A stretch of DNA of 64,000 bases from IMG/VR virus record IMGVR_UViG_3300046684_000205, positions 29,479 to 93,478 of that record; one strand, given 5' to 3'. This DNA is from a virus. Position 1 is the first letter of the stretch. Each line of letters opens with the position of its first letter. Both the position numbers and the translations under genes were made by a program. Shown here piece by piece: positions 1 through 64,000 of this stretch. A model generated the notes under the pieces. It had not been told where the DNA came from. It saw nothing but the letters and a program-made list of their open reading frames with translations, and made no database searches.

Positions 1-10
1 GAAAATTGTT

Positions 11-39
11 TTGACACAACTCAAAAGTTTGCTTACCCT
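11..39 (+). promoter_or_regulatory. sigma70-type promoter of the early operon
   Basis: A perfect -35 TTGACA (11-16) lies 17 bases before TACCCT (34-39). The spacer ends in AAGTTTGC, the same sequence that precedes the -10 at 8442 and on the minus strand near 51,690. It lies 34 bases before the RdgC-like gene, so it probably starts early transcription. The -10 is imperfect, but the TGC just before it could act as an extended -10. Confidence 0.75.
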
Positions 40-72
40 AATAATTCCCTTCCCGAGAGAAAGTCCAACACC

Positions 73-924
73 ATGTGGCCCAAGAGCGCAACCATATTCG
101 GCATCAGCCCGAAAGCACAATTTCCCGTCGAGCAGCTTGAAGCTGCTCGTTTTGTTCCTGTCGGCGATCTGCAGCTGACGTCCTGCGGCTTCGTGCCGAT
201 TCAGGGCGAGCTGGCATACCGGCAGGGCAAGCACCTCCTGCTGCGCTTCATGACGGAAAAGAAACACCTGCCGGGCTCGGCGGTGGCGGTGAAGCTGGAA
301 GAGAGGTGCGCCGCGCTGGAAGACGAGCAGGGCTTCCCGCCCGGCAAGAAGGCGCGTAAGGAGCTCAAGGAGCGGATCGTCGACGAGCTGCTGCCGCGCG
401 CGCTGTCGTCGCGCCGTACGACCCTCGTCTGGATCGACCAGGTCCAGCATCGCATCGTGATCGACTCGACCTCGAACAGTGTGGTCGACGAGATTCTGAA
501 GACCCTGCGCAAGACCTTCACCGGCGAGCTGGGCATCTGCGACGTCAGCTGGCCGCGCGACAAGGTGATCACCGAGTGGGTCAACGACGAGGCGCCGCAC
601 GACTTCACGCTGGACGATTCGCTGGTGGTGCAGTACCCGGGTGCGAAGGGCAAGGTCGTGAAGTTCGAGCGCGGGTCCTGCGACGACACGGACGTGATGG
701 ACAGCCTGCAGCGCGGCGCCGTCGTGCAGTCGGTCGCCATGACCTTCGGCAGCCGCCTCTCGTTCGTCATGACCGACAACAACCAGATCCGCAAGCTTCG
801 GGCGCTGGACGTGCTGCAGGAAGGCCGCGACGCCGAGAAGGATGTCGACCGCTTCGCTGGCGACGTCGAGCTGATGACGCGCGAGCTGGGCGTGCTGATC
901 GATCGCCTGGTGCGGGAGGCGTAA
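73..924 (+). CDS. rdgC: RdgC-like recombination-associated protein
   Basis: The 283-residue protein matches the RdgC family in length (usually about 300) and in family-typical stretches. These are an N-terminal block on being able to score high identity and phage-neutral text such as LPRALSSRRTTLVWID in the first half, and an acidic, helical C-terminus. RdgC proteins bind double-stranded DNA as a ring-shaped dimer and restrain RecA-dependent recombination in bacteria. In this phage it is the first gene behind the leftmost promoter, so it is probably made early, perhaps to protect phage DNA or steer host RecA. Start: ATG at 73, about 34 bases after the promoter. Its TAA overlaps the next ATG (TAATG). 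The family call comes from recognising the sequence pattern without a database search. Confidence 0.82.
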   Translation: MWPKSATIFGISPKAQFPVEQLEAARFVPVGDLQLTSCGFVPIQGELAYRQGKHLLLRFMTEKKHLPGSAVAVKLEERCAALEDEQGFPPGKKARKELKERIVDELLPRALSSRRTTLVWIDQVQHRIVIDSTSNSVVDEILKTLRKTFTGELGICDVSWPRDKVITEWVNDEAPHDFTLDDSLVVQYPGAKGKVVKFERGSCDDTDVMDSLQRGAVVQSVAMTFGSRLSFVMTDNNQIRKLRALDVLQEGRDAEKDVDRFAGDVELMTRELGVLIDRLVREA

Positions 925-1226
925 TGGCGATCCGGAAAATTGGCATGCTCACCGAGGTCACGCCCGGCCAGTACATCTGCATCGAGCCGCTGATGCGCGA
1001 CCACATCTGCAGCTCGCCGCTGAAGGTGCTTCGCCGCAGCGGTAAGCGGGTGTATTTCGAAAACCGGCATGGTGAAGAGAAGTTCTGCGCTGTCGGCAGC
1101 GTCGTTGCCCTGTGCGACACCCAGGAGGAGGCCGCGGAGCTCTTCGCCATCAGCCTGTCGCAGTTCGACCGGCTGCGCGAGGTGCGCAACGAGCACAAGG
1201 CGCAGTTCGCGGCCCTGCTCGCATGA
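924..1226 (+). CDS. hypothetical protein, 100 aa
   Basis: ATG at 924 overlaps the RdgC stop (TAATG) and has GGAGG just upstream. The longer upstream reading in this frame is a shadow of rdgC and was discarded. The product has a beta-rich first half (EVTPGQYICIEP, KVLRRSGKRVYFE) and a helical, charged end. I recognise no family. Its stop overlaps the methyltransferase start (ATGA), so the two are probably translationally coupled. Confidence 0.7.
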   Translation: MAIRKIGMLTEVTPGQYICIEPLMRDHICSSPLKVLRRSGKRVYFENRHGEEKFCAVGSVVALCDTQEEAAELFAISLSQFDRLREVRNEHKAQFAALLA

Positions 1227-2326
1227 GCACGGCCTACTACAACGAGTTCGATCCCGGCGCCGCGGCGTGGCTCCGGGAGTTGATTAAAGAGAAGCTGATC
1301 GCGCCGGGCGTGGTCGACGAAAGGAGCATCGCAGATGTCACACCCGGAGACCTTGCCGGATTCACCCAGTGCCACTTCTTCGCCGGCATCGGCGGCTGGT
1401 CCTACGCTCTCCGACTTGCAGGCGTCCCTGACAGCCGTCCAGTCTGGACTGGAAGCGCTCCTTGCCAGCCTTTCTCCTCGGCAGGCGAGGGAGCGGGGTT
1501 TGATGATGAGCGGCACCTATGGCCCGCTCTCCACCACCATGCCCGCGTCCGACGCCCTGCAGAAATCCTTGGAGAGCAGGTTGCAAGCAGTCTCGTCGAC
1601 CCATGGATCGACCTTGTACAAGCTGATCTGGAAGCCCTGGGCTACGCCGTCGGGGCGCTCGCGTTCCCGGCTTCGTGCGTCGGTGCCCCGCACATCCGCG
1701 ACCGCTGCTACTGGGCAGGCCGGCTGGGTGACACCGACCTCCCGCGACTGGAAGGACTCGGGAGCCGATATCAAGCCGCGCTCGGACAATGGCAAGGAGC
1801 GCCTGGATCAGCTGCCGCGGCAAGCGAACTTGTGCGGCTGGTCCACGCCGATCGCCAACGAGGCCAAGGCGGGCACGCCCTGCTCCAACCAGGTGACGGT
1901 GGGCATGGCGGCGCAGCTGACGGGCTGGCCGACGCCGCGCGCGGTGGATGGCAGCAAGGGTGTGGACCCGACGGCGGACACGCTGCGCGGCACGGATCTG
2001 CCGACCACGGCCAGCTGGACGAGTGGGATCGCCGTGCCGGGCCCGGCCCGACTAACGGCTACTGGGAAGCTGCTGACTGGCTTGCTTGCCGAGACAGCCG
2101 ATGGCGGCCTGTTGAATGCGGCACACAGCCGCTGGCTCATGGGCTACCACGAAGCTTGGGATCGTGCGGTGCCAGGGTGGCAGGACTGGCACGCATGGCA
2201 GGTCTTGATGCAGCAAGCCTTGGCCGAGCAAAGAGCTACCGCGTGACGGCGCTGCGAGGCTATGGCAATGCGATCAACGTCTATGCCGCGAAAGCATTTA
2301 TTGAAGCGTTCTACGGGAGCATCTGA
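1223..2326 (+). CDS. C5 cytosine-specific DNA methyltransferase
   Basis: This 367-residue protein transfers a methyl group from S-adenosylmethionine to carbon 5 of cytosine in DNA. Visible motifs are the AdoMet site FAGIGG (about residues 52-57), the catalytic PCQ loop with Cys81, GEQV near 117-120 in the place of the usual ENV motif, GAPHIRDRCYW (motif VIII-like), and the closing RGYGNAI (motif X). The middle target-recognition part is rich in Gly and Ala. The gene starts at an ATGA overlap and has no Shine-Dalgarno of its own. No cognate restriction enzyme is nearby, so protection from host restriction is the likely role. A 303-codon gene is nested inside it in another frame. Confidence 0.85.
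   Translation: MSTAYYNEFDPGAAAWLRELIKEKLIAPGVVDERSIADVTPGDLAGFTQCHFFAGIGGWSYALRLAGVPDSRPVWTGSAPCQPFSSAGEGAGFDDERHLWPALHHHARVRRPAEILGEQVASSLVDPWIDLVQADLEALGYAVGALAFPASCVGAPHIRDRCYWAGRLGDTDLPRLEGLGSRYQAALGQWQGAPGSAAAASELVRLVHADRQRGQGGHALLQPGDGGHGGAADGLADAARGGWQQGCGPDGGHAARHGSADHGQLDEWDRRAGPGPTNGYWEAADWLACRDSRWRPVECGTQPLAHGLPRSLGSCGARVAGLARMAGLDAASLGRAKSYRVTALRGYGNAINVYAAKAFIEAFYGSI
1335..2246 (+). CDS. protein encoded wholly within the methyltransferase gene, alternative frame
   Basis: An open frame of 303 codons lies entirely inside the methyltransferase gene, shifted relative to it. It begins with ATG behind a strong AAGGAG placed 8 bases upstream, better than the methyltransferase's own initiation site. 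The product contains stretches I remember from stand-alone phage proteins of unknown function found with C5 methyltransferases: SGTYGP, a STLYKLIWKPWATPSGR block, TPTSRDWKDS, GPARLTATGKLLTG and AHSRWLMGYHEAWD. These resemblances are from memory, not a search. It is Trp-, Ser- and Thr-rich with no membrane segment. It might assist or modify the methyltransferase; the function is unknown. Confidence 0.6.
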   Translation: MSHPETLPDSPSATSSPASAAGPTLSDLQASLTAVQSGLEALLASLSPRQARERGLMMSGTYGPLSTTMPASDALQKSLESRLQAVSSTHGSTLYKLIWKPWATPSGRSRSRLRASVPRTSATAATGQAGWVTPTSRDWKDSGADIKPRSDNGKERLDQLPRQANLCGWSTPIANEAKAGTPCSNQVTVGMAAQLTGWPTPRAVDGSKGVDPTADTLRGTDLPTTASWTSGIAVPGPARLTATGKLLTGLLAETADGGLLNAAHSRWLMGYHEAWDRAVPGWQDWHAWQVLMQQALAEQRATA

Positions 2327-2509
2327 ATGATCCAGTCGACTATAGCCAAGCTGGAGCACCGCCTCCGCGTGGCGCAGTCCGACCTTCGAGACTGCAGCAA
2401 TCCGAAGTACCCGCACCTCAATACGGCCGAGATGGTCAACCAGACCAAGCAGCGGATCGCGGTCATCGAGCGCGATCTGGCAGCGGCCCGGCGGGAGGTA
2501 TCCGAATGA
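2327..2509 (+). CDS. small coiled-coil protein, 60 aa
   Basis: ATG directly follows the methyltransferase stop, with GGGAG upstream. The 60 residues are almost all helical and charged, consistent with one coiled coil (AKLEHRLRVAQSDLRD and AVIERDLAAARREV). No family recognised. Its stop overlaps the following gene. Confidence 0.65.
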   Translation: MIQSTIAKLEHRLRVAQSDLRDCSNPKYPHLNTAEMVNQTKQRIAVIERDLAAARREVSE

Positions 2510-2841
2510 CCAGCGGAAGACTCGGCCCCTGCGCCAAGTTGGAGGTGCGCTGCACCATCGTCACGCCCGACGGCAGCCGTTTCGTCGGCGAGAACTGGTG
2601 CGCGCATCCGCAGCCAGCCTGCCCGCGCGCGCCCGGCGAAGGCTACGAAAAATGCCAGACCGTCTGCGGCCAGATCGGCCACGCCGAAGAAGTCGCTGTG
2701 ATGCTGGCCGGCGATGCCGCGAAGGGCGCGCATGCCTATGTCGAAAACCATACCCACGCCTGCCGCAACTGCCAGGAAGTCCTGTTCGGCCAGGCAGGAA
2801 TCAAAGCGCTGACCATCGGCGCACCACCGGAGAAAGTATGA
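2506..2841 (+). CDS. cytidine/deoxycytidylate deaminase-like zinc protein
   Basis: The 111-residue protein has the zinc signature of the deaminase superfamily: HAEE (about 62-65), with the Glu as proton carrier, followed about 25 residues later by CRNC, which gives two more cysteine ligands. Extra cysteines (WCAHP, ACPR, EKCQTVC) lie in the first half. Such enzymes convert (deoxy)cytidine compounds to uridine compounds. With the thymidylate synthase and dNMP kinase downstream it could feed dUMP into dTTP synthesis. The substrate is not predictable, and a non-nucleotide target remains possible. GGAGG precedes the ATG. Confidence 0.6.
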   Translation: MTSGRLGPCAKLEVRCTIVTPDGSRFVGENWCAHPQPACPRAPGEGYEKCQTVCGQIGHAEEVAVMLAGDAAKGAHAYVENHTHACRNCQEVLFGQAGIKALTIGAPPEKV

Positions 2842-3044
2842 AAAACTGCACCAAGGACGATCTGCCCTTCGAATACATCAAGCCGGCGCCGCTGAACCAG
2901 CGCGTTATCCTGCTCGAGCGTGATGGCTCGATCACGACCGGGCCATGGAAGGGCCCGGCGATCGGCAGCAATGCCCGCTTCATCGCCTGGCACCCGCTGC
3001 CGGCGCGCGACCTGGACCTCGAGCGCAAGCTCGAGCGGGCATGA
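2838..3044 (+). CDS. hypothetical protein, 68 aa
   Basis: ATG overlaps the stop of the deaminase-like gene (ATGA), with GGAG 7 bases upstream. The product is mostly beta-like with a charged C-terminal helix (LDLERKLERA). Small proteins of this style, containing a W-K-G-P and a W-H-P-L-P motif, are common in phages. No function assigned. Confidence 0.6.
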   Translation: MKNCTKDDLPFEYIKPAPLNQRVILLERDGSITTGPWKGPAIGSNARFIAWHPLPARDLDLERKLERA

Positions 3045-3487
3045 TGTCTGGCTTGAGCCCTGACTCCAGGCGCAGCCTGGAGGAGTTGGCCAAGGTCCAG
3101 GCGCTGGTCCGGCGCGTCTCCAGCCCGTTCTGGATGCACCGACCCACGGCCTGGCAGTGGGTCGGGCCCGACGGCCGGCCGCAGGGCTTCGCGCCGATGG
3201 CGGGGACGAGCCCGGGCCTGTGTAACCTGCTGTGGCTAGCCATGGAATTCGACCGGCCGCCGCAGGTCTACCAGGCCAGCCACAACGGGCTCTACATCAT
3301 CCTGCTCAGCCAGGCCCACAACGCGATGCTGGACGGCGAGCCGCTGACCGACTGGGCCAGCGTCCTGACGCTGCGCGAGTTCGCCGACAGGTTGCCGGCC
3401 ACGAGCGAGGCGGAACTCGCTGTTGAGCGTGCCTACCCGCTGCTGAAAACACTTGCCGCGCGGAGGCTTGCAGATGCTCACACTTGA
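3041..3487 (+). CDS. hypothetical protein, 148 aa
   Basis: It starts at ATG 3041 (ATGATG, so 3044 is an alternative) and overlaps the preceding stop. The product is Trp- and Leu-rich with a helical second half and no clear motif or membrane segment. Its 3' end overlaps the helicase gene start by 14 bases, suggesting coupled translation. Confidence 0.6.
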   Translation: MMSGLSPDSRRSLEELAKVQALVRRVSSPFWMHRPTAWQWVGPDGRPQGFAPMAGTSPGLCNLLWLAMEFDRPPQVYQASHNGLYIILLSQAHNAMLDGEPLTDWASVLTLREFADRLPATSEAELAVERAYPLLKTLAARRLADAHT

Positions 3488-4916
3488 ACAGGTGATCGAG
3501 CGCTACCCCTTCCCGCATCCGCTGGGAGGGGTCATGACACTCGAACCGATGCAGAAGGAGGATATCGTCAAGGCGGTCATGTGGCGCCGCGCGCTGCTCG
3601 ATCTACCGGTCGGCTACGGCAAGACGGTGATCGCGACCGCCATCTCCCTGGTGCTGCAGCCGCAGCTCACCATCATCCTGGTGCCGCCGGTTCTGATCCC
3701 GCAGTGGGTGGCCTGGCTGGGCAGCATTCCCGGCGCCGGGCTGGCGCTGGCCTACGACGCCCCGCCGAAGAAGCGGCAGGCGCTGCCCCTGCAGGACGCG
3801 GACTGGCTGGTGATGAGTTACCAGGTGTTCAACAATGACATCGAGCTGCTGCGCAGGCTCTGCGCCAAGGCCGAGGTGTTGCTGGTGGTGGACGAGGCGC
3901 AGGCACTGAAGGGTCGTGGCGTGCTGTTCAAGAATGTGCGTAATTTCGCGGCGGGCCGCGACTTGATCACGATGTCGGGCACGATCGCCAGCAAGCCGGG
4001 CGACTACTACAGCTACATCAAGCTCAACACGCCAGACACATACGGGACCTATACGCAGTTCGAGAACATCCATGTCAAGGAGCGCGACATCTTCAAGCAG
4101 CCGATCGAATGGCACAATCTCGATCTGCTGCAGACCAACCTGAACATGCGGCGCATCCACCGCACCAAGGAGGAGGTGCACTCGGCGCTGCCGAAGGCGA
4201 AGGTCATCCCGATCTATTACGACCTGTCGAAGGAGCACATGGCGCTGTACCGCCGCCTGATGGAGGAGCAGCTCCTGCTGCTGGACGACGGCGGCAAGAT
4301 CGACGCCACTACTGCCACGCGGCTGTATCACGCAGCGCAGCAGATCGTGATCGATTACGGCTTCTTCGCCGGCGACGAGACGAAGCGCTCGGCGATCTTC
4401 GACCTGGTCGACGGTATCGCCGACGAGATCAACCTTGGCGGCGAGATCCTGATGGACGGGAAGCTGCAGCCGGCCAGCAAGCTGATCCTCTGGACCACGC
4501 ACAGGAGTGTCTCGCGTCTGATCGGCGAGCACATGGATGCGCGGCTTGCGCCGATCGGCAAGAGGGGTGTGATGGCCTTTTCCGAGGTCGACTCGAAAGC
4601 GAATGTCCAGCAGTTCATGAGCGACCCGAATACGGTGAATTTGACAGCGCAGCCGGGCAGCGCCGGCGCCGGCCTGAACCCGCAGTATTTTTGCTGGGAA
4701 TGCGCTTACGTGCAGCTGCCGACGACCACGATCCCCTTCATTCAGTCCTCGGGTCGGATCGACCGCAAGGGGCAGCGCTACAACCCGAACATTCGGTTGC
4801 TCATCGCGCGCGGCACGATCCAGGAGCAGCTGCTGAGGAACCTCATCAAGAATGACGAGCTGGTCAACAAGGCAGCCGGCTCGAAAGGTGCCATCAAAAA
4901 TATGATTTTCCCGTAG
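3474..4916 (+). CDS. SNF2/DEAD-type superfamily 2 helicase
   Basis: The 480-residue ATP-dependent DNA translocase carries the superfamily 2 motifs in order: Q-like region and Walker A (GYGKT, about 47-51), motif Ia, Walker B DEAQ (about 140-143), motif III SGTI, and motif VI QSSGRIDRKGQ near 425-432. The last is typical of the SNF2/Rad54 branch. It probably remodels replication or recombination intermediates or strips proteins from phage DNA. ATG at 3474 was chosen over the upstream TTG (3453) because CGGAGG sits just before it. Enzymes of this size sit upstream of the primase in many siphoviruses. Confidence 0.85.
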   Translation: MLTLEQVIERYPFPHPLGGVMTLEPMQKEDIVKAVMWRRALLDLPVGYGKTVIATAISLVLQPQLTIILVPPVLIPQWVAWLGSIPGAGLALAYDAPPKKRQALPLQDADWLVMSYQVFNNDIELLRRLCAKAEVLLVVDEAQALKGRGVLFKNVRNFAAGRDLITMSGTIASKPGDYYSYIKLNTPDTYGTYTQFENIHVKERDIFKQPIEWHNLDLLQTNLNMRRIHRTKEEVHSALPKAKVIPIYYDLSKEHMALYRRLMEEQLLLLDDGGKIDATTATRLYHAAQQIVIDYGFFAGDETKRSAIFDLVDGIADEINLGGEILMDGKLQPASKLILWTTHRSVSRLIGEHMDARLAPIGKRGVMAFSEVDSKANVQQFMSDPNTVNLTAQPGSAGAGLNPQYFCWECAYVQLPTTTIPFIQSSGRIDRKGQRYNPNIRLLIARGTIQEQLLRNLIKNDELVNKAAGSKGAIKNMIFP

Positions 4917-4974
4917 GAAATAGCTGTAGAATTCCGGATTCAATAGGTAGTTCAACCGTATAAGGAATAAGAAG

Positions 4975-5472
4975 ATGGACAACGCCGTACTCGGCAGAGC
5001 TGAAAGACTCAGCCTGCAGGCGCGCTGGCTCAATGCCCGGATGACGGGCAATCCTCTCTGGGAAGCGCAGGAACCAACGCCCCGGCTCCTGACTGTCAGC
5101 CAGAACCGTGCCTTCGTCGCCTGGCTGCCTGATGCCGCCGGCCGCCCACAAATCGTCGACGTGTTGCACGCCGCCGACATCGAAGCCTCCTTCACGACTG
5201 GCCTGTCGCTGGTTTTCGAGGGCCGCGCCAACAGCTCGCTGCTCCGCGTCTCGGCCTACCCGCGCGAGATCTTGCCAGGGGTGTTTGCCTGGCTGCCGGC
5301 CTTCTGCGAGTTCCGCTTCGCGCCGCGCGACTACGAAAACCCCTGCGGCACCTGGCGCGCGACCATACCCATGCTGGTGCGCGCCGCGCACCGCGAGGAC
5401 GTGAGGACGGATTGCATCCGTTTCTCGCCGATCAAGGAGTTCCGCGCCCAGTGGCCTGACGTGTCTGTGTGA
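4975..5472 (+). CDS. hypothetical protein, 165 aa
   Basis: A 58-base gap with a TATAAG box but no convincing -35 precedes this gene; AAGGA lies before the ATG. The protein is compact, aromatic and without a recognised motif. It lies between the helicase and the primase-helicase, so a replication role is possible but unsupported. Confidence 0.6.
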   Translation: MDNAVLGRAERLSLQARWLNARMTGNPLWEAQEPTPRLLTVSQNRAFVAWLPDAAGRPQIVDVLHAADIEASFTTGLSLVFEGRANSSLLRVSAYPREILPGVFAWLPAFCEFRFAPRDYENPCGTWRATIPMLVRAAHREDVRTDCIRFSPIKEFRAQWPDVSV

Positions 5473-5479
5473 GGGCGGT

Positions 5480-8422
5480 ATGAGCGCATTCCACTACTAC
5501 CAGATCAAGGGTGGGGAAGAGTCGTGGCAGCCGGTGCCGGTATCGCACCGCGACCAGACCATCCTCGACCACCACCCGATGTTCATGACCGTGCTGGCGG
5601 TCTCCAAACTGGTCGTCGACCTCACTTACGAGGAAAAGCTCAAGCTGGCCTATATGGGCCCGCTTTACGCTGACTTCGACTCCGAAAACGAGACACTGGT
5701 CATCGAGAAGACCAACGAGTTCCTTAGCAAGCTCGAAGAGCTGGGTGTGAACCTTGCCATGTGCCGGCTGTTCACCACTGGCGGGCGCGGCTACCACGTC
5801 GAGGTACCGGTCGAGCTCTTCATGGAGAAGGTGCCGAAGAATGGCGTGATCGGCCTGCCGTCAATCTACCGCGAGATGGCGCTGGAGCTGTCGGTCGATA
5901 CCCTCGACCTGACGATTTACTCGACCGGCCGCGGCCGCATGTGGCGCCAGCCCAACGTTCAGCGCGATAACGGCCGCTACAAGGTGCCAGTCACGGTCGA
6001 CGAGATGCGCAGCATGTCGCCCGAACTTGCGACTGAGCTGTCCTCGCAGCCGCGAGAGCCGGTGGAGGTCCTGCCTCCGAGCTTCTGCGTCAAGCTGTCG
6101 ATCGAGTATTCCAAGGCCATGCAAAAGGTCGAAGATCTGCTCAAGAGGCGCGCGAAGTTCAAGCCAGATCCGCACGTACGCGAGAAGGCCGGCTGCGCGT
6201 CCATCCAGTACATGATGGCGGGCCTGGGCATCAAGGCTGGTGTGGGCTTTCAGCAGATTGCCACCCAGCTGGCGATTGCCGCGGTCTCGGCCGAGATGTC
6301 GGAAGAGCGATTCATCGTCGAGTGCTCGGGCCTGATCGAGAATCACCAGGGCGACGGCAGCCGTTACGGCTCGCCGCAAAAGCGCGCTGACGAGTTGCGC
6401 CGCATGCACCGCTACATGAACGGCAATCCCTGCTACGAGTTCTCGGTCGGCGCCATCAAGACGCTGCTGAACCATCCGGCGCCAGACCTCGACGGCATCA
6501 CAACCACGAAGGAAGATGTCAAGGCTGAGATCGAGCTCGCGGCCACCCAGCTGGACGACCCGGAGCTGCAGCAGGATGAGTATGCCGACGTGGCCAAGGG
6601 TGTGACGCTGTCCCGCTACGGGATTTACGTCGACGGCGAGTTCGGCAAAAAGCGGATCTGTGCGGTGTCGTTCGACGCCGCGGCGATCCTGATGTCAAAG
6701 GATAGCGACCAGATTATCGGCTACGACGCGGTGGTGCTGGTCAACGGCAAATCGGTGGGCTCGATCACGCTCGAGAGCGACATGTTCTCCGGCCTGGTGC
6801 CCTTCAACCGGTTTGTCAGCAAATACGGGCATGCCTTTCAGGGCACCGATGCCCAGGTGAGGACGGTAATGATGCGATTCGTGGAGCAGGCAAAAAGAAA
6901 GGGCAACATCAGCTATGTCGTGGACCGCGAGGGCCTCGATATGATCACCATTCCCCAGCACGAGGATGTGCGGCTGCGCGAGCCCTTCATGATCTGGGCC
7001 GACGGCCATGGCGTGCGGCTGGAGCCCGAGATCGAGGCCACCGGCCTGAAGATCAAGTTCGCCGGCTACCCGGATCCGCGCGGCATGTTCAAGACCGACA
7101 TCTCGAATGCGCCGGCACTGGGATCGTGGTTGGAGGAGCCGGGCAACAAGCAGCTGCTGGCTGACACCCTTGGCCATCTGTTCGCTTGCCAGAAGCCCGA
7201 GGTGCTGGGCAAGGCGCTGGGCTGGTACGTGGCCTGCTTCTGGAAGCAGCTGTTCCAGAAGCATTACGGCAAGTTCCCGCTGCTGCATATCAACGGGCCG
7301 GCCGGCCTGGGCAAGACCGAGATGCAGCTGGGTATGGCGTCGATGTTCTACTGGCGCGGTGAGCCGCGGCCGCTGTCGCCCGGCTCGACCAACTTCGCGC
7401 TGCTGCAGCATCTGATCGGAGCAAGCTCTATCCCACTGATTCTCGACGAGTACAAGCCGCACGTGATGCAGAAGACGCGCCTGGACCAGCTCAAGGGTCT
7501 GCTGCGCGACGTCTACAACCAGCGTGACCAGGCGCGTGGTGGCGGCTCGCGCGAGAGCGATGACTACCGCGTGCTGCAGTTCTCGCAGATGGCCGCGCCC
7601 ATGGTGTTCATCGCCGAGGCGGCCGAGGAAGAGGCGGCAGTGATGGAGCGCGTGGTGCTGGTGACCCTGGCGCGCCCGCACCAGGCTGAGGGCCTGCGTC
7701 GGCACGCGCACTGGCAGTCGTACTGGAGGAACCGGCACCTGCTGGGCATCCTGGGCCAGTACATTGCGATGAGCATCGTGCAGGGCGGCGAGGCCGGCAG
7801 TTTTGTCGACGAGTTCGATGCGATGTATGGCGAGGCGAAGCGCCAGTTCATGCTGTCCGAGGAAGACTTGAAGGGTGCCCTGAGCGCCGAGCAGTTGAGG
7901 GAGAAGCAGAATACCAAGGAGCGCCCGGTCTACAACCACACGGTGGCGCGCTTTGGCATGAAGCAGTTCCGCAACCTGGTGAATGAAGCGATCGGCCCGA
8001 AGTTCGACGGCATCATGGCCGAGATGGAGCAGGGTGTCTTTGCCCGCCTGCACGACCTGCACGCGGCGACCACGCCGGAATACATCAAGGTCCTGTCCGA
8101 GATCTCCAGCATGAGTCACCACATCGAGAGCGACCGGCCCGAAGCCATCCGCAAAAACTACGAGTATGCCTTCGTCGAGGTCGCTGGAAAACAACGCATC
8201 GAGATTGCAGTGCGGTCGGCGTACCAGCGCTACCGTATGCACTGCCGCGCGTCGAATCTCGAAGCCTTGTTCGGCGGTTTCGAGAGCTTTGCCCACGCCC
8301 TGCAGGACTGCGGCGCGTTCGTCAAGCGCGGTACCGGCGAGAAGCTGCAGTCGCCAGGCGTGTTCACGTTCGATGCCGACGACCTTACAAGTCTTGGCGT
8401 TGACGTGTTCAAAAGCAATTGA
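5480..8422 (+). CDS. primase-helicase: AEP-like primase fused to P-loop helicase
   Basis: The 980-residue protein seems to join primer synthesis and DNA unwinding. The N-terminal part has the archaeo-eukaryotic primase pattern: YADFDS with metal-binding Asp65 and Asp67, GGRGYHV with His106, and LDLTIYSTGRGR with Asp144. A C-terminal ATPase has Walker A GPAGLGKTE (about 605-613) and Walker B LILDEYKP (about 652-659). This layout resembles plasmid and phage PrimPol-helicases more than T7 gp4, because no TOPRIM zinc primase is seen. No other primase is visible in the window. The gene's TGA stop forms part of the -35 box of the next promoter. Confidence 0.78.
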   Translation: MSAFHYYQIKGGEESWQPVPVSHRDQTILDHHPMFMTVLAVSKLVVDLTYEEKLKLAYMGPLYADFDSENETLVIEKTNEFLSKLEELGVNLAMCRLFTTGGRGYHVEVPVELFMEKVPKNGVIGLPSIYREMALELSVDTLDLTIYSTGRGRMWRQPNVQRDNGRYKVPVTVDEMRSMSPELATELSSQPREPVEVLPPSFCVKLSIEYSKAMQKVEDLLKRRAKFKPDPHVREKAGCASIQYMMAGLGIKAGVGFQQIATQLAIAAVSAEMSEERFIVECSGLIENHQGDGSRYGSPQKRADELRRMHRYMNGNPCYEFSVGAIKTLLNHPAPDLDGITTTKEDVKAEIELAATQLDDPELQQDEYADVAKGVTLSRYGIYVDGEFGKKRICAVSFDAAAILMSKDSDQIIGYDAVVLVNGKSVGSITLESDMFSGLVPFNRFVSKYGHAFQGTDAQVRTVMMRFVEQAKRKGNISYVVDREGLDMITIPQHEDVRLREPFMIWADGHGVRLEPEIEATGLKIKFAGYPDPRGMFKTDISNAPALGSWLEEPGNKQLLADTLGHLFACQKPEVLGKALGWYVACFWKQLFQKHYGKFPLLHINGPAGLGKTEMQLGMASMFYWRGEPRPLSPGSTNFALLQHLIGASSIPLILDEYKPHVMQKTRLDQLKGLLRDVYNQRDQARGGGSRESDDYRVLQFSQMAAPMVFIAEAAEEEAAVMERVVLVTLARPHQAEGLRRHAHWQSYWRNRHLLGILGQYIAMSIVQGGEAGSFVDEFDAMYGEAKRQFMLSEEDLKGALSAEQLREKQNTKERPVYNHTVARFGMKQFRNLVNEAIGPKFDGIMAEMEQGVFARLHDLHAATTPEYIKVLSEISSMSHHIESDRPEAIRKNYEYAFVEVAGKQRIEIAVRSAYQRYRMHCRASNLEALFGGFESFAHALQDCGAFVKRGTGEKLQSPGVFTFDADDLTSLGVDVFKSN

Positions 8423-8447
8423 CACGCGTCAAGAAGTTTGCCATACT
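8419..8447 (+). promoter_or_regulatory. sigma70-type promoter overlapping the primase stop codon
   Basis: TTGACA (8419-8424) and CATACT (8442-8447) are 17 bases apart, with TGC before the -10 (extended -10). The TGA inside TTGACA is the stop of the primase-helicase gene. The -35 also lies in a dyad, TTGAC-ACGC-GTCAA (8419-8432), which could be an operator. It would give the next gene a separate, strong transcript. Confidence 0.8.
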
Positions 8448-8463
8448 GAATTTTCACCCACAT

Positions 8464-8488
8464 GCCGGGCGTGGGTTCCTGACCCGGC
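8464..8488 (+). promoter_or_regulatory. 5' leader hairpin
   Basis: GCCGGG (8464-8469) pairs with CCCGGC (8483-8488) in the leader between the promoter and the next start. It may stabilise the 5' end of this probably abundant mRNA. It is not followed by a T-run, so it is not a terminator. Confidence 0.45.
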
Positions 8489-8514
8489 AAGACGATAACT
8501 TTAAAGGTAACGAA

Positions 8515-9339
8515 ATGGCACTGACCAAAAACACCGCAGCAAACACCCAGACCGCTCAATTCGAAGCTCCGGACGACGACGGCGTCATCGAGAACGGCGC
8601 CGAGCAGAAGACCCCCGAGCAGATCAAGGCTGAAGCCCAAGCTCGTCTGGCAGCTGCGGCAGCCCAGCACCAGGCATCCCAGCCGAAGGAAGAAGCCAAG
8701 CCGTCCGAAAGCCGCGCCGTGGCGCCGCAGGCCGGCCGTCAGGTGGCTGTCACCAAGCCGATGGTCAATCCGCTGGAGCCGCTGAAGGATGCCTTCCCGG
8801 TCGAATGGGACACCCTGCGCAATCTGTATATCACCAACGGCAACGTGGTCGACCGTCAGACCAACAAGGCCCTGGGCGATTCGATCGGCATGGAACTGCT
8901 GTCCTTCCAGGATCAGTGGGTCGTGTCGCCGGGCGGCGATGACAAGGACAAGGAGAAGAACAAGGAATTCGTTCGCTACTCCAACGACGGCAAGACCACC
9001 ACTCAGGGCGAAGACGTCGACGACTATCTGGCCAAGCTGCTGGCGACTGGCTTCCCGGACGCGAAGAAGAGCGAGCGTTCGGTGATCTGCGGCGCCCTGG
9101 TCGACATCGGCGTCAAGGGCAAGAAAGATCTGCCCGAGCTGGCCAACACGCTGGTGCAGATCAACCTGCCGCCGACTTCGAAGGCTGCGTTCAAGCGTTA
9201 CCAGATGGATCAGGCCTTCAAGATCGGCAAGGGTCTGATCGAGCCGGAAGGCGCCCAGATCGTGCGGATCGACTGCGACCTGGTGACCAAGGGCGACAAC
9301 ACCTGGACCGTCGCCAACTTCAGCCGCTACACCGCGTAA
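8515..9339 (+). CDS. probable single-stranded DNA-binding or other abundant early protein
   Basis: ATG at 8515 follows AAAGGT. The 274-residue protein starts with a disordered acidic and Ala/Gln-rich segment (about 1-75), followed by a globular part with a lysine/aspartate linker (GGDDKDKEKNKE). It has its own strong promoter, a leader hairpin and a perfect terminator, so it is a single-gene transcript probably made at high level. That fits a phage ssDNA-binding protein next to the primase, but no OB-fold motif is obvious and the C-terminus is not acidic. The function is an inference from context. Confidence 0.55.
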   Translation: MALTKNTAANTQTAQFEAPDDDGVIENGAEQKTPEQIKAEAQARLAAAAAQHQASQPKEEAKPSESRAVAPQAGRQVAVTKPMVNPLEPLKDAFPVEWDTLRNLYITNGNVVDRQTNKALGDSIGMELLSFQDQWVVSPGGDDKDKEKNKEFVRYSNDGKTTTQGEDVDDYLAKLLATGFPDAKKSERSVICGALVDIGVKGKKDLPELANTLVQINLPPTSKAAFKRYQMDQAFKIGKGLIEPEGAQIVRIDCDLVTKGDNTWTVANFSRYTA

Positions 9340-9360
9340 TCTTCCTTCACGCCCACCCAA

Positions 9361-9384
9361 GGGAGCTCTTCGGAGCTCCCTTTT
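9361..9384 (+). terminator. intrinsic terminator with TTCG tetraloop
   Basis: GGGAGCTC (9361-9368), loop TTCG, and GAGCTCCC (9373-9380) are followed by TTTT. The perfect 8-base stem (10 with flanking AA/TT) ends the transcript of the preceding gene. Confidence 0.9.
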
Positions 9385-9400
9385 CTACAGGAGAAATCCC

Positions 9401-10111
9401 TTGGACATGCAAGAACAACAAGAACTGCGCCCGCTGGCCTTCGTCATCGCCGATACCGAGACCACTGGCCTGACTGGCCCCGCCTGCGAGATCGCGCTGC
9501 GCGAGATCGATCCGGACACGCTGGAGACCATCCGCGAGATCCAGTCGCTGATCGACCCGGAGTGCGACATCGAGCCGAGGGCCCAGGAAATACATGGCAT
9601 CTCGAAAGAGATGGTCGCCGACGCGCCGACGCTGGACGAATTCCTGACGATGCCCGGCTACCTCGACGACGCCTTCGAAGGTCGTGACATCGTCATCATC
9701 GCCCACAACGCCCAGTTCGACGTCAAGCGCCTGCACCGGATCGGCAACATCGTCTCGTCCATCTGCACCGTGTTCCATTCGCGCCAGCTGGTCGGCACCG
9801 AGGTGCCCAATCACCAGCTGGGCACGCTGCGCGAGCACTTCGGTTTCCCGGTCAACGAGGCGCACCGCGCCATGGCCGACGTGGCGACCACGCATCGCCT
9901 GCTGCGCGAACTGATGGGCCGCGCCGGCCGCCGCACCTTGCGCGACTTCTACGAGACCCAGGAGACGACGGTGCATCGCTGGCCGTTCGGCAAGCACAAG
10001 GGCATGCTGCTGATGGAGACGCCCAAGGAATACCTCCAGTGGTTCAAGAAGCAGGACTGCGATGCGAGTTTGAAGAAGAGCATCGAGAAAGCGCTGAAGG
10101 CGATGAAATGA
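9401..10111 (+). CDS. DnaQ-like 3'-5' exonuclease with C-terminal DUF3820-like domain
   Basis: The 236-residue protein has the DEDDh exonuclease motifs: Exo I DTETTG (about 18-23), Exo II HNAQFD (about 101-106) and Exo III HRAMAD (about 149-154). These exonucleases trim DNA or RNA 3' ends or proofread. The C-terminal 45 residues (PFGKHKGM, TPKEYLQWF) match the small DUF3820 domain that often follows DnaQ-like domains. Since the DNA polymerase here seems to have its own exonuclease domain, this one may act in repair or mRNA decay. The TTG at 9401 is 7 bases after AGGAG; ATG at 9407 is the alternative. Confidence 0.82.
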   Translation: MDMQEQQELRPLAFVIADTETTGLTGPACEIALREIDPDTLETIREIQSLIDPECDIEPRAQEIHGISKEMVADAPTLDEFLTMPGYLDDAFEGRDIVIIAHNAQFDVKRLHRIGNIVSSICTVFHSRQLVGTEVPNHQLGTLREHFGFPVNEAHRAMADVATTHRLLRELMGRAGRRTLRDFYETQETTVHRWPFGKHKGMLLMETPKEYLQWFKKQDCDASLKKSIEKALKAMK

Positions 10112-10302
10112 CCCGCAAAATTATCCCTGTGACGCCGGACAGCGCCGGCCGCATCGTGGCCAGGGCGCCAGTGCTGCGTGTGTTCGATACCAACGGTGCT
10201 GGCGAGCTGCTGGAATTGGTCAGCTTCATGAACCTCAGCACCCATGAGGTCGTTCTGCAGCATCAGCCGGCCAGCCAGGTCTACGTCGAAATCGAAGAAT
10301 AA
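10108..10302 (+). CDS. hypothetical protein, 64 aa
   Basis: ATG overlaps the exonuclease stop (ATGA). The small product looks beta-rich (VLRVFDTNG, VVLQHQPASQVYVEI). No family recognised. Confidence 0.55.
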   Translation: MTRKIIPVTPDSAGRIVARAPVLRVFDTNGAGELLELVSFMNLSTHEVVLQHQPASQVYVEIEE

Positions 10303-10325
10303 TTACCTACTCACGAAAGAACACC

Positions 10326-10901
10326 ATGAACTTCGCAGAATATCCGGCCCTCGCGGCCCGCACTGAAAAAGAACTGCCAACCAGCTTCCTGCGCATCGAG
10401 CACGCGTCGCTTGGCCTCATCACCGAGATTGGCGAGATCGGCACTCTCGTCAAGCGCATCGCCATCTACGGCAAGTCGCTGGACAGCGTCATGGACAAGG
10501 GCGAGGATAGTGGCAAGTCGTACCGTCAGCTGCTCGGCGAGGAGATCGGTGACGTGCTCTGGTACCTGCCGATCATCACCAGCGAACTCGACGCGAACTA
10601 CGTGTTCGAGGATGTACGCCTGACAGCCCGTACCGGCTTGCCGCTGACCAACCTGACCCGTCGTCTGTCGATCGCTGCAGGTCGCGTCGCCGATTACGTC
10701 GAGAGCGAGGCCATGCATATGCTACAGGACGTCAACCTGGTCGACGAGGTGTGCGCCATCCTGCATTATCTGGTCGACCTCGCAGGCCTGGCCGGCCTCG
10801 ACATCGTCCAACTCGCCGCTGACAACATCGCCAAGCTGCGCAAACGCTACCCGGAAGCCTACAGCGACCTGGCGGCTGAAGAGCGCGCCGACAAGGCTTG
10901 A
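10326..10901 (+). CDS. MazG-like nucleoside triphosphate pyrophosphohydrolase
   Basis: The 191-residue all-alpha protein has the paired acidic helices of the MazG/dUTPase-2 superfamily: EIGEIG (about 37-42) and EEIGDVLWYL (about 73-82). These bind the metals that hydrolyse NTPs to NMP and pyrophosphate. Phage MazG proteins have been linked to nucleotide clean-up and lowering of (p)ppGpp. It sits in the nucleotide-metabolism part of the early arm with dNMP kinase and thymidylate synthase. The second half is less typical, so the substrate is uncertain. Confidence 0.75.
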   Translation: MNFAEYPALAARTEKELPTSFLRIEHASLGLITEIGEIGTLVKRIAIYGKSLDSVMDKGEDSGKSYRQLLGEEIGDVLWYLPIITSELDANYVFEDVRLTARTGLPLTNLTRRLSIAAGRVADYVESEAMHMLQDVNLVDEVCAILHYLVDLAGLAGLDIVQLAADNIAKLRKRYPEAYSDLAAEERADKA

Positions 10902-10903
10902 CC

Positions 10904-11962
10904 ATGACCTCCCACCTGATCAGCGCCGCGGCGCAGATCCGGTCCCTCTCGAAAGCGGTTTCGGCCGCTTTTCTCGCGTCTCCACTGTCCGAAGAGGAGC
11001 GCAATCCGGGCCGGATCGAGCTGACGGACCTTGCCTGGATGGCGCCGCCGATCGCCTGCCGCGAGACGATCGGCCAGGTACCGCTGGCCGACTATCTGAG
11101 CGTGCCGATGCCGATCGAGCAGGGCGCGCTGTATCGCTTCTGGGTCAAGACGCTGTACGACCTCTGGAATCGGCCCAGCGCCACGATGCGGCGCGGCGCG
11201 TTCGCCAACTGCGGCTGGGCCTTCCCCAAGGTCAAGGTCGGCCAGCGCGCCTTCCTGTTCTCCACGCCTGTCGGCTACCCGTCGCAGCTGGACCCGACGG
11301 CCGGCATCATGTTCTCGATCGAGGTGGCGTCGGCTGCCGCTGCTTCACTGCCGGTTGTGGACCTGGTCAGCGACGATGACAACTATTACGTCATCCTGCC
11401 CGACGAGACGGTCATCGGCGTGAAGAACGGACGGCCGGCGTGCGAGTCGCCCTGGACCGAGCGCATGCCCGGCATGGTGCAGGAGCTGGCCTCCAGTAGC
11501 CGCGGCGAGGCCGACTACAGCTGCCGCTTCGACCAACTTGCGATGCTGCGTTCGGTGCTGCACGTGCATCGCCGGCGATTCGAGGAGTTCCAGGGGCTGG
11601 ACTACGCCTTGCAGGCGCTGCGCCTCCTGTCACTGGGCGGCCACTGCCCTGACCTGATCTCGCAGCTGCGCCTGCTGCCGCAGGACCTGGGCCAGCTGCG
11701 CCGGCACGAGCAGGTGCTGCGCGACTGCATCGAGATCGTGGGCGACGCGTCGATGTCGGACCGCAGCAAGCTGCAGATCTGGCAGAACCTGCTGGTGCCG
11801 GAGGTACTCACGCCAGCCAAGTTCCGGCAGCACATCTTCTCCGGCGGCCAGTTTCCGTTCGCGCTGGCCCAGGCCAAGCTCGAGTCGATTCACGCCTGGT
11901 TCGATGAGCAGTACCGCGCGCTGCCGGCCAACCTGCAGAGGGAGGGCATATGCAGAGCGTGA
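10904..11962 (+). CDS. hypothetical protein, 352 aa
   Basis: ATG at 10904, three bases after the MazG-like stop. The protein has a mixed alpha/beta first half and a helical second half (residues about 200-350) with many Arg and Leu. No catalytic motif, zinc site or membrane segment is evident. Its size and place among replication genes suggest an early DNA-metabolism role, but I cannot name one. Confidence 0.65.
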   Translation: MTSHLISAAAQIRSLSKAVSAAFLASPLSEEERNPGRIELTDLAWMAPPIACRETIGQVPLADYLSVPMPIEQGALYRFWVKTLYDLWNRPSATMRRGAFANCGWAFPKVKVGQRAFLFSTPVGYPSQLDPTAGIMFSIEVASAAAASLPVVDLVSDDDNYYVILPDETVIGVKNGRPACESPWTERMPGMVQELASSSRGEADYSCRFDQLAMLRSVLHVHRRRFEEFQGLDYALQALRLLSLGGHCPDLISQLRLLPQDLGQLRRHEQVLRDCIEIVGDASMSDRSKLQIWQNLLVPEVLTPAKFRQHIFSGGQFPFALAQAKLESIHAWFDEQYRALPANLQREGICRA

Positions 11963-12174
11963 GGCAGTCCCTCATCGAGACGATGTGCAGCACCGCTGTG
12001 GCGTTCCTCCTTAGTGTGGCGCTGCAGCACTGCATCGTCAACCCGCTCTGGCATCTGCACAGCTCGCCGCTGGACAGCCTGGGCATCACCGTCTTCTTCA
12101 CCGTCGTTTCGCTGGTTCGAAGCTTTTACTTCCGCCGGTTCTTCAACTGGCTCCACAACAGGGATAAATCATGA
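11950..12174 (+). CDS. small two-helix membrane protein, 74 aa
   Basis: ATG at 11950 follows GGAGGG and overlaps the previous gene by 13 bases. Two hydrophobic segments (about 12-33 and 43-60) with a short polar link and a basic tail (YFRRFFNWLHNR) suggest a hairpin in the inner membrane. Small phage proteins ending in a FTVVSLVRSFxxRRFFN pattern are familiar to me from other genomes, of unknown function. Confidence 0.65.
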   Translation: MQSVRQSLIETMCSTAVAFLLSVALQHCIVNPLWHLHSSPLDSLGITVFFTVVSLVRSFYFRRFFNWLHNRDKS

Positions 12175-12710
12175 TTTTAGTAGGGATCACCGGCAAGGCT
12201 GGCGCCGGCAAGGACACGATTGCCGATTACCTCGTGCGCGAGCATGGTTTCACGAAGCTGTCGTTCGCTGGCCCGCTCAAGGCGATGCTGGCGGCCGCCG
12301 GTATGCCGGAACCGGCTGACCGCGCTGTCAAGGAGCTGCCGGTCGAGGGCTTCGACTTCACCTGGCGCGAAGCGGCGCAGAAGCTGGGCACCGAGTGGGG
12401 TCGCGGTCTGGATCCGGACATCTGGGCCAAGGTTGTGGAGCAGCAGATCGAGACACTGGCTGGCGAGTGGCGCCCAAGTCTTTCGCGCTTCGTTCTGTCG
12501 GACGTGCGCTTCGAGAACGAAGCGGCGATGATCCGCCGGCTGGGTGGCAAGGTGTTGCACGTGACCGGCCGCGCCGTCGAGCTGGGCGCTAACGCCGGGC
12601 ATGCGTCGGAAGCTGGTGTTGCCTTCGCTGGTGGTGACATCGAGATCAACAACAGCGGCGACCTCGCTGAGACTCTGACCGACGTGCGTTATGCGCTGTG
12701 GGGTGCTTGA
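12171..12710 (+). CDS. deoxynucleoside monophosphate kinase
   Basis: The 179-residue P-loop kinase has Walker A GKAGAGKDT (8-16), a FAGPLKAML segment used for nucleotide binding in phage dNMP kinases, and a DVRFENEA motif (about 109-116) typical of the T4 gp1/T5 dNMP kinase family. These enzymes phosphorylate dNMPs (dTMP, dGMP and modified dCMP) to diphosphates with ATP. It connects logically to the thymidylate synthase downstream. The start overlaps the membrane protein stop (ATGA). Confidence 0.85.
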   Translation: MILVGITGKAGAGKDTIADYLVREHGFTKLSFAGPLKAMLAAAGMPEPADRAVKELPVEGFDFTWREAAQKLGTEWGRGLDPDIWAKVVEQQIETLAGEWRPSLSRFVLSDVRFENEAAMIRRLGGKVLHVTGRAVELGANAGHASEAGVAFAGGDIEINNSGDLAETLTDVRYALWGA

Positions 12711-12946
12711 TGAGCGAGCGCAGCGACGAACTCGAGGTGGCCGAGGAGTACCGGGAACAAGCTGTCGTCGACAGGCTGGCGCGAGTACGGCTAGAGCTGG
12801 CCCAGAGCCACCCGGACTTCGACGGTGAGCACTGCATCGGCTGCGGCGACGGGCTGCCGCCGGTGCGCATCGCCTACAAATTCGTGCGCTGCACGAATTG
12901 CCAATGCGAGGTCGAGCGGCTGGCGAAGATGCGGAGGCAGGCATGA
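12710..12946 (+). CDS. TraR/DksA-like zinc-finger protein
   Basis: ATG at 12710 overlaps the kinase stop (TGATG). The 78-residue product has an N-terminal helix and a four-cysteine zinc finger: CIGCG and, 17 residues later, CTNC, followed by Q-CEVERLAK. This is the TraR/C4 pattern, including the PPVR between the pairs. TraR-type proteins bind the RNA polymerase secondary channel and mimic DksA-ppGpp, so this protein may adjust host transcription. Confidence 0.75.
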   Translation: MSERSDELEVAEEYREQAVVDRLARVRLELAQSHPDFDGEHCIGCGDGLPPVRIAYKFVRCTNCQCEVERLAKMRRQA

Positions 12947-13098
12947 GCGCGTTTGGCTGGTGTGTCGGCGCTGCCGTGGTTCAGGGTGTGCTGGCGCTCG
13001 TTCAGCTTCATCGCAGGAAGCTGGAGGCCAGCCGTCACAGCGAGACGTTGGCCGTTATTTGGGTGGTCGGTGCCATGATTACCTGGAGGCTGCCATGA
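12943..13098 (+). CDS. small membrane protein, 51 aa
   Basis: GGAGG lies 5 bases before ATG 12943, which overlaps the upstream stop. Two hydrophobic stretches (GWCVGAAVVQGVLALVQL and LAVIWVVGAMITW) flank a basic loop. Function unknown. Confidence 0.6.
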   Translation: MSAFGWCVGAAVVQGVLALVQLHRRKLEASRHSETLAVIWVVGAMITWRLP

Positions 13099-13256
13099 AG
13101 TGGGCGCTCTTTGCAGCGGTGATGGCTGTGGCCGCCTTTCACTTCTGGATCGCTCGCAAGGCTGCCCGCGAAGGCGCTTGGGAGTGGTGCCGACAATTCA
13201 CGCTGTTGGGCCACATCCTGCTGGTGATGGCCACCGTAATCGGAGGGTATAAATGA
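13095..13256 (+). CDS. small membrane protein, 53 aa
   Basis: GGAGG precedes ATG 13095, which overlaps the previous stop by four bases. Segments MKWALFAAVMAVAAFHFWI and LLGHILLVMATVIGG are hydrophobic, with a charged loop between. It forms a tandem pair with the preceding small membrane protein, just ahead of the DNA polymerase. Confidence 0.6.
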   Translation: MKWALFAAVMAVAAFHFWIARKAAREGAWEWCRQFTLLGHILLVMATVIGGYK

Positions 13257-16200
13257 AAAAACATCGCCGCCTTGCCTTCGACATGTCGTCCTTCATGTGG
13301 ACGATGATGAGCTGGGGCAAGGACAAAGAAAACGGCTTTGAAGTCGAGCACGAAGGCAAGGTCGTCTACATCAACAGCGCCCTGTATGGCTACGACAACA
13401 CGCTGGGCCGCATGCTCGACGTGATGAAGCAGTACAAGGCAAACCCGATCGACGTGATCCTGGTGTTCGAAGGCCAGAACAGTAAGGGCAAGCGCCTGCT
13501 GATCGACAACCAGTACAAGGGTGGCGGCGAAAGCAGCCGGCCGCCGCAGGCGTACGCGCAGTTCGAGAAGCTGCGCGAAATGCTCAAGACGACCTTTCGC
13601 GAACTCGGCGCCCAGCTGATGTGGCAGGACTTCGCCGAGGGCGACGACACGCTGGCCTGGCTGGCCCACAACACCGAGGACGACCTGATCGTCGCCACGT
13701 TTGACAACGACCTGACGGCGCTCAATTTGCATCCGAACGCCTACGGCGCGCGCGTCTCGACGTGGATCAACGAGATGTTCGAATACAACAAGTACGGCGT
13801 GTTCGACTATCACCTGGTCACTACCTACAAGGCGCTGGTCGGCGACAAGTCGGACAACATCAAGGGTTGCCCAGGCTTCGGCGAAAAGGCGTTCGAAAAG
13901 CTGTGCGAGAAATACGGCTACGACGGCTTGCAGCAGCTGCACGATATGCTGCTCAGGAGCGATCTGTCGCCGCTGGCTGACTTCATTTCAGGTCCGGAAG
14001 ACAAGCTCCTGCAGCTGATCCTCGACAACGCGCCGCAGGTGATCCGCTGCTTCGATCTGGCGCGCCTGCGCCCTGAGTGGGTCAACACCATGCGCCAACC
14101 GTTGCAGTGGGAGGCCGGCATGGTGCGCCAGCTGGCGCCCACCGACCACGACCCGCGCCTCAAGTCCTGGTACGGTCGCACGCGGCTGATCACCGGAGCC
14201 GTGTTCGAGCAGGCCATCGCCTGGGCCATGCCATACATCCTGGCGTCACACGAGATTTCGCTCGACATCGAGACCGCGACGCCGGACGAGTCGGACGGGT
14301 GGCTGGCCGCGCTGGGCGATCCGGACGGTGTCGACGTCTTCGGATCCTTCCTGGTTGGCCTGTCGATCACCTTCGGCCCGAACAACCAGTACAGCCTGTA
14401 CTTCTCGGTGCGCCACGCCGACACCGACAACGTCGACAGCGAGCTGCTGCGCCAGTTCATCGCCTCGATCTCGCAGGAGATCCCGCTGATCATCCAGAAC
14501 ACCTCGTTCGAGCTGACCGTGCTCTTCAACGAGTGGGGCGCGCGCCAGATGGACAACGGCTACCACGGCTTCCTGCCCAACGTGCTGGACACGAAGTTCG
14601 AGGCCAACTATGTCAACGAGAACATCCCGGTCGGCCTGAAGGAGCGGTCGCACGGCACCTTGGGCTACCGCCAGCAAACCTACAAGGAGACGTGCGAGAT
14701 CACGGCGCCGGTGGACCAGCTGTTCCCGGGCGGGCGCCTGGTGCGCGAGGACTACGTCTACGAGACGATCGGCACCGGCAAGTTCGAGCCGCTGACCGAC
14801 GAGGAGATCGCCGCCGGCGTCCAGCCGATGGAGATCACGAAGACGCAGCTGGTGGAAGGTGAAGACGGCCTGCCGGTCGTGGCCACCCAGACGCGCCGCT
14901 ACAAGATGAACGAGCTGCCGGCGGCGCACGTGCTTGGCTACGGCGCCGACGACACGATCTGCACGATTGCCCTGCACAACCACTACAAGCTGTTCATGCA
15001 GCTGGAGCATAGCTGGCAGACCTACCTGCAGGTGGAGATCCGCGCGGCCTATCAACACGCAAAGAACTTCATCGACGGTACCGAGATCTCGGTGGCGCGC
15101 TGCAAGGAGCTTGAGCGCGAGGACGACGCCACCTACGACGCCGCCTGGGCGACGGTGCGTCAGTACCTGATCGAGCAGGGCTGGGCCGGCACCACGCCGC
15201 CGTCGTACACGGTCGACATCACGCCGGCGCAGATCAAGGAGGCCTACACCATCGTGACTGGCGAAGTGCTGGACACGAGGATGAGGACGCCATCGAAGAT
15301 CGTGAAGTTTATCGAGTCGACAACCGAGCACTTGCAGTTTGCGCGGATGCTGGCCACGCTGATCGAGGCGAAGGCTGCCGGGGAGGAGGCATCGGAGATC
15401 GCTGGCCGCATGTTCTCGAAGTGGGTGTGCAGCTACTTCAAGGGTGAGCCGCAGTTCAACAAGGGTTCGCCGATCCAGATGCAGCGCCTGATGTACGAGG
15501 TGATGGGTCTGCCGATCCGCGTGCGCAACGCGCCGACCGAGGCGATGAAGAAGGCCGGCATCCGCGAGGGCTCGCCGAAGACCGACCTGCTGGCGGTGGC
15601 CTACGCCCTGCAGGAGTGCGGCCCGGAAGAGAAGCCGGTGCTGGAAGCCCTGAAGCTGATGGGCATGGTCACCACGCGCCGCTCGCTCTACTACTCGAAG
15701 TATCCGTACTTCACCCACTGGAAGGACGGCCGCGTGCGCTCCCAGCACAACCAGTGCTCGACCGTGACGCGCCGCGCCAGCGAATCGAAGCCTAACAAGC
15801 AGCAGCTGCCCAAGCATCAGAAGATCGAAGGGCAGGAGGCCAAGTTTCGTGAGGTGATCGTGCCGCACAAGCCCGGCGCCGTGATCGTCTCCATGGACTT
15901 CGACTCGCAGGAGATGGTCCTGATCGCATTCCAGTCGCAGGACCCGAACGCGCTGTCCTGCTTCCAGGGCGAGAAGCGCAAGTCGCCGCACACCATCACC
16001 GCACTGGGTATCGTCCGCGAGGAGCAGAAGCTGGACTGGTCCTACGAGGATTACGAGGCGGCGCTGGACAAGGCGATGGGCCCTGAGCTGGCCGAGTTGG
16101 CCAAGGAAACCCGCAAGCTGGGCAAGAAGGTGAACTTCACGGCCGAATACGGCGCCATGGCCGAGAAGGTGGCCGCCACGCTGATGGTGTCGGTCGAGCG

Positions 16201-16780
16201 CGCCCAGATGTTCCTCGACGCGCGCGAGGCGATGTACCCGGTCGCCCAGCAGTGGAAGGAAGACATCAAGGCCGAGGTCAAGGAGTTCGGCGTGGTCCGT
16301 ACCCTGGGCGGCGGCGTGCGCCACCTTGCCGACCAGCTGCTCAATGGCACCAACTTCGAGAAGTCGAAAGCGGAGCGCCAGGCGGTCAACTTCAAGGTGC
16401 AGGGCCCGGCCGGCGAGCAGACCAAGCTTGCGGAAGGCCGGATGTGGGACGACAACCTGTTCTACGACTTCGACGCCGTCTGCTACGGCCCCATCCATGA
16501 TGAGGTAGTGGCATCCGTGATGATCGAGGACCTGCCGGCCTTCCTGCCGCGCATGCACCGCTGCATGACGGCGCCGTTCGCCACGATGGATCTGGAAGTC
16601 GTGTCGACCATCTCGTTCGGCCCGAACTTCTATCGCCAGACCGAGATCGGCGCTTACCCGACGCCTGAAGCTATCCGTGACGGTCTGCTCGAGATGCACC
16701 TCGGGATGATCGCCCGCGGCGAGACCACATGGGAGCAGTCGCGGATCGAAAATGAAGCCAAACTTTTGGAGGCAGCATGA
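13253..16780 (+). CDS. polA-like: family A DNA polymerase with 5'-nuclease and 3'-5' exonuclease domains
   Basis: This 1,175-residue replicative polymerase appears to hold three domains. The N-terminal FEN-like 5' nuclease (about 1-290) shows FEGQNSKGKR, EGDDTLAWL and a helix-hairpin-helix GDKSDNIKGCPGFGEKA. The proofreading domain shows LDIETATPDE (about 335) with the HNxxFE-like QNTSFEL and GYGADDT. The polymerase domain shows motif A SMDFDSQE (about 880), motif B KKVNFTAEYG (about 957) and motif C IHDEV (about 1080). Most phage family A polymerases lack the fused 5' nuclease, so this Pol I-like layout is notable; it could remove primers itself. GGAGG precedes the ATG. Confidence 0.93.
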   Translation: MKKHRRLAFDMSSFMWTMMSWGKDKENGFEVEHEGKVVYINSALYGYDNTLGRMLDVMKQYKANPIDVILVFEGQNSKGKRLLIDNQYKGGGESSRPPQAYAQFEKLREMLKTTFRELGAQLMWQDFAEGDDTLAWLAHNTEDDLIVATFDNDLTALNLHPNAYGARVSTWINEMFEYNKYGVFDYHLVTTYKALVGDKSDNIKGCPGFGEKAFEKLCEKYGYDGLQQLHDMLLRSDLSPLADFISGPEDKLLQLILDNAPQVIRCFDLARLRPEWVNTMRQPLQWEAGMVRQLAPTDHDPRLKSWYGRTRLITGAVFEQAIAWAMPYILASHEISLDIETATPDESDGWLAALGDPDGVDVFGSFLVGLSITFGPNNQYSLYFSVRHADTDNVDSELLRQFIASISQEIPLIIQNTSFELTVLFNEWGARQMDNGYHGFLPNVLDTKFEANYVNENIPVGLKERSHGTLGYRQQTYKETCEITAPVDQLFPGGRLVREDYVYETIGTGKFEPLTDEEIAAGVQPMEITKTQLVEGEDGLPVVATQTRRYKMNELPAAHVLGYGADDTICTIALHNHYKLFMQLEHSWQTYLQVEIRAAYQHAKNFIDGTEISVARCKELEREDDATYDAAWATVRQYLIEQGWAGTTPPSYTVDITPAQIKEAYTIVTGEVLDTRMRTPSKIVKFIESTTEHLQFARMLATLIEAKAAGEEASEIAGRMFSKWVCSYFKGEPQFNKGSPIQMQRLMYEVMGLPIRVRNAPTEAMKKAGIREGSPKTDLLAVAYALQECGPEEKPVLEALKLMGMVTTRRSLYYSKYPYFTHWKDGRVRSQHNQCSTVTRRASESKPNKQQLPKHQKIEGQEAKFREVIVPHKPGAVIVSMDFDSQEMVLIAFQSQDPNALSCFQGEKRKSPHTITALGIVREEQKLDWSYEDYEAALDKAMGPELAELAKETRKLGKKVNFTAEYGAMAEKVAATLMVSVERAQMFLDAREAMYPVAQQWKEDIKAEVKEFGVVRTLGGGVRHLADQLLNGTNFEKSKAERQAVNFKVQGPAGEQTKLAEGRMWDDNLFYDFDAVCYGPIHDEVVASVMIEDLPAFLPRMHRCMTAPFATMDLEVVSTISFGPNFYRQTEIGAYPTPEAIRDGLLEMHLGMIARGETTWEQSRIENEAKLLEAA

Positions 16781-17061
16781 AAGCGCAGCTGAAGCGAAAC
16801 GAAATCTTTACCTTGACTGTGGGCGGCCTGACGCTCGCCAATCTGATGGCTGAATCGCACTGGGAAGGGCTCACCAAACTGGTGACGTCGGATGGGCAGA
16901 TCCTGATCGTATCCGGCCTGAAGAAGGGCGGCATCGGCGAAACCTTCGATGCCATCTTCGGCGACATCTTCGGGCGCGGTAACGACTCGGATGTGGTGAT
17001 CCACATGGCCTCACCCAAGCTGTCGCTGATGCTCAGGGAATCGATGAAGGAGACGGCATGA
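16777..17061 (+). CDS. hypothetical protein, 94 aa
   Basis: GGAGG precedes the ATG, which overlaps the polymerase stop. Mixed alpha/beta product with a Gly-rich centre (SGLKKGGIGETF) and a helical end. No family recognised. Confidence 0.6.
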   Translation: MKAQLKRNEIFTLTVGGLTLANLMAESHWEGLTKLVTSDGQILIVSGLKKGGIGETFDAIFGDIFGRGNDSDVVIHMASPKLSLMLRESMKETA

Positions 17062-17411
17062 GGGATACCGTCGCCGCCGCGGTCGCCCGCACCCTGGGCA
17101 TCTCGTCGAAGCTGATCTCGGGATGGTCGCTGGAGGCGCGGCAGGACGGCCGTCGAGGCGCGCCAGGCATGCTGACCACGCATCTGCAGGTCAAGGTCGA
17201 AGCTGACCGCGACACGTTATACCGGCTGCAGATAGGCCAGCACCGGGGCAGTTGGGCACTGAACAGTGTCTACGCCGATTCGGCCCGTCCGTTCGATGTT
17301 GCAGCGCGCCTCGACGTGGTCCTCCTGTACGGCAAGGAGACGCAGCACATTTTCAAGTCGCTGGCCCAGATGACGACCTACCGGCGCAACCAGAAAGGGA
17401 GAAGGCGATGA
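17058..17411 (+). CDS. hypothetical protein, 117 aa
   Basis: AAGGAG precedes ATG 17058 and the starts and stops overlap on both sides. The protein is basic with a beta-rich core (LQVKVEADRDTLYRLQIG) and a strongly basic tail (RRNQKGRRR), which could touch nucleic acid. Function unknown. Confidence 0.6.
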   Translation: MRDTVAAAVARTLGISSKLISGWSLEARQDGRRGAPGMLTTHLQVKVEADRDTLYRLQIGQHRGSWALNSVYADSARPFDVAARLDVVLLYGKETQHIFKSLAQMTTYRRNQKGRRR

Positions 17412-17773
17412 ACAACGCCCTCATCCAGACCGGCCGCACCACGCGCACGATCGAGAAGGCGGTGCAGCTGGCGAGTGCTGGCCGTGCTGTCTATGTGCTG
17501 GTGTCGCAGCAGAGCCACATCAAGGGCATGGAGCACCGGATACAGGAGGTCTGGGACTACCTGTACGCCGGCCGCGGGCCGCACGGCATCAAGGTCGAAG
17601 GTCCGAAGAGCGGTACCGGCTTCGACTGGGATCGGCTGCGCGTGCCCGGCGCCCACCCGAACTGCGAGTTCCTGCTCGATCACGATCTGGTCGAGCGCCG
17701 CATCGAGGAACTGCACGACCAGATGGCCGACCTTGCGAAAGAGATCGGCCGCCTCTACCCGCTTACTGTATAA
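17408..17773 (+). CDS. hypothetical protein, 121 aa
   Basis: ATG at 17408 follows GGGAG and overlaps the previous stop. The beginning (QTGRTTRTIEKAVQLASAGRAVYVLVSQ) resembles the first strand-helix-strand of a P-loop or nucleotide-binding fold, but a proper Walker A lysine is missing. Similar phage proteins are known to me only as unknowns. Confidence 0.6.
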   Translation: MNNALIQTGRTTRTIEKAVQLASAGRAVYVLVSQQSHIKGMEHRIQEVWDYLYAGRGPHGIKVEGPKSGTGFDWDRLRVPGAHPNCEFLLDHDLVERRIEELHDQMADLAKEIGRLYPLTV

Positions 17774-17821
17774 CCACCCAGCCCGGCCGCCGCGCCGGAC
17801 ATCAACCCGAGAAAGAAGAAG

Positions 17822-18034
17822 ATGAGCAAACCCAAAATCACCGTCACCATAAGCGGCCCGACCGGGTCCGGCAAGTCCACGCTGGCGCGGTATCTCGCGG
17901 CGGACCTGAAGATCCGCCACGGCGTCGACGTCAAGCTGATCGACGACCATCACGAGCAGCCACTGTCGACCTCGACCCACCACCTGCCGTACACTTTCGG
18001 CGCCGAAGTCACCATCGACGTGGAGCAAAAATAA
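17822..18034 (+). CDS. mini P-loop protein, 70 aa
   Basis: The product has a perfect Walker A, SGPTGSGKST (11-20), after a beta strand, then one helix and a second strand ending in LIDDHH. It is then finished at 70 residues, whereas kinases of this type need about 150-200. It may be the shortened remains of a kinase, or a real small nucleotide-binding protein. Its stop abuts and overlaps the ligase start. Confidence 0.65.
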   Translation: MSKPKITVTISGPTGSGKSTLARYLAADLKIRHGVDVKLIDDHHEQPLSTSTHHLPYTFGAEVTIDVEQK

Positions 18035-19023
18035 TGACGACCCAGATCCTCCCGCAGCTCGCCGTCGATATCGATCCAGACTGCGCCACCGCCCGCTTCC
18101 CGCTCTGGGGCTTCGTCAAGGTCGACGGTGCCCGCGGCTGCCGCGTGACCGGCACCTTTACCGGCCGCTCGCTCAAACCCTTGGGTAACCTGGGCCTGAT
18201 CGAGAAGTTCGGCGGCCCGGCCTACGAAGGCTTCGACGGCGAGCTGACGATCAACGGCTACCTGCGCGACTGCGAGATCCCGGCCGAACTCTCCGCGCCG
18301 GACAAGCCCGGCGACGCGCCGAAGACGCTGTGTGGCCTGTCCACTGGCATCCTGGCGAAAAAGAAGATCGAAAAGGGTGAGACCGAATTCCCGACCAACC
18401 TGGTGTGGAACCTGTTCGACTATCTGCATCCGACGGTGATCGGCCTGTCATACCAGGAGCGCTACGAGGCGCTGCAGTATGTCGCGAGCGGCCTGCCGGA
18501 CGTGCACGTGCTGCCCTACGCCGTCATCAACAATCCCGAGGAGGCCCAGGCCTTCATCGACAAGTGTCTGCTCGAAGGGTACGAGGGCGCCATCTTCCGC
18601 GACCCGACTGCGCGCCACAAGCACGGCCGCGCCACCGCCAAGGGCAACGACTTCTGGCGCTTCAAGCCTGCCTCGCGCAAGGATTGCATCATCACCGGCT
18701 TCGAGGAAGCCATGCAGAACAACAACGAGGCCAAGACCAACGCGCTGGGCCGCACCGAACGCAGCACCGCCAAGGCTGGCCTGGTTGGCAAGGGCATGAT
18801 CGGCACTTTCCTCGCCACCGACGTCGCCACCGGCGAGCCGATCCGCTTGGGGCCGGGCAGCGCCACGCACCAGCAGCGCATCGACTGGTTCAACGACCCG
18901 ACCCAGATCTGCGGCTGGCCGGCCGAATACGTCTCGCTCGACACCGGCGTGAAGGACGCGCCGCGTCAGGCACGCTTCTTCCGCCGGCGCGAGAAGAACG
19001 ACCAGGCCGTGGAGGCAGCGTGA
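18034..19023 (+). CDS. ATP-dependent DNA ligase
   Basis: The 329-residue enzyme seals nicks in duplex DNA through a lysyl-AMP intermediate. It shows the nucleotidyltransferase motifs: I VKVDGARG with the catalytic Lys near 29, III EGFDGEL (about 68-74), IV EGYEGAIFR (about 182-190) and V WRFKP (about 205-209), then a C-terminal OB-like region (LVGKGMIGTF). This minimal layout resembles T7 and other small phage ligases. It complements the polymerase with its fused 5' nuclease in lagging-strand maturation. Confidence 0.9.
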   Translation: MTTQILPQLAVDIDPDCATARFPLWGFVKVDGARGCRVTGTFTGRSLKPLGNLGLIEKFGGPAYEGFDGELTINGYLRDCEIPAELSAPDKPGDAPKTLCGLSTGILAKKKIEKGETEFPTNLVWNLFDYLHPTVIGLSYQERYEALQYVASGLPDVHVLPYAVINNPEEAQAFIDKCLLEGYEGAIFRDPTARHKHGRATAKGNDFWRFKPASRKDCIITGFEEAMQNNNEAKTNALGRTERSTAKAGLVGKGMIGTFLATDVATGEPIRLGPGSATHQQRIDWFNDPTQICGWPAEYVSLDTGVKDAPRQARFFRRREKNDQAVEAA

Positions 19024-19358
19024 ACGCTCCGCTCTCGCACATCCAACCTGGCGACAAGGTGCTGGTCAACTGCGACAACTGGTTCGTCGGGCCGGATGGT
19101 CGCGAGTACCGGGCCGCCTTCGGCACGGTGCGCGCGGTGCGCACCTCTGAGGAGTCGCTCGGCGTGCGCACCAATGCGCGCAGCACGAACTGGTACCTCG
19201 AGGTCGGTAACATGACGATTGCTGGCTGCCAGATCCATTACATCGTGAAGACGCAGACCTGCCACCTGGGCCCGGCGCCCGCCTGGACCACGCACGAGGG
19301 TCGGTCGGTAATCGATACGGCGCCGTCGAAAATCTACAACGCAGACACGAAAGACTGA
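19020..19358 (+). CDS. hypothetical protein, 112 aa
   Basis: It starts with GTG at 19020 (GGAGG 5 bases upstream) overlapping the ligase stop. A beta-rich opening (IQPGDKVLVNCDNWFVG) suggests a small barrel. No function known. Confidence 0.55.
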   Translation: MNAPLSHIQPGDKVLVNCDNWFVGPDGREYRAAFGTVRAVRTSEESLGVRTNARSTNWYLEVGNMTIAGCQIHYIVKTQTCHLGPAPAWTTHEGRSVIDTAPSKIYNADTKD

Positions 19359-19359
19359 A

Positions 19360-20253
19360 ATGGAACAAAATTACCTGAACCTCCTGCAGAATATCCTCGA
19401 CAACGGCGTCAAGCAGTCGAACCGCACTGGCATCAATTCCTACACCCTGCCGGGTGAGACGCTCAAGTTCGATCTGCGCGATGGCTTCCCGGCCATCACC
19501 ACGAAAAAGCTGTTCTTCGACGCCGTCAAGGGCGAACTGATCGGCTTCCTGCGTGGCTGTACGTCGGCGGCCGACTTCCGCGCGCTGGGCTGCAACATCT
19601 GGGATCAGAACGCCAACGAGAATGCGGCGTGGCTGGCCAGCCCGGCGCGCCGCGGCGAGGACGACCTTGGCCGGATCTACGGCGCGCAGTGGCGCGACTT
19701 CGGCATTGCCGGTGGCGTGACGCGTGTCGACCAGATCGCTGCCGCCCTGGACCTCGTGCGCAACGAACCGACGAACCGCCGTATCCTCGTCAACGCCTGG
19801 AACCCGGCCGAGATCGACAAGGCCGCGCTGCCGCCCTGCCACGTGTTGTTCCAGCTGCTGCCGCACGTCGACTCGAAGGTGCTGCACATGACGATGTACC
19901 AGCGCAGCTGCGACATGTTCCTCGGCGTGCCCTTCAACATCGCCAGCTACGCGCTGCTGCTCGAGCTGTTCGCCACCTGGACCGGCTACACCGCCGGCAC
20001 GCTGACGATGTTCCTGGCCGATGCCCACATCTACGAGAATCACGTCGACCAGGTGCGCGAGCAGCTGACGCGTGAGGTGCTGCCGGCGCCGCGACTGTCT
20101 CTGATCCTGCGAGATGGCCTTGACGGCCGCGCGCCGGGCGAGTTCCCGACGATGGCGTCACTGGACGATCTGCTGCGTCATCTGCATCCGGACGACATTC
20201 AGCTGGTCGATTATCAATCCCACGCGGCGATCAAAGCGCCGATGGCTGTATGA
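19360..20253 (+). CDS. thyA: thymidylate synthase (ThyA type)
   Basis: The 297-residue enzyme methylates dUMP to dTMP with methylene-tetrahydrofolate. Diagnostic features are the nucleophile PPCH (Cys160), the phosphate-binding QRSCDMFLGVPFN and the substrate Asn in FNIASY, which favours dUMP over dCMP (dCMP hydroxymethylases have Asp). HIYENH near the end is also typical. It fits with the deaminase-like gene and the dNMP kinase as a dTTP-supply pathway. The length is a little above the E. coli enzyme (264). Confidence 0.94.
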   Translation: MEQNYLNLLQNILDNGVKQSNRTGINSYTLPGETLKFDLRDGFPAITTKKLFFDAVKGELIGFLRGCTSAADFRALGCNIWDQNANENAAWLASPARRGEDDLGRIYGAQWRDFGIAGGVTRVDQIAAALDLVRNEPTNRRILVNAWNPAEIDKAALPPCHVLFQLLPHVDSKVLHMTMYQRSCDMFLGVPFNIASYALLLELFATWTGYTAGTLTMFLADAHIYENHVDQVREQLTREVLPAPRLSLILRDGLDGRAPGEFPTMASLDDLLRHLHPDDIQLVDYQSHAAIKAPMAV

Positions 20254-20474
20254 GCGGGCCGGCTACAAACGAAGTCGTTGTCCAGCTCGACACTATCGGC
20301 AGCATGCTGACCCATTCGGTCGACGAGCTGCTTAAGGCGCGGCACGCGCTGCGTGCGCTGCAGGAGCTATTCCTGCCTCATGGCGACGTGACGGTCGACG
20401 CAGGGCAGATCTGGCACGTGCTCGAGACGATCGACGACCACCTTCACAACGCCCTCGGCAAACTGGGAGACTGA
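20250..20474 (+). CDS. hypothetical helical protein, 74 aa
   Basis: ATG overlaps the thymidylate synthase stop. The product is almost all helix (TIGSMLTHSVDELLKARHAL, IWHVLETIDDHLHNALGKL). No family recognised. Confidence 0.55.
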   Translation: MSGPATNEVVVQLDTIGSMLTHSVDELLKARHALRALQELFLPHGDVTVDAGQIWHVLETIDDHLHNALGKLGD

Positions 20475-20475
20475 T

Positions 20476-20946
20476 ATGGCAACAAGCATAGGACAGCGCG
20501 GCAAGTGGGCTGAGGGGAGGGTGTCTGACTGGATGAGGGCGCGCAGTGAAGCTGATGTGCGCTTTGCCTACAACCGCTACCCAGATGCCCGGGCTGGCAG
20601 CCTGCAGTCGGCGCCATCGGACTTCGAAGCGTCGCTGCGGGGTACCGGCCACTTCAAGGTCGAGGTGAAGGAAGTCAAGATCACCGCTGCCAGCACTCGG
20701 CGCGTGCCGGAGAAGAACTTTTCGGCCGATAAGATCGCGCGCATGTGGAAGTGGGAGCTGGCCGGCGACGAGTGTTGGGTGGTGGTTTGCCATCGTATCG
20801 AAGGCCGCGGCGGTGTACAGGAGTGGCGCCTCGTGCCACTCCGCCATTTTCGCGAGAAGGCGGCGTCCTGGGATGTTGCGGCTTTTCCGTTCCACACATC
20901 AGTCGACGCCGTAATGTTGCAGCTTTTCGGCACGATCAGTCGTTGA
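20476..20946 (+). CDS. PD-(D/E)XK nuclease candidate (resolvase-like)
   Basis: The 156-residue protein has a core that fits the PD-(D/E)XK endonuclease fold: SAPSDFEAS (Asp near 53), then VEVKEVK (about 68-74) as the E-x-K motif, with a preceding helix beginning GQRGKWAEGRV. Phage proteins of this size and pattern resolve branched DNA or nick flaps, which would suit the position before SbcD/SbcC. The assignment rests on motif spacing only. Confidence 0.6.
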   Translation: MATSIGQRGKWAEGRVSDWMRARSEADVRFAYNRYPDARAGSLQSAPSDFEASLRGTGHFKVEVKEVKITAASTRRVPEKNFSADKIARMWKWELAGDECWVVVCHRIEGRGGVQEWRLVPLRHFREKAASWDVAAFPFHTSVDAVMLQLFGTISR

Positions 20947-20976
20947 CGGCAGGCAAACTTTCCCTGAAAATGACAG

Positions 20977-20999
20977 AGAGGCCCTCCGGGGCCTCTTTC
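20977..20999 (+). terminator. probable intrinsic terminator
   Basis: AGAGGCCC (20977-20984) pairs perfectly with GGGCCTCT (20989-20996) around a TCCG loop, followed by TT. The T-run is short, so it may leak. A weak promoter-like TTGACG-N17-GAAAAT (20943-20971) lies just upstream. Confidence 0.6.
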
Positions 21000-21021
21000 C
21001 ACACCCCCACCACGAGAGACT

Positions 21022-21663
21022 ATGAGCATCCCTGCAGGTACAACGTTCGGCCGTTTGACGGTGCTTGGGCGCGACGCCGAGCGTTCAGCAAACCCTAGGC
21101 GAAAGCAGTTCTATCGCGTGCGCTGTGTTTGCGGAGTCGAAAAGTCCGCGGAGGGTTGGGCACTCGGCGCCAGCTATATTGTCTCTTGCGGCTGCAAGAA
21201 GAAAGAGCACAGCCTACGGCACGGCAAGCGGAGGATCGGCAGTAAGGATCCGACGTACCAGACCTGGGACAACATGATTCAGCGCTGCACTAACCCCAAC
21301 CGCGAGGAGTACCCGTATTACGGTGGGCGTGGTATTGCCGTGTGCGAGCGCTGGAAGACCTTCGCCAACTTTCTCGCGGATATGGGTGAGCGCCCTGACG
21401 GGACTGAGATCGAGCGGGAACGGAACGAGGAGGGCTACCTTCCTGGCAACTGCGTATGGGCGACGCGCGCAGGGCAGATGCTGAACACACGGAGGACGCA
21501 CATCGTGATTTTCGACGGTGAGGCATTGCCGCTAGTTGTGCTGGCCCGTAGATTGGGCCTACCTAAAGAGAAAACCCGCTGGCGCCACAGGCATGGCTGG
21601 TCTCTCGAAGAGATTATCAACAATAAAAGGAATAAGTTATGGCCCACACACTCACCTGCGTAA
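21022..21663 (+). CDS. mobile endonuclease-like protein with zinc-finger start (AP2/HNH-associated type)
   Basis: The 213-residue protein begins GTTFGRLTVLG with cysteine pairs (CVCGV, SCGCKKK) that look like a zinc ribbon. It continues with YQTWDNMIQRCTNPN, YYGGRGIAVCERW, FLADMGERP and NCVWAT. This set is familiar from many stand-alone phage proteins treated as homing-endonuclease or HNH-associated genes, though no HNH triad is evident. It sits behind a terminator, and its 3' end overlaps sbcD by 25 bases. Codon use is less GC-rich than that of its neighbours. All this suggests a late insertion between the nuclease and SbcD genes. Confidence 0.65.
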   Translation: MSIPAGTTFGRLTVLGRDAERSANPRRKQFYRVRCVCGVEKSAEGWALGASYIVSCGCKKKEHSLRHGKRRIGSKDPTYQTWDNMIQRCTNPNREEYPYYGGRGIAVCERWKTFANFLADMGERPDGTEIERERNEEGYLPGNCVWATRAGQMLNTRRTHIVIFDGEALPLVVLARRLGLPKEKTRWRHRHGWSLEEIINNKRNKLWPTHSPA

Positions 21664-22700
21664 GCGACTGGCATCTGGGCGCCATCCGTAGCGCCGGTAC
21701 CACGCCAGCGACAGCCTACCAGCTGCGCCAGGACCTGCTGGCGGCTGGTGGCCGGATCCTCGAAAAGACAAAAGGCGATCTGTTAGTCAACGGCGATCTG
21801 TTCGACGGCCCGGACATCCCGCGCGCAGACTTGCTGCAGGCGATCCGCATGTTCAGCGACTGGCTCGACGAAAACCCGACCAGCCGCCTGCTCCTCGCCA
21901 ACGGCAACCACGATCTCGACAAGAACTCGACGCGCCTGTCGTCCTTCCAGTTCTTCGCCCAACTGCTGATGGGGCAATACCCGCAACGCGTGACGCACGT
22001 CGAGGAAGGCACCAGCATCATCGAGCACGACGCCTACGTGATCCCCCATCGCGCCAACCAGGATCTGTTCAACATCGAGCTGGCCAATGTCCCGCCGTGC
22101 CGCTTCCTGTTCGTGCACGCCAACTACGACAACCAGTTTGCGGTCGAATCCGACCACTCGCTGAATCTGTCGAAAGAGCAGGCCCAGCAGCTGCCGGTCG
22201 AATACATCGTGTTCGGCCACGAGCATCAGGCGCGCACCGAGCTGGGTGGCAAGGTCGTGATCGTCGGAAACCAGTTCCCGAGTTCGATCAGCGACTGCCT
22301 GGGCAATACGGACAAGCAGCTGCTGCGCATCGCGGACGGCAAATACAGCCTGCACACGACCTGGCAGGATATTGACGAGCGTACCGGCAAGATCGACTAC
22401 ACCGAGCAGGACTGGCGGGAGCTGGTCGACGTCGGCCGCTTCATTCGCGTGACCGGCCACGCCACGGCCGCCGAAGCCGACAAGGTCGTGACGGTGCTGG
22501 GGCGCTTCCGGCGCGAAGCTGACGCCCTGGTCATCACCAACGCGGTGAAGATCGAAGGCATCGACGACGGCGCCGAGATGACGCTGTCGCACGAGGAGGT
22601 CACGTCCTTCAACGTGATGGAGGCGCTGCGCGAATTCCTCGGGCCCGATGACGCGGCCGAGATCGACAAAATTATGGGAGAACAAGATGCAGTTTCCTGA
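21639..22700 (+). CDS. sbcD-like: SbcD/Mre11-like nuclease subunit
   Basis: The 353-residue calcineurin-type phosphoesterase carries the metal ligands SDWHLG (about 8-13), NGDLFD (about 48-53), GNHD (about 87-90), HAN (about 153) and GHEHQ (about 187-191). With the SbcC partner encoded 460 bases downstream it should form the ATP-driven double-strand exo/endonuclease that clears hairpins and processes DNA ends, as T4 gp47/46 and T5 D12/D13 do. The ATG is inside the end of the upstream mobile gene. Confidence 0.88.
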   Translation: MAHTLTCVSDWHLGAIRSAGTTPATAYQLRQDLLAAGGRILEKTKGDLLVNGDLFDGPDIPRADLLQAIRMFSDWLDENPTSRLLLANGNHDLDKNSTRLSSFQFFAQLLMGQYPQRVTHVEEGTSIIEHDAYVIPHRANQDLFNIELANVPPCRFLFVHANYDNQFAVESDHSLNLSKEQAQQLPVEYIVFGHEHQARTELGGKVVIVGNQFPSSISDCLGNTDKQLLRIADGKYSLHTTWQDIDERTGKIDYTEQDWRELVDVGRFIRVTGHATAAEADKVVTVLGRFRREADALVITNAVKIEGIDDGAEMTLSHEEVTSFNVMEALREFLGPDDAAEIDKIMGEQDAVS

Positions 22701-22980
22701 AGCGGACTACCTGCGGTATGACCCTTGCGAAGGGAGTGACGCCGTCATCACCCTTCGCAAAGTAAAGCTGCGGACGGCGCGTATATCGCATGCCTGCTTC
22801 CTCGGCACCGCACCAGGCGGTGACAACCATCAGATCCAGCCTGGGGAGATATATCGCTCTGAACGTGCACTCGTAGATGGCGATTACTGGGGCCACTACA
22901 AAGTGTGCGTGCCCTGCATGGATAAATGGCTTGCTGATGTCGGCCGCCCAGTTAAAAAGGAAGAAAGCAATGCTGCTTAA
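22687..22980 (+). CDS. hypothetical protein with possible zinc site, 97 aa
   Basis: ATG at 22687 follows GGGAGAA and overlaps the sbcD end. The protein has ARISHACFLG, QIQPGEIYRSE and CVPC, giving potential His/Cys ligands similar to small phage zinc-binding proteins. Function unknown. Confidence 0.6.
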   Translation: MQFPEADYLRYDPCEGSDAVITLRKVKLRTARISHACFLGTAPGGDNHQIQPGEIYRSERALVDGDYWGHYKVCVPCMDKWLADVGRPVKKEESNAA

Positions 22981-23161
22981 CCTGCTCAAGGCCGCGACCG
23001 CGGTTGTCGTCACGCCGTTCGCCGTTGTCGTCGACACCGTGATGTTCATCCCCGATGCCTGCTCGTACGACAAAAAGCGCGATCTGCCCTACAGCCGCAC
23101 TGGCGCCTTGCTGAAGGCCGCCGGCGAAGCCGTCACCGACGCTGTCACACTGGACAAATAA
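22970..23161 (+). CDS. small protein with hydrophobic N-terminus, 63 aa
   Basis: AAGGAAG precedes ATG 22970. Residues 1-29 (LLKAATAVVVTPFAVVVDTV) are hydrophobic, with a polar tail. It may associate with the membrane. It sits between the sbcD-like and sbcC-like genes. Confidence 0.55.
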   Translation: MLLNLLKAATAVVVTPFAVVVDTVMFIPDACSYDKKRDLPYSRTGALLKAAGEAVTDAVTLDK

Positions 23162-23163
23162 TC

Positions 23164-25356
23164 ATGCTCAAAAAGATCCGCCTCCAGAATTTCCGCCAGC
23201 ACCTCGACCGCGCTTTCGACTTCGGCCCGGGCCTGAACGCCATCCGTGGCGAGAACGAAGCCGGCAAGACGACCGTGCTCGAAGCCTTCTTCTACTTCTG
23301 CTTCGGCGCGCGCGCCCTGCGCGAGTCGCTCGACGACGTCGTCACCTACCACCAGCCGGTGTCCAGGCTGCGCGTCGACTGCGAGATTGAACACCTTGGC
23401 GTCACCTACAGCGGCTACCGCGGCAAGTCCGGCGCCGAGGTCAACTTCGGCCGCGAGAAGATCACCGGCCAGAACGAGGTCACCGCTTTCTTCGAGCGCC
23501 TGTTCGGCGCCGACGCCAAGCTGGCCGGCAAGCTGATGTTCGCCTCGCAGAAGTCGCTGGCCGAGTCGCTCAAGGAAGGGCCGACCGCCGCCGGCAAGAT
23601 GATCGAGGATCTGGCCAACTTCGATCTGATCGACCGGGTTGCCGAGGCGATCTCCACCCAGCGCACCACCGGCAAGACCGATGGCGTCGAGGCGCGCATC
23701 GCCCAGCTGCGCCAACAGGAAAGCGAGGGCCAGACCCCCGAAGACCTTGGGACGCTGCGCGTCGAGGTCACAAATGCCGCCGAAATGGTGACGGGCGCCG
23801 GCATGGAGCTCGACGAGCTGCAGCGGCAGCGCGATCAGCTCGACGTCGACCAGGCGCGCCAGGTCATCGCCAGCGAGGCGGCGCTGTCGCGCACGATCGA
23901 GAAGGCGACCTTCGATATCGATGCGCTCGACCGCGATCTGGGCCGGCCTGCGGTGCTGCCGCCTGAGGAGGGCGCCATCGAAAAGGCGCGCGCGGCGGTG
24001 GAAGCCGGCAAGCGGCAGGCGCAGGCCGCAAAGCTGCACGCCGAGCTGCTGGGTATCGAAACGATCGGGCTGTGGGATCAGGATCTGGCGTCGCTGGAGG
24101 CTGAGATCGCGAAGACGCAGGCTGCGGTTGAGCGTGAATCGAAGACACGCGCCAGTATCGCACAGGCCATGGCAGACCTCGAGCGCGAACACGCCGAGCG
24201 CGTGCGCGCCAGCGATGTCAGGGTCGCCCAGCTGGAAGGCCGACTGATCAGGGAGACCACCTGCGCGCTGTGCCAGAAGGATCTGACCGAAGTGCCAGAG
24301 GTGGTGCGCGCCAACAGCGACCTGCAGCGCCAGATCGACGAAGTGAAGCTGGCGGCCGTCCAGGCCGGCAATGAGTCACGTATCCGCAAGCTCGAACTGG
24401 ACGCAGACCTTGTAGCTTCCCAGGTCGACCTCGACACACAGCTCGAATACCTGGCGCAGCTGAACGACGTGGTCCGGACCAACGCCAAGGTCGAGCAGCT
24501 GTATGCGCGCGCAGCCGACTTCATCGAGGTCGACCGCAGCGTGGTGCCGGGCCAGTGGAAGTGGACCGGCCCGGCGCTGGAACACGTGCCGGCCGACCTG
24601 GCCAACCAGCTGGCGCACCTTGAGCGCCTGAGTCATGACGCAGCGGCGGACAAGGCGCGCCGCGAGGAGAGGGCCGCCCAGCGCGACAAGGTGGTGCTGG
24701 AGCGCCGCGACGCGATTGCGGCGCGCAACGGGCTGCCGCTGAAGGATGCGAGGGAAACGCTGGAGGATGCTGCGGATCTCGACGTTATCATCAAGGACCG
24801 GCAGCTGAAGCTGCAGGCGCTGCAGCAAACTCTGCAGGACCGCCAGATCTCCCTCGCCACTAAGGAAGCACTGGCCGTCCAGCAGCAGCGCCAGCTGGAG
24901 CTGACGCGTCAGCAGCTGGCCGCCGCCGAGGCCGAGCTGGTCGAGATGCAGAAATACAATTTGCTGATCAGGAAGGTGCGCGCGGCGCGCCCGGCCATCA
25001 CGAACAAGTTGTGGAACATCGTGCTGGGCGGCGTTTCGAAACACTTCAGCGAGGTGCGCGGTACCGAGTCGCGTATCACCCGCGCCGACGGCATCTTCAA
25101 ATGCAACGGCTGGCCGGTCTCGGGCCTGTCCGGCTCGGCCGAGGACATGCTGGGCCTGGCGATGCGCATCACGCTCACGCGCACTTTCCTGCCAGGCATC
25201 GACATGCTGCAGCTGGATGAGCCGGGCGCAGCATGTTCCGATGCGCGCGAGACCGCCATGCTGGGCATGCTCTCGACTCTCAATTTCGGCCAGATCATCA
25301 TGATCAGCCACAACGACCTGGTCGACGCTGTCGCCGACCGCATCATCACCGTTTAA
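23164..25356 (+). CDS. sbcC-like: SbcC/Rad50-like ATPase
   Basis: The 730-residue SMC-type ATPase has Walker A GENEAGKTT (about 29-37) at the N-terminus, a long coiled coil, a zinc hook CALC (about 367-370), a returning coiled coil, and the C-terminal lobe with signature LSGSAED (about 655), Walker B MLQLDEP and a switch His in MISHND. It partners the SbcD-like nuclease. It is shorter than bacterial SbcC (about 1,050) but similar in plan to phage versions. It serves recombination-dependent replication or end processing. Confidence 0.9.
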   Translation: MLKKIRLQNFRQHLDRAFDFGPGLNAIRGENEAGKTTVLEAFFYFCFGARALRESLDDVVTYHQPVSRLRVDCEIEHLGVTYSGYRGKSGAEVNFGREKITGQNEVTAFFERLFGADAKLAGKLMFASQKSLAESLKEGPTAAGKMIEDLANFDLIDRVAEAISTQRTTGKTDGVEARIAQLRQQESEGQTPEDLGTLRVEVTNAAEMVTGAGMELDELQRQRDQLDVDQARQVIASEAALSRTIEKATFDIDALDRDLGRPAVLPPEEGAIEKARAAVEAGKRQAQAAKLHAELLGIETIGLWDQDLASLEAEIAKTQAAVERESKTRASIAQAMADLEREHAERVRASDVRVAQLEGRLIRETTCALCQKDLTEVPEVVRANSDLQRQIDEVKLAAVQAGNESRIRKLELDADLVASQVDLDTQLEYLAQLNDVVRTNAKVEQLYARAADFIEVDRSVVPGQWKWTGPALEHVPADLANQLAHLERLSHDAAADKARREERAAQRDKVVLERRDAIAARNGLPLKDARETLEDAADLDVIIKDRQLKLQALQQTLQDRQISLATKEALAVQQQRQLELTRQQLAAAEAELVEMQKYNLLIRKVRAARPAITNKLWNIVLGGVSKHFSEVRGTESRITRADGIFKCNGWPVSGLSGSAEDMLGLAMRITLTRTFLPGIDMLQLDEPGAACSDARETAMLGMLSTLNFGQIIMISHNDLVDAVADRIITV

Positions 25357-25366
25357 GGAGAAGTAC

Positions 25367-25624
25367 ATGGACATCGTCCGACACCCCAAAACCAACCACG
25401 ACTTCGGCGCGCCGGCCGACATGCAGGATGGCAGCTGCGAGAGCCTGCCGGTCGTGCTGGTGACGAACGAGTACGGCCACTGGGCCTGCTCCTACTGGAA
25501 GCCCAGCGGCCAGGAGCTGGAAGCCCTGGCCGCTGGCGGCGCCATCCAGCTGGGTGTGCGCCTCGTGGATGATGGTGACAGCCACCCGGTCGTCTCGATG
25601 TGCGCCACCAAGGAGGTCCTGTGA
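25367..25624 (+). CDS. hypothetical protein, 85 aa
   Basis: Behind AAGGAG, ATG 25367. The pattern NDFGAPADMQDGSCESLPVV with WACSYWKPSGQELEALAAGG resembles small conserved proteins of phages and plasmids with no known role. Confidence 0.6.
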   Translation: MDIVRHPKTNHDFGAPADMQDGSCESLPVVLVTNEYGHWACSYWKPSGQELEALAAGGAIQLGVRLVDDGDSHPVVSMCATKEVL

Positions 25625-25836
25625 GCGAACCCATCAACCGTGACGGCTGGATCGAGCTGGACGCCTTCTGCGCCAAGTACGGCGAACGCAAGAACACGGT
25701 CCACAAGCGTGTGACCGACGGCACCTGGCCGCGCGGCGAGCTCTACTCGTCGCCGTCCGGCGGCACCGGCTTCGTGCACGAGGCGCGCGCGGTGGCGTGG
25801 CTGAGGGAGAACGGCAAGCTGCGGGTGGAAGCGTGA
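25621..25836 (+). CDS. excisionase-like winged-helix DNA-binding protein
   Basis: GTG start overlapping the previous stop. The 71 residues contain ELDAFCAKYGERKNTVHKRV followed by a wing with FVHEARAVAWL, typical of MerR/Xis-like small DNA-binding proteins. With no integrase in the window it is more likely a transcription or DNA-architecture factor than an excisionase. Confidence 0.6.
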   Translation: MSEPINRDGWIELDAFCAKYGERKNTVHKRVTDGTWPRGELYSSPSGGTGFVHEARAVAWLRENGKLRVEA

Positions 25837-26018
25837 GCGCCGACCGTCCGGCCTTGCCTTCTTGCGGAGGCATGGGCGGCCGCAGCCCCAGAACCGGCAA
25901 GGAGGTCGGCAGCCGTCACAGCTGGCCTGATGGGTGGGGACAGGGCCAATGCCGGTTCTGCCACAAATCCCTAGACAGCTTGCAGGCGACGGCCAAACAA
26001 CTTGCGAAGGTGAAGTAA
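25833..26018 (+). CDS. hypothetical protein, 61 aa
   Basis: GTG start overlapping the previous stop, weak ribosome site. Contains CRFC and an earlier Cys/His that might bind zinc. It is the last gene of the left-arm transcript. Confidence 0.45.
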   Translation: MSADRPALPSCGGMGGRSPRTGKEVGSRHSWPDGWGQGQCRFCHKSLDSLQATAKQLAKVK

Positions 26019-26020
26019 CA

Positions 26021-26050
26021 ATACGCCGGCGATCAGCCGGCGTATTTTTC
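26021..26050. terminator. bidirectional terminator between convergent arms
   Basis: ATACGCCGGC (26021-26030) pairs perfectly with GCCGGCGTAT (26036-26045), with A-rich and T-rich flanks on both sides. It ends the plus-strand early operon and the minus-strand late operon. The stop codon of the minus-strand gene lies in its loop. Confidence 0.92.
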
Positions 26051-26797
26051 TTTGACCTCGGCGAGCGGGATGAACTGCTCGTCGAAGCACCCATCCTCGA
26101 CGTTCTTCAGATAGACCACACCGTGCCAGTGCTGGTTGCCCTGCGGGCCAAGGTATCCCTCTTCGTGCTCGTAGGCGCTCCCCGCGATGATCGAGGTGAC
26201 ACGCCGGCCGTCAGCGCGGTAGGCGAAAGCGATCTGGCGCCCCTGCTGGTGGCCGGCGACACAGCTTTGATGCTTTTTGTTCAACTGGGCCTGCGCGCTC
26301 GACGCCGGCCGGCCCATCACACCAGTCTGAAAATAGTGGCAGAACGCCACCCCCTCGATGACGACCACCTCGAGAAACTTGTGCACCTCCCAGCCGTACT
26401 TCTCGTAAGCCAGATCCTCCAGCCCGATCGCGCCGGCCAGCATCGGCTCCTCGTTGATCGTGCGTAGGATCCGCTCTTCGTGGTTGCCCGTCGTGAGCAC
26501 CATGCGCGGGCGGTAGATTCCGTGCTTGCTGGCGTGGCGACGTAAGTTGTATTCTCGCAGCGGACCTAGCAGGGCCTCCATGCCGGCGTGCGCGGCCTCG
26601 ATGTCAGCCCGGTACCGGCGCCCTTCGAACGACTTCTTGCCCTTGTCGTACGAGCTTAAACTCGGCATGTCGGCGAAATCCCCGATATGCACAACAACGT
26701 CGGGCTTCTCGGCCACGATCATGCGGCCGATGCAGCGCAGGAATTCAAGGTCATCACCGGGCCGTACCTGGGAATCAGGAATCATCAGTATGTTCAT
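26033..26797 (-). CDS. calcineurin-like metallophosphoesterase
   Basis: The 254-residue protein has the phosphoesterase signature: PDSQ (about 7-10), HIGDFAD (about 37-43), TGNHEER (about 103-109) and GHQQG (about 182-186). These coordinate two metals for phosphodiester or phosphomonoester cleavage. It differs from the SbcD-like gene in this window. Being the last gene of the lysis/late transcript is unusual, and the substrate is unknown; phage enzymes of this kind include nucleases and phosphatases. Confidence 0.82.
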   Translation of the reverse strand: MNILMIPDSQVRPGDDLEFLRCIGRMIVAEKPDVVVHIGDFADMPSLSSYDKGKKSFEGRRYRADIEAAHAGMEALLGPLREYNLRRHASKHGIYRPRMVLTTGNHEERILRTINEEPMLAGAIGLEDLAYEKYGWEVHKFLEVVVIEGVAFCHYFQTGVMGRPASSAQAQLNKKHQSCVAGHQQGRQIAFAYRADGRRVTSIIAGSAYEHEEGYLGPQGNQHWHGVVYLKNVEDGCFDEQFIPLAEVKEKYAG

Positions 26798-26853
26798 CGG
26801 GTTCCTGCGAATCAGGGATGATGGCGCGTCCGTCGATCACGGAGCAGATGGGA

Positions 26854-26884
26854 ATGCTGACGGGGCGTAGCGCCCCGTCAGCAT
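26854..26884. repeat. perfect 14-base hairpin before the phosphoesterase gene
   Basis: ATGCTGACGGGGCG (26854-26867) and its complement (26871-26884) flank the loop TAG. No T-run follows on either strand. It may terminate weakly or stabilise the spanin mRNA's 3' end. Confidence 0.6.
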
Positions 26885-26895
26885 CAGGACGCAGC

Positions 26896-27435
26896 TTAAT
26901 GACGTTCAGCTCCGTCATCGGGGTGGTACCAGTCGCCGGCACGGCCGTTGAAGGTCACTTGCTGGCGGGCGTAGAAGTCACGCCAGCCGAGGGCCTGCTC
27001 GCGCCAGACACGGCAGCTGGCGGCATTGCTGAGCTCGATGGCTGCGAGCTCGGAAAAGCGTACGGCGCTGGGTCCTGCGTCAGCGTCGCTGGCGGGTCCA
27101 GCAGCGGCACCTGACCAGCCGGCACTGGCGAGGCGCAGGAAGCCAGCAGGAATAGCAAAGTGCTCATCCACAGAAGGTGGCACGACACTTGGGACGAGGG
27201 ACTCAAGGTTCTTCTCCTGGACGTAGATTTTCTGGATGCGGTCCTTGTAGACGGTCTCGACTTTCGTGACCGTCTTGACCTGGGTCTTGACCAGCGTGAT
27301 GACCTTCTCGACCGCCTGGTCCTGCGCATGGTGCGCTTCCTGCAGGCGGCCGGTGCCGTAGCTGGCGACTGCCAGCGCGATGATCGCGGCCCAGCGGGCC
27401 CAGGGCGGCACGATGACATCGGTCAGGATGCTCAC
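26896..27435 (-). CDS. Rz-like inner-membrane spanin (i-spanin)
   Basis: The 179-residue protein has one N-terminal membrane segment (WAAIIALAVASYGTG, about 13-28) followed by a periplasmic helical, coiled-coil part and an end (CRVWREQALGWRDFYARQQ) like other Rz-type spanins. With the outer-membrane lipoprotein encoded inside it, it should fuse the two membranes in the last step of lysis. The GTG at 27435 follows GGAGG and overlaps the endolysin stop. Its linker is longer than usual. Confidence 0.8.
   Translation of the reverse strand: MSILTDVIVPPWARWAAIIALAVASYGTGRLQEAHHAQDQAVEKVITLVKTQVKTVTKVETVYKDRIQKIYVQEKNLESLVPSVVPPSVDEHFAIPAGFLRLASAGWSGAAAGPASDADAGPSAVRFSELAAIELSNAASCRVWREQALGWRDFYARQQVTFNGRAGDWYHPDDGAERH
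26955..27167 (-). CDS. Rz1-like outer-membrane lipoprotein spanin, embedded gene
   Basis: A 70-residue frame nested inside the i-spanin gene in another frame. It begins MSTLLFLLASC, giving a signal peptide with lipobox L-A-S-C, and continues with a proline-rich short chain. This embedded arrangement is the lambda Rz/Rz1 style. The longer upstream reading in this frame is non-coding. Confidence 0.82.
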   Translation of the reverse strand: MSTLLFLLASCASPVPAGQVPLLDPPATLTQDPAPYAFPSSQPSSSAMPPAAVSGASRPSAGVTSTPASK

Positions 27436-28055
27436 AGGACCTCCATCAACAGGTCGAACAGGTCTTTGCAATCGTCAAGACCGATGCTGCCGCCGTTGAC
27501 TGCGCAGCGCACGCCCGCAAGGTTGTTGCAGGCCGCGAACTTCTTGCAGCCGTGCGTGATCCAGAACCAGCCGAAGGCAGCGGTGCCGATCTGAATCGTT
27601 GCGACCTGATCAGGCGAGGCGAGCAAGTTCAGGCCCAGTGCGGCGCCGCACTTCTGATAATTTTCCCTGCCGGTCAGCTGGCCCGGGCCGCGGCCGCGAT
27701 GGCGCCAGCCGTCGCCGCTCTCGACCGAGCCATTGCCCATCCGATTGGCATAGGCGACGTTGGCGATCATCTGCTGGTTCGCCGGGCGTGTGGGCGTGCG
27801 GCCGTACATCTCCGCAAGCTCCCGCGTGAAGCGCTTCGGCCAGATCAGCTGCAGGGCTTCGACCGAGTAGTTCAGGTTCTCGGTCATCTTCATGAAGCCC
27901 TGCGACTCGTGCAGGCACTGCACAGCAAAGTGCGCCTGCTCGATGGTGGTGCTGATGTCGAAGCGGGCGCAGGTGGCGTTGATGGCAACGGCCGCGTCAT
28001 GCGCGATCGCGATCGGCATGCGGGGCACCGCGTGGCGCAGTTGGTCAGGTGTCAT
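27432..28055 (-). CDS. GH19-type endolysin
   Basis: The 207-residue enzyme resembles glycoside hydrolase family 19 (chitinase-like) endolysins, which cleave peptidoglycan glycan strands. Features are HFAVQCLHES with the catalytic Glu near 50, ENLNYSVEAL, YGRTP, YANRMGNG, and GWRHRGRGPGQLTGRENY. No signal peptide is seen, so a holin must release it. It stands between the holin and spanin genes, as expected in a lysis cassette. Confidence 0.9.
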   Translation of the reverse strand: MTPDQLRHAVPRMPIAIAHDAAVAINATCARFDISTTIEQAHFAVQCLHESQGFMKMTENLNYSVEALQLIWPKRFTRELAEMYGRTPTRPANQQMIANVAYANRMGNGSVESGDGWRHRGRGPGQLTGRENYQKCGAALGLNLLASPDQVATIQIGTAAFGWFWITHGCKKFAACNNLAGVRCAVNGGSIGLDDCKDLFDLLMEVL

Positions 28056-28299
28056 TTGCAGCTTTCACTGCCCGGAAGGAAATCGCCAGGCGCAGGACCA
28101 TGCCGGCGACGACGACGGCGCCGCCCATGAATTTGTAGACGTTGTCAGGGAGGTAAGGCTGCAGGGCCGGCAGGCTGTTGGTCAGCTCGGACTGGATCTC
28201 CCTGGCCCAGGGCAGCGCCGCGAGCAGCGCGAAGCTGACGTAGGTGCGCCACCTCTTCAGCTCGACGCAGACAGCTGCTTTCAGGTGCTGGAGTGTCAT
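28045..28299 (-). CDS. putative holin, 84 aa
   Basis: ATG 28299 overlaps the previous stop. Two hydrophobic stretches (YVSFALLAALPWA and FMGGAVVVAGMVLRLAI) with the sequence YLPDNVYKF between, as in small holin-like proteins I know from other phages, and a charged C-terminus. Placed directly before the endolysin gene. It would form the inner-membrane lesion that lets the endolysin out. Confidence 0.7.
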   Translation of the reverse strand: MTLQHLKAAVCVELKRWRTYVSFALLAALPWAREIQSELTNSLPALQPYLPDNVYKFMGGAVVVAGMVLRLAISFRAVKAANDT

Positions 28300-28526
28300 T
28301 TCGGGTCCTTCCGTACACGCCAGCGCGCCAGCAGTTTCTGGACGGTCTGCGTCTCGTACAGCCGGATGCAGGACCAGATGAAGGTGACCAGCATCGTCAT
28401 CTGCGGCAGCCAGCCGAAGAATGCCGCCACGGACATGACGAATACGGAATTGTCGATTTCGCGGTTGTGCGGTTCGAGTACAGCGCGCAGATGGGTCCAG
28501 TGGAGCTTGGCTTCGGCCAGGGTCAT
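28296..28526 (-). CDS. small membrane protein, possible second holin or antiholin, 76 aa
   Basis: ATG at 28526 has GAGG 7 bases upstream and is preferred over the ATG six bases earlier. One long hydrophobic stretch (about 28-54) is followed by a basic tail. Its place ahead of the holin suggests a timing partner, but this is inference. Confidence 0.6.
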   Translation of the reverse strand: MTLAEAKLHWTHLRAVLEPHNREIDNSVFVMSVAAFFGWLPQMTMLVTFIWSCIRLYETQTVQKLLARWRVRKDPK

Positions 28527-28618
28527 TCGCATGCCTCGTATTCGTTGTCAGATAGCTCAGAAACGAGGTCTCCGAGGAAAACCAGGAGGCTGCAGGCAAT
28601 CGCCAGAATTCGGTACAT
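28523..28618 (-). CDS. 31-residue membrane peptide at the head of the lysis operon
   Basis: ATG at 28618 follows GGAGG at 7 bases. The chain has a hydrophobic core (ILAIACSLLVFLG) and an acidic tail, and its stop overlaps the next ATG (ATGA). It is the first frame behind the promoter at 28,670-28,698. It may tune lysis or act as a leader. Confidence 0.5.
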   Translation of the reverse strand: MYRILAIACSLLVFLGDLVSELSDNEYEACE

Positions 28619-28669
28619 TGACGCACCTCCATAGTTGATCACAGGAATTTTAGAGCTTGCTGTTCCGCT

Positions 28670-28698
28670 AGTCCAGCAATAATTGTGCCAGTGGTCAA
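28670..28698 (-). promoter_or_regulatory. promoter of the lysis operon
   Basis: Read on the minus strand, TTGACC (28693-28698) is 17 bases from TGGACT (28670-28675), with TTGC just before the -10. The stop of the upstream gene is within the -35. It resembles the other promoters of this phage (TTGACA...TGC). Confidence 0.6.
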
Positions 28699-29288
28699 TA
28701 TCCTACACGCAACTTTGGAGGGCCGAGCTCCTCTACCAGCTCGCCTGGCGACAGCATGCGGTTGTGATCCTCCCACGCTGCCGGCACGTTCAAGCCGGCA
28801 GCCTGCATCAGGTCGACCGCCATCTCAAAAATCGTCACCGATCCGCCGGAACAAACGACGACCTGGCGCCAGTGGATGAAAGTCCTCAGGCCTAGCCAGC
28901 AGCGCAGGCCGATTACGAGGAAAGCGATGGCGCCGTAGCTGATTGGCGTGGCCAACCAGTCGAAGAGGGCGCGCCGGATGAAGCTGCGTTCGACGCCTGG
29001 CGGCGGGTCGCACACATCAAACTGCCCGATGCAGGACAGGGCCGTCAGATGATTGCGCCCGGAGTTGAGATCACCCATGAATAGGCGGCCGTCAAGCCAC
29101 ACGGCTACCCCGGTGTGCGTATAAGGCTTTCGCGTAAAAAACGTCGTGGCCCTGCCCAGTAGGCCGTGGACATCGCGGACCCCGATAAGGTCTCCGTCCT
29201 GAATCGATTCGCGGGCAAGTGCGTAGTCCATAGGGTCCCTGTACTGCAGCAGTTCTTGGCGGAAAGTTTCCACCAGAAAATACCACAT
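28695..29288 (-). CDS. NlpC/P60 (papain-like, YiiX type) peptidase or amidase
   Basis: The 197-residue protein has a circularly permuted papain-like layout: IQDGDLIGVR, then THTGVAVWLDG with His near 58, and VVCSGG with Cys near 143. Such enzymes cleave peptide or amide bonds in the cell wall or lipid-linked substrates. Its place between tail genes and the lysis cassette suits a cell-wall peptidase of the tail tip, though free function is possible. An internal ATG at residue 20, behind AGGGA, is an alternative start. Confidence 0.65.
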   Translation of the reverse strand: MWYFLVETFRQELLQYRDPMDYALARESIQDGDLIGVRDVHGLLGRATTFFTRKPYTHTGVAVWLDGRLFMGDLNSGRNHLTALSCIGQFDVCDPPPGVERSFIRRALFDWLATPISYGAIAFLVIGLRCWLGLRTFIHWRQVVVCSGGSVTIFEMAVDLMQAAGLNVPAAWEDHNRMLSPGELVEELGPPKLRVGY

Positions 29289-29331
29289 GCGTCAAGGATT
29301 TCCTATGGCACTTCTGCTAGGTTGCGAAACG

Positions 29332-29985
29332 CTACAATCCCAGGGTTGCGCGCGTGTCTGCGATGAATGCATCCCAATTGGCGATGGCGCTGGCAAGTTG
29401 CGCGGGTGTCGCCGCCGCGCGCATCGCTGCTTGGCTGGCGAAGCGTTGACTACGCATCGTCTTCTTTGCGACCTTGAAAGCATCGGCGCGCGCGATGATC
29501 CCATCTGCCGCCCAGGCATTGGTTTGCGCCGCGCCAGTCGGGTTGTGCTGCGCGTACGATGACACATCGCCGTCTACCTCGCCTTCGTAGCCAGCGGCGA
29601 CGAAGGCGCGCGCCGCGGCCTCGGCGTCACGGTACTCCTCGGTGCGCTCGCCGACGGCGTCGCGGGTGACGGCGTCGACATCCGGGTAGCACCTGCGCAC
29701 GGCCGCCTCGATGTCGGCCTGGAGCGATGCCGCCTCGGCCGCAAGTTGTTCGGCCGTCTTCTCGGAGATCCTCCAGTACGGCCGCCAGGTGCCGCTCGTC
29801 AGCTGGAACTCGACCAGGGTCGCAGTCTGCGTGCTGGTGATCGCTGGCGCCACCGGATCAGCGACCTCGATAATGTCGCAGGCGGTGCGCTGTTCGGCGT
29901 CGAAGAACCAGCCGGGCGGATACTGCACGTCGCCCACCAGCTGCGGCAGAGTAATGTCGAAGGGCTGTCCGTTATGGATATACAT
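29332..29985 (-). CDS. tail fibre-associated or fibre assembly protein
   Basis: ATG at 29985 follows GAGG. The 217-residue protein has a compact start (MYIHNGQPFDITLPQL), an acidic helical middle and an Ala-rich helical end. Proteins like this follow tail fibre genes in many phages. Function is by context only. Confidence 0.5.
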   Translation of the reverse strand: MYIHNGQPFDITLPQLVGDVQYPPGWFFDAEQRTACDIIEVADPVAPAITSTQTATLVEFQLTSGTWRPYWRISEKTAEQLAAEAASLQADIEAAVRRCYPDVDAVTRDAVGERTEEYRDAEAAARAFVAAGYEGEVDGDVSSYAQHNPTGAAQTNAWAADGIIARADAFKVAKKTMRSQRFASQAAMRAAATPAQLASAIANWDAFIADTRATLGL

Positions 29986-29993
29986 GCTGGTCC

Positions 29994-31052
29994 TCAGAAA
30001 AATGGCATGAAGCGGGAGGTCTGGGCGACTAGGGTGATGCCGGTGCCGCCGCCGGTGAGCTTGGAGTTGGTGGCCCGGATTGCCGTCGCCGGACTGGTGG
30101 CGGCGTTGATGTAGTTGAAGTTGCAGAAGTTGGCGGCAATCGTGCCACCACCAGTCTTGGCCAGCGTTGCCGGTGTCGTGGTGATCGACTTGATGAGGTT
30201 GTGCTGCCCACTGCCGTCCATGATCCAGCTCGTCGCCGCGTAGGTGACGCCAGTCGGGAAGATGGTCACTGCGGCGTTCTTGCCGCAATCGAAGGTGCCG
30301 AAGCTGGTTGCACCGCCGCCGAGCTGCAGCCCACCTGTCCCCTGCCCGTTACCGGTGTTGTTAATGATGCTCCACGAGGTGCCGGCAGCCAGACTCAGGG
30401 TCTTCACCGTAGCGCTCTGATCGGTAACGGTGACGGTGATCGTGCCCGGGGAATTGACGTTCGGAAGGTTGCTGTTGGCCGCTCCAGTGAGGACCAGGTT
30501 GAGGCTGCCACCTGTGAACAGGACAACCATGGGCACGCCTGAGCCGTCGGTCCCGCTCAAGATGATGTAGCTGCAGGTGATAGTGGATCCAGGGGTGCTA
30601 TACAGGTAGTGCTTGTCAGTCGTATCTATTATAGATATCTGCCCTGTAGTCGTGAGGTTACCCACGAGCTTCCAGTAGCACTCTATGCTCCACATATCCA
30701 GCCCCGAGCTGCCGATCACGCACTGCGAGGCGTCGAGAGTGTATATGTTGCTGTTGTTGTCGTTGCCGCCATAGCCGGTGAGCTGGACACCTTTTGCTGT
30801 TCCCTTCAGGATGCAATCTCCCATCAGCTTGAGCGTGGCGGCAAAGTCCATAGGGACGCTCATGATCACCTGGGCGGCGTAGCCAAATCCTCCGGTGATC
30901 GTACGCCTTGGCCCGGAGTTGCTATCGAAGATAGCCGTGCCTAGACTGATGTCACCGGGTTTCGCATTCGCGCTCGGCCCGCCCGACGTGAGCGACCACC
31001 CGGTGACGTCACCGAGATCCATCAGATTGGGACGGGCGTAGTAGGTAGCCAT
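29994..31052 (-). CDS. tail fibre or spike protein, beta-rich
   Basis: The 352-residue protein is rich in Gly, Thr, Asn and Ser and looks like a parallel beta-helix or a repeated beta structure (for example TGYGGNDNNSNIYTLDASQC). Its position after the tape measure suggests a host-binding tail part. No receptor motif can be named. Confidence 0.55.
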   Translation of the reverse strand: MATYYARPNLMDLGDVTGWSLTSGGPSANAKPGDISLGTAIFDSNSGPRRTITGGFGYAAQVIMSVPMDFAATLKLMGDCILKGTAKGVQLTGYGGNDNNSNIYTLDASQCVIGSSGLDMWSIECYWKLVGNLTTTGQISIIDTTDKHYLYSTPGSTITCSYIILSGTDGSGVPMVVLFTGGSLNLVLTGAANSNLPNVNSPGTITVTVTDQSATVKTLSLAAGTSWSIINNTGNGQGTGGLQLGGGATSFGTFDCGKNAAVTIFPTGVTYAATSWIMDGSGQHNLIKSITTTPATLAKTGGGTIAANFCNFNYINAATSPATAIRATNSKLTGGGTGITLVAQTSRFMPFF

Positions 31053-31930
31053 CAGATGTTACCCAAGGTCGAGACGAGGTCCCATTTGGCAGCGGCCGCA
31101 TTGTAAATGAAGCCTACGTACAGGACCTTGCCGAGCACGGTCGTCGTCGGCAGGATCACGTCCGAGCCGGCGCGGTAGGCGGCGTTCCAGCTGAGCGCGC
31201 GAGCAGCGACACCGTCGTCCTTGATGCGGAACATCAGGCCCTGCCCGTCGGCGGCTGCAGCGCCGGAATTGGTCGGCGCGCCGACCACCGCGGCGCCGGC
31301 CAGTGCCGTGATTGCGTACAGATCGGTCGTGCTGATGTCCGGCGCCGGGGCGGTATTCGACGCCACGGAGGTCGTGCGGCGCACGATCGTACCGGCCGGG
31401 CCGATCGAGCCGCGGTCACCGGTCCGGAAGAAGCGGAACAGCACGATGTCGTTATCCAGGAACGGCATGGCGTCGCTGTAGGCAGTCGGGATCACCGTCA
31501 GCTGCCGGTAGCCGGTCTGCGCGGTCAGCAGCGTCAGATTAAAGTTCATGAACTTTGTCGGGTCGTTCAGCTTAACCAGCCTGACCTGACCAAGGACGGC
31601 GCTGGATGACGCACTCATGGTGTCCAGCAGCGCGGTATAGTCCTTGGTGTCACTGCCCAGGACGTCAGTGTAGATCGTGGTCACCGTGCCGGCGGCGCCC
31701 GAGTTCAGGCGCAGGAAGCCCGGGCCCGGATCGCCAGCCGCGGTCGTGGTCGAGAACTTGAACGGGATGTCCATTGCGCCGCCGGACGCGATGGTCGACA
31801 GCGCCGACAGAAATGCCGTCAGCTCCACCGTCAGGTTGGGGAAGTAGGTAGCGAACATCGCCTCCAGATCAGCCTTGAACGTCGGGGCGAGCCGATCGAG
31901 GGGAGGGATAGGGGTAATAGCGGTGGTCAT
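31052..31930 (-). CDS. tail fibre-region protein, 292 aa
   Basis: The start overlaps the upstream stop. A helical N-terminus (about 1-50), which could attach to the tail tip, is followed by a beta-rich, Ser/Thr/Ala/Gly-rich chain typical of phage fibres. No enzyme motif seen. Confidence 0.55.
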   Translation of the reverse strand: MTTAITPIPPLDRLAPTFKADLEAMFATYFPNLTVELTAFLSALSTIASGGAMDIPFKFSTTTAAGDPGPGFLRLNSGAAGTVTTIYTDVLGSDTKDYTALLDTMSASSSAVLGQVRLVKLNDPTKFMNFNLTLLTAQTGYRQLTVIPTAYSDAMPFLDNDIVLFRFFRTGDRGSIGPAGTIVRRTTSVASNTAPAPDISTTDLYAITALAGAAVVGAPTNSGAAAADGQGLMFRIKDDGVAARALSWNAAYRAGSDVILPTTTVLGKVLYVGFIYNAAAAKWDLVSTLGNI

Positions 31931-32841
31931 GTGTTCAACCCTTCAATTTCAAGTGCGCAGAGGTAGCCGTCGTAGTAAGGTATTGTAATAGAGAAAGACT
32001 TGTAGTAGCCATAAACAAGCATCGGCTCGAAGCCTTCTGCGTCCACCCCGATGTAGACGCAGGGGGTTGCCCGGATACTGGCGAACAGCCGGTAGATCTT
32101 GTTGAAGTCAGCCTTCTTGATCCGGATCGACAAGGTATTCTGCTTGTTGTAGGTACGTTCCTCCACGTCGAGGTACCCGAACTCATCGGGGACCTTCGGG
32201 GAGAAGTCGTCAATTCCGATGGTGGGGTCGTACTGGGTATCTCCCACCTCAAACACTTTCCCCACCTGCAGCACGCCGATGGCGGCCGTGGTGGTCGACG
32301 AGATCGTGATCGTCAGCTCGCAGGCCATAAACATCGACGGCAGATCGGTCAGCACGAAATCCGTCTTCTGTTCCGGCTCGCCGAACAGGAAATCGTAGAC
32401 GCTGTCAACCGTGCTGATATCGAGGTCGATATCCCTGCTGTAGACGACGGTGCCGCCGGGCCGGTCCTTCATGACGACGCTGGCCGAGCGACCCTCTGCC
32501 TCGAGAATAGCCAGGCTGTCGATCGGGCCCGGCGTCAGCACGATGACGAGGTCACCCTGCGTCGATGTCTTGCTGCCGATCTTGCGGTCGAACATCGCCC
32601 ACTGCTTGGTTGAGCCGTAAGTTTTCCAGTTGGCGGTGTCCTGGTCGGGCGACGTCGCGGTCGTCCCGGCCACCAGCCGCTTGTACACGGTATGGGTCTG
32701 GGTCAGGATGCAGGTGTCGCCAACCGCATACGCTTGCAGCGGATCCCAGAGTGTCTCCCCCGGCGCCGGCTGCGTCACGGTGCAGTAAGTGAACATCTCG
32801 GTCGTGATCGGCACCGGCTTGATCACCTTCATATTGCTCAT
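31927..32841 (-). CDS. tail-tip/baseplate protein, 304 aa
   Basis: First gene after the tape measure. It contains AYAVGDTCILTQTHTVYKRL, a motif like small carbohydrate-binding modules with YxxGD and a VYKR close. The rest is beta-rich. It probably links tail tip and fibres. This is inferred from order and the motif. Confidence 0.55.
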   Translation of the reverse strand: MSNMKVIKPVPITTEMFTYCTVTQPAPGETLWDPLQAYAVGDTCILTQTHTVYKRLVAGTTATSPDQDTANWKTYGSTKQWAMFDRKIGSKTSTQGDLVIVLTPGPIDSLAILEAEGRSASVVMKDRPGGTVVYSRDIDLDISTVDSVYDFLFGEPEQKTDFVLTDLPSMFMACELTITISSTTTAAIGVLQVGKVFEVGDTQYDPTIGIDDFSPKVPDEFGYLDVEERTYNKQNTLSIRIKKADFNKIYRLFASIRATPCVYIGVDAEGFEPMLVYGYYKSFSITIPYYDGYLCALEIEGLNT

Positions 32842-32853
32842 CGTGGTCCTTTA

Positions 32854-35800
32854 TCAGGCAGGGACAGGGGCAGGGAGAGGATCGGCCTGGCGGAATACGA
32901 TCGCGTCGCCGTTGGGCGTCACGCGCTTGAGGATCCGCACCAGCATGGCGGAGTGCGTGGCCACCGCACGCATTTCGAGGCGCATCAGGTCGAGCGTCTG
33001 GTTCATCGTGTTAAACGTGGAGATGAACAGCGCGGTGTCGGACCTCGTCTGGGCGTCCGGCGTGCGCAGAGCGTTCAGCAGCGACTGCGTGCTGTGGATG
33101 CGCGCGGCGCCGGTGGCCTCGATCTCCGGGCCAATCTCGCCGACCAGGCGCACGCCGCCACCAAAATCGCCGCCGCCGGCGAAGCCCGGGATGCCGAGTG
33201 CCTTCTGGTGCGACTTGTACTCGTTCGACGATTTGATGCCGGCTTCGATCTGGGAGATGGAAGCGCCACCGCTAAGCCAGAAACGCATGCCGGCAGCGTC
33301 TGCGGACCGGCCCAGCAGGCTCTGATACAGCTTCTGCACCTGCGCTTCGGGCGAGTTGCTGATCGCCTTGACCACTTCGTCCACCGAAGTGCCATTCGCC
33401 GCCTGCTTCTGCCAGAAGGACAGTCCATCCGCATCGGCTGCCCGGCCGAGGGAGTTCTGGTACGCCTGCGTGATTGCCGAAGTAGCGCCGACGGCAGGGT
33501 TCGCCTTGGCGGCGCCCATCGCCAGCTCGAAGTTCTGCATCGCCTGCGCCATCGTCAGGGTCGAGGTGTTGATGCCCTTAAGCAGATCCACCTGCTGCTT
33601 TATCGAGGTCAGCTGATCGTCCAGCGATTTCGACTGGGCCTTCATCTCGTCCAGCTGCTTCTGGGCGTCGGTCTTCTGCTTGGCGCTGACGGTATCGAGC
33701 TGCTGAACCTGGCGCAGCGTCTTGAGCCGGTCGAACGAGTAATCCTCGTAGGAGCTGAACTGAGACTTCGAATCCTTGGTGACCGTGTTCAGGGCATCCT
33801 GCAGTGCCGTCACCTGGGCGTCCGACAGCGGCGCGCCCGACTGCATCAGCGACAGCGACCGACCCAAGGTGTCCTGCGCAGCCTTGCGGTTGGCGATCGC
33901 CTCACTGGGCTCGTCAAGGCTCGACAGGGCGCTCTTGACCGAGCTGCTGATGCTGCTGAGTTTGCCCACCACCTCCGACTCGGTGTCGATGCGCTTTTGC
34001 AGCGCGGTCTTCTCGCGCTGGATCACCGCTTCCAGCGTCGAGTATGCCGTGTCGACGGTCGACAGCAGGGCGCTCGGGCTGACGGCCTTCAGCGCCTGAA
34101 TCTGGTCGAACAGCGCGCGGTTGGATTCGTCCAGCGCGTCACGCTGCTTGGCCAGCAGCTGGGTCGACGTCATCGTCAGCTCGTCCAGCTGGTCTTGCAG
34201 ACCCTTGCGCTCGTCCAGCACGGCCTTCTGCACGTCGACGATCTGCTTGACCGCCGGCGCGATGTTCATCAAGGACGTGTAGGCTTCGGCGCCGGACTGG
34301 GTCGTGGTGTCGAATCCGGTGACAAGATTGCGGAACAGCTTGCCAAGGTTCTCGCTGGACGCCGAGATGCCATACTGCGCGAGCGTCGGATTGATGCGGG
34401 CCGCCAGCGATGCCGCCTGCTCCTTGTCGCTGTAGAAGTTCTGCATCAGGTACTCACCCTGGCTCAGGAACTTGTCCAGCCCGCCGGACAGATCGATCAG
34501 GCGCTCGCGCGCGGCGAGCGAAGCCACGCCAACCTGGCTGAACGTCATGCCGAACGAGGACAGTACAGCGTCGACCGCCTGGTAGTCGGTTGCGACACGC
34601 ATCAGCGTCTGCAGTGCGCCTTCCCCGGCTTTCGAGAACTGCGAGATGGTCGAGATGGCTGACTGCGCCATCTGATCACCAAGTTTGGAGAAGGCGGCCT
34701 GGATGGCGGCCTGCTGTTCGGAGCTGTTCAGGTCCTTCAGGCTGATCTTGCCCAGGTCAACGGTAAAGCTGTTCAGGTCGGCTTCGAACTTGGCGCCCGA
34801 CAGACCCAACACACCGCCGGCCGCTTTGACAGCATCGCCCATGCCGACGATGACTTGCGTGATCGCGCGGTTGGCTTCAGCTGACAGTGCAGTCGTTTTC
34901 GTATCGTGGCTGTCCGAACGGAGCCAGCCGCCGTCGGTCGTGACGTCGGCGTAGGTCTGCGCCTGCGCGCCGCCGGCTGCGATCGCGCCCAGCGTGGACT
35001 TCGAGAGCATAAAGCCCGAGTCGTCCAGCGTCTGCTTGCCACCGAAGATCGCGGTGCCAAGTTTGCCGACCGCCGGGATCTTCGACATCAGGCCGCCCAA
35101 CAGGCCTCCACCCATGAGGCCGCCACCGGCGGCCAGCGTCGTGGCCAAGCCGTTGTTCTTGTTCAGCTGGACTTCCGGGTTGGTGATGTTGGTGTTCTGC
35201 ACCAGCAAGCCGGCGAAGTTCGAGAGGTTGGCCTCGATCGCCTGCAGCGATGCCAGCATGCCCAGCGACACGTTCAGGTTGTTGTAGGTGTTCTTGCTGA
35301 CCAGCTCCAGCGATTTCGCGATCGATTCGCTCTTCGCTTTCGGATCGCCGGCGACGGTGCCGGTGCCGTTCTCGGCTTGGCGGTCGGCAGCCGACGCACC
35401 ACCCCCGCCGATGCCGCCCATGACGGCAAAGCCCAGCGAAGCCATCGCGGCCGCCATCGCGGCCATGCGGATCCAGGCCGAGTAGGGGTCGCCCTGCGCC
35501 TGGTTGGCGATACCCACGGCAGCAGCGCTCTGTCCCTTGACCTGGTCGGCAGCCACCTGCACCTCGGTGCCGGCCAACACAGCACTGGCGCGCGCCTCTT
35601 CGCCGCCCATCAGGGCAGCGGTGACGCCACCCTCGAGTGCGATCTTCTTGGCAGCGTTGCCGATCGCCGTCGTGAGTTCGTAGACGCGAAATGCCTGCTC
35701 GGTGGCGTGCAGGATCTTGTAGCCGTGCGAATTCTGGTCGAAGAAACCCTTGGCGGCCGACGCCATCGTTCCGTAGGCCTTGACCTGGGCCGCAGCCATG

Positions 35801-38800
35801 TCTTCAGACGCCTGGCGCTGCGCCTCGGTACCGCCGTCGCTCTTTTCGTACGCAGCCCTAATGTCCTGCACCTTGGCGCCGTAGGAAGTCGCCGCGTCGA
35901 TCAGACCGGCCACGGCGGTGCCGCCGCGGCCGAAGGCGTCGGTCAGGGCCTGGCCGATGGTCTGGCCAATGTTGACCCATTCGTTGCGCAGCGCGGCCGA
36001 CATCTCCTGGATTTCTTTCAGGCGCCTGTCAGCGGCTTTGAGCTTGACCGGATCGTCGCCAGCGTCGGCAACCATCTTCTGGTATTCCGCGTTCATCAGC
36101 GGCAGCGCAGCGCGCATCGTGTCACCGGCGCGCAGTTGGTTGTTGATCTGCGTGGTCAGGCCGGTGCCCGGGCCGTTCTGCAGCTTCAGGTTGTTCAGTT
36201 TGGTCTTCACCTTCTGGAGCTCAGCGTCGAAGGCGTTCGTGTCCATCTGGAAGATGGAGGTCTTTTTGCCTTCGTCGTGCAGCTGCTTCAGGAAGTCCCT
36301 CTGCTGCTCAAGCTTCTCCCGGTACTCCTCATTCTGGGCGTCTTTGAGATCCTTCTCGATGCTGCTCTGGACCCGACCGTAGTCTGCCTCCCACTGCGCC
36401 TCGAAAGCCTTGTCCAGCTCGCCGCGCTTGGTCAGGGTCTCGGCGCGTGCCTTCAACTCCTGCGTAGCCGCCTTGTCAAGATAGTCCTTCCGCGCGCGCT
36501 CGGCGGCGTTGGTGTCGTTGCGATCCTGCTGCTCGATCGTCCGGATCTTGCTGTTGAATTTCTCGCGCTGGGCGCCGCTCAGGGGGCCAGCCGCATCACG
36601 CTCCTGCCGGGCGATGCTCAGCGCTTCCAGGTTCAGGCGGTGCTTGGTCTCCAGCTCATGGTTGATCAGCTGCAGGTCTCCCAGCTCGCCGCGCTTGTTC
36701 AACGACCGATCATTGTCAAGGTTGTCCTTGGCCACCATCTGCTTCAGGCGCAGCTCCTCCTGCAGCTGCTCGATGCGGGTGCGCGCGGCGTCTTTGTCGC
36801 CCTTGTCGGTATGCGAGGTCAGCAGTGAATTGGCCTGGTCGTTCAGCTGCTTCAGGTCGACCTTGAGCGCGCTGATGCGCTGCATCTCAGCTTCCACGTC
36901 TGGCAGGACCTTGGTCGGATCCAGCAGCTGTTCTTTCAACGCCTTGGCCTGCTCGTGCACCGCCCGGACGGCGGCGTTCTGCTGGTAGAACTCCTCTTTC
37001 GAATTCTTCCCGTTACCGTCGGCATAGAACTTGTCGAGCTCTTCGCGTAGCTGCGCGGTAGCGTCGTGCACACCTTTCACGGCTTTGGCCGGGTTCAGCT
37101 CCTCCTCAACGCGCCGCTGCGTCTGGAGCAGGCCGTTCAGGTTGCGGTCTGCCTCGACCAGAGCGGCAGACAGCTGCGTGTAGCCAGTGACCGAGCTGGT
37201 CATGATACCTGGCGTACCGGTCGGAAGCATCTGGGGGTTGCGCAGATCGGCGGGATTCTTGCCCTTGGCCCTAGCCTCATTCTCGAGCTTGGTGACAGCG
37301 TCTCGCGCCTTATCGATGTCGCTCTGCGTGACCGTCTCCGGAGCGCGATACTTGCCGTTCTTCTCGTCCCACAGCTTGTTGGCCCTTTCCAGCTGCTCGA
37401 TTTCGCGCTCAAGGGCTTCGTTGATCACGTGCAGTGAATTGGCGATCTGCTGGTTGGTGCGATCAGCCTCGCTCGTGTTGTCACGGAACAGCAACCAGGC
37501 GGCCCCGGCCACGCCGAGTGCGATGCCGACGGCCGTCAGGACCGGCAGCAGAGTCGCTTCCCACGCCAGGGTGGCGGCAGTGGCAGCTTCAGTCGCGGCG
37601 GTCTGCGCAGTCACGAAAGCCGTCACCTCGGCGGCCGAGGCGCCAGCGCCGAGGTTTGCTGTGGTGACGGCGCCCAGTGCGGCAGTCTCAGCGGCCACAG
37701 CCGTCGTATGCGCGGCGCTGGCGGCTACGGCCTTCCAGACCGTATCGACGGTCGGCCCCAGCGCGCGCAGCGCCACATAGCCGGCACCCAGCATCGTCAC
37801 GATGCCAAGGTTTTCGACCAGCACACCAGTCAGGCGCGCAACGTTGGTCGAGAAATTCTGCAGGCCCGTCGAGGCGGTGCCGCCATCCTTGAAGGCGTCG
37901 CCCAGATCCAGCGCGATACGCTGTACGAACGGCGACGCCTCGCGGAAGGAGCGCACGAAGCTGTTCTGGACCACGACACCCAGGCGCTCGAAGCCGCCGG
38001 CGGAATCGTCTTCCAGTTTCCTGACCACGCTCGCCATGAAGCCGGTAGCGCCAGCCGCTTCTTCGGTCTTCCGCTTGAAGTCGTCGATGTTGTCCAGCGC
38101 CAGCTGCGCGGACTTCACGCCGCGCACCGTGAAGATGCTGCCCAGCAGGTCGACCCGGGCGCTGTCGGTGTAGCGCGACAGGGCGCCGCGCATTTCTTCC
38201 AGCAGGGAAGTCAGCGGCTTGAGGGCACCCGAAGCCATCTGGGTCTCGACGCCCAACTCCTTGAGCGCCTTCTTGCCCTTCTCGGTCGGCTCATACAGGC
38301 CGGTCAGCATGTTGGTCATCGAGGTGCCGGCGGCGCCGCCGGTCACGTTGATCTTGGCCAGCAGGCCCAGCATCGCTGCAGTTTCCTCGATCGAGACCTT
38401 AAAGAGCGAGGCGACGGTCGACGCCTGCCTCATCGACTCGGTCATGGCCAGCACCGATGTGTTCGAATTCGCCGCGGTCAGGGCAAAGATGTCGGCGATG
38501 CGCCCGGCTTCGCTGTACGACAACCCGAAGGCGCTGGCGGCGCCAGTGGCGGCCAGCGCCGCCTGGCCGACCGTCATCTCGCCGACCGTGGCAAGGTCGA
38601 GAATCGAGGGCAGCACCTGCAGCGACTGCACCGCATTCAGGCCGTTTTGGGCCAGCATGCGCATCGCATTCGAGCCCTCGACCAGCGAGCGCAGCGAGCC
38701 TTCCGACACCTGCAGGAAAGTGTCCAGGTTGACGCTGCTCTTGGTCAGCGCCAGTACGTTGGTCAGTTGATGCTCGACTTCGGCGCCAACGGAAACGACG

Positions 38801-40122
38801 CTCTTCAGGCTGGCGGCGATCGCGGCGCCGGCGGCCAGCGGCACAAGTGAGCCGTAGGTCAGCCACAGACCGCCGAGCGAGCCGGCAAGTCCTCGCGCCA
38901 GGCTGTGGGCCTCGTTCATCGCAAGGTTGTGCTCGACCGCTGCAGCGGACGAGCGCGTCACGGCTGGCGCGAGGCCCTCGTAGGCGGCGCGCAGAGCGTT
39001 GATGTCGGCGCTGGCGGCAGCGCTGCCAAAGCGCGCGGCGGCGCCCTCGCTCGACGAGCCAGGCTGCTGCAGGTAGGCCTGCACGCGGCCGGCCGCGTTC
39101 AGCTGGGACAGCGGGCTGGCAGACAGGAAGTTGGCATTCAGGCCGCGGTTACGTTCGGCGGCCTGTTCAGCAGCGACAGCATCGCGCAGCTGCGCGGCGA
39201 TCTGGCGCCCGGCGGCGCGGACTTCACTCTCTTGCGGCAGACCCAACAAGGTTCTGGCATCAATCGTCGACGCGCTGCGCGCACGCAGATTCTCTGCAGT
39301 CACCGACTCGCGCAGCTGCGCGGCGATTTGCTGGCCGACTGAGCGGGCTTCCGCCTGCGACGGCAGGCCCAGTAGCGTACGGGCGTCAACAGCTGAAGCC
39401 GAACGCGCACGCAGGTTTTCGGCAGTGACAGCTTCCCGCATCTGCGCGGCGATCTGTTGTCCGATCGTACGGGTCTCAGCCTGCGACGGCAGGCCCAGTA
39501 GCGTACGGGCGTCGACATTCGACGCGGACTTCGTACGCAGCGCGGCGTCGCGCGCGGTGTTCATCGCCCGCGCGCGATCGATCTCGGCTTCGGTCGGACC
39601 CGCCATCGGCCGATACGCGGTCTGGAACAGGGACTTGGCGTTTTCCTGGAACTGGCGCAGCCGGGCAAGCTGTCCATCAAGTGCTGCGGCCGTGGTCGCG
39701 GCCATCTTGCCGAAGCGCGCTTCGACGGCTTCGACCGGGATCCCTTGTGCCAGCTGGTTGAAGGCGGCAGTGACGTTGGCACTCGACCCGCGCTGGATCT
39801 GTTCCCAGGTACGGGCGTCGGCAGCCTTGATCTTCAGGCCGGCCTCGGTCATCGCGTTGGCAGCCTTCTCGCCGCCCTCCTCGATGGCCCTGACCTGGCG
39901 CAGGGCCAGACCTTGCAGCGTCTTCTCAGCGGTTGCGGCGAGGTTGGCGAAGCCGGTCACCATGGTGGCCTGCATCAGCTGCATCTGTTCCGAGAGCTTG
40001 TTCAGCGCCGAATTGTCGCCGAGGCGCGTCATCGACTCGGTGAGACGATCGATAGCTGACGTCAAGCGGTTGACACCGTCGTCGCCACTCGCTGTTACTG
40101 GAAGATCGATACCTTCGCCCAT
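32854..40122 (-). CDS. tape measure protein
   Basis: This 2,422-residue protein sets tail length. It is mostly helical, with a TP901-type tape measure core (about 400-640, including hydrophobic GSLVPLAAGAAIAASL), further hydrophobic segments (VLTAVGIALGVAGAAWLLF), and a C-terminal DUF4214-like pair (YQNSLGRAADADGLSFWQ, YQSLLGRSADAAGMRFW, about 2215-2310). Three 42-residue repeats lie near 200-326. At the usual 0.15 nm per residue it predicts a tail up to about 360 nm, very long. ATG 40122 (GGGG upstream) is preferred to TTG 40128. Confidence 0.92.
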   Translation of the reverse strand: MGEGIDLPVTASGDDGVNRLTSAIDRLTESMTRLGDNSALNKLSEQMQLMQATMVTGFANLAATAEKTLQGLALRQVRAIEEGGEKAANAMTEAGLKIKAADARTWEQIQRGSSANVTAAFNQLAQGIPVEAVEARFGKMAATTAAALDGQLARLRQFQENAKSLFQTAYRPMAGPTEAEIDRARAMNTARDAALRTKSASNVDARTLLGLPSQAETRTIGQQIAAQMREAVTAENLRARSASAVDARTLLGLPSQAEARSVGQQIAAQLRESVTAENLRARSASTIDARTLLGLPQESEVRAAGRQIAAQLRDAVAAEQAAERNRGLNANFLSASPLSQLNAAGRVQAYLQQPGSSSEGAAARFGSAAASADINALRAAYEGLAPAVTRSSAAAVEHNLAMNEAHSLARGLAGSLGGLWLTYGSLVPLAAGAAIAASLKSVVSVGAEVEHQLTNVLALTKSSVNLDTFLQVSEGSLRSLVEGSNAMRMLAQNGLNAVQSLQVLPSILDLATVGEMTVGQAALAATGAASAFGLSYSEAGRIADIFALTAANSNTSVLAMTESMRQASTVASLFKVSIEETAAMLGLLAKINVTGGAAGTSMTNMLTGLYEPTEKGKKALKELGVETQMASGALKPLTSLLEEMRGALSRYTDSARVDLLGSIFTVRGVKSAQLALDNIDDFKRKTEEAAGATGFMASVVRKLEDDSAGGFERLGVVVQNSFVRSFREASPFVQRIALDLGDAFKDGGTASTGLQNFSTNVARLTGVLVENLGIVTMLGAGYVALRALGPTVDTVWKAVAASAAHTTAVAAETAALGAVTTANLGAGASAAEVTAFVTAQTAATEAATAATLAWEATLLPVLTAVGIALGVAGAAWLLFRDNTSEADRTNQQIANSLHVINEALEREIEQLERANKLWDEKNGKYRAPETVTQSDIDKARDAVTKLENEARAKGKNPADLRNPQMLPTGTPGIMTSSVTGYTQLSAALVEADRNLNGLLQTQRRVEEELNPAKAVKGVHDATAQLREELDKFYADGNGKNSKEEFYQQNAAVRAVHEQAKALKEQLLDPTKVLPDVEAEMQRISALKVDLKQLNDQANSLLTSHTDKGDKDAARTRIEQLQEELRLKQMVAKDNLDNDRSLNKRGELGDLQLINHELETKHRLNLEALSIARQERDAAGPLSGAQREKFNSKIRTIEQQDRNDTNAAERARKDYLDKAATQELKARAETLTKRGELDKAFEAQWEADYGRVQSSIEKDLKDAQNEEYREKLEQQRDFLKQLHDEGKKTSIFQMDTNAFDAELQKVKTKLNNLKLQNGPGTGLTTQINNQLRAGDTMRAALPLMNAEYQKMVADAGDDPVKLKAADRRLKEIQEMSAALRNEWVNIGQTIGQALTDAFGRGGTAVAGLIDAATSYGAKVQDIRAAYEKSDGGTEAQRQASEDMAAAQVKAYGTMASAAKGFFDQNSHGYKILHATEQAFRVYELTTAIGNAAKKIALEGGVTAALMGGEEARASAVLAGTEVQVAADQVKGQSAAAVGIANQAQGDPYSAWIRMAAMAAAMASLGFAVMGGIGGGGASAADRQAENGTGTVAGDPKAKSESIAKSLELVSKNTYNNLNVSLGMLASLQAIEANLSNFAGLLVQNTNITNPEVQLNKNNGLATTLAAGGGLMGGGLLGGLMSKIPAVGKLGTAIFGGKQTLDDSGFMLSKSTLGAIAAGGAQAQTYADVTTDGGWLRSDSHDTKTTALSAEANRAITQVIVGMGDAVKAAGGVLGLSGAKFEADLNSFTVDLGKISLKDLNSSEQQAAIQAAFSKLGDQMAQSAISTISQFSKAGEGALQTLMRVATDYQAVDAVLSSFGMTFSQVGVASLAARERLIDLSGGLDKFLSQGEYLMQNFYSDKEQAASLAARINPTLAQYGISASSENLGKLFRNLVTGFDTTTQSGAEAYTSLMNIAPAVKQIVDVQKAVLDERKGLQDQLDELTMTSTQLLAKQRDALDESNRALFDQIQALKAVSPSALLSTVDTAYSTLEAVIQREKTALQKRIDTESEVVGKLSSISSSVKSALSSLDEPSEAIANRKAAQDTLGRSLSLMQSGAPLSDAQVTALQDALNTVTKDSKSQFSSYEDYSFDRLKTLRQVQQLDTVSAKQKTDAQKQLDEMKAQSKSLDDQLTSIKQQVDLLKGINTSTLTMAQAMQNFELAMGAAKANPAVGATSAITQAYQNSLGRAADADGLSFWQKQAANGTSVDEVVKAISNSPEAQVQKLYQSLLGRSADAAGMRFWLSGGASISQIEAGIKSSNEYKSHQKALGIPGFAGGGDFGGGVRLVGEIGPEIEATGAARIHSTQSLLNALRTPDAQTRSDTALFISTFNTMNQTLDLMRLEMRAVATHSAMLVRILKRVTPNGDAIVFRQADPLPAPVPA
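39145..39522 (-). repeat. three tandem 126-base repeats inside the tape measure gene
   Basis: Three consecutive 42-codon units each read VDARTLLGLP...IGQQIAAQ-REAVTAENLRARSA, the third more diverged. The DNA period is exactly 126 bases (for example at 39,361 and 39,487). Such repeats can change tail length by recombination. Confidence 0.88.
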
Positions 40123-40127
40123 ATACA

Positions 40128-40164
40128 AAGCCCCCGTTAGATTGTCATTATCTATCGGGGGCTT
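40128..40164 (-). promoter_or_regulatory. hairpin overlapping the tape measure start region
   Basis: AAGCCCCCG pairs with CGGGGGCTT across 19 bases. The 3' arm contains the only ribosome-site-like G-run before the tape measure ATG. The structure may hold back translation of this gene or protect the mRNA. Confidence 0.6.
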
Positions 40165-40189
40165 CCGTGAAGCAAGTTCCGTGAGGAAA

Positions 40190-40932
40190 TTACTTCTGTT
40201 TCTGCTTTTCCGCTATATGGTCAAGGTACACGCTGTCGAGCTGATTCACGTACTTGAGGATACGCTCACGTTCTGTCAGTTTATCGATTTGGAACATGAT
40301 GCAGTACGACAATATCTCGGAGATCGGGATCGGCAGCGGGCCAGCCATGCTCATGTTGCGGCTACGGGACACCGCCTGGTAGGCGGTGTAGTAGAAGCTC
40401 TGGCGTATGTCCAGTTCCGGGCGGTCGGCAAGTGCTTTTGGCTGCTTGCCCTCCGCCTGCAGCTCAAGCAGGAACTCAAGCTGCGGCCCCCACGTCAGGT
40501 CCCAGCGGAGGCGGTCGGCGAGTTTTTTGCGTCAGCCGCCTCGACCGCGTAACGGAAGTTGCGGAAGTCGGCGGCCTTGCGCGAGATCTCGGCCTGGAAG
40601 TCCTTCAGCTCGAGCAGCTTCTGGGCGTTGGCGGTGCTGTATTCCAGCGGCTGCTTCTTGTAGGTCACCGGGCCGGTCCAGCCCAGCAGCACGGTCTTGG
40701 CCATGACCTCGGCCATGATCTTGTTCGACAGGGCTTCCGCCGCGGCCATGTCTTCCGCCGTGGTCTTCTTGTCCAGCGCTTCCTTGTTCTGTTCGTACAG
40801 GGATGCCAGCAGGCGGGTGTATGCCGGATTGTTGGCACGCGCGATGGTCAGGATGACGCCGCCGCCCCAGGGGATCGACTTGCCTTCGGTCTCGGCCTGA
40901 GGGTCGGTCGCATATTCGCTCCAGAAATCCAT
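40190..40932 (-). CDS. tail assembly chaperone fusion (gpGT-like) made by -1 frameshift
   Basis: At A AAA AAC (40528 to 40522) the ribosome can slip back one base and continue in the second frame to the stop at 40190. The downstream frame, open from at least 40,525 with no start of its own until 40372, reads LADRLRWDLTWGPQLEFLLE... and ends HIAEKQKQK. This reproduces the lambda gpG/gpGT pair between tail tube and tape measure genes. The longer form recruits the tape measure protein. Expect about 245 residues. Confidence 0.8.
40495..40932 (-). CDS. tail assembly chaperone, zero-frame product (gpG-like)
   Basis: The frame-0 product has about 145 residues if started at ATG 40932 (GGAGAG 5 bases upstream, MDFWSEYATD). 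TTG 40998 and ATG 40944 are alternatives. The chain is helical and charged, and ends just past the slippery site. It coats the tape measure protein before tube assembly. Confidence 0.8.
   Translation of the reverse strand: MDFWSEYATDPQAETEGKSIPWGGGVILTIARANNPAYTRLLASLYEQNKEALDKKTTAEDMAAAEALSNKIMAEVMAKTVLLGWTGPVTYKKQPLEYSTANAQKLLELKDFQAEISRKAADFRNFRYAVEAADAKNSPTASAGT
40522..40528 (-). promoter_or_regulatory. -1 ribosomal frameshift site A AAA AAC
   Basis: The heptamer A AAA AAC is in phase with codons GCA AAA AAC of the upstream frame, the classic X XXY YYZ arrangement. G/C-rich sequence follows within a few bases and may fold to stimulate slippage. Confidence 0.82.
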
Positions 40933-41020
40933 GAGTCTCTCCATTTCGTGGTGGTAGTAGGGAAGTGCCAGTTTGAGGCTGAGCTTGCCAGAAGTCAAGA
41001 TCCTGTTGGAAATGTCTCTG

Positions 41021-41029
41021 TGGTATAGT
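41021..41029 (+). promoter_or_regulatory. extended -10 promoter for the homing endonuclease
   Basis: TGGTATAGT has the TGn-TATAnT form of an extended -10. It lies 20 bases before the endonuclease ATG, which has GGAGG 5 bases upstream. No clear -35. Confidence 0.55.
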
Positions 41030-41049
41030 GGACTTTTTCGGAGGACTTA

Positions 41050-41751
41050 ATGGATTGGTATCCGCTTCTGGAAGCTCACAGGCACATCGCTAAGTCATCG
41101 GGCGTCTATGTCATTCGGCATCGCGCCAGTGGGATGGAGTACGTAGGCATCAGTAGAGACATGCGTCAGCGGGTAATGCGACACAGAACTCGACAGGCGA
41201 AAGACTCCCGACTCTACCGAGCAATTGCCGTGTATGGTCTGGAGGCTTTCGATGCCGCTGTGTGGTGCGCAGGCAGCGTGGACGACCTGCCCAGCCTCGA
41301 GATTCTCGCAATCTCAGACCGCAACAGCTACACACCGAACGGCTTCAATTTGACCCGCGGTGGAGGCGTTATCCATACCGCTACGCACTCCGCAGAGCGC
41401 AGGGCGCAAGCAGCTGAAACAGCTAGGCGTACGCACCTGGGCAGAAAGCGATCTGATCTGACGCGGCAGCGGCTGTCTGATTCGCTAAGAGGCAGGAAGA
41501 TATCTGCTGCCGTAGTTGAGGCTGTTCGACAGGCCAACGTGGGCAGGCGGATGCCAGACGGTACCCGCGCGGCTATTCGGGCGAGCCGGCTGCGCGCGGT
41601 ACTTGTCTGGCCTGTCGGCAGCCTGACGCCGATAGAGTTCCCTGAGGTCAGACAGGCAATTACATTCATCGGCCGGCCACATGCCACAGTGTCGAGGTGG
41701 CTGAAGGTGGGGTCGCCGGCAGGCATGCCAGCGCTGGCGTACCTAGAGTAA
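41050..41751 (+). CDS. GIY-YIG homing endonuclease
   Basis: The 233-residue protein opens with the GIY-YIG nuclease fold: GVYVIRH (about 18-24) and YVGIS (about 31-35), the catalytic Arg in RQRVMRH and a Glu in LEILAI. A NUMOD3-like DNA-binding part follows (HLGRKRSDLTRQRLSDSLRGRK, repeated in pattern). It is the only plus-strand gene in the late region, lying between tail tube and chaperone genes with its own promoter. This indicates a mobile gene. Confidence 0.88.
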   Translation: MDWYPLLEAHRHIAKSSGVYVIRHRASGMEYVGISRDMRQRVMRHRTRQAKDSRLYRAIAVYGLEAFDAAVWCAGSVDDLPSLEILAISDRNSYTPNGFNLTRGGGVIHTATHSAERRAQAAETARRTHLGRKRSDLTRQRLSDSLRGRKISAAVVEAVRQANVGRRMPDGTRAAIRASRLRAVLVWPVGSLTPIEFPEVRQAITFIGRPHATVSRWLKVGSPAGMPALAYLE

Positions 41752-41776
41752 AAAGGGCGCGACCGAGGCCGCGCCC
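41751..41776 (-). terminator. intrinsic terminator of the tail tube gene
   Basis: On the minus strand GGGCGCG and CGCGCCC pair with an 8-base loop, followed by TTTTT. It lies 25 bases after the tail tube gene and touches the endonuclease stop on the other strand. Confidence 0.85.
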
Positions 41777-41800
41777 AACCCACTTCCCACCCTGGAACTG

Positions 41801-43060
41801 TTACGGCGCCACGGCCGCGCCGACGCGGTCGATGAACATGGTCTTGCGCAGCGCCGGGCTGGCGTTGCCCTTGTCCGAGTACGCAGTGTAATCGAACTCG
41901 GCCATGATGTCGGTATCCTTGCTGCCGGCCACGATCTTGGCGTTGGTCAGCTGCGCCTTCGGATACGTGATCACGTAGCCGTTGCCGGCGGTGTCCTGGG
42001 TCGACACCGTGAAGCTGGTGTAGGCGTCGTTCTTGAACTTGTCGTACAGCGCACCATCGGCGAAGTAGACGGTCAGCTTGCCCTTGGCCAGGAAGGTGCC
42101 GATGCCGACGCCGACCAGGCCCCGCGTACCGGCGGCGTCTTGCGGGCGCAGACCGCTGTCGATGTCGAAGCCGATCGACTTGATCGAGGTCGAGGTCAGC
42201 GGCGCGCCGCCTTCCCACAGCTGACCGACACCGGTGACACCATTCTGGATGTCGTAGTTGTTGGACGCGGCCACGACGCCCGGCAGGCGGGTGGTGGTCA
42301 GCGTCTGGCCGGTGCCGCTGGTCAGCATGTCCTTGCCGAGGAAGGTGAAGGTGCCTTCGGTCTGGGACTTCGAGGCGACCTGGGTCGAGAACTTCGACAC
42401 GTACATGCCGCGGTAAGTGTGGAACTGGTTCACGTCCAGGAACTGTTTCTCGATCGTGAACGACGACAGCGTGGTACCGTTGGCCAGGCGCGACGACGAG
42501 ATCGAGCTGCCGGTCACCGCGGTCGAGGCGACCAGTGGCGTATTCACGTCCAGCGTGATGGTGGTGGCAGTCGGTGCGACCGAAGTCGAAACGCGGACCA
42601 GCTTGCCGTCATTGGGGTCGTCCGGCAGATTCACGCGGATCCACTGGCCCGGCTGCAGCGCGGTGAAGATGCTGGTGCCGCTCGTTGCGGCACCGGCGGT
42701 GATCACCGAGGCGGTGGTGCCGGCCACGCCAGCGGAGACCGATGCGGAGAAAGTCGCGCCCACGCCGTTGGTGCCAAAAGCACTCCAGCTCGAGCGCAGC
42801 AGGCTGGCCAGGAAGCGGTCGTATTCGGCGAACTGCACGTGCACCTTGATGTCGCCATCTGCCTGGGCGCCGGTGGTCGTCGACGAAGTCAGTTCACCGG
42901 TCGGGTTCATCTCCTTGTCGTTCTCTTTGGAGACGTTGAACGTGAGAGACTCGCCGGTGTTGCGCAGGGCCACCGGGTTGCCGGCGACCGGGATCACACC
43001 GAATTGGAGTTCCGGAATGACAGCAATCTGCATCCGGTTGGCGCTGGCGTAAGTGGGCAT
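41801..43060 (-). CDS. major tail tube protein
   Basis: The 419-residue protein is beta-rich (Thr, Ser, Gly, Val) without enzyme motifs. It begins ASANRMQIAVIPELQFG and has the TFNVSKENDKEMNPTGEL region seen in phage tail tube proteins with an added Ig-like domain. Its own promoter and terminator, and its location before the chaperone/tape measure genes, support the most abundant tail protein. Confidence 0.8.
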   Translation of the reverse strand: MPTYASANRMQIAVIPELQFGVIPVAGNPVALRNTGESLTFNVSKENDKEMNPTGELTSSTTTGAQADGDIKVHVQFAEYDRFLASLLRSSWSAFGTNGVGATFSASVSAGVAGTTASVITAGAATSGTSIFTALQPGQWIRVNLPDDPNDGKLVRVSTSVAPTATTITLDVNTPLVASTAVTGSSISSSRLANGTTLSSFTIEKQFLDVNQFHTYRGMYVSKFSTQVASKSQTEGTFTFLGKDMLTSGTGQTLTTTRLPGVVAASNNYDIQNGVTGVGQLWEGGAPLTSTSIKSIGFDIDSGLRPQDAAGTRGLVGVGIGTFLAKGKLTVYFADGALYDKFKNDAYTSFTVSTQDTAGNGYVITYPKAQLTNAKIVAGSKDTDIMAEFDYTAYSDKGNASPALRKTMFIDRVGAAVAP

Positions 43061-43087
43061 AACAGTTCTCCGAAGAAATTTCCCCGG

Positions 43088-43118
43088 AGTCTAGCAGGCA
43101 ATTATTGCCAAGTGTCAA
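43088..43118 (-). promoter_or_regulatory. promoter of the tail tube gene
   Basis: Minus strand: TTGACA (43113-43118) and an extended -10 TGC-TAGACT (TAGACT 43088-43093) with a 19-base spacer; GCTAGA at 17 bases is the alternative. The spacer contains the dyad GGCAAT-A-ATTGCC. Confidence 0.6.
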
Positions 43119-43133
43119 TAGTTTGCCATCTAT

Positions 43134-43562
43134 TTACTGCGGCCTGCTGAAGTAGAAGAACGGGATGATTGCCGGCTGGTACCAGAGACCTCTGTTCTCA
43201 CGCCCCTTCACCGGAACGGCCGCTTGGCAGGTCAGGGCGCCAAAGCCTTGCTGGCTGAAGTAAGGCATGACGAAGTCGAGCAGCTCCTTGGCGGCAAGGG
43301 TGCCGGTACCGTCCTTCACCACCGCGGCCAGCAAGATCTGGCCCCAGCGCTTGACGGCCGCCTTCGATCCAAGTTCGGCCTGCTCGCCGTCCAGCACCTC
43401 AATCGTCACCTGCAGGTACGGGTTCTGCTGAGTGGCCTGGTCGACCACACTGCGGTTCTCGGGCTCGACCGCCAGCGCGTAGAGCGCGTGGTCGACCTGG
43501 ATCTGCTCGACCACGCCCATGATGGCCTGATGCAGCTGGGTCAGGGTAAAGGATTCGCTCAC
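43134..43562 (-). CDS. tail terminator-like protein
   Basis: The 142-residue alpha/beta protein lies directly upstream of the tail tube gene and after the HK97 gp10-like gene, where phages place the tail terminator (lambda U-like). It contains VTIEVLDGEQ and WYQPAIIPFFYF. Role by position. Confidence 0.55.
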   Translation of the reverse strand: MSESFTLTQLHQAIMGVVEQIQVDHALYALAVEPENRSVVDQATQQNPYLQVTIEVLDGEQAELGSKAAVKRWGQILLAAVVKDGTGTLAAKELLDFVMPYFSQQGFGALTCQAAVPVKGRENRGLWYQPAIIPFFYFSRPQ

Positions 43563-44113
43563 AGGGCCTCCGGGCTCTTCAGGTTGCTGGGGATGTCGGC
43601 GGCGCGCGCGCGCAGGTAGGTCTCGATCCGGACGTGGCCTGGAATGACGTTCTCCGGTCGCAGGCGCTCGACGCCGTCGGGCCCGATCATGGTCTGGCCC
43701 TCGCCGCCCACCTCAAGGTGGGTGCTGTTGACGAGGTGCACGCGGCTTTTGAGCGTCACGCCTTTCAGGCGGCTCGCCGCGCGCGCCAGCGCCACGCCGA
43801 CCGCTTCCGGGTCGCCTGCCTGGTGCGGCGTCACGCGATACGCGGCGGCGCCGGTGTGAGCGTCATCATGGCGCGCGAGTCGCGATTCGTACTTGCCCGG
43901 CCACGGCCGGAAGACCGGCATGTCGCCGTCAATGGCGAAAGCCCAGTTGCTGGCGAATTCGCCGGACCACTGCGGCGAGACGCGCACGGCCTGCTCCATC
44001 ACCCAGTAGAGTTTCTGGCGATAGATGCCGTCGGCGGTGTCCGCCACCTTCTTGCGCACGTCCTTCAGGGACTTGATCGAGGCCGCCAGCTTGCTGGCAT
44101 TGATCGCGATCAC
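43559..44113 (-). CDS. HK97 gp10-like tail completion/neck protein
   Basis: The 184-residue protein has the gp10-like opening helices and KVTDTAD-type linker, WSGEFASNWAF, VHLVNSTHL and a Gly-rich loop. These proteins join tails to heads. Overlapping starts and stops tie it to its neighbours. Confidence 0.65.
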   Translation of the reverse strand: MIAINASKLAASIKSLKDVRKKVADTADGIYRQKLYWVMEQAVRVSPQWSGEFASNWAFAIDGDMPVFRPWPGKYESRLARHDDAHTGAAAYRVTPHQAGDPEAVGVALARAASRLKGVTLKSRVHLVNSTHLEVGGEGQTMIGPDGVERLRPENVIPGHVRIETYLRARAADIPSNLKSPEAL

Positions 44114-44949
44114 ACTGGCCTCACGCGCAGCACGCGCGCATCCAGCTCGACGATCGAGGTCAGCACGCGCCAGGTCTGGCCCAGCATGGTCAGCTGGGAG
44201 CCGGGCTGCGGCGCGGCGCTGGCGGCGGCCACGAACACCACCCGGTCGCCTGGCTGGCTGTCGGCCTCGATCTGGGTGCGGTAGCGATAGAACTTCATCG
44301 AGTCGCCCTGCACCACCGGCAGCGTGATGCTGCTGCTCTCCAGTTTGTCCGTCACAAGGTTCAGGGTGGCGGTGGTGGTAAAGGTTGCCTGTTGCAGCGC
44401 ATCGGCCTCGAATTCGTCGGCCTCCAGCACCATCAGGCCATCGACCTCCATGTACTGGCCGCGCACGCGGAGCAGCGTCGCGCCCTGGCGGAAGAACATG
44501 CCGTGCAGGCCGGCGCCGTCAGCCGGCGGAATGTTGATGCTCCACAGTGGGTCCCAGTCGCTGAAGCTCTTCACGTTTTGCATGTCGCGGTAGAGCTCTT
44601 TCTGGGTGTAGACGAGGAGCCCGGGGCTGCCTGCGCAGGCCTCGGCTGGGGTCAGGCGGTACATGGCGTCGACGCCGCGCTTCAGGCCCCAGACGCGGCG
44701 GATTGCCTCGCCCTGGAAGCTGTCGACGTTGCTGTAGCCGACGATCCATGGGTCACCCAGCAGCATGATCGCACCGCGCGCCGGCAGGGTGGCGTCGACT
44801 TCAGTCGTGAGGGTACGCCGGCGGATCGTGGCGCCGGCGGAACTCTGGTCGTTGTGCGCCTTCGAGTGGCCGTAACAGACGAAGGCGCCGGTGTACGCAT
44901 CGTACACCGGATCGTTGTTGAAATACGACACGACGTCGGCGAATTCCAT
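44110..44949 (-). CDS. head-tail joining region protein, 279 aa
   Basis: Starts at ATG 44949 two bases after the connector. The product is beta-rich with repeated short sheets (TLTTEVDATLPARGAIMLLGDPWIVGY). Its location suggests a head-closure (stopper) protein, but it is longer than most. No family recognised. Confidence 0.5.
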   Translation of the reverse strand: MEFADVVSYFNNDPVYDAYTGAFVCYGHSKAHNDQSSAGATIRRRTLTTEVDATLPARGAIMLLGDPWIVGYSNVDSFQGEAIRRVWGLKRGVDAMYRLTPAEACAGSPGLLVYTQKELYRDMQNVKSFSDWDPLWSINIPPADGAGLHGMFFRQGATLLRVRGQYMEVDGLMVLEADEFEADALQQATFTTTATLNLVTDKLESSSITLPVVQGDSMKFYRYRTQIEADSQPGDRVVFVAAASAAPQPGSQLTMLGQTWRVLTSIVELDARVLRVRPV

Positions 44950-44951
44950 AG

Positions 44952-45437
44952 TCAGGCTCCGGTGACCGGATCGGCGGCTAGGCCGGTGGTCACGACAAAC
45001 GTGCGCGCGACCAGGTTCGGCGCCGGCGCATCCGAGTTGACCGCGGCGTAGGCCTCCTGCAGCTTGACCTTGAACATTGCCAGCACGGTCGGGACGTCCT
45101 CACGCACCTGCTTGAACGGGTCGGCGATGCGCTGCAGTTGGGCCTTCTCGTCAGCGATCAGCTGCGGCGCGAACATCGGCAGCGCGGCAAGGCACTGGCT
45201 GGCCACATGGTAGGTGGCGTAGGAGGACGTGAGTTCGAGGAAGCGCTCCTGCTCGTCCGACGGCTCACCGCTCTCGTTGATCCGGGCGAAGTCGGCCAGT
45301 AGCTGCGGATGGATATCGCGCAGCCCTTCGCGCAGGCGCACCGAGTAAATCGAGCTGCTCAGGGTGGCGTCGGTCAGCTCCTTGCTGGAGACGCCAAGCA
45401 CTGCGCGCACTTCACTGGTGGGGACGAGTTCAATCAT
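44952..45437 (-). CDS. head-tail connector (adaptor-like) protein
   Basis: ATG 45437 follows GGAGG at 5 bases. The 161-residue mostly helical protein (TSEVRAVLGVSSKELTDATL, LTSSYATYHVASQCLAALP) fits gp6-like adaptors that bind the portal. Identified by gene order and helical content. Confidence 0.6.
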   Translation of the reverse strand: MIELVPTSEVRAVLGVSSKELTDATLSSSIYSVRLREGLRDIHPQLLADFARINESGEPSDEQERFLELTSSYATYHVASQCLAALPMFAPQLIADEKAQLQRIADPFKQVREDVPTVLAMFKVKLQEAYAAVNSDAPAPNLVARTFVVTTGLAADPVTGA

Positions 45438-45488
45438 GGGTTCCTCCGGAATGGAGGTATTGTGGCACAGAAATTGCTTGAATAAAAG

Positions 45489-45513
45489 AAAGCCCGCACA
45501 GGGCGGGCTTTTT
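45489..45513. terminator. intrinsic terminator, bidirectional form
   Basis: AAAGCCCGC (45489-45497) pairs with GCGGGCTTT (45503-45511). T-rich sequence follows on both strands. On the coding strand it lies just after the 32-residue gene. Confidence 0.82.
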
Positions 45514-45514
45514 G

Positions 45515-45613
45515 TCAGCGGACGGTCAGCGTACCGTTCTTGAGTCGCCATTCGGCGCCGATCCGGGTGCAGACCATGCGGACGGCAAGGGTCATCAGCT
45601 TGAGCTGGGTCAT
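45515..45613 (-). CDS. 32-residue basic peptide
   Basis: ATG 45613 overlaps the preceding gene's stop (ATGA), and the frame ends at 45515, two bases before the terminator. The peptide is basic and helical (MTQLKLMTLAVRMVCTRIG). The exact fit between stop and terminator suggests a real gene. Confidence 0.5.
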   Translation of the reverse strand: MTQLKLMTLAVRMVCTRIGAEWRLKNGTLTVR

Positions 45614-45903
45614 GCCGGCACCGTGCGGTCGACAACGCTGGCGTAGCAGTTGATGGCGGCGCTGGTGAAGGTCTCATGACCATCGACAACACCGCTCCAG
45701 CACAGATAGCCGTTGCAGTTGATCTGGACGTCCTTGTTGGCGTCTTCGGCCAGCAGGCTGGTAACGGCGTCGATGTTGGCGAGGATGGCTTCCTTGTCCT
45801 TGGCGTGCACCGGCTGGTAGCCAAGGATCTTGTCGATCTCGGCTTCGGCTGCGGCGCGCGCCAGCGCAGCCGTGGCGCCCTTGGCGCTAAACGAGTAGCT
45901 CAT
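45610..45903 (-). CDS. hypothetical protein, 97 aa
   Basis: ATG 45903 (AAGGA 9 bases upstream) rather than TTG 45909. The first half is helical and Ala-rich; the second is beta-like (QINCNGYLCWSG). The pattern of a phage-specific protein with a C-terminal beta unit is common near major capsid genes. Function unknown. Confidence 0.6.
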   Translation of the reverse strand: MSYSFSAKGATAALARAAAEAEIDKILGYQPVHAKDKEAILANIDAVTSLLAEDANKDVQINCNGYLCWSGVVDGHETFTSAAINCYASVVDRTVPA

Positions 45904-45905
45904 GG

Positions 45906-46247
45906 TCAAGCATCCTTGGCAGGAGCAGCGGCCGGCGCGACAGCCTGGGCGATCGCTTCCTCGACCGGCAGCTTGCCGTTGGCCAGGCGCTGGGCGTGCT
46001 CGGCGAAGCGCTCGCGCTCTTGGCGCGCCAGCTCGTCGGCGGCATTCAGATCAGCGATCTTTTGCAGGTCTTTCTCGTTCGGGCTGTCGTCCGGGTTGGC
46101 GCAGCGCTTGATGCTCGGCTGGTTCAGGACCCAGCTGGTCAGCTCGGCGCGTACGGGCGTACCCGGCTCGAAGCGGGTGCCGGAAATCGGATCGGGCAGG
46201 GGGAAGGTACCTTCGTTGACCAGCCAGACGCGTTGGGTTTCAGCCAT
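45906..46247 (-). CDS. hypothetical virion-region protein, 113 aa
   Basis: AAGGAG precedes ATG 46247. It begins with a beta segment (RVWLVNEGTFPLPDP, FEPGTP) and ends with a charged, Ala-rich helix. It lies between capsid and connector genes; a head-completion role is possible. Confidence 0.55.
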   Translation of the reverse strand: MAETQRVWLVNEGTFPLPDPISGTRFEPGTPVRAELTSWVLNQPSIKRCANPDDSPNEKDLQKIADLNAADELARQERERFAEHAQRLANGKLPVEEAIAQAVAPAAAPAKDA

Positions 46248-46269
46248 GATGACTCCTTGTGGGTTGTGG

Positions 46270-46298
46270 TTCGATTATTGTGGCACGGAAATTGACAA
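46270..46298 (-). promoter_or_regulatory. weak promoter-like site before the connector genes
   Basis: Minus strand TTGTCA (46293-46298) with 17 bases to ATCGAA. The spacer GTGCCACAATA recurs before the connector gene near 45,460. The -10 is poor, so this is tentative. Confidence 0.35.
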
Positions 46299-46323
46299 GC
46301 AGCAAGGTGTTTGCTGTTAAAGA

Positions 46324-46347
46324 AAAACAGCCCCGAAGGGCTGTTTT
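46324..46347. terminator. intrinsic terminator of the capsid gene
   Basis: AAACAGCCC-CGAA-GGGCTGTTT forms a near-perfect hairpin. On the minus strand it is followed by a T-rich tract, 17 bases after the major capsid stop. Confidence 0.85.
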
Positions 46348-46363
46348 CTTTCGAGGCTGTCGC

Positions 46364-47590
46364 TTACGCGATGACCAATCTCGTGAACGGAGTCAACTCG
46401 GCATCTCCGAAAGTGCGATATACCTCCTGGCTCCAATGCATGACCATCATGGAGCTGCGACGCAGGATGAATTCTTCGGTCGCCTGGTACTCGGCTTCGG
46501 TGTTCGAGACCGAGGTGATCGCCTTGCGGGCATCCAGACCCCAGACTTCGCCGGCCGGCACCGGGCCGCCCTGGGCTGCCGAGTCGACGATGAAGAAGGT
46601 CACGTCCTGGAAGTCCAGGTTGGTGACGCGTGCCTGCGCTTCGATGATCGGCAGACGCGAATCGTAAGCCGACAGGCCCGGACGGCCGGCGCGGTTTTCG
46701 ATCTTCAGGTAGGTGTCGATATCGCAGATCGCGTGCGTGATCTTGCGCGACTTGCGCTTGTCGGTCAGCCACTTCACCCAGGCCTTGTGGGTCATCACGC
46801 CGCCGGTGGCATTGGCGTCGTACGAGGTCGAGTTCACGGTCGGCACGGTGCCGATCACCATGTCGTTGTCGCCGACGTACAGGCTCGAGATGTAGTTGTA
46901 GACGCGCTGGTCTTTCTCGATTTCCTGGTAGCGCTTGACGGTCATGGCCAGCAGATCCAGGGTCTGGGTCTTCATGGCCTGCGCCGACATCTCGATACCG
47001 ATACCGTAGGTCGGCAGACGACGCACCTTGTCGCTGGTGGTGATCTGCAGGATGGTCGGCACCATGGCCAGCTGCGAGACGCGCTGGGCCTTGGCCTTGG
47101 TCGGACCCTGCTCGCCCGGGATCGTGTAGTTGATCAGCGGCTGCTCGAAGGTGTCGCCACCGATCGAGGTGTGCTGGGCTACCATGCTCTCGAACACCTG
47201 GGTGTCGGTGGTGCGGTCGACGTCGACAGCAGCTTCGATCGCAGCGATCAGCGCGGCCGGGAACAGGTTGCGCGACTGCGAACCGTAGGGGTTACCCTTC
47301 TGCTGCACGTTGGTCGAGCTGGCAGCTTCGAAGCTGGACTTGCCCTCCAGGATGTCGGCGACGATCGGCGAACGCAGGCCGAAGGGGTTCTTGCCCGACG
47401 GCATGGTGATCAGACCTTCGGATGCGCACAGCTGCGCGAAGGGCGAGCCCTGCGAGACGTCGCAGTCAGCCTGGAACTTGGCGTTCAGGTACTGCGGAAC
47501 CGACTTCTGCGCCGCCTTCGCGGCAGCATACACGGCCGCATCGATCTGGACGTGTTCGGCGTTGCCGTCTTTATTGATGAAAAATGCCAT
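46364..47590 (-). CDS. major capsid protein
   Basis: The 408-residue protein has the traits of an HK97-fold capsid subunit: a helical N-arm (about 1-80), then SFEAASSTNVQQKGNPYG, beta-rich P-domain strands, and SDKVRRLPTYGIGIEMS with a long spine helix (TLDLLAMTVKRYQEIEKDQ). It follows protease, scaffold and decoration-like genes, and a terminator comes directly after it. No cysteine cross-link motif is visible. Confidence 0.85.
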   Translation of the reverse strand: MAFFINKDGNAEHVQIDAAVYAAAKAAQKSVPQYLNAKFQADCDVSQGSPFAQLCASEGLITMPSGKNPFGLRSPIVADILEGKSSFEAASSTNVQQKGNPYGSQSRNLFPAALIAAIEAAVDVDRTTDTQVFESMVAQHTSIGGDTFEQPLINYTIPGEQGPTKAKAQRVSQLAMVPTILQITTSDKVRRLPTYGIGIEMSAQAMKTQTLDLLAMTVKRYQEIEKDQRVYNYISSLYVGDNDMVIGTVPTVNSTSYDANATGGVMTHKAWVKWLTDKRKSRKITHAICDIDTYLKIENRAGRPGLSAYDSRLPIIEAQARVTNLDFQDVTFFIVDSAAQGGPVPAGEVWGLDARKAITSVSNTEAEYQATEEFILRRSSMMVMHWSQEVYRTFGDAELTPFTRLVIA

Positions 47591-47595
47591 TTTAA

Positions 47596-48144
47596 TTAGC
47601 TCCCGACGCGGGTGATGACGATGGTGGTGCCGGGAGCCCCGGTACCGGCTTGGCCGAGCGATACGACGCGCCAGGCATGTGCAGACAGCTTCATCTGGGC
47701 AGCAGCGCCGGCAAGATCTGCCGGGGTGGCGCCCAGTTGCTGGGTGGCTTTCAGGACCTTCGGGTAGGCGGTGGTCATCGCCACGCCCTTGGCGTCCTGA
47801 GTGCCGGCCACGACGTAGTCGCCGACGGCCAGGTTGCCAGTGCCTTCGGTCGCCTGCAGGCCGTTGGCGGTCGCGTAGATTTCCTTGTTTTCCTTGATGC
47901 CGCCGATGGTCCAGCCGTCGGAAGTCGCAGCTTCGACCGAGACGATCTGGCCTTCGATGACGTCGCCGGACGCGCAGAGGTCATACTGCGACTCGCCGAC
48001 CAGCTTGACGAATTTGCTCTCTTCCAGGAAGGTCATGGAGCCGCCGGTGCCCGGGACGCCGCCGACCGTGCGCGATGCGCCCAGACGGACGACCATGACG
48101 TCGGGAGTCGGCCCCGTCGGAGTGATGTAGTGTGCTTTGGACAT
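47596..48144 (-). CDS. head decoration-like protein, 182 aa
   Basis: Lies between scaffold and capsid genes. Beta-rich, Gly/Thr/Val-rich, with the GDVIEGQIVSVEAATSDGW and NLAVGDYVVAG type loops seen in small capsid-decorating proteins. Position and composition support the call; no search was possible. Confidence 0.6.
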   Translation of the reverse strand: MSKAHYITPTGPTPDVMVVRLGASRTVGGVPGTGGSMTFLEESKFVKLVGESQYDLCASGDVIEGQIVSVEAATSDGWTIGGIKENKEIYATANGLQATEGTGNLAVGDYVVAGTQDAKGVAMTTAYPKVLKATQQLGATPADLAGAAAQMKLSAHAWRVVSLGQAGTGAPGTTIVITRVGS

Positions 48145-48155
48145 GGTGCGCCCCT

Positions 48156-48752
48156 TTATTTAACGAGAGAGTTTTCCACTGCCGCGGCAAACATCGGACT
48201 GACGGTGGCCTTGGTGTTGGGTTTTTCTTCCGGCGACGCCGCGGCTGCGACACCGCCGACACGGAATTGGGTTTTGTACACGCCGTCGATGCGTTTGAAC
48301 TCGGCAGCGATGTTCTCGGCGGTGTACGCCGCAGCGATGTCGGCCGAGCCGCCCAGCGCCACCAGCTTTTCGCCGATCGCGGTACGCAGCACTTCGACCA
48401 GCCCGTCGGTGGCCGCAGCCTTGGTCTTGTAGCCTTCGGCCTCGACCTTGGTGGCCAGCAGCGCGGTGTTCGCTTCGGTCAGCTGGGTCTGCAGGTGCGC
48501 GACCAGTTCGGACGGCTGCGCGACAGCAGCTTTTGCCGCTGCGTCGGCTGCAGCCTTCGTCGCAGCTTCTGCGTCGGCTGCAGCTTTGGTGTCGGCTGCA
48601 GCTTTGACGTCGGCTGCAGCTTTGGCGTCGGCCTCGGCTGCGAGCTTCTGCTCTTCGGTCAGGTTTGCTTCAGGAGCCGTCGCCAGCGCAGCGATTGCCT
48701 CCGGAGTAGCGCCCGCTTTCAGGGCGGCAATTTGTGCGGCGTTAAGTTTCAT
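48156..48752 (-). CDS. scaffolding protein
   Basis: ATG 48752 with AAGGA upstream. The 198-residue chain is highly helical with an Ala/Lys/Asp-rich run of 7-residue repeats (about 38-75, AAAD-K pattern) that can form a coiled coil, and a compact C-terminal part for capsid contact. Its position between protease and capsid genes and own promoter fit a core scaffold. Confidence 0.65.
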   Translation of the reverse strand: MKLNAAQIAALKAGATPEAIAALATAPEANLTEEQKLAAEADAKAAADVKAAADTKAAADAEAATKAAADAAAKAAVAQPSELVAHLQTQLTEANTALLATKVEAEGYKTKAAATDGLVEVLRTAIGEKLVALGGSADIAAAYTAENIAAEFKRIDGVYKTQFRVGGVAAAASPEEKPNTKATVSPMFAAAVENSLVK

Positions 48753-48778
48753 TTCGGCATTCCTTTTGAATGATGGCA

Positions 48779-48807
48779 ATTATTGGGCACGGATTTTGCT
48801 TTGTCAA
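48779..48807 (-). promoter_or_regulatory. promoter of the scaffold-capsid transcript
   Basis: Minus strand TTGACA (48802-48807), 17-base spacer, AATAAT (48779-48784). The TGA stop of the S49 protease gene is inside the -35. This is one of the closest matches to consensus in the late region. Confidence 0.78.
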
Positions 48808-49604
48808 CGATTTTTCGCTGCGGCAACAGCCTGGTCGAAAGTCTGCACCTTCTTGACGAGGCCGGCGGTCACGGCACGCTGGCCAAGGAAGGTCCGACCC
48901 TTGCCCATGTGCTCGCGCACGTGGCTGGCGGACACACCCAGCATCTGGCCGACGTGTTCTTCGAACAGCGCGGCGACGTCGTTCACCTGGCTCTGCATCT
49001 CAGCCTTGGCGGCATCCGACAGCGGCTCGTAGGGGTTGCCCAGCATCTTGAATTCGCCCGAGCGCACGACAGTCTTGTCGACCCCGGCTTCGGTCAGCTG
49101 GCGGTGATAGGCGGTATGGATCTGGACGGCGCCGATCGAGCCGGTCACGCCCATCGGGCTGATCGACAGGTTGTCGGCAGCGCTCATGGCCCAGTAGGCG
49201 GCGGAAGCGCCAACGGTGCTGATGTGGCCGTCGATCGGCTTGATCGCCTTGATCTGCTCGATGTAGTCGGCAAGTGGTTGGGCGCCGCTGGCGGCGCCGC
49301 CGCCAGAGCGACCATCGAGCAGGATCCGCTTGACGTCGCCATCCATGGCGGCCTGGGACAGGGCGTCCTCGATGTCGGCGTAGCCGGTGACGCCGAAGAA
49401 CGACAGCCAGCCGGCGTGACCCTCGATCAGCGAGCCGCTGATCGGGATGATGGCCAGGCTGCCCTGCTTCTGCCAGGTCTTGGGCATCTCAGGGCTTTCG
49501 CCCCCGCGCGCCAGCAGTTCCTGCGCCATGACCTTCACACTGGCCAAGGCCTGCAGGTAGACTTCGAAGCTCTCTTCCGAGCCGGCCCAGAAAATCGGGG
49601 TCAT
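48804..49604 (-). CDS. S49 (SppA-like) head maturation protease
   Basis: The 266-residue protein has the SppA-type features: LAIIPISGSL strand, a DGRSGGG oxyanion region, GASAAYW with nucleophile Ser near 131, and GVTGSIGAVQ with a later Lys. Phage S49 proteases cut scaffold and capsid arms. It overlaps the portal stop by four bases and is followed by scaffold and capsid genes. Confidence 0.85.
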   Translation of the reverse strand: MTPIFWAGSEESFEVYLQALASVKVMAQELLARGGESPEMPKTWQKQGSLAIIPISGSLIEGHAGWLSFFGVTGYADIEDALSQAAMDGDVKRILLDGRSGGGAASGAQPLADYIEQIKAIKPIDGHISTVGASAAYWAMSAADNLSISPMGVTGSIGAVQIHTAYHRQLTEAGVDKTVVRSGEFKMLGNPYEPLSDAAKAEMQSQVNDVAALFEEHVGQMLGVSASHVREHMGKGRTFLGQRAVTAGLVKKVQTFDQAVAAAKNR

Positions 49605-51187
49605 TTTTGCGGTCCTTTCGGTTTGCTCGGGGCGTCGGACTTCTGGCCCTGCTGGCTGGCGCCCTGTTTGTTGCCCAGAGGCGACGCTTTGCTGTTCGGA
49701 TTGGTCGGGTCGGCGGACGTGCCATCACCAGGCGCCGCCGCGGCGCCGGTGGCCGGCGTGAAGAAACCGGTGCCGGACAGCGGCTTGAAGCCGTCCGGCG
49801 TCATCTCGCCCGTCAGCTCGAGCGAAGCCTCGTCGTCGGTCAGGAATCCCAAGCTCAGGAGCTCGAGGTTGCGGGCCTGCTTCATCGACTTGAAGCTCTC
49901 GAGCTCCAGGGTCGGGCGCAGGTTGATGTCGTCATAGAGGAATTCGACGGTGACGTCCATGCCGAACAGGCGCACGGCCAGCGTCATCGCCTTGGAGAAG
50001 ATCTCCTGCAGCTTGACGCGGATGATGCCGTTGGCACTCATCATGAAGACCATGGTCTCGGTCGACGCCACGTTCTGTGAGCCAGAGCCGTGACCCAGGA
50101 TCGACGGCATCACCTTGGCGCCGGTCGATACCTTTTCGTCGACGATGCCCTTGACAGTGTCGAAGCTCTCGGCACTGTTGTTGCTCTTCATGTCGACCAC
50201 GGAGACCGTGAAGAAGTCGAAGTGGATGATCGCGTCTTCCGGGTTCATCGTGTTGATGACCGACTGGATGTTCGCGAGCGTGCCGTTGATGAATTCATTC
50301 AGCAGTTTGGTGTCGTGCAGGATCTCCGGCGGGATCCGCAGGCGCAGCTTCTCTTCATCGATTTCGACGTCGTAGCGTGGGAACACGGAACGCTTACAGA
50401 TGCGGCGCATGTCGTTGGCAAAATCGGCCGCCGTCAGCACCGGCTGCACCGCGGCCTCCATCGGGCTGATCGCATAGGCGGTCAGCAGATCCTGGTCGAG
50501 CGAGGTATAGAAGAAAGTCGGGATGTCGAGGTCGATGTATTCGCCGCCGATCAGCTGCTGGGCCTTGATGCCCTGGCTGTTCTTGTCCTCGACGAACACC
50601 AGCTGGGACACGGCCACCGGCTGGAACTTGTAGGGCATGCGGTTCTTGTCCAGCACCAGTTCCAGCGCCATGGCGCCCTCGACGAGGATCTCCTTGCCCA
50701 GAGCTTCGGCCACCGAGCGCAGGCTCGAGACCTGGGAGAAGCCGGAAGCGTAGTCGGGCATGAGGTCGAACTGGCGCAGGATGCTGTTGGCCAGCGCGGT
50801 CGCCTCGCGATTGAAACTGCCGTCGATATTGCGCGCCTTGACCTTCCACTTCTCCGGAATGCCGACCCGCAGGAAGGCGTTGGAGGCAGCCGACAGGTCT
50901 GGCGTCAGGCGCGCCAGACTCCGGATAGCGCCGGGCGTGCTCGCCGCTTGGCGCGCGGCCGCGGCAATGTCGGTCGTGACGACCCGGCTATCCTGCTTGG
51001 TCAGTGGCGAGGTGACATAGCTGGTGTTCGGCACGTAGCCGGGTTGGGTCACCTGTTTGTTCGGCGTCTTCGGTGTCTCGATCAGCGGCAGCGCCGGCAG
51101 GCTGGTGGCTGGCTGGAGCGTGCCAGTGCCCTTCCCCGCCTTGGGCGTGGTCAGCTTGGCAAACAGTTGGCGGGCGGCATCGAACAT
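49601..51187 (-). CDS. portal protein
   Basis: The 528-residue protein has the length and alternation of portal subunits. It has a helical start, GFSQVSSLRSVAEALGKEILVEGAM wing region, crown helices, and a disordered, Gly/Pro/Asn-rich C-terminus (about 470-528). Position before the protease and after terminase supports it. No Shine-Dalgarno precedes the ATG; the promoter -10 ends 8 bases upstream. Confidence 0.82.
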   Translation of the reverse strand: MFDAARQLFAKLTTPKAGKGTGTLQPATSLPALPLIETPKTPNKQVTQPGYVPNTSYVTSPLTKQDSRVVTTDIAAAARQAASTPGAIRSLARLTPDLSAASNAFLRVGIPEKWKVKARNIDGSFNREATALANSILRQFDLMPDYASGFSQVSSLRSVAEALGKEILVEGAMALELVLDKNRMPYKFQPVAVSQLVFVEDKNSQGIKAQQLIGGEYIDLDIPTFFYTSLDQDLLTAYAISPMEAAVQPVLTAADFANDMRRICKRSVFPRYDVEIDEEKLRLRIPPEILHDTKLLNEFINGTLANIQSVINTMNPEDAIIHFDFFTVSVVDMKSNNSAESFDTVKGIVDEKVSTGAKVMPSILGHGSGSQNVASTETMVFMMSANGIIRVKLQEIFSKAMTLAVRLFGMDVTVEFLYDDINLRPTLELESFKSMKQARNLELLSLGFLTDDEASLELTGEMTPDGFKPLSGTGFFTPATGAAAAPGDGTSADPTNPNSKASPLGNKQGASQQGQKSDAPSKPKGPQK

Positions 51188-51194
51188 GACGCCG

Positions 51195-51223
51195 AGTATC
51201 GCACCGAACTATCCGGCTGGCAA
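51195..51223 (-). promoter_or_regulatory. promoter immediately before the portal gene
   Basis: Minus strand TTGCCA (51218-51223), 17 bases, GATACT (51195-51200), with TGC before the -10. Transcription would begin close to the ATG, implying a leaderless mRNA. Confidence 0.55.
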
Positions 51224-51243
51224 GGTTTTTGCTTGCGCTGAAG

Positions 51244-51265
51244 AAAAAGCCCGCGGTGGCGGGCT
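51244..51265 (-). terminator. intrinsic terminator before the portal gene
   Basis: Minus strand AGCCCGC-CACC-GCGGGCT followed by TTTTC. It separates the 100-residue gene from the portal gene. The remaining sequence from 51,266 to 51,354 holds only a second small hairpin (GGCTGGG/CCCAGCC) and no evident gene. Confidence 0.82.
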
Positions 51266-51354
51266 CGTCCTCGGCTGGGAACCCCCAGCCCTTACCTGCC
51301 GAGAGCGGCCCGACTGGCTGAATCTGCACCTTGCCGGTGCGCAACTTCAATGTA

Positions 51355-51657
51355 TCACAGCTGCAGGCCGGCCAGCAACTCTCGTGTGATGCTGGTAAGG
51401 TACCTGGCGTGTGCGGCGTGGCCGTTGATGGCCTGGGTCAGCTCGGCGCCCTCCGGCTCCTTGGCCGGCGCTAATCCAACCGTCGGAACAGAAAAGATGA
51501 CCGGCATCAGGCGGGTGCGCAGTTCGCTAAGCGAATTCTCCAGCGAGCTGAGTTCGTCGCGCAGCGTTGCCATGGCGACCGGGATCTGCAGCGCTGCCGG
51601 CGGGGCGGCGTTAACGCTGCCGCCGACGCGCAGATCTATCGAGGAAATATTTTGCAT
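51355..51657 (-). CDS. hypothetical protein, 100 aa
   Basis: AAGGAG precedes the ATG. It has its own promoter just upstream and a terminator downstream, so it is transcribed as a single gene. The product has two helical parts (MATLRDELSSLENSLSELR and a C-terminal helix). Unknown function; its separate expression between terminase and portal is notable. Confidence 0.65.
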   Translation of the reverse strand: MQNISSIDLRVGGSVNAAPPAALQIPVAMATLRDELSSLENSLSELRTRLMPVIFSVPTVGLAPAKEPEGAELTQAINGHAAHARYLTSITRELLAGLQL

Positions 51658-51684
51658 GGAGTTCTCCTTGTGGTGGGAACTCTA

Positions 51685-51713
51685 GTGTATGGCAAACTAT
51701 TTCCAGATGTCAA
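51685..51713 (-). promoter_or_regulatory. promoter after the terminase gene
   Basis: Minus strand TTGACA (51708-51713) and CATACA/ATACAC (51685-51691), 16-17 bases, with AGTTTGC before the -10 as in the early promoters. The TGA of the large terminase gene lies in the -35. Confidence 0.75.
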
Positions 51714-53407
51714 TGCTTTACGCGGAAGCTGGCGAACAGCGGCACGCCGGTGAACGCGATCTCGCGCGAGGCGGTTGCCATCAGCTGTGACGCCACGTGC
51801 AGATAGCCCAAGGTGTGCATGAAGTGGTCGTTGCCTTCCTTCGACTTGGTCCAGGTGTAGTAGAGCTCCTGGTGTTTGTCGAAGGCCTGGGTGCGCTTCA
51901 TGTCGACCATGTGCAGCTTCCACAGCGTGTCGGTATGGTCGCCCTGCTCGACCCAGCTGATGGCGCCGGTCTTGTACATGTTCATCACCTCGTCGAAATT
52001 GACGTCGCGATGGATCTTGGCCTGGTTGATCGGCAGCTTGCCCTCGGCTTCGTTCTTGTCGACCATGACGATTTCATAGGTCGCCAGCTTCAGGCTGCTG
52101 TTGTAGACGGCGCCATACAGGTTCTTGTCCTGGGCCTGCATCCGATGCACCAGGTTGGTCTCGGGGAAGGCGTCGACCACGGTGATCAGCACGCGCCACT
52201 TCGCCGCCAGCTCGCGCCGGCGAAGCTCCAACTTGGCAAGTGGTACCTGCTCGCGGTAGCAGACCAGTAGCCGGTTGTCCAGCGTGCGCCGGCCGATCGC
52301 GATGTGGCAGATCTGACCGACGTCGATGCCCATGGCGTGCAAGTCGCCGGTGTGCAGGCTGCCGTTGGTATATTTGCACTTCTCGACGTCGGCGTCGGTC
52401 AGCTGGCTGCTGCCGGCGTCGGCCGTCTCGCCCAGCGCCTGGTTGACGAATTCCGCCCAGGTCTTGTACTTCGTGATCTCGAGGATCAGGGAAGGGACCG
52501 TGACGATCTCCGGCACCTCGAACGGCGTGACGTAATAGCCGATCGCCTCGAACTGGTCCTGCGGGTTTTCGCAGACCCACTCGCGGTGTTCCGGCGCCAG
52601 GCTCGGCTCCTCGTCGCAGGCCGGGCAGTGCAGGCGCGCCTCACGCCAGCGCAGCTGGTCGACGTTGTGCTTGTTGATGTCGCGGAACTCGCCCGCGTAA
52701 TCCGGAATCTTGACGTGCTTGTGGAAGCTGGGGACGAACTGGGCGCCGCAGTGGTTGCAGGTGCAGGCGCGGCGCATGCGGCGCGCGGCCGCCATCTCCA
52801 GCGCGATGCCGCGGCCATCGGTCGTCGGCGTGCCGAAGCGCCGCGTCAGCTTCCATTTGCTGTGCTTGATGCGCGACTGGAACTGGGCAAGGGTGTCCGG
52901 GTCCGAGCGGTCAACCTCGTCGTGGATCAGCATGTCCGCCGGCACCGACAGCGCGGTGGTCGAGCCGGAGCAGCCGCGCATGTACAGCAGGCTGGTGCCG
53001 ATCGACTTGATGCTGGCGTTGTTCAGGTCCTTGTCGATCGACTCGCGCAAGTCGGGCGACTCGTCGATGATGGGGTCGAGGCGGGTCTTGGTGAAGTTGA
53101 CGGCGTCGTTGGCGAACGGCAGCGTCATGATCACCGAGAAGTAGGGCATCACGCGGCTCACCGCCAGCGCGTAGCGCGCCATGCACTCCGACATACCGAC
53201 CTGGGCGCATTTCTGGACATACACCGTGCGGCTGGTGTCGGAGATGATGTCCTTCTGGAACTCGTGGTCGATGAACGAGAAGCGGTCGCCCTTGAGGAAG
53301 GTCTTCTCCTCGAGGTAGCGCACGACGTCATTCAGGTCGTAGCTGTCGAACAGCGCCTGCTCGAGGCGCTTCAGGTGCTCGAGCAGTGCGGGATCGGCGT
53401 GGCTCAC
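51710..53407 (-). CDS. terL: terminase large subunit (gpA-like)
   Basis: The 565-residue packaging motor shows an N-terminal ATPase with a Walker A variant (KCAQVGMSE), Walker B MLIHDEVD and a zinc-binding pair (CTCNHC, CPACDEE), then the C-terminal nuclease with DVGQ (about 340) as first acidic motif. This pattern matches lambda gpA-type (Phage_GPA) terminases, which cut cohesive ends. GTG 53407 overlaps the preceding stop; the longer reading upstream is noncoding. Confidence 0.88.
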   Translation of the reverse strand: MSHADPALLEHLKRLEQALFDSYDLNDVVRYLEEKTFLKGDRFSFIDHEFQKDIISDTSRTVYVQKCAQVGMSECMARYALAVSRVMPYFSVIMTLPFANDAVNFTKTRLDPIIDESPDLRESIDKDLNNASIKSIGTSLLYMRGCSGSTTALSVPADMLIHDEVDRSDPDTLAQFQSRIKHSKWKLTRRFGTPTTDGRGIALEMAAARRMRRACTCNHCGAQFVPSFHKHVKIPDYAGEFRDINKHNVDQLRWREARLHCPACDEEPSLAPEHREWVCENPQDQFEAIGYYVTPFEVPEIVTVPSLILEITKYKTWAEFVNQALGETADAGSSQLTDADVEKCKYTNGSLHTGDLHAMGIDVGQICHIAIGRRTLDNRLLVCYREQVPLAKLELRRRELAAKWRVLITVVDAFPETNLVHRMQAQDKNLYGAVYNSSLKLATYEIVMVDKNEAEGKLPINQAKIHRDVNFDEVMNMYKTGAISWVEQGDHTDTLWKLHMVDMKRTQAFDKHQELYYTWTKSKEGNDHFMHTLGYLHVASQLMATASREIAFTGVPLFASFRVKH

Positions 53408-53643
53408 GGGTTGTCCTTGTCTGGCGGCGGGAAGTGGTAGCGCCCGGTCTTTTCCAGCTGCTCCAGGTAGTGCCAGATCGTCGTCAAGCGGTAGATGCGC
53501 CGCATACGGTGCCAGAGCGTAGCGCCCAGACACCAAGTCAGCAGACAGGCCGCGCCCAGTACGGCGGCAAGCAGCAGGGTGCCGCCCAGTGCCATGGCCA
53601 TATAGCAACAGAAGGTCGCGGAAGCGACAAGGAAGTGGATCAT
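53404..53643 (-). CDS. small membrane protein, 79 aa
   Basis: Two adjoining hydrophobic segments (FLVASATFCCYMAMALGGTLLLAA and GAACLLTWCLG) followed by a basic, aromatic tail. It is located between the putative terminase genes. Function unknown. Confidence 0.6.
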   Translation of the reverse strand: MIHFLVASATFCCYMAMALGGTLLLAAVLGAACLLTWCLGATLWHRMRRIYRLTTIWHYLEQLEKTGRYHFPPPDKDNP

Positions 53644-53663
53644 GTCAGGCTCATTTCCCGGCC

Positions 53664-53903
53664 CTAGGCCAGCAGGTGGCGGTGCTCTTCCGGAATGCGC
53701 AGAGTGATGGTGCCCTTGATGACGTGCTCGACGAGCTCGTCGTTCTTGATGAGAAATTTGCCGTCGGCGCCGGTGCGGTACACGCAGGCTTCGCCGCGAT
53801 CGAGATCCACCCAGACGCAGGTGCCGCGCTGGATCGGCACGCCGCTTACCAGCACGTCGGTGATGTGGATTGCGACTGGATGCTTGCCGGCTTCGATTTT
53901 CAT
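53664..53903 (-). CDS. hypothetical protein, 79 aa
   Basis: Beta-rich small protein (AIHITDVLVSGVPIQRGTCVWVDLDR). ATG overlaps the upstream gene's stop. No known family. Confidence 0.6.
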   Translation of the reverse strand: MKIEAGKHPVAIHITDVLVSGVPIQRGTCVWVDLDRGEACVYRTGADGKFLIKNDELVEHVIKGTITLRIPEEHRHLLA

Positions 53904-54337
53904 GCTGCCTCCTCGGTTGGCGTTTCGTCTTCGGCTAGGTATTGGCTGTACAGGTCGAGGAAGCGCTTCTTCATCTCGTCCGTGCCCAGCAGGTCGAGCA
54001 CCTTGATGAAGGTGGACTCGAAGCGTTTCAGGCGCTCGGCGTCGTACACCACCTTCTGCTGCTTGACGATGTCCTTCAGCATGCTGCCGACGGAATTGAA
54101 CACCTGCGCGCGCTGGTTCGCCGGCACGCCCTTGTCGTCTTGCACGCTGGCGAGCAGGATCTGGCCGGAGCGGTATTGCATGCCCAGCTCTTCCGCAAGG
54201 TTGAGTTCCTTGAGGTCGAGGTTCAGGCGCTTGTCCAGGCGCAGGCGCAGCGCGATCAGCTCCTCGTCGTCGAGGCCCTCGAGCGGGTCGCTCTTGGCCT
54301 TGTCGACCTTGCTCATGGCGTATTCTTTGATGGCCAT
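53900..54337 (-). CDS. putative terminase small subunit
   Basis: ATG 54337 has GGGAG 7 bases upstream and overlaps the preceding stop. The 145-residue protein is nearly all helical, with a charged coiled-coil (EELIALRLRLDKRLNLDLKE) and later helices (QVFNSVGSMLKDIVKQQKVV). Its position two genes before terL suits a DNA-recognising small subunit, but no HTH is obvious; the HTH protein upstream is a rival candidate. Confidence 0.5.
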   Translation of the reverse strand: MAIKEYAMSKVDKAKSDPLEGLDDEELIALRLRLDKRLNLDLKELNLAEELGMQYRSGQILLASVQDDKGVPANQRAQVFNSVGSMLKDIVKQQKVVYDAERLKRFESTFIKVLDLLGTDEMKKRFLDLYSQYLAEDETPTEEAA

Positions 54338-54465
54338 CAGATGGCTCCCAGCCAGCACAGGACGCTGAGTAGGCAGGGCACGCCGATGCTGCTGAGGAGG
54401 AGCAGCGCGGTGCCGGTGGCCAGGCTGGGTGCGGGTTGAGGTGGGTGACGGTGTCGGGTGCTCAT
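54337..54465 (-). CDS. 42-residue membrane peptide
   Basis: ATG 54465 overlaps the HTH gene stop (ATGA), and its stop overlaps the next ATG (TGATG). A single hydrophobic helix (ALLLLSSIGVPCLLSVLCWLG) follows a short basic, proline-rich head. The two overlaps support a real coupled gene. Confidence 0.5.
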   Translation of the reverse strand: MSTRHRHPPQPAPSLATGTALLLLSSIGVPCLLSVLCWLGAI

Positions 54466-54749
54466 AGGCTGGCTTTGATGCGGTAGATGGTCCGTTCGCT
54501 GCAGTGGGCGGCGCGTGCGGCGTCCTTCACCGACATGGTGGCGGCCGCGTTGCGGCGGAATTCGGCGCGCTGGGTTCGCAGCTCGGCGCTGCTGGGGGCG
54601 CGGACGATCGGCTCGCGCGTGACGCCCATGCGCGCCAGGACGCGGGAGACATAGGTTTCGTTGGTGCCGAGCAGGCGCGCGACTTCGCGGCCGGAGATCT
54701 CGCGGCGTCTGAGCTGGTCGAGGTAGGGTTTGAGGTCGTCGCGTAGCAT
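54462..54749 (-). CDS. double helix-turn-helix DNA-binding protein
   Basis: The 95-residue protein has two HTH-like segments: ISGREVARLLGTNETYVSRV (about 18-37) and MSVKDAARAAHCSERTIYRI (about 71-90). It is the first gene of the late, minus-strand region. A perfect palindrome lies six bases before its start, so it may regulate itself, and by extension late expression, or act as a small terminase. Start is uncertain: ATG 54749 has no ribosome site, and GTG 54767 lies in the palindrome. Confidence 0.65.
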   Translation of the reverse strand: MLRDDLKPYLDQLRRREISGREVARLLGTNETYVSRVLARMGVTREPIVRAPSSAELRTQRAEFRRNAAATMSVKDAARAAHCSERTIYRIKASL

Positions 54750-54754
54750 GCAAT

Positions 54755-54769
54755 AAGTGTGCCACACTT
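54755..54769. promoter_or_regulatory. 15-base perfect palindrome, likely operator
   Basis: AAGTGTG-C-CACACTT is perfectly symmetric. It lies within a promoter-like stretch (minus strand TTGAAG with TATTGC 10 bases on) before the HTH gene. Symmetric sites of this length are typical for dimeric repressors. Confidence 0.6.
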
Positions 54770-55211
54770 CAATGTTTTTGCCTAGAAACTGTCGGAATTT
54801 GGCAAAAATTTGAAAAATTTTCGAAAAATCTCTGAAAAATCAGGAATTTTGGGTAATTTATATGAAAAGTTTAGAAAATTGACGGAAATTTTTGGGCACC
54901 CAGGAGCCGGCGCCGACCAGGTTTCTACCAGGAAAGTACACCCGTCACCAAGCCTTCCAGCGCCCCGCTACGGGGCGCGCCGCTGGCGCATACCGCGACA
55001 CCGACAATTTCCGCGTGCAACCAGCGTCGTTTTGGCGCGTTCTAGGGCCATTGCACAAAAGCAACAATGCGTCTGGTCCAACCAGTTTCAGGCGATTGGT
55101 CCAACCACTTGCGCTATCCGGCCCGACCAGGCTGGCGCTGGTACGGTTTTTGCTTACCACGCCGCCATAGCTCGCACCTATCACCTGCCGGAATTCGATT
55201 AAGAAATACAA
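54770..55211. other. AT-rich, repeat-bearing region between divergent arms (candidate origin or cos/control)
   Basis: No gene recognised. The first 130 bases are very AT-rich with repeated GAAAAAT/AAATTT words, consistent with a DNA-unwinding element. Then come a perfect hairpin (GCGCCCCG-CTA-CGGGGCGC, 54960-54978), an inverted repeat CATTG...CAATG (55049-55069), and two copies of TGGTCCAACCA (55074-55084 and 55097-55107, 23 bases apart), each a short dyad. This fits an origin or regulatory centre; nothing proves which. Confidence 0.5.
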
Positions 55212-55241
55212 TTGTCCAATATCTCAGAAAAAACCCATAAT
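55212..55241 (+). promoter_or_regulatory. promoter of the right arm
   Basis: TTGTCC (55212-55217), 18 bases, CATAAT (55236-55241), followed by a leader with AGGAG before ATG 55305. Reasonable -10, moderate -35. Confidence 0.6.
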
Positions 55242-55304
55242 TACGACTTAGTAGTGCAGTTCTACCCGGCCAGCTGGCCCAACCCGATTCATAGGAGTTC
55301 AATC

Positions 55305-56039
55305 ATGAAAGCCACCTTTACCCGCAACATCGCCATGTCCGACATGTTCCGCGCCCTCGCTGGCGACGATCAGGCGCAATTCGACATCATCGCGTGTACC
55401 GTCTACAGCGCCGCCTATTCCATCATGCAAGCCGGTAACAAGACCCAGTTTGCCAAGCTGGCGGCCGATGCGCAGATGTACGGCGCCGATACGCAAGACG
55501 CCAACAAGGCGTGCAAGGATGCCGTAGGCGCAAAGACCCTGAACGCGGCCGCAAAGCACTTCAAAAAGATCTACGCCGCCGTGCTGGCGACGCTGGCGGC
55601 CTTTCCCGCACCGGAACTGGTCAAGGACTTGCCGCGCGGCAAGGATGAGCAGTTCGCCATTCTCGATCCGCTGGCAAGCGATTACGCGGACGCGTTTACG
55701 GCCAACTTTACCATGCTGATGCTGGCTCCGGCGCGTACCGAAGAGGAGGCAGCGCAAGCCAAGGCCAGCCGCGAGGCCAAGAAAGCCGAGAAAGAGGCCG
55801 AGGCAGCCAAGGCCGAGCGCGAGGCCGAGCGCGAGGCGCGCAAGGCGCTGGATGCGGCGGTGGCGTCGCGGGTTGCCGCTGCCAACGAACCGCCCGTTCT
55901 GGCGCGCACGCTGGCCGATCTGCTGCTGGCGGGGGCGCTGGACACCGAATCTGAAGCGCTGCTGATCGAAGCTGTCAAGGCGCGCGAAACCGCGCTGCTG
56001 CTGGCGCGCGTCGCCAGCGCCGAGCCTGTCGCCGCCTGA
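55305..56039 (+). CDS. hypothetical helical protein, 244 aa
   Basis: ATG 55305 has AGGAG 8 bases upstream. The product has a globular helical N-half and a long charged coiled coil (about 147-190, Glu/Ala/Lys/Arg), then a helical end. No enzyme motif. It is the first gene of the right arm and is followed directly by strong hairpins, so it may be abundant or tightly controlled. Unknown function. Confidence 0.7.
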   Translation: MKATFTRNIAMSDMFRALAGDDQAQFDIIACTVYSAAYSIMQAGNKTQFAKLAADAQMYGADTQDANKACKDAVGAKTLNAAAKHFKKIYAAVLATLAAFPAPELVKDLPRGKDEQFAILDPLASDYADAFTANFTMLMLAPARTEEEAAQAKASREAKKAEKEAEAAKAEREAEREARKALDAAVASRVAAANEPPVLARTLADLLLAGALDTESEALLIEAVKARETALLLARVASAEPVAA

Positions 56040-56715
56040 TCGTCGCGCCCCTGCAGGGGCGCTATCCAAAGCCCTGTGACAGGGCTTTGGATAGCGTCAC
56101 CGTGCGCGCCTGACAGAACGCTCAGGAGTTCCGCGCATACCGTCGCTTTGGTCCGCTTCGCTGGCGTCATTCGCCACCGTCGCGCCAAGTCTTCGGGCCC
56201 TCTTTAACAATGAGCCAATAACCAGTACCGCCGAATCCCTGAATTCGTCGCGGGCGCGCTTCGCATCGTCTTTTCGATAGCGTCGTGCGCTGCGCTTCGC
56301 CCTATATCGGACTCGGCGACTGTGCGGCCATCAGCATAAAACGAATGGCGCTGGACGTTTCCAGCGCCTACGGAATCAAACGAAAACCCATACGAAGCGA
56401 TAACATGCGCCGGGATATGGGCAATCTGTGCGCGCCTAGTAACTGCGGCGGAAAGCGAAAATAACCCTTGTATCAGCCGGGAATGGTGGACTGATAAGCT
56501 GGGCGAGATAAGCCGGTACAGGATGAGGACGGGCGATTCTGGAGGAAAACCTTAATCTGGGCGTAGAACGCCCAGCCATGATGAATGGAACCGCTTTGGC
56601 AAGCGGTGGCGCCAGTTCCGGCGCGAATGGGAACAAGGTAATACCCTGCGCATTCGGTATCGGGTTGCTACGCGGTATCGAGTGCGCAGTCATTACCTTG
56701 GGCGGAGTATTGACG
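56040..56715 (+). ncRNA. candidate large structured RNA or leader with many hairpins
   Basis: No convincing gene in about 675 bases. Plus-strand hairpins: 56045-56062 (palindrome); 56060-56096 (17-base perfect stem, loop TGA); 56104-56136 (GCGCG CCTGA arms); 56162-56176; 56347-56368 (GGCGCTGG/CCAGCGCC); 56557-56575 (CTGGGCGT/ACGCCCAG); 56590-56607 (ACCGCTT/AAGCGGT); 56615-56633 (GTTCC/GGAAC); 56634-56700 (9-base outer stem, then a 16-base inner stem with wobble pairs). CTCTTTAACA (56200-56209) resembles the rrn boxA antitermination site. It could be a noncoding RNA or a long leader for the gene at 56716. Confidence 0.5.
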
Positions 56716-57015
56716 ATGAGAAAGACGCTGTCGGTTCCAATAAAAACGGAGCTAAAAATTAATATCGCGGATTATGCGCGTAATTTACCAAAACCGCATC
56801 CGTGCATTATCCCGCAACCCGTAATTGAAACCCGGTCGAAACTGTTCGATCCGGAGATTGTGCAGGTCCCGAAGCGTAAAAAGCCGGGGCCAGTCAGGCA
56901 GGTGGCAAGAGGCACGCTGAATATCGCGATGCCGGCAATCCGGAAAGGCGAGAAGAATCGCCCCGACAAATCGCAGCAAAAAACAAAATTAACTTTCGCG
57001 TGGAGCGCAGCATGA
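56716..57015 (+). CDS. basic hypothetical protein, 99 aa
   Basis: ATG 56716 (GGAG 8 bases upstream) is preferred to ATG 56578, whose extra codons are the hairpins. The protein is Lys/Arg/Pro-rich (VPKRKKPGPVRQVARG) and looks capable of binding nucleic acid. Its codon use is more AT-rich than nearby genes, hinting at a different origin. Unknown function. Confidence 0.55.
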   Translation: MRKTLSVPIKTELKINIADYARNLPKPHPCIIPQPVIETRSKLFDPEIVQVPKRKKPGPVRQVARGTLNIAMPAIRKGEKNRPDKSQQKTKLTFAWSAA

Positions 57016-57188
57016 AACTGACCTTATACCTTGTCACCATTCCGACCCTGATCGCCCTCGATGGCCATCTGGAACACCTGCCCAGCTACAGCACCGCACT
57101 GCGCGCGCTGGTCTGGATCATCATCGCCGGCAACGCCCTGATGCTGTACAGCGGCATCTGCGAACACGCTGCCCAGGAGCCAGCATGA
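57012..57188 (+). CDS. small membrane protein, 58 aa
   Basis: ATG 57012 overlaps the previous stop. Two hydrophobic segments (TLYLVTIPTLIAL and ALVWIIIAGNALMLYSGI). Function unknown. Confidence 0.6.
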   Translation: MKLTLYLVTIPTLIALDGHLEHLPSYSTALRALVWIIIAGNALMLYSGICEHAAQEPA

Positions 57189-57385
57189 CTTATACAGCAC
57201 GCAAGGCGCTCGCACGCGACAACGTGGCCAAGCCGTTCGTCGTCGAGCACGAATCCGGCCGCATCGCGGCCGGCAAAGACACCTGGTTCGAGGCATGCGT
57301 CGAGCGCAACCACCTCAACCAGCTGGAGACGCTGGCTCAGCCTGCCCAAACCGAGCCATCGGGCATGATGGCGTCCACGCGCTGA
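57185..57385 (+). CDS. hypothetical protein, 66 aa
   Basis: ATG overlaps the upstream stop by four bases. Short alpha/beta product with no known match. Its last 49 bases overlap the end of the minus-strand gene (57,337-57,385), so the two transcripts converge. Confidence 0.55.
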   Translation: MTYTARKALARDNVAKPFVVEHESGRIAAGKDTWFEACVERNHLNQLETLAQPAQTEPSGMMASTR

Positions 57386-58071
57386 GCCTCGGCATTGAAA
57401 ATAAACGCCTTCGCGCCAGCCAGCACCGCCTTGATGCGCACCCGGTAGTCATCCGCCACGTGACAGGCTACCGGGATGTCCATCCACGCCTCGTCGTGCC
57501 AGTGCCACTCGCGGCCCGGAATCGCCCTGGGGCGCGCCGAGCGCTTCACATGCTCGGCCTTGGGGACAGGCACCAGCTCCGGCTTCAGGGTTGCCAGCTC
57601 GGCCAGATGTGCCGCACGCATTTCGCGCTGGTGCGACTCCAGCTTGAGGACATACCCAAGGTCTTTCAGGTAGAAGTCCTTCGCCAGCGTCTCCCAGTCC
57701 TTGCGGCAGGCATAGCTGGAAATATGTGCCCGCGTGCTCAGGGGATGCGTGTACAGGTTGCCGCGCCGGCCTTCGGCATAGCGCAGGCGCTTCAGCCTGG
57801 TCGGGTACAGGTTGGCCGGCGAGAAGTCCGCCGGATCTGCCCCAAGCTGTGTAATCGGGTACAGCGGCCAGTTGCCGTGAATCAGGCACCACGCAATCGA
57901 GGTGCCATGGATCTTCACGCCATCGAACAGCGTCACAATCTTGTAGCCATCCTTGCTGGTCAGCAAGGCCGCGGTGCCCGACGCAAGCTTGCGGTACAGC
58001 TTCGAGCCTTCCAGCACGAAGTACTTGTGAATCTGTTCAGGCGGCAGCACGGAATTCAGGTTGGTATGCAT
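57337..58071 (-). CDS. degenerate HNH-fold (AP2-type) protein
   Basis: The 244-residue protein has the scaffold of phage HNH endonucleases (SKLYRKLASG, GYKIVTLFDG, AWCLIHGNWP, SPANLY) but lacks the key His and Asn residues: the usual HxNG...DNR becomes TQLGADPADFSPANLY. The rest is charged and ends with VWAG. It is the only minus-strand gene of the right arm, with GAGGAG before the ATG and a separate promoter. A DNA-binding regulator that has lost its nuclease activity is plausible; this is inferred. Confidence 0.6.
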   Translation of the reverse strand: MHTNLNSVLPPEQIHKYFVLEGSKLYRKLASGTAALLTSKDGYKIVTLFDGVKIHGTSIAWCLIHGNWPLYPITQLGADPADFSPANLYPTRLKRLRYAEGRRGNLYTHPLSTRAHISSYACRKDWETLAKDFYLKDLGYVLKLESHQREMRAAHLAELATLKPELVPVPKAEHVKRSARPRAIPGREWHWHDEAWMDIPVACHVADDYRVRIKAVLAGAKAFIFNAEAQRVDAIMPDGSVWAG

Positions 58072-58096
58072 GGTGGCTCCTCAGGGTTGAGCACGA

Positions 58097-58125
58097 ACTA
58101 TATCACAGAATTTTGTGTTTCCCAA
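58097..58125 (-). promoter_or_regulatory. promoter with operator-like dyad
   Basis: Minus strand TTGGGA (58120-58125), 17 bases, TATAGT (58097-58102). The spacer holds CACAGAATTTTGTG (58104-58117), a near-perfect dyad, where a bound repressor would block RNA polymerase. Confidence 0.68.
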
Positions 58126-58586
58126 GTGGTGCGCCATAGTGCGACCAGCCTGAAAAAGTAACTGATCATTTCCGTAAAAATTTACCTCCAAAAAACTGAA
58201 CGATGGGGGGTAAAACTTTTTTTTTCGCGTATACGTTTTCATGAACTTATTTCGTCCCTATGAAAAAACGCGTTTGGGGGGGGGGGGGGGTTTTCTGGAA
58301 AACACCCTCCTTTTCTGAAAATGACCCCGGTAATTCACAAAAAACACGCGAAATTACGTAACCGGAAATTTTCGGTTTCTGAAATAGTCCATAAGTGAGC
58401 CTGAAGTTATTTTCAAAAATAAATTACAAATTGTCTCAGGAGAAACGTTTTAAATGAATTCACGAATTTCTTTGGTGCAACATTCTGGATTCCACGAATT
58501 TAACCCATGAATTCACGACATTAAATCCCAAAAAACGGCCTGCCCCGTCCAAACCTCTGTTTTCGTGGATTTTCAACAGGATTACC
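58126..58586. other. AT-rich intergenic region with G15 tract and short repeats
   Basis: No clear gene apart from an 18-codon leader candidate. Notable elements are GGGGGG and a T-run at about 58,205-58,220; a run of 15 G at 58276-58290; ATGAATTCACGA twice (58454-58465, 58507-58518); and CACGAATTT twice (58461, 58493). The low GC and repeats could mark an origin or a control region. Confidence 0.5.
58454..58510 (+). CDS. possible 18-codon leader peptide
   Basis: ATG is preceded by AGGAG 11 bases upstream, and the frame ends at TGA 58508. It overlaps both direct repeats. Length and spacing make this weak. Confidence 0.25.
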   Translation: MNSRISLVQHSGFHEFNP

Positions 58587-58775
58587 ATGCTCAAGCTGCC
58601 CAAGCTGCCCGACCTCTTCGCTCCTCCTCCGTTGGCCCAGGTCCGCGCGCAAACGATTCGCGACCTCGAGCTCGCCCTCCACGATGCCCAGCTCCAGCTG
58701 GAGCGCCAGCAAGCCGACGTCGCCCGTCTCCAGACCAGCCTCAACCGCCTGAAAGCCGAACATGCGCACTCGTGA
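58587..58775 (+). CDS. small coiled-coil protein, 62 aa
   Basis: AGGA precedes the ATG. After a proline-rich head comes a coiled-coil helix (RDLELALHDAQLQLERQQAD). Function unknown. First of a run of small overlapping genes. Confidence 0.65.
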   Translation: MLKLPKLPDLFAPPPLAQVRAQTIRDLELALHDAQLQLERQQADVARLQTSLNRLKAEHAHS

Positions 58776-59031
58776 AATCAGCCGCATCCTCGACTGCGCC
58801 CACCACAAGGCAGCCGAGATCGCCGCGCAGGAGATCCGCCATCACTTGCGCCCCTTCAACCTGAAGCGCCACCCCTTGAGCTTCGACGGCGTCGATCTGC
58901 ACGTCGGCGACGTGCCAGCCTACACCCTGCTCTGGCGCCGCTTCCGGGTCGTCAAAGCCTTGCACGAGGCTGCGCAGTACGCTTTCGCCCTGCCCACCGA
59001 AGTGCGCGCCCGCCTCAAGGACCACCTATGA
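58762..59031 (+). CDS. hypothetical protein, 89 aa
   Basis: Overlaps the previous gene by 14 bases. Helical, basic, with many His residues (CAHHKAAEIAAQEIRHHL). No motif identified. Confidence 0.6.
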   Translation: MRTREISRILDCAHHKAAEIAAQEIRHHLRPFNLKRHPLSFDGVDLHVGDVPAYTLLWRRFRVVKALHEAAQYAFALPTEVRARLKDHL

Positions 59032-59246
59032 CCCCGCAAGAACACGCCCAGCAGACCGCCGAGCAGATCAAGGCCATGTTGCCCGATGAGCAACTTGGCA
59101 TTCGCAGCCTTCAGTTGACCGTCGACGATGTGTACTGGCGCGACTACGAGCCCGACGGCCGCCGCGAGCGCGCTATCCGCGACGCTGGCCTGTTGATAAG
59201 CAATTTGCCCCTCGACGCCCTTCTCCTCGTCAAGGATTACTTATGA
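59028..59246 (+). CDS. hypothetical protein, 72 aa
   Basis: Start overlaps the preceding stop (ATGA). Acidic, helical product with a Trp-Arg-Asp-Tyr centre. Unknown. Confidence 0.6.
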   Translation: MTPQEHAQQTAEQIKAMLPDEQLGIRSLQLTVDDVYWRDYEPDGRRERAIRDAGLLISNLPLDALLLVKDYL

Positions 59247-59566
59247 GCAACGCCATCAAAGCCCGCATCATGGGCAACGTGCGCCAACGCGTCGAGACTG
59301 GGCACGCCAGCTACATCTGCCTCGCGCTGGACGACATCAAGGAGCTCGACCACCGGCGCAACATCCAGACCATGTGCGACGAGCTGAAGGCCGACGTGCA
59401 GCACCGCATCGCCCCGCACGCCTCGATCGGCGACTGGCTGACCGCCTCCAGCCGCGCGCCCCGCGGCTCCGGCGGCAAACCCAAGAACCTTGCCGACGTC
59501 AAGGCCGCCCGCCTTGCCCTCATCGACAGGATGATCAACGACTTGCAAAAGGAGAAACAATCGTGA
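59243..59566 (+). CDS. hypothetical protein, 107 aa
   Basis: Start overlaps the preceding stop. Helical at both ends, with a Gly/Pro-rich link in the middle (SRAPRGSGGKPKN). Unknown. Confidence 0.6.
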   Translation: MSNAIKARIMGNVRQRVETGHASYICLALDDIKELDHRRNIQTMCDELKADVQHRIAPHASIGDWLTASSRAPRGSGGKPKNLADVKAARLALIDRMINDLQKEKQS

Positions 59567-59616
59567 CCAGGAAATTCATCGCCCACTGCAGGCGCGAGGC
59601 CAAAGATGCTGGGTAA
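59563..59616 (+). CDS. possible 17-codon gene
   Basis: GTG overlaps the preceding stop and follows a strong AAGGAG at 8 bases. The reading ends at 59616 inside the next gene's start. It may be a small peptide or act only to reinitiate translation of the next gene. Confidence 0.3.
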   Translation: MTRKFIAHCRREAKDAG

Positions 59617-59938
59617 ACAACACCTCCCCATCCTGCGCCGGGCGCGCGAGCTGCTCGACGAAGGCCGCGAGTGCCTGATCTGCCGCGCCGTCTACGCAGC
59701 CGCGGGCAAGGATGAGCAACACCTTGTCCACGATATCGACTGCCTCATCGAGGCGGAGCTGGAGGGCGAGCCCACGTTGGTCGCCTGGGTGAGGGTCAGA
59801 TACCCTGTGTGTGATCACCCGGCGTGGCTCGGCCCTCTCCTGATCTGGGACGCGGACTATGAAACCCGGCGCAGCATGCGCACCCTGATGCGCATGGCTT
59901 GGCTTGATAAACTCATCTTCGACATCGAAAGGCCCTAA
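59606..59938 (+). CDS. hypothetical protein, 110 aa
   Basis: Helical start with CLICRAVYAA, then an aromatic region. The possible cysteine pair is not a clear zinc site. Unknown. Confidence 0.6.
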   Translation: MLGKQHLPILRRARELLDEGRECLICRAVYAAAGKDEQHLVHDIDCLIEAELEGEPTLVAWVRVRYPVCDHPAWLGPLLIWDADYETRRSMRTLMRMAWLDKLIFDIERP

Positions 59939-60529
59939 ATGTTCATCACCCTGACCAGCATCACCAACCCGCGCCAGCCCAAGCCGCTGCACGTCCTCGC
60001 CAGCAGCATCGAGGGCATCACCACGGACAACAGCAGCGGCCATACCTGTACCGTCATCCGTACAGGCGGCAACAGCATCTGGTACGTCAAGGAGACGCCC
60101 GACGAGATCCTCGGCCTGATCGGTTCGCGCGGCGAGCCGCGCGCCGCCGACCGCCATCTGTTCACCCTTGCGGCGGACGAACTGTTCAACCTGGGCGCCA
60201 AGCCGGACCTGGTCGCCCAGCTGCAGGAAGCCGCCGAATACTGGCGCGGCGCCGGCAGCCCGCCCGAGCCCGACATCCATCAGCTGCAGTTCGCCCTCGA
60301 CGAGTGGTGCAAGAAGACCGACTGGGTGCAGAAGCAGAGGGACAGCTTCTCCTTCAACACGCTCGGCATGCACAGGGCAGATGTGCTGCGCCGCGAGATC
60401 GAACACCTGCGCGCTTCGAAGGGCCTCACCCGCGACCAGATCCAGGACCTCGCGCACGGCTTCATGCTGAGCGACGACAAGATTCTGTTCATGATCAAGG
60501 TCGACGCGCTGCTGAGAGGGCGGAAATGA
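59939..60529 (+). CDS. hypothetical protein with FlbD-like N-terminus, 196 aa
   Basis: Directly follows the upstream stop. The first about 65 residues resemble a FlbD-like beta domain (ITLTSI start, SSIEGI, IWYVKETPDEILGLI), a common small fold in phage proteins. The rest is helical. Function unknown. Confidence 0.6.
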   Translation: MFITLTSITNPRQPKPLHVLASSIEGITTDNSSGHTCTVIRTGGNSIWYVKETPDEILGLIGSRGEPRAADRHLFTLAADELFNLGAKPDLVAQLQEAAEYWRGAGSPPEPDIHQLQFALDEWCKKTDWVQKQRDSFSFNTLGMHRADVLRREIEHLRASKGLTRDQIQDLAHGFMLSDDKILFMIKVDALLRGRK

Positions 60530-60711
60530 GGTACGCCGCCTGCGGCATCAAGGAAGTGCGGGCGCGCCGCTGGTGGCCCGCCTACGAACTTGGCACCTAC
60601 CGCTGGATCTGGCAGGCGCGCCTACGAATTCGCCTGCACTGGTTTGCTAATTGGTGCGGGTTAAATCAGTGCGGCGAAACCTGGATCGAGGTCCGCAAGG
60701 AGCAGAAATGA
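60526..60711 (+). CDS. hypothetical Trp/Arg-rich protein, 61 aa
   Basis: Start overlaps the upstream stop (ATGA). Basic, with RARRWWPAYELGTYRWIW and a C-x6-C pair. Unknown. Confidence 0.55.
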   Translation: MRYAACGIKEVRARRWWPAYELGTYRWIWQARLRIRLHWFANWCGLNQCGETWIEVRKEQK

Positions 60712-61187
60712 ACGACTTCGAAGCTCTCGCCGCCCAGCTGGCCGCCAAGCACATCATTCCCGAGACCGACATCGTCCACCCCGAAGTCGTGATGGATTCC
60801 TTCATGATGGAGAAGATGAAAGAACCGAACTACGTACCGTACTGCCTGGTCGAGGTTACCTGCGGCCGCGTGCGGCGCACCCGCTATGGCTTCTGGTGCC
60901 CAAGCTGCGGCAACAAGATGAATTACGACATGACGCATTATGACGGCAATAAAAACGTCCAGTACATCGGCGAGCCGGCCAAGCCAGCCGATGCGGCAGC
61001 TGGGCTGCCTGCGCCGTTTCGCGAACCTTGGGGAGCACGCACCGGCCGGGCACCCTTGGCCGACCGCTTGCCGGCGCCCTACCACCGCGGCAGCGCCACC
61101 GCAGCGCCGCGCACGGCCGACCAGGAGCGCGCCGACTGGAACGCCAAGGTCGACGCCAAGAAACCTGCCAAGAAAGGAAGAAAATGA
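60708..61187 (+). CDS. hypothetical zinc-finger-like protein, 159 aa
   Basis: Overlapping start with AAGGAG upstream. An acidic helical first part is followed by CPSCGNKM, the half of a zinc ribbon, and an upstream Cys. The C-terminal half is Pro/Ala/Arg-rich, probably disordered, ending in a lysine-rich tail (KKPAKKGRK). Confidence 0.6.
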   Translation: MNDFEALAAQLAAKHIIPETDIVHPEVVMDSFMMEKMKEPNYVPYCLVEVTCGRVRRTRYGFWCPSCGNKMNYDMTHYDGNKNVQYIGEPAKPADAAAGLPAPFREPWGARTGRAPLADRLPAPYHRGSATAAPRTADQERADWNAKVDAKKPAKKGRK

Positions 61188-61393
61188 GCGTGCACTACAT
61201 CCTGATCGTCCTCTGGGCCGCCTACGGCTCCAGTCTGTCCGGGCGCGCGGCCCTCGCCGTGGAGTTCGATTCCGAGCCGGCGTGCCAGGCTGCTGCCGCC
61301 GCCATTCGCCGGCAGTCCGACGCCGGCGCCGCTAACGTGGCAACGCTGGTCTGTGCCGCCAAGGGTGAGGAGAAACGCAATGACCGCCCATGA
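61184..61393 (+). CDS. small secreted or membrane-tethered protein, 69 aa
   Basis: The N-terminus (VHYILIVLWAAYGSSLSG) looks like a signal or anchor sequence. The mature part is FDSEPACQAAAAAIR... with two cysteines. Such small exported proteins are frequent in phage accessory regions. Confidence 0.55.
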   Translation: MSVHYILIVLWAAYGSSLSGRAALAVEFDSEPACQAAAAAIRRQSDAGAANVATLVCAAKGEEKRNDRP

Positions 61394-61907
61394 ACGCCCC
61401 GGCGCCCAGACTTTCGACATCCCGCAGGATCCGCCAAAGGACGCGCCCATCAAGTCCCAGCACGGCAAGCTGCTGAACGCGCTGGACGACATGCAGCGCA
61501 GCCTGGCTTACGCGCTGCGCCGCGACACCCTGGCGGAAGCCGAGCAGCTGATCCTGCGCCAGGAGCAGCGCATCGCCGAGCTGGAAGCCGCGCCGCGCCG
61601 CCTGCACGTCCCTCCAGACGACATCGGCTACCCGCGCGACGTGTTCGCCCAGATCCTGATCGGCAACAGCCCGTACGCCTTCTACCTGTTCCAGTGGGTG
61701 CCCTACCAGCTTGATGCGCGCCGGTACAGGCTGAAGCTGGCGCATGACGTGCGCACCTTCGACGGGCGGGAGGCCCTGGGCATCTGGCCGAACGCCAACA
61801 AGCTCGGTCCTTTCGAGGACAGCGAGGTCGAGTTCATCCGCATCAGCCGGCAGCAGCCCGGTTACACGTACCGGGACCCAAGACCGGCGCGCAAGGAGCC
61901 ATCGTGA
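61380..61907 (+). CDS. hypothetical protein, 175 aa
   Basis: AGGAG precedes ATG 61380. Helical, coiled-coil middle (LAEAEQLILRQEQRIAELEAAP) followed by a compact C-terminal part. Unknown. Confidence 0.6.
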   Translation: MTAHERPGAQTFDIPQDPPKDAPIKSQHGKLLNALDDMQRSLAYALRRDTLAEAEQLILRQEQRIAELEAAPRRLHVPPDDIGYPRDVFAQILIGNSPYAFYLFQWVPYQLDARRYRLKLAHDVRTFDGREALGIWPNANKLGPFEDSEVEFIRISRQQPGYTYRDPRPARKEPS

Positions 61908-62140
61908 GAATCCACATCACCACCGGCCCACGCCGACCCAAGCCCGCCACCGGCGACCGCCAGGTCACCAAGAAGCACGGCTTGCGCATCCGCGTGCCCG
62001 AGATCCACAACGGCATGCACGTCGTTTCGAACGGTCGGCCCTGTTATGTCTGGGCCAAGCCGGCCGATCTGCCGCGCTCCTACCGGCGCTACCTGACGCC
62101 CGAAGAGCGGGCTCACTATTTTCCGGAGGGCCCACGATGA
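61904..62140 (+). CDS. hypothetical basic protein, 78 aa
   Basis: GTG start overlapping the upstream stop. Basic, Pro-rich product (GPRRPKPATG, RRYLTPEERAHYF). Unknown. Confidence 0.55.
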   Translation: MRIHITTGPRRPKPATGDRQVTKKHGLRIRVPEIHNGMHVVSNGRPCYVWAKPADLPRSYRRYLTPEERAHYFPEGPR

Positions 62141-62505
62141 AATCGACCATTGATGTCGTCTGCTACCAGGCCCTGTTCTTCGTGGAGACCGTGCACGGCA
62201 GCCAGCTGGAATTCGTGCTCGATGATGCCGATAAGCGCGCAAGGCGGCCCACCCGAGCCGAGCTCCACCCAAGTGCCCTCACTTTCACCAGCTACACCGA
62301 GACCTTGTGGGACATGCTCAGCGCCGAGTTCAAGAAGGCCCAAGATGTCCGGGTGCGTGAGAAAAGCGAATACGGCGGTGTGAGTTTCTTGCTCGAAGCG
62401 CCGACTGTCGACGCGCTGCAGCGCGCGTTGGCGCGCTGCGAGAAGGTCGTGCAGCGTTGGGTCAACAAGTACCGCATCAACCACATGAAGGAGAAATCAC
62501 AGTGA
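62137..62505 (+). CDS. hypothetical protein, 122 aa
   Basis: ATG 62137 follows GGAGGG and overlaps the upstream stop. Alpha/beta protein, charged. Unknown. Confidence 0.6.
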   Translation: MKSTIDVVCYQALFFVETVHGSQLEFVLDDADKRARRPTRAELHPSALTFTSYTETLWDMLSAEFKKAQDVRVREKSEYGGVSFLLEAPTVDALQRALARCEKVVQRWVNKYRINHMKEKSQ

Positions 62506-62792
62506 ACCTCGACCACCTGGCCGCACTGGCCAAGGCCGCCGGCGGCGGCACCATCAAGGGCGACTGGGAATCCACCGGCGTCGTCATCGCGGCGCCCGAC
62601 CAAGGCGGCATGGAGTACCTGCTCGAAACCGTCGCCGGCGAGGATCACCCGGCCCTCGCTGGCGAGGATCACCCGGCCCTCGCCTTCGTCGAGGCCGCCA
62701 ACCCGAACGCAATCCTTGCGATGATCGAAGAGCTGCGTGCTCTGCGGCCGGTACCGGCTGGCGAAGCCAGCAAGGGAGGCGATCATGGGTAA
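62502..62792 (+). CDS. Ea22/Ead-like hypothetical protein, 96 aa
   Basis: GTG start overlapping the upstream stop. It ends with FVEAANPNAILAMIEELRAL, a pattern known from Ead/Ea22-like phage proteins. It contains a 24-base tandem duplication (62637-62684) giving GEDHPALA twice. Confidence 0.55.
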   Translation: MNLDHLAALAKAAGGGTIKGDWESTGVVIAAPDQGGMEYLLETVAGEDHPALAGEDHPALAFVEAANPNAILAMIEELRALRPVPAGEASKGGDHG

Positions 62793-63039
62793 GATCCGCG
62801 TCCAGCCATCACCCCTCACCAACACGATCTACGCCGGGCGTATCAACAAGACTGACTCGGCGTGGCAGGGCGAGAAATATGACGTCACCAGCGATGTGAT
62901 CGGCTCGATCATCCAATACGTCGGCGTCGGCAACATAATCAGCGTGAACGAGAACGGCAAGCCAGCGTATGAAATTGAAGTGCGCGCTATCAAGGCCGAG
63001 GTCAACGGCAATCAGGCCAGTGGCGGGGTCGAGGCATGA
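62785..63039 (+). CDS. hypothetical protein, 84 aa
   Basis: GGAGG precedes ATG 62785. Beta-rich; short Gly/Val-rich strands. Unknown. Confidence 0.6.
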   Translation: MGKIRVQPSPLTNTIYAGRINKTDSAWQGEKYDVTSDVIGSIIQYVGVGNIISVNENGKPAYEIEVRAIKAEVNGNQASGGVEA

Positions 63040-63314
63040 GCAACAACATCATCAGCATCGCGCCCGACGATGTGAAGAAGCTGCGCCACATGCTCGGCGC
63101 CACGGACCAGTACAAGCCAAGCAACTACGGATTCCGCAACTACTACGCCACCAGCGGCGGCGCGGCTATGGAAGCGATGGAGCGCCTGGTTGCTGCCGGC
63201 CTGGCCGTGAAAGGCGCGTCGAGCGCGCGCATGACCTACTACCACGCGACCGTCAAAGGCTGCGAATTCATTGGATTTACCAAGGCGCAGATCAAGCGCG
63301 TGTTCGAGGACTGA
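63036..63314 (+). CDS. hypothetical protein, 92 aa
   Basis: Start overlaps the upstream stop. A helical pattern with VERLVAAGL-type repeats, resembling small phage regulators of the type where MEAMERLVAAGL forms part of a winged helix. Unclear. Confidence 0.55.
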   Translation: MSNNIISIAPDDVKKLRHMLGATDQYKPSNYGFRNYYATSGGAAMEAMERLVAAGLAVKGASSARMTYYHATVKGCEFIGFTKAQIKRVFED

Positions 63315-63317
63315 ACC

Positions 63318-64000
63318 ATGAGCCACACCAAAACTATCGCCCCTACCGGCACAGAAGCAGGCTTTGACCTGGATAAGCTGGAAGCACTGCGCCTCGGATT
63401 ATGCAAAATTAATCGGCGGCACGATGTCGAGCACCTGATCCGCCAAACTGACGAACTGATCGCTCTCGCTCGCCGAGCTGCACTGGCCCCTGCTGACTCA
63501 GTCTTGAATGGACATTGGGAGCCGATGGGCAAGTTCGCGCGGCGCTTTGTTCCCGATGCGCCGGATACCACGGATAGCGCGAGCGGTGATTGCTCAACCT
63601 GCGGCGGTTCCGAATCGATTTCTGACCCGATGGGCTGGCAATTTGAGCGAGTGCCGTGCCCTGACTGCGCAGCCCAGCCTGTACAGGCTGGAGAAGCGGT
63701 AGACGAGCGGGCGCTGTTTGAGGCCGCCTATATTGCACGGAAGCAGGCGAACGATCCATCGCGGACGCTTAGTGATGACGACGCTGATACTTGGCTCGCC
63801 CGCAGCAGTCGCGACGAAAGCCGGTACTTGCATGCCCAAGAGGCATGGGAAGGTTGGCAAGCCCGCGCCAGTCTTGCCCCGGTATCCGCCCAGCAGGGCG
63901 CAGCCAAAGCGGCAACAACTGTTGAAAAGGATGGCTGCAGGCTGTGTCTCGGCGCGAAAGGCGGCGTACCCGGCAATGAAAACGTGATCGGTGGCGTCGT
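63318..64000 (+). CDS. Ea22-like protein, 5' part only (runs off the window)
   Basis: Translated by hand from ATG 63318; open to the last base, at least 227 codons. It contains CSTCGG and PCPDC (zinc-binding pairs), then AAYIARKQAN and AWEGWQARA, the repeat style of Ead/Ea22-like phage proteins, then a second cysteine pair (CRLCLG). The 3' end is missing, so length and function cannot be given. Confidence 0.7.
   Translation, partial: MSHTKTIAPTGTEAGFDLDKLEALRLGLCKINRRHDVEHLIRQTDELIALARRAALAPADSVLNGHWEPMGKFARRFVPDAPDTTDSASGDCSTCGGSESISDPMGWQFERVPCPDCAAQPVQAGEAVDERALFEAAYIARKQANDPSRTLSDDDADTWLARSSRDESRYLHAQEAWEGWQARASLAPVSAQQGAAKAATTVEKDGCRLCLGAKGGVPGNENVIGGV

Follow-up and report, generated by a model that had tools for sequence, protein, structure and literature searches.

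The window analysed here is a stretch of 64,000 nucleotides from an IMG/VR phage record (bases 29479–93478 of 93,478 in total, 93.5 kb), and its positions 56040–56715 raise the question of whether a region without an apparent gene encodes a large folded RNA and, if so, how such an RNA would be made and used. An earlier note, made from the sequence alone, had described about 675 bases without a convincing gene as a candidate new structured RNA, pointing to strong hairpins, a long stem with wobble pairs and a boxA-like sequence; all of these were found where it had placed them.

Genomic setting and search for known genes or RNAs

The leftward gene block of the window ends with the terminase large subunit (51710–53464; ~30% identity to Vibrio phage SHOU24-type phages) and then a helix-turn-helix gene, followed by a divergent region and the rightward genes. 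Gene 1, as the first of the rightward genes is termed here (55305–56039, + strand), encodes a predicted all-helical protein of 244 aa from no known family and always lies directly 5′ of the RNA element, whereas the 3′ side is occupied by a small basic ORF of 99 aa (56716–57015, +). Since replication-type functions (exonuclease, primase, DNA polymerase and ligase) are encoded among the rightward genes elsewhere in the window, this arm was inferred to be early. The AF2 model of gene 1 (pLDDT 70) had no fold match in the PDB and gave no function, and the structure prediction for the small basic ORF (pLDDT 62) revealed none either. A candidate sigma-70-like promoter 5′ of gene 1 (TTGTCC-18-CATAAT; 55212–55241, +) rests only on a consensus scan, which returned two promoters against 1.6 expected, and the bases around it are only partly kept in relatives.

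Further 3′, a small ORF with a hydrophobic segment (57000–57188, +) is weakly conserved and replaced in some relatives. An HNH-endonuclease-like ORF (57337–58071, −) is convergent to the RNA operon and found in the same place in most relatives; its product resembles phage HNH endonucleases only weakly (PHROG) and matches nothing in Pfam. A run of ~14 G (58277–58290) lies within an AT-rich intergenic stretch (58090–58590), which may contain a second rightward promoter or an origin.

No reading frame across the region is conserved as a protein, so the description of these bases as lacking a convincing gene stands and no overlapping conserved protein refutes the RNA. Open minus-strand frames (237 codons in L003) were rejected as a gene, as they are not conserved at the protein level. 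The whole window was compared with all Rfam 15 families, a library that covers the known large RNA families, and no match was obtained anywhere in it at the gathering score; the comparison with GOLLD, ROOL and other large RNAs suggested by the earlier note thus yielded no known family. Permissive thresholds, applied to the region and several relatives, returned nothing convincing, with matches such as those to microRNA and sbcD models attributed to chance. ARAGORN detected no tRNA or tmRNA in the window. A CsrA-sponge reading, based on GGA motifs, was dropped after a rough count by eye.

Fold, strand and distribution of the element

The whole 676 nt folded with a z-score of −5.9 relative to dinucleotide shuffles. 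As folding energy alone is no proof of an RNA, relatives were sought, and seven further phage records were found by gene 1 and DNA patterns, with a wider ring obtained by terminase alignment. The seven carry the same element at the same place, giving eight close phages including that of the window, in which the intergenic element spans 456–731 nt (~660 nt in the window phage) with 53–87% sequence identity over aligned bases. Gene 1 shares 47–71% identity among aligned relatives, and the order gene 1–RNA–small basic ORF is common to all eight, with extra ORFs intervening in two. When L001 (1788–6238) is compared to the window, the terminase is 97% identical, gene 1 only 67% and the RNA 62%, a contrast that in these sequences would suggest either fast evolution or recombination at the RNA locus.

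Base pairs were preserved through changes on both sides in 22 of the 43 pairs of the 3′ module (56555–56704; 97% of cells paired), 20 of the 34 pairs of the 5′ module (56043–56146) and, among six relatives, 21 of the 54 pairs of the middle segment (56376–56556). The covariation score was reached by none of 500 shuffles in each of the three segments, column-shuffle z-scores on the + strand were −16, −13 and −13.5, and sliding the partner by 1–3 columns reduced pairing from 95–97% to 21–45%. Because each structure was inferred from the alignment on which it was then tested, the fraction of paired cells is inflated, whereas the count of both-side changes is hardly affected. When L039 and L041 were added, the latter rose to 25 of 43 pairs in the 3′ module, and at least 10 helices are supported by covariation overall. 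The stems are thus conserved in relatives with compensatory changes, as the earlier proposal of a structured RNA would demand, and with the absence of a conserved protein the generic criteria for a structured non-coding RNA are met. On this comparative evidence an RNA fold is shown to be under selection in at least 10 phages, and the evidence for a folded RNA is strong.

Just 3′ of the gene 1 stop codon lie two overlapping hairpins: the small H1 (GCGCCCC/GGGGCGC; 56045–56062), which shares part of its 3′ arm with the 5′ arm of H2, and H2 itself (56060–56096; −30.8 kcal/mol, z −9.1), which forms the 5′ end of the RNA and folds with a 3-nt loop as the 17-bp perfect stem already noted, with both-side changes in 12 of 16 aligned pairs. 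In 11 of the 14 relatives examined, the two overlap by 4–14 nt and cannot form at the same time; they may constitute a co-transcriptional switch. They are followed by the two-part stem H3 (56102–56138), which covaries and has a loop (CANAACG) kept in most relatives, then by the boxA and a domain of nested helices supported by RNAalifold (56212–56335; conserved TCGCCCTATACCG), and by a hairpin, GGCGCTGGACGTTTCCAGCGCC (56347–56368), with pairs kept despite changed sequence in most relatives. The variable middle domain (56376–56545) covaries and is wholly absent in L001, where both ends are kept. The 3′ module comprises the covarying stems Pa (56557–56575), Pb (56576–56588; invariant loop GATGA) and Pc (56590–56607; CCGCTTTGGCAAGCGG), an H-type pseudoknot (56609–56634) and the long terminal hairpin Pe (56634–56700; z −9.1), the stem of which is variable while its GTTGNTACG loop is conserved in most. 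With ~28 pairs, Pe exceeds the 25 first counted for the wobble stem. In the pseudoknot, GCGCC (56609–56613) pairs with GGCGC (56620–56624), and GTTCC (56615–56619) with GGAAC (56630–56634). The second stem occurs in five sequence versions across all eight close phages, every one perfectly complementary (GTTCC/GGAAC, TTTCCC/GGGAAA, GTCCC/GGGAC, TTTACC/GGTAAA and TGTCC/GGACA), and three further versions were seen by eye in L033, L039 and L041.

The wobble pairs, previously taken to hint at selection on RNA structure, were found to support that argument and also to give the strand. The ratio of G-U to A-C cells in the 3′ module is 28:1, and the + strand was therefore assigned as the RNA; the count uses a structure predicted on the + strand, which favours this outcome. 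The terminal hairpin folds at −42.1 kcal/mol on the + strand and at only −29.3 kcal/mol on the complementary strand, where G-U wobbles turn into A-C, and both this hairpin and the whole element fold better as + in all eight relatives. H2 is nearly symmetrical and folds about equally on both strands, and the nested domain at 56212–56335, the weakest part in this respect, is slightly better on the minus strand (z −4.5 on + vs −6.8 on −); the strand assignment consequently depends on the 3′ half and on the element as a whole.

A covariance model of the 3′ module (R1), built from the eight close phages only, found one copy in the window's own record and matched the held-out phages L039 (E 3.2e-20) and, equally, the near-identical records L040 and L041 (E 2.1e-16), against a noise level set by a chance match in L009 (E 0.07). 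The E-values are rough, as calibration was short. Confident carriers thus number eleven records, including the window's. The L040 record also contains, ~900 nt 3′ of the RNA, a sub-threshold type II hammerhead ribozyme match (114–175, −; 29.6 bits vs gathering 37).

The wider ring of terminase relatives includes L033, L042–L045 and L051. Where these reach the region, they have gene 1 in the divergent form found in more distant phages (E 8.5e-6 in a profile match), followed by a non-coding stretch of 600–900 nt with hairpins near its start and, where the contig reaches, a long hairpin at its end. These stretches look like diverged versions of the RNA, with homology unproven and weak model support: the R1 match in L033 (E 0.036) is cut by the contig end, and matches of model R2 in L033, L042 and L051 (E 2e-4 to 6e-3) are no more than suggestive, given that the H2 palindrome scores 7e-3 on its reverse strand as well. 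Scanning IMG/VR once more with a relaxed pattern added no carriers, and pattern matches in L009 and L014 were rejected as coding DNA matching by chance. Searching phage and plasmid collections with the region DNA gave no match, and pattern and protein scans of GTDB genomes found no carrier; the latter used exact or peptide patterns, and divergent copies could be missed. These queries identified no carrier among cultured phages or prophages, and the carriers are apparently a group of related, uncultured phages.

boxA, proposed expression and rival explanations

The boxA-like CTCTTTAACA (56200–56209), present as noted earlier, is the single exact copy in the window, and about one copy with one mismatch is expected by chance. 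As such a sequence is common enough by chance, the evidence for a boxA lies in its conservation. The full rrn-type boxA, CTCTTTAACAAT (56200–56211, +), begins ~160 nt into the element and is kept in close relatives, with TTTAACAA in seven of eight and TAACAA in all eight. Boxes of variable form were seen by eye at the same position in distant relatives, TCTTTAACAA in L051, CGCTCTTTA in L042 and CGCTCTTA in L041, the last of which we take to be the lambda form. Except for its first base, the window boxA matches the published gamma-proteobacterial consensus GYTCTTTAANA (PMC5725501), and the sequence criterion of a Nus antitermination element is met, with function inferred only. A boxA ahead of long non-coding RNAs has precedent (PMC7862264, PMC5725501).

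The sequence data establish a conserved fold and a boxA sequence; everything beyond this we infer. Our preferred reading, in which we place about as much belief as doubt, is a large structured non-coding RNA of the + strand that is co-transcribed, protected by boxA, released by RNase III and trans-acting, its expression, processing and function all being inferred. The RNA and gene 1 would share a rightward transcript begun in the divergent promoter region, close to where the replication-gene arm starts. As in rRNA operons, the ribosomal-type boxA would recruit NusB/NusE, allowing RNA polymerase to pass through the long untranslated stretch without being terminated by Rho. Long hairpins at both ends of an RNA are RNase III-like substrates, and because H2 and Pe resemble these, RNase III is proposed to cut both and free the RNA. 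Once freed, the RNA may function in trans, whether as an RNP or as the folded RNA itself, with gene 1, the constant neighbour, as the likeliest partner protein on adjacency alone. A bolder version, which we offer only tentatively, sees here a new class of large phage RNA that would exploit the rRNA production line (boxA-Nus and RNase III-type hairpins) and act early in infection as an RNP or RNA assembly, working in trans and in partnership with the gene 1 protein. Several observations weigh against a trans-acting RNA. Pe abuts the ribosome site of the next gene, a placement that would fit a cis element too. At the RNA itself neither an intrinsic terminator nor a promoter of its own was found, and L001 shows that the RNA can do without the middle domain. 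The boxA could also mean that antitermination is itself the function.

The latter is the main rival, and a serious one that remains possible: a giant processive-antitermination element, comparable to lambda nut, HK022 put or the rrn leader, in which nascent boxA RNA stays on the polymerase and acts in cis only, with no free RNA. It would account for a boxA that is fixed in position while its form varies (L051, L042 and L041), for the placement near the start of the rightward arm with its replication genes, and for the variation in downstream genes from one relative to another, which a general antiterminator could tolerate. However, the best conserved module lies some 350–500 nt 3′ of boxA, a conserved convergent HNH gene follows within ~1.5 kb downstream, and the element is far larger than known signals of the nut, put and rrn kind, which measure ~35–120 nt. 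We regard as improbable a cis-regulatory leader, either a riboswitch or an autoregulated 5′ UTR, of the small basic gene: the last hairpin does stop just before its ribosome-binding site and the eight close phages all conserve its basic product, but the RNA does not require it, since in several carriers the gene lies further away or went undetected. Other ORFs lie between it and the RNA in L001 and L028, unrelated ORFs occupy the position after the RNA in L039/L041, and the RNA persists in carriers among the records in which the small ORF was not detected (L033 and L039–L051). Palindromes acting as DNA, in a replication origin or as protein-binding sites, are suggested by the near-perfect palindrome H2 with its equal folding on both strands, and are already largely refuted by the wobble asymmetry, the + strand advantage of Pe and the whole in all eight relatives, and the covariation of a pseudoknot and nested helices.

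Comparison with known systems

GOLLD is a homo-multimeric RNA cage that is often encoded near tRNA islands. The window RNA resembles it in being large, ornate and phage-encoded, and differs in that no tRNA occurs in its 64 kb, no Rfam covariance model matches it, it adjoins gene 1 and it carries a boxA. The 3′ part of GOLLD is best conserved and its upstream part less so (PMC12286853), a pattern shared by the window RNA. ROOL, with an example of 659 nt (PMC12286853), is likewise phage-encoded, of similar size and built of multiple helices with a pseudoknot, but neither its sequence nor its Rfam model matches and its gene context differs. For HEARO and OMEGA guide RNAs there was no Rfam match either, and with only a weak phage HNH match and no Pfam match in the neighbouring protein, the IscB-like criterion is not met.

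Rrn leaders and CRISPR arrays, in which boxA serves NusB/E-SuhB antitermination, share with the element a boxA ahead of a long non-coding RNA, whereas the RNA downstream is here neither rRNA nor a CRISPR array. Lambda nut and HK022 put share the phage location in a putative early arm and a boxA-type sequence, but the window element is far larger and has no recognisable boxB/N pair.

Size and style in common with GOLLD and ROOL, without detectable homology, place the element as a new family within the large phage RNA kind, with the boxA, as judged from sequence, as a distinguishing feature. To our knowledge, only a few large structured RNAs have no assigned function, and what GOLLD and ROOL do has yet to be established. 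An independent family whose neighbour gene is constant and whose boxA is clear offers a handle on phage RNA roles, by way of the gene partner, Nus factors and RNase III, and also bears on how phages express long untranslated RNAs past Rho.
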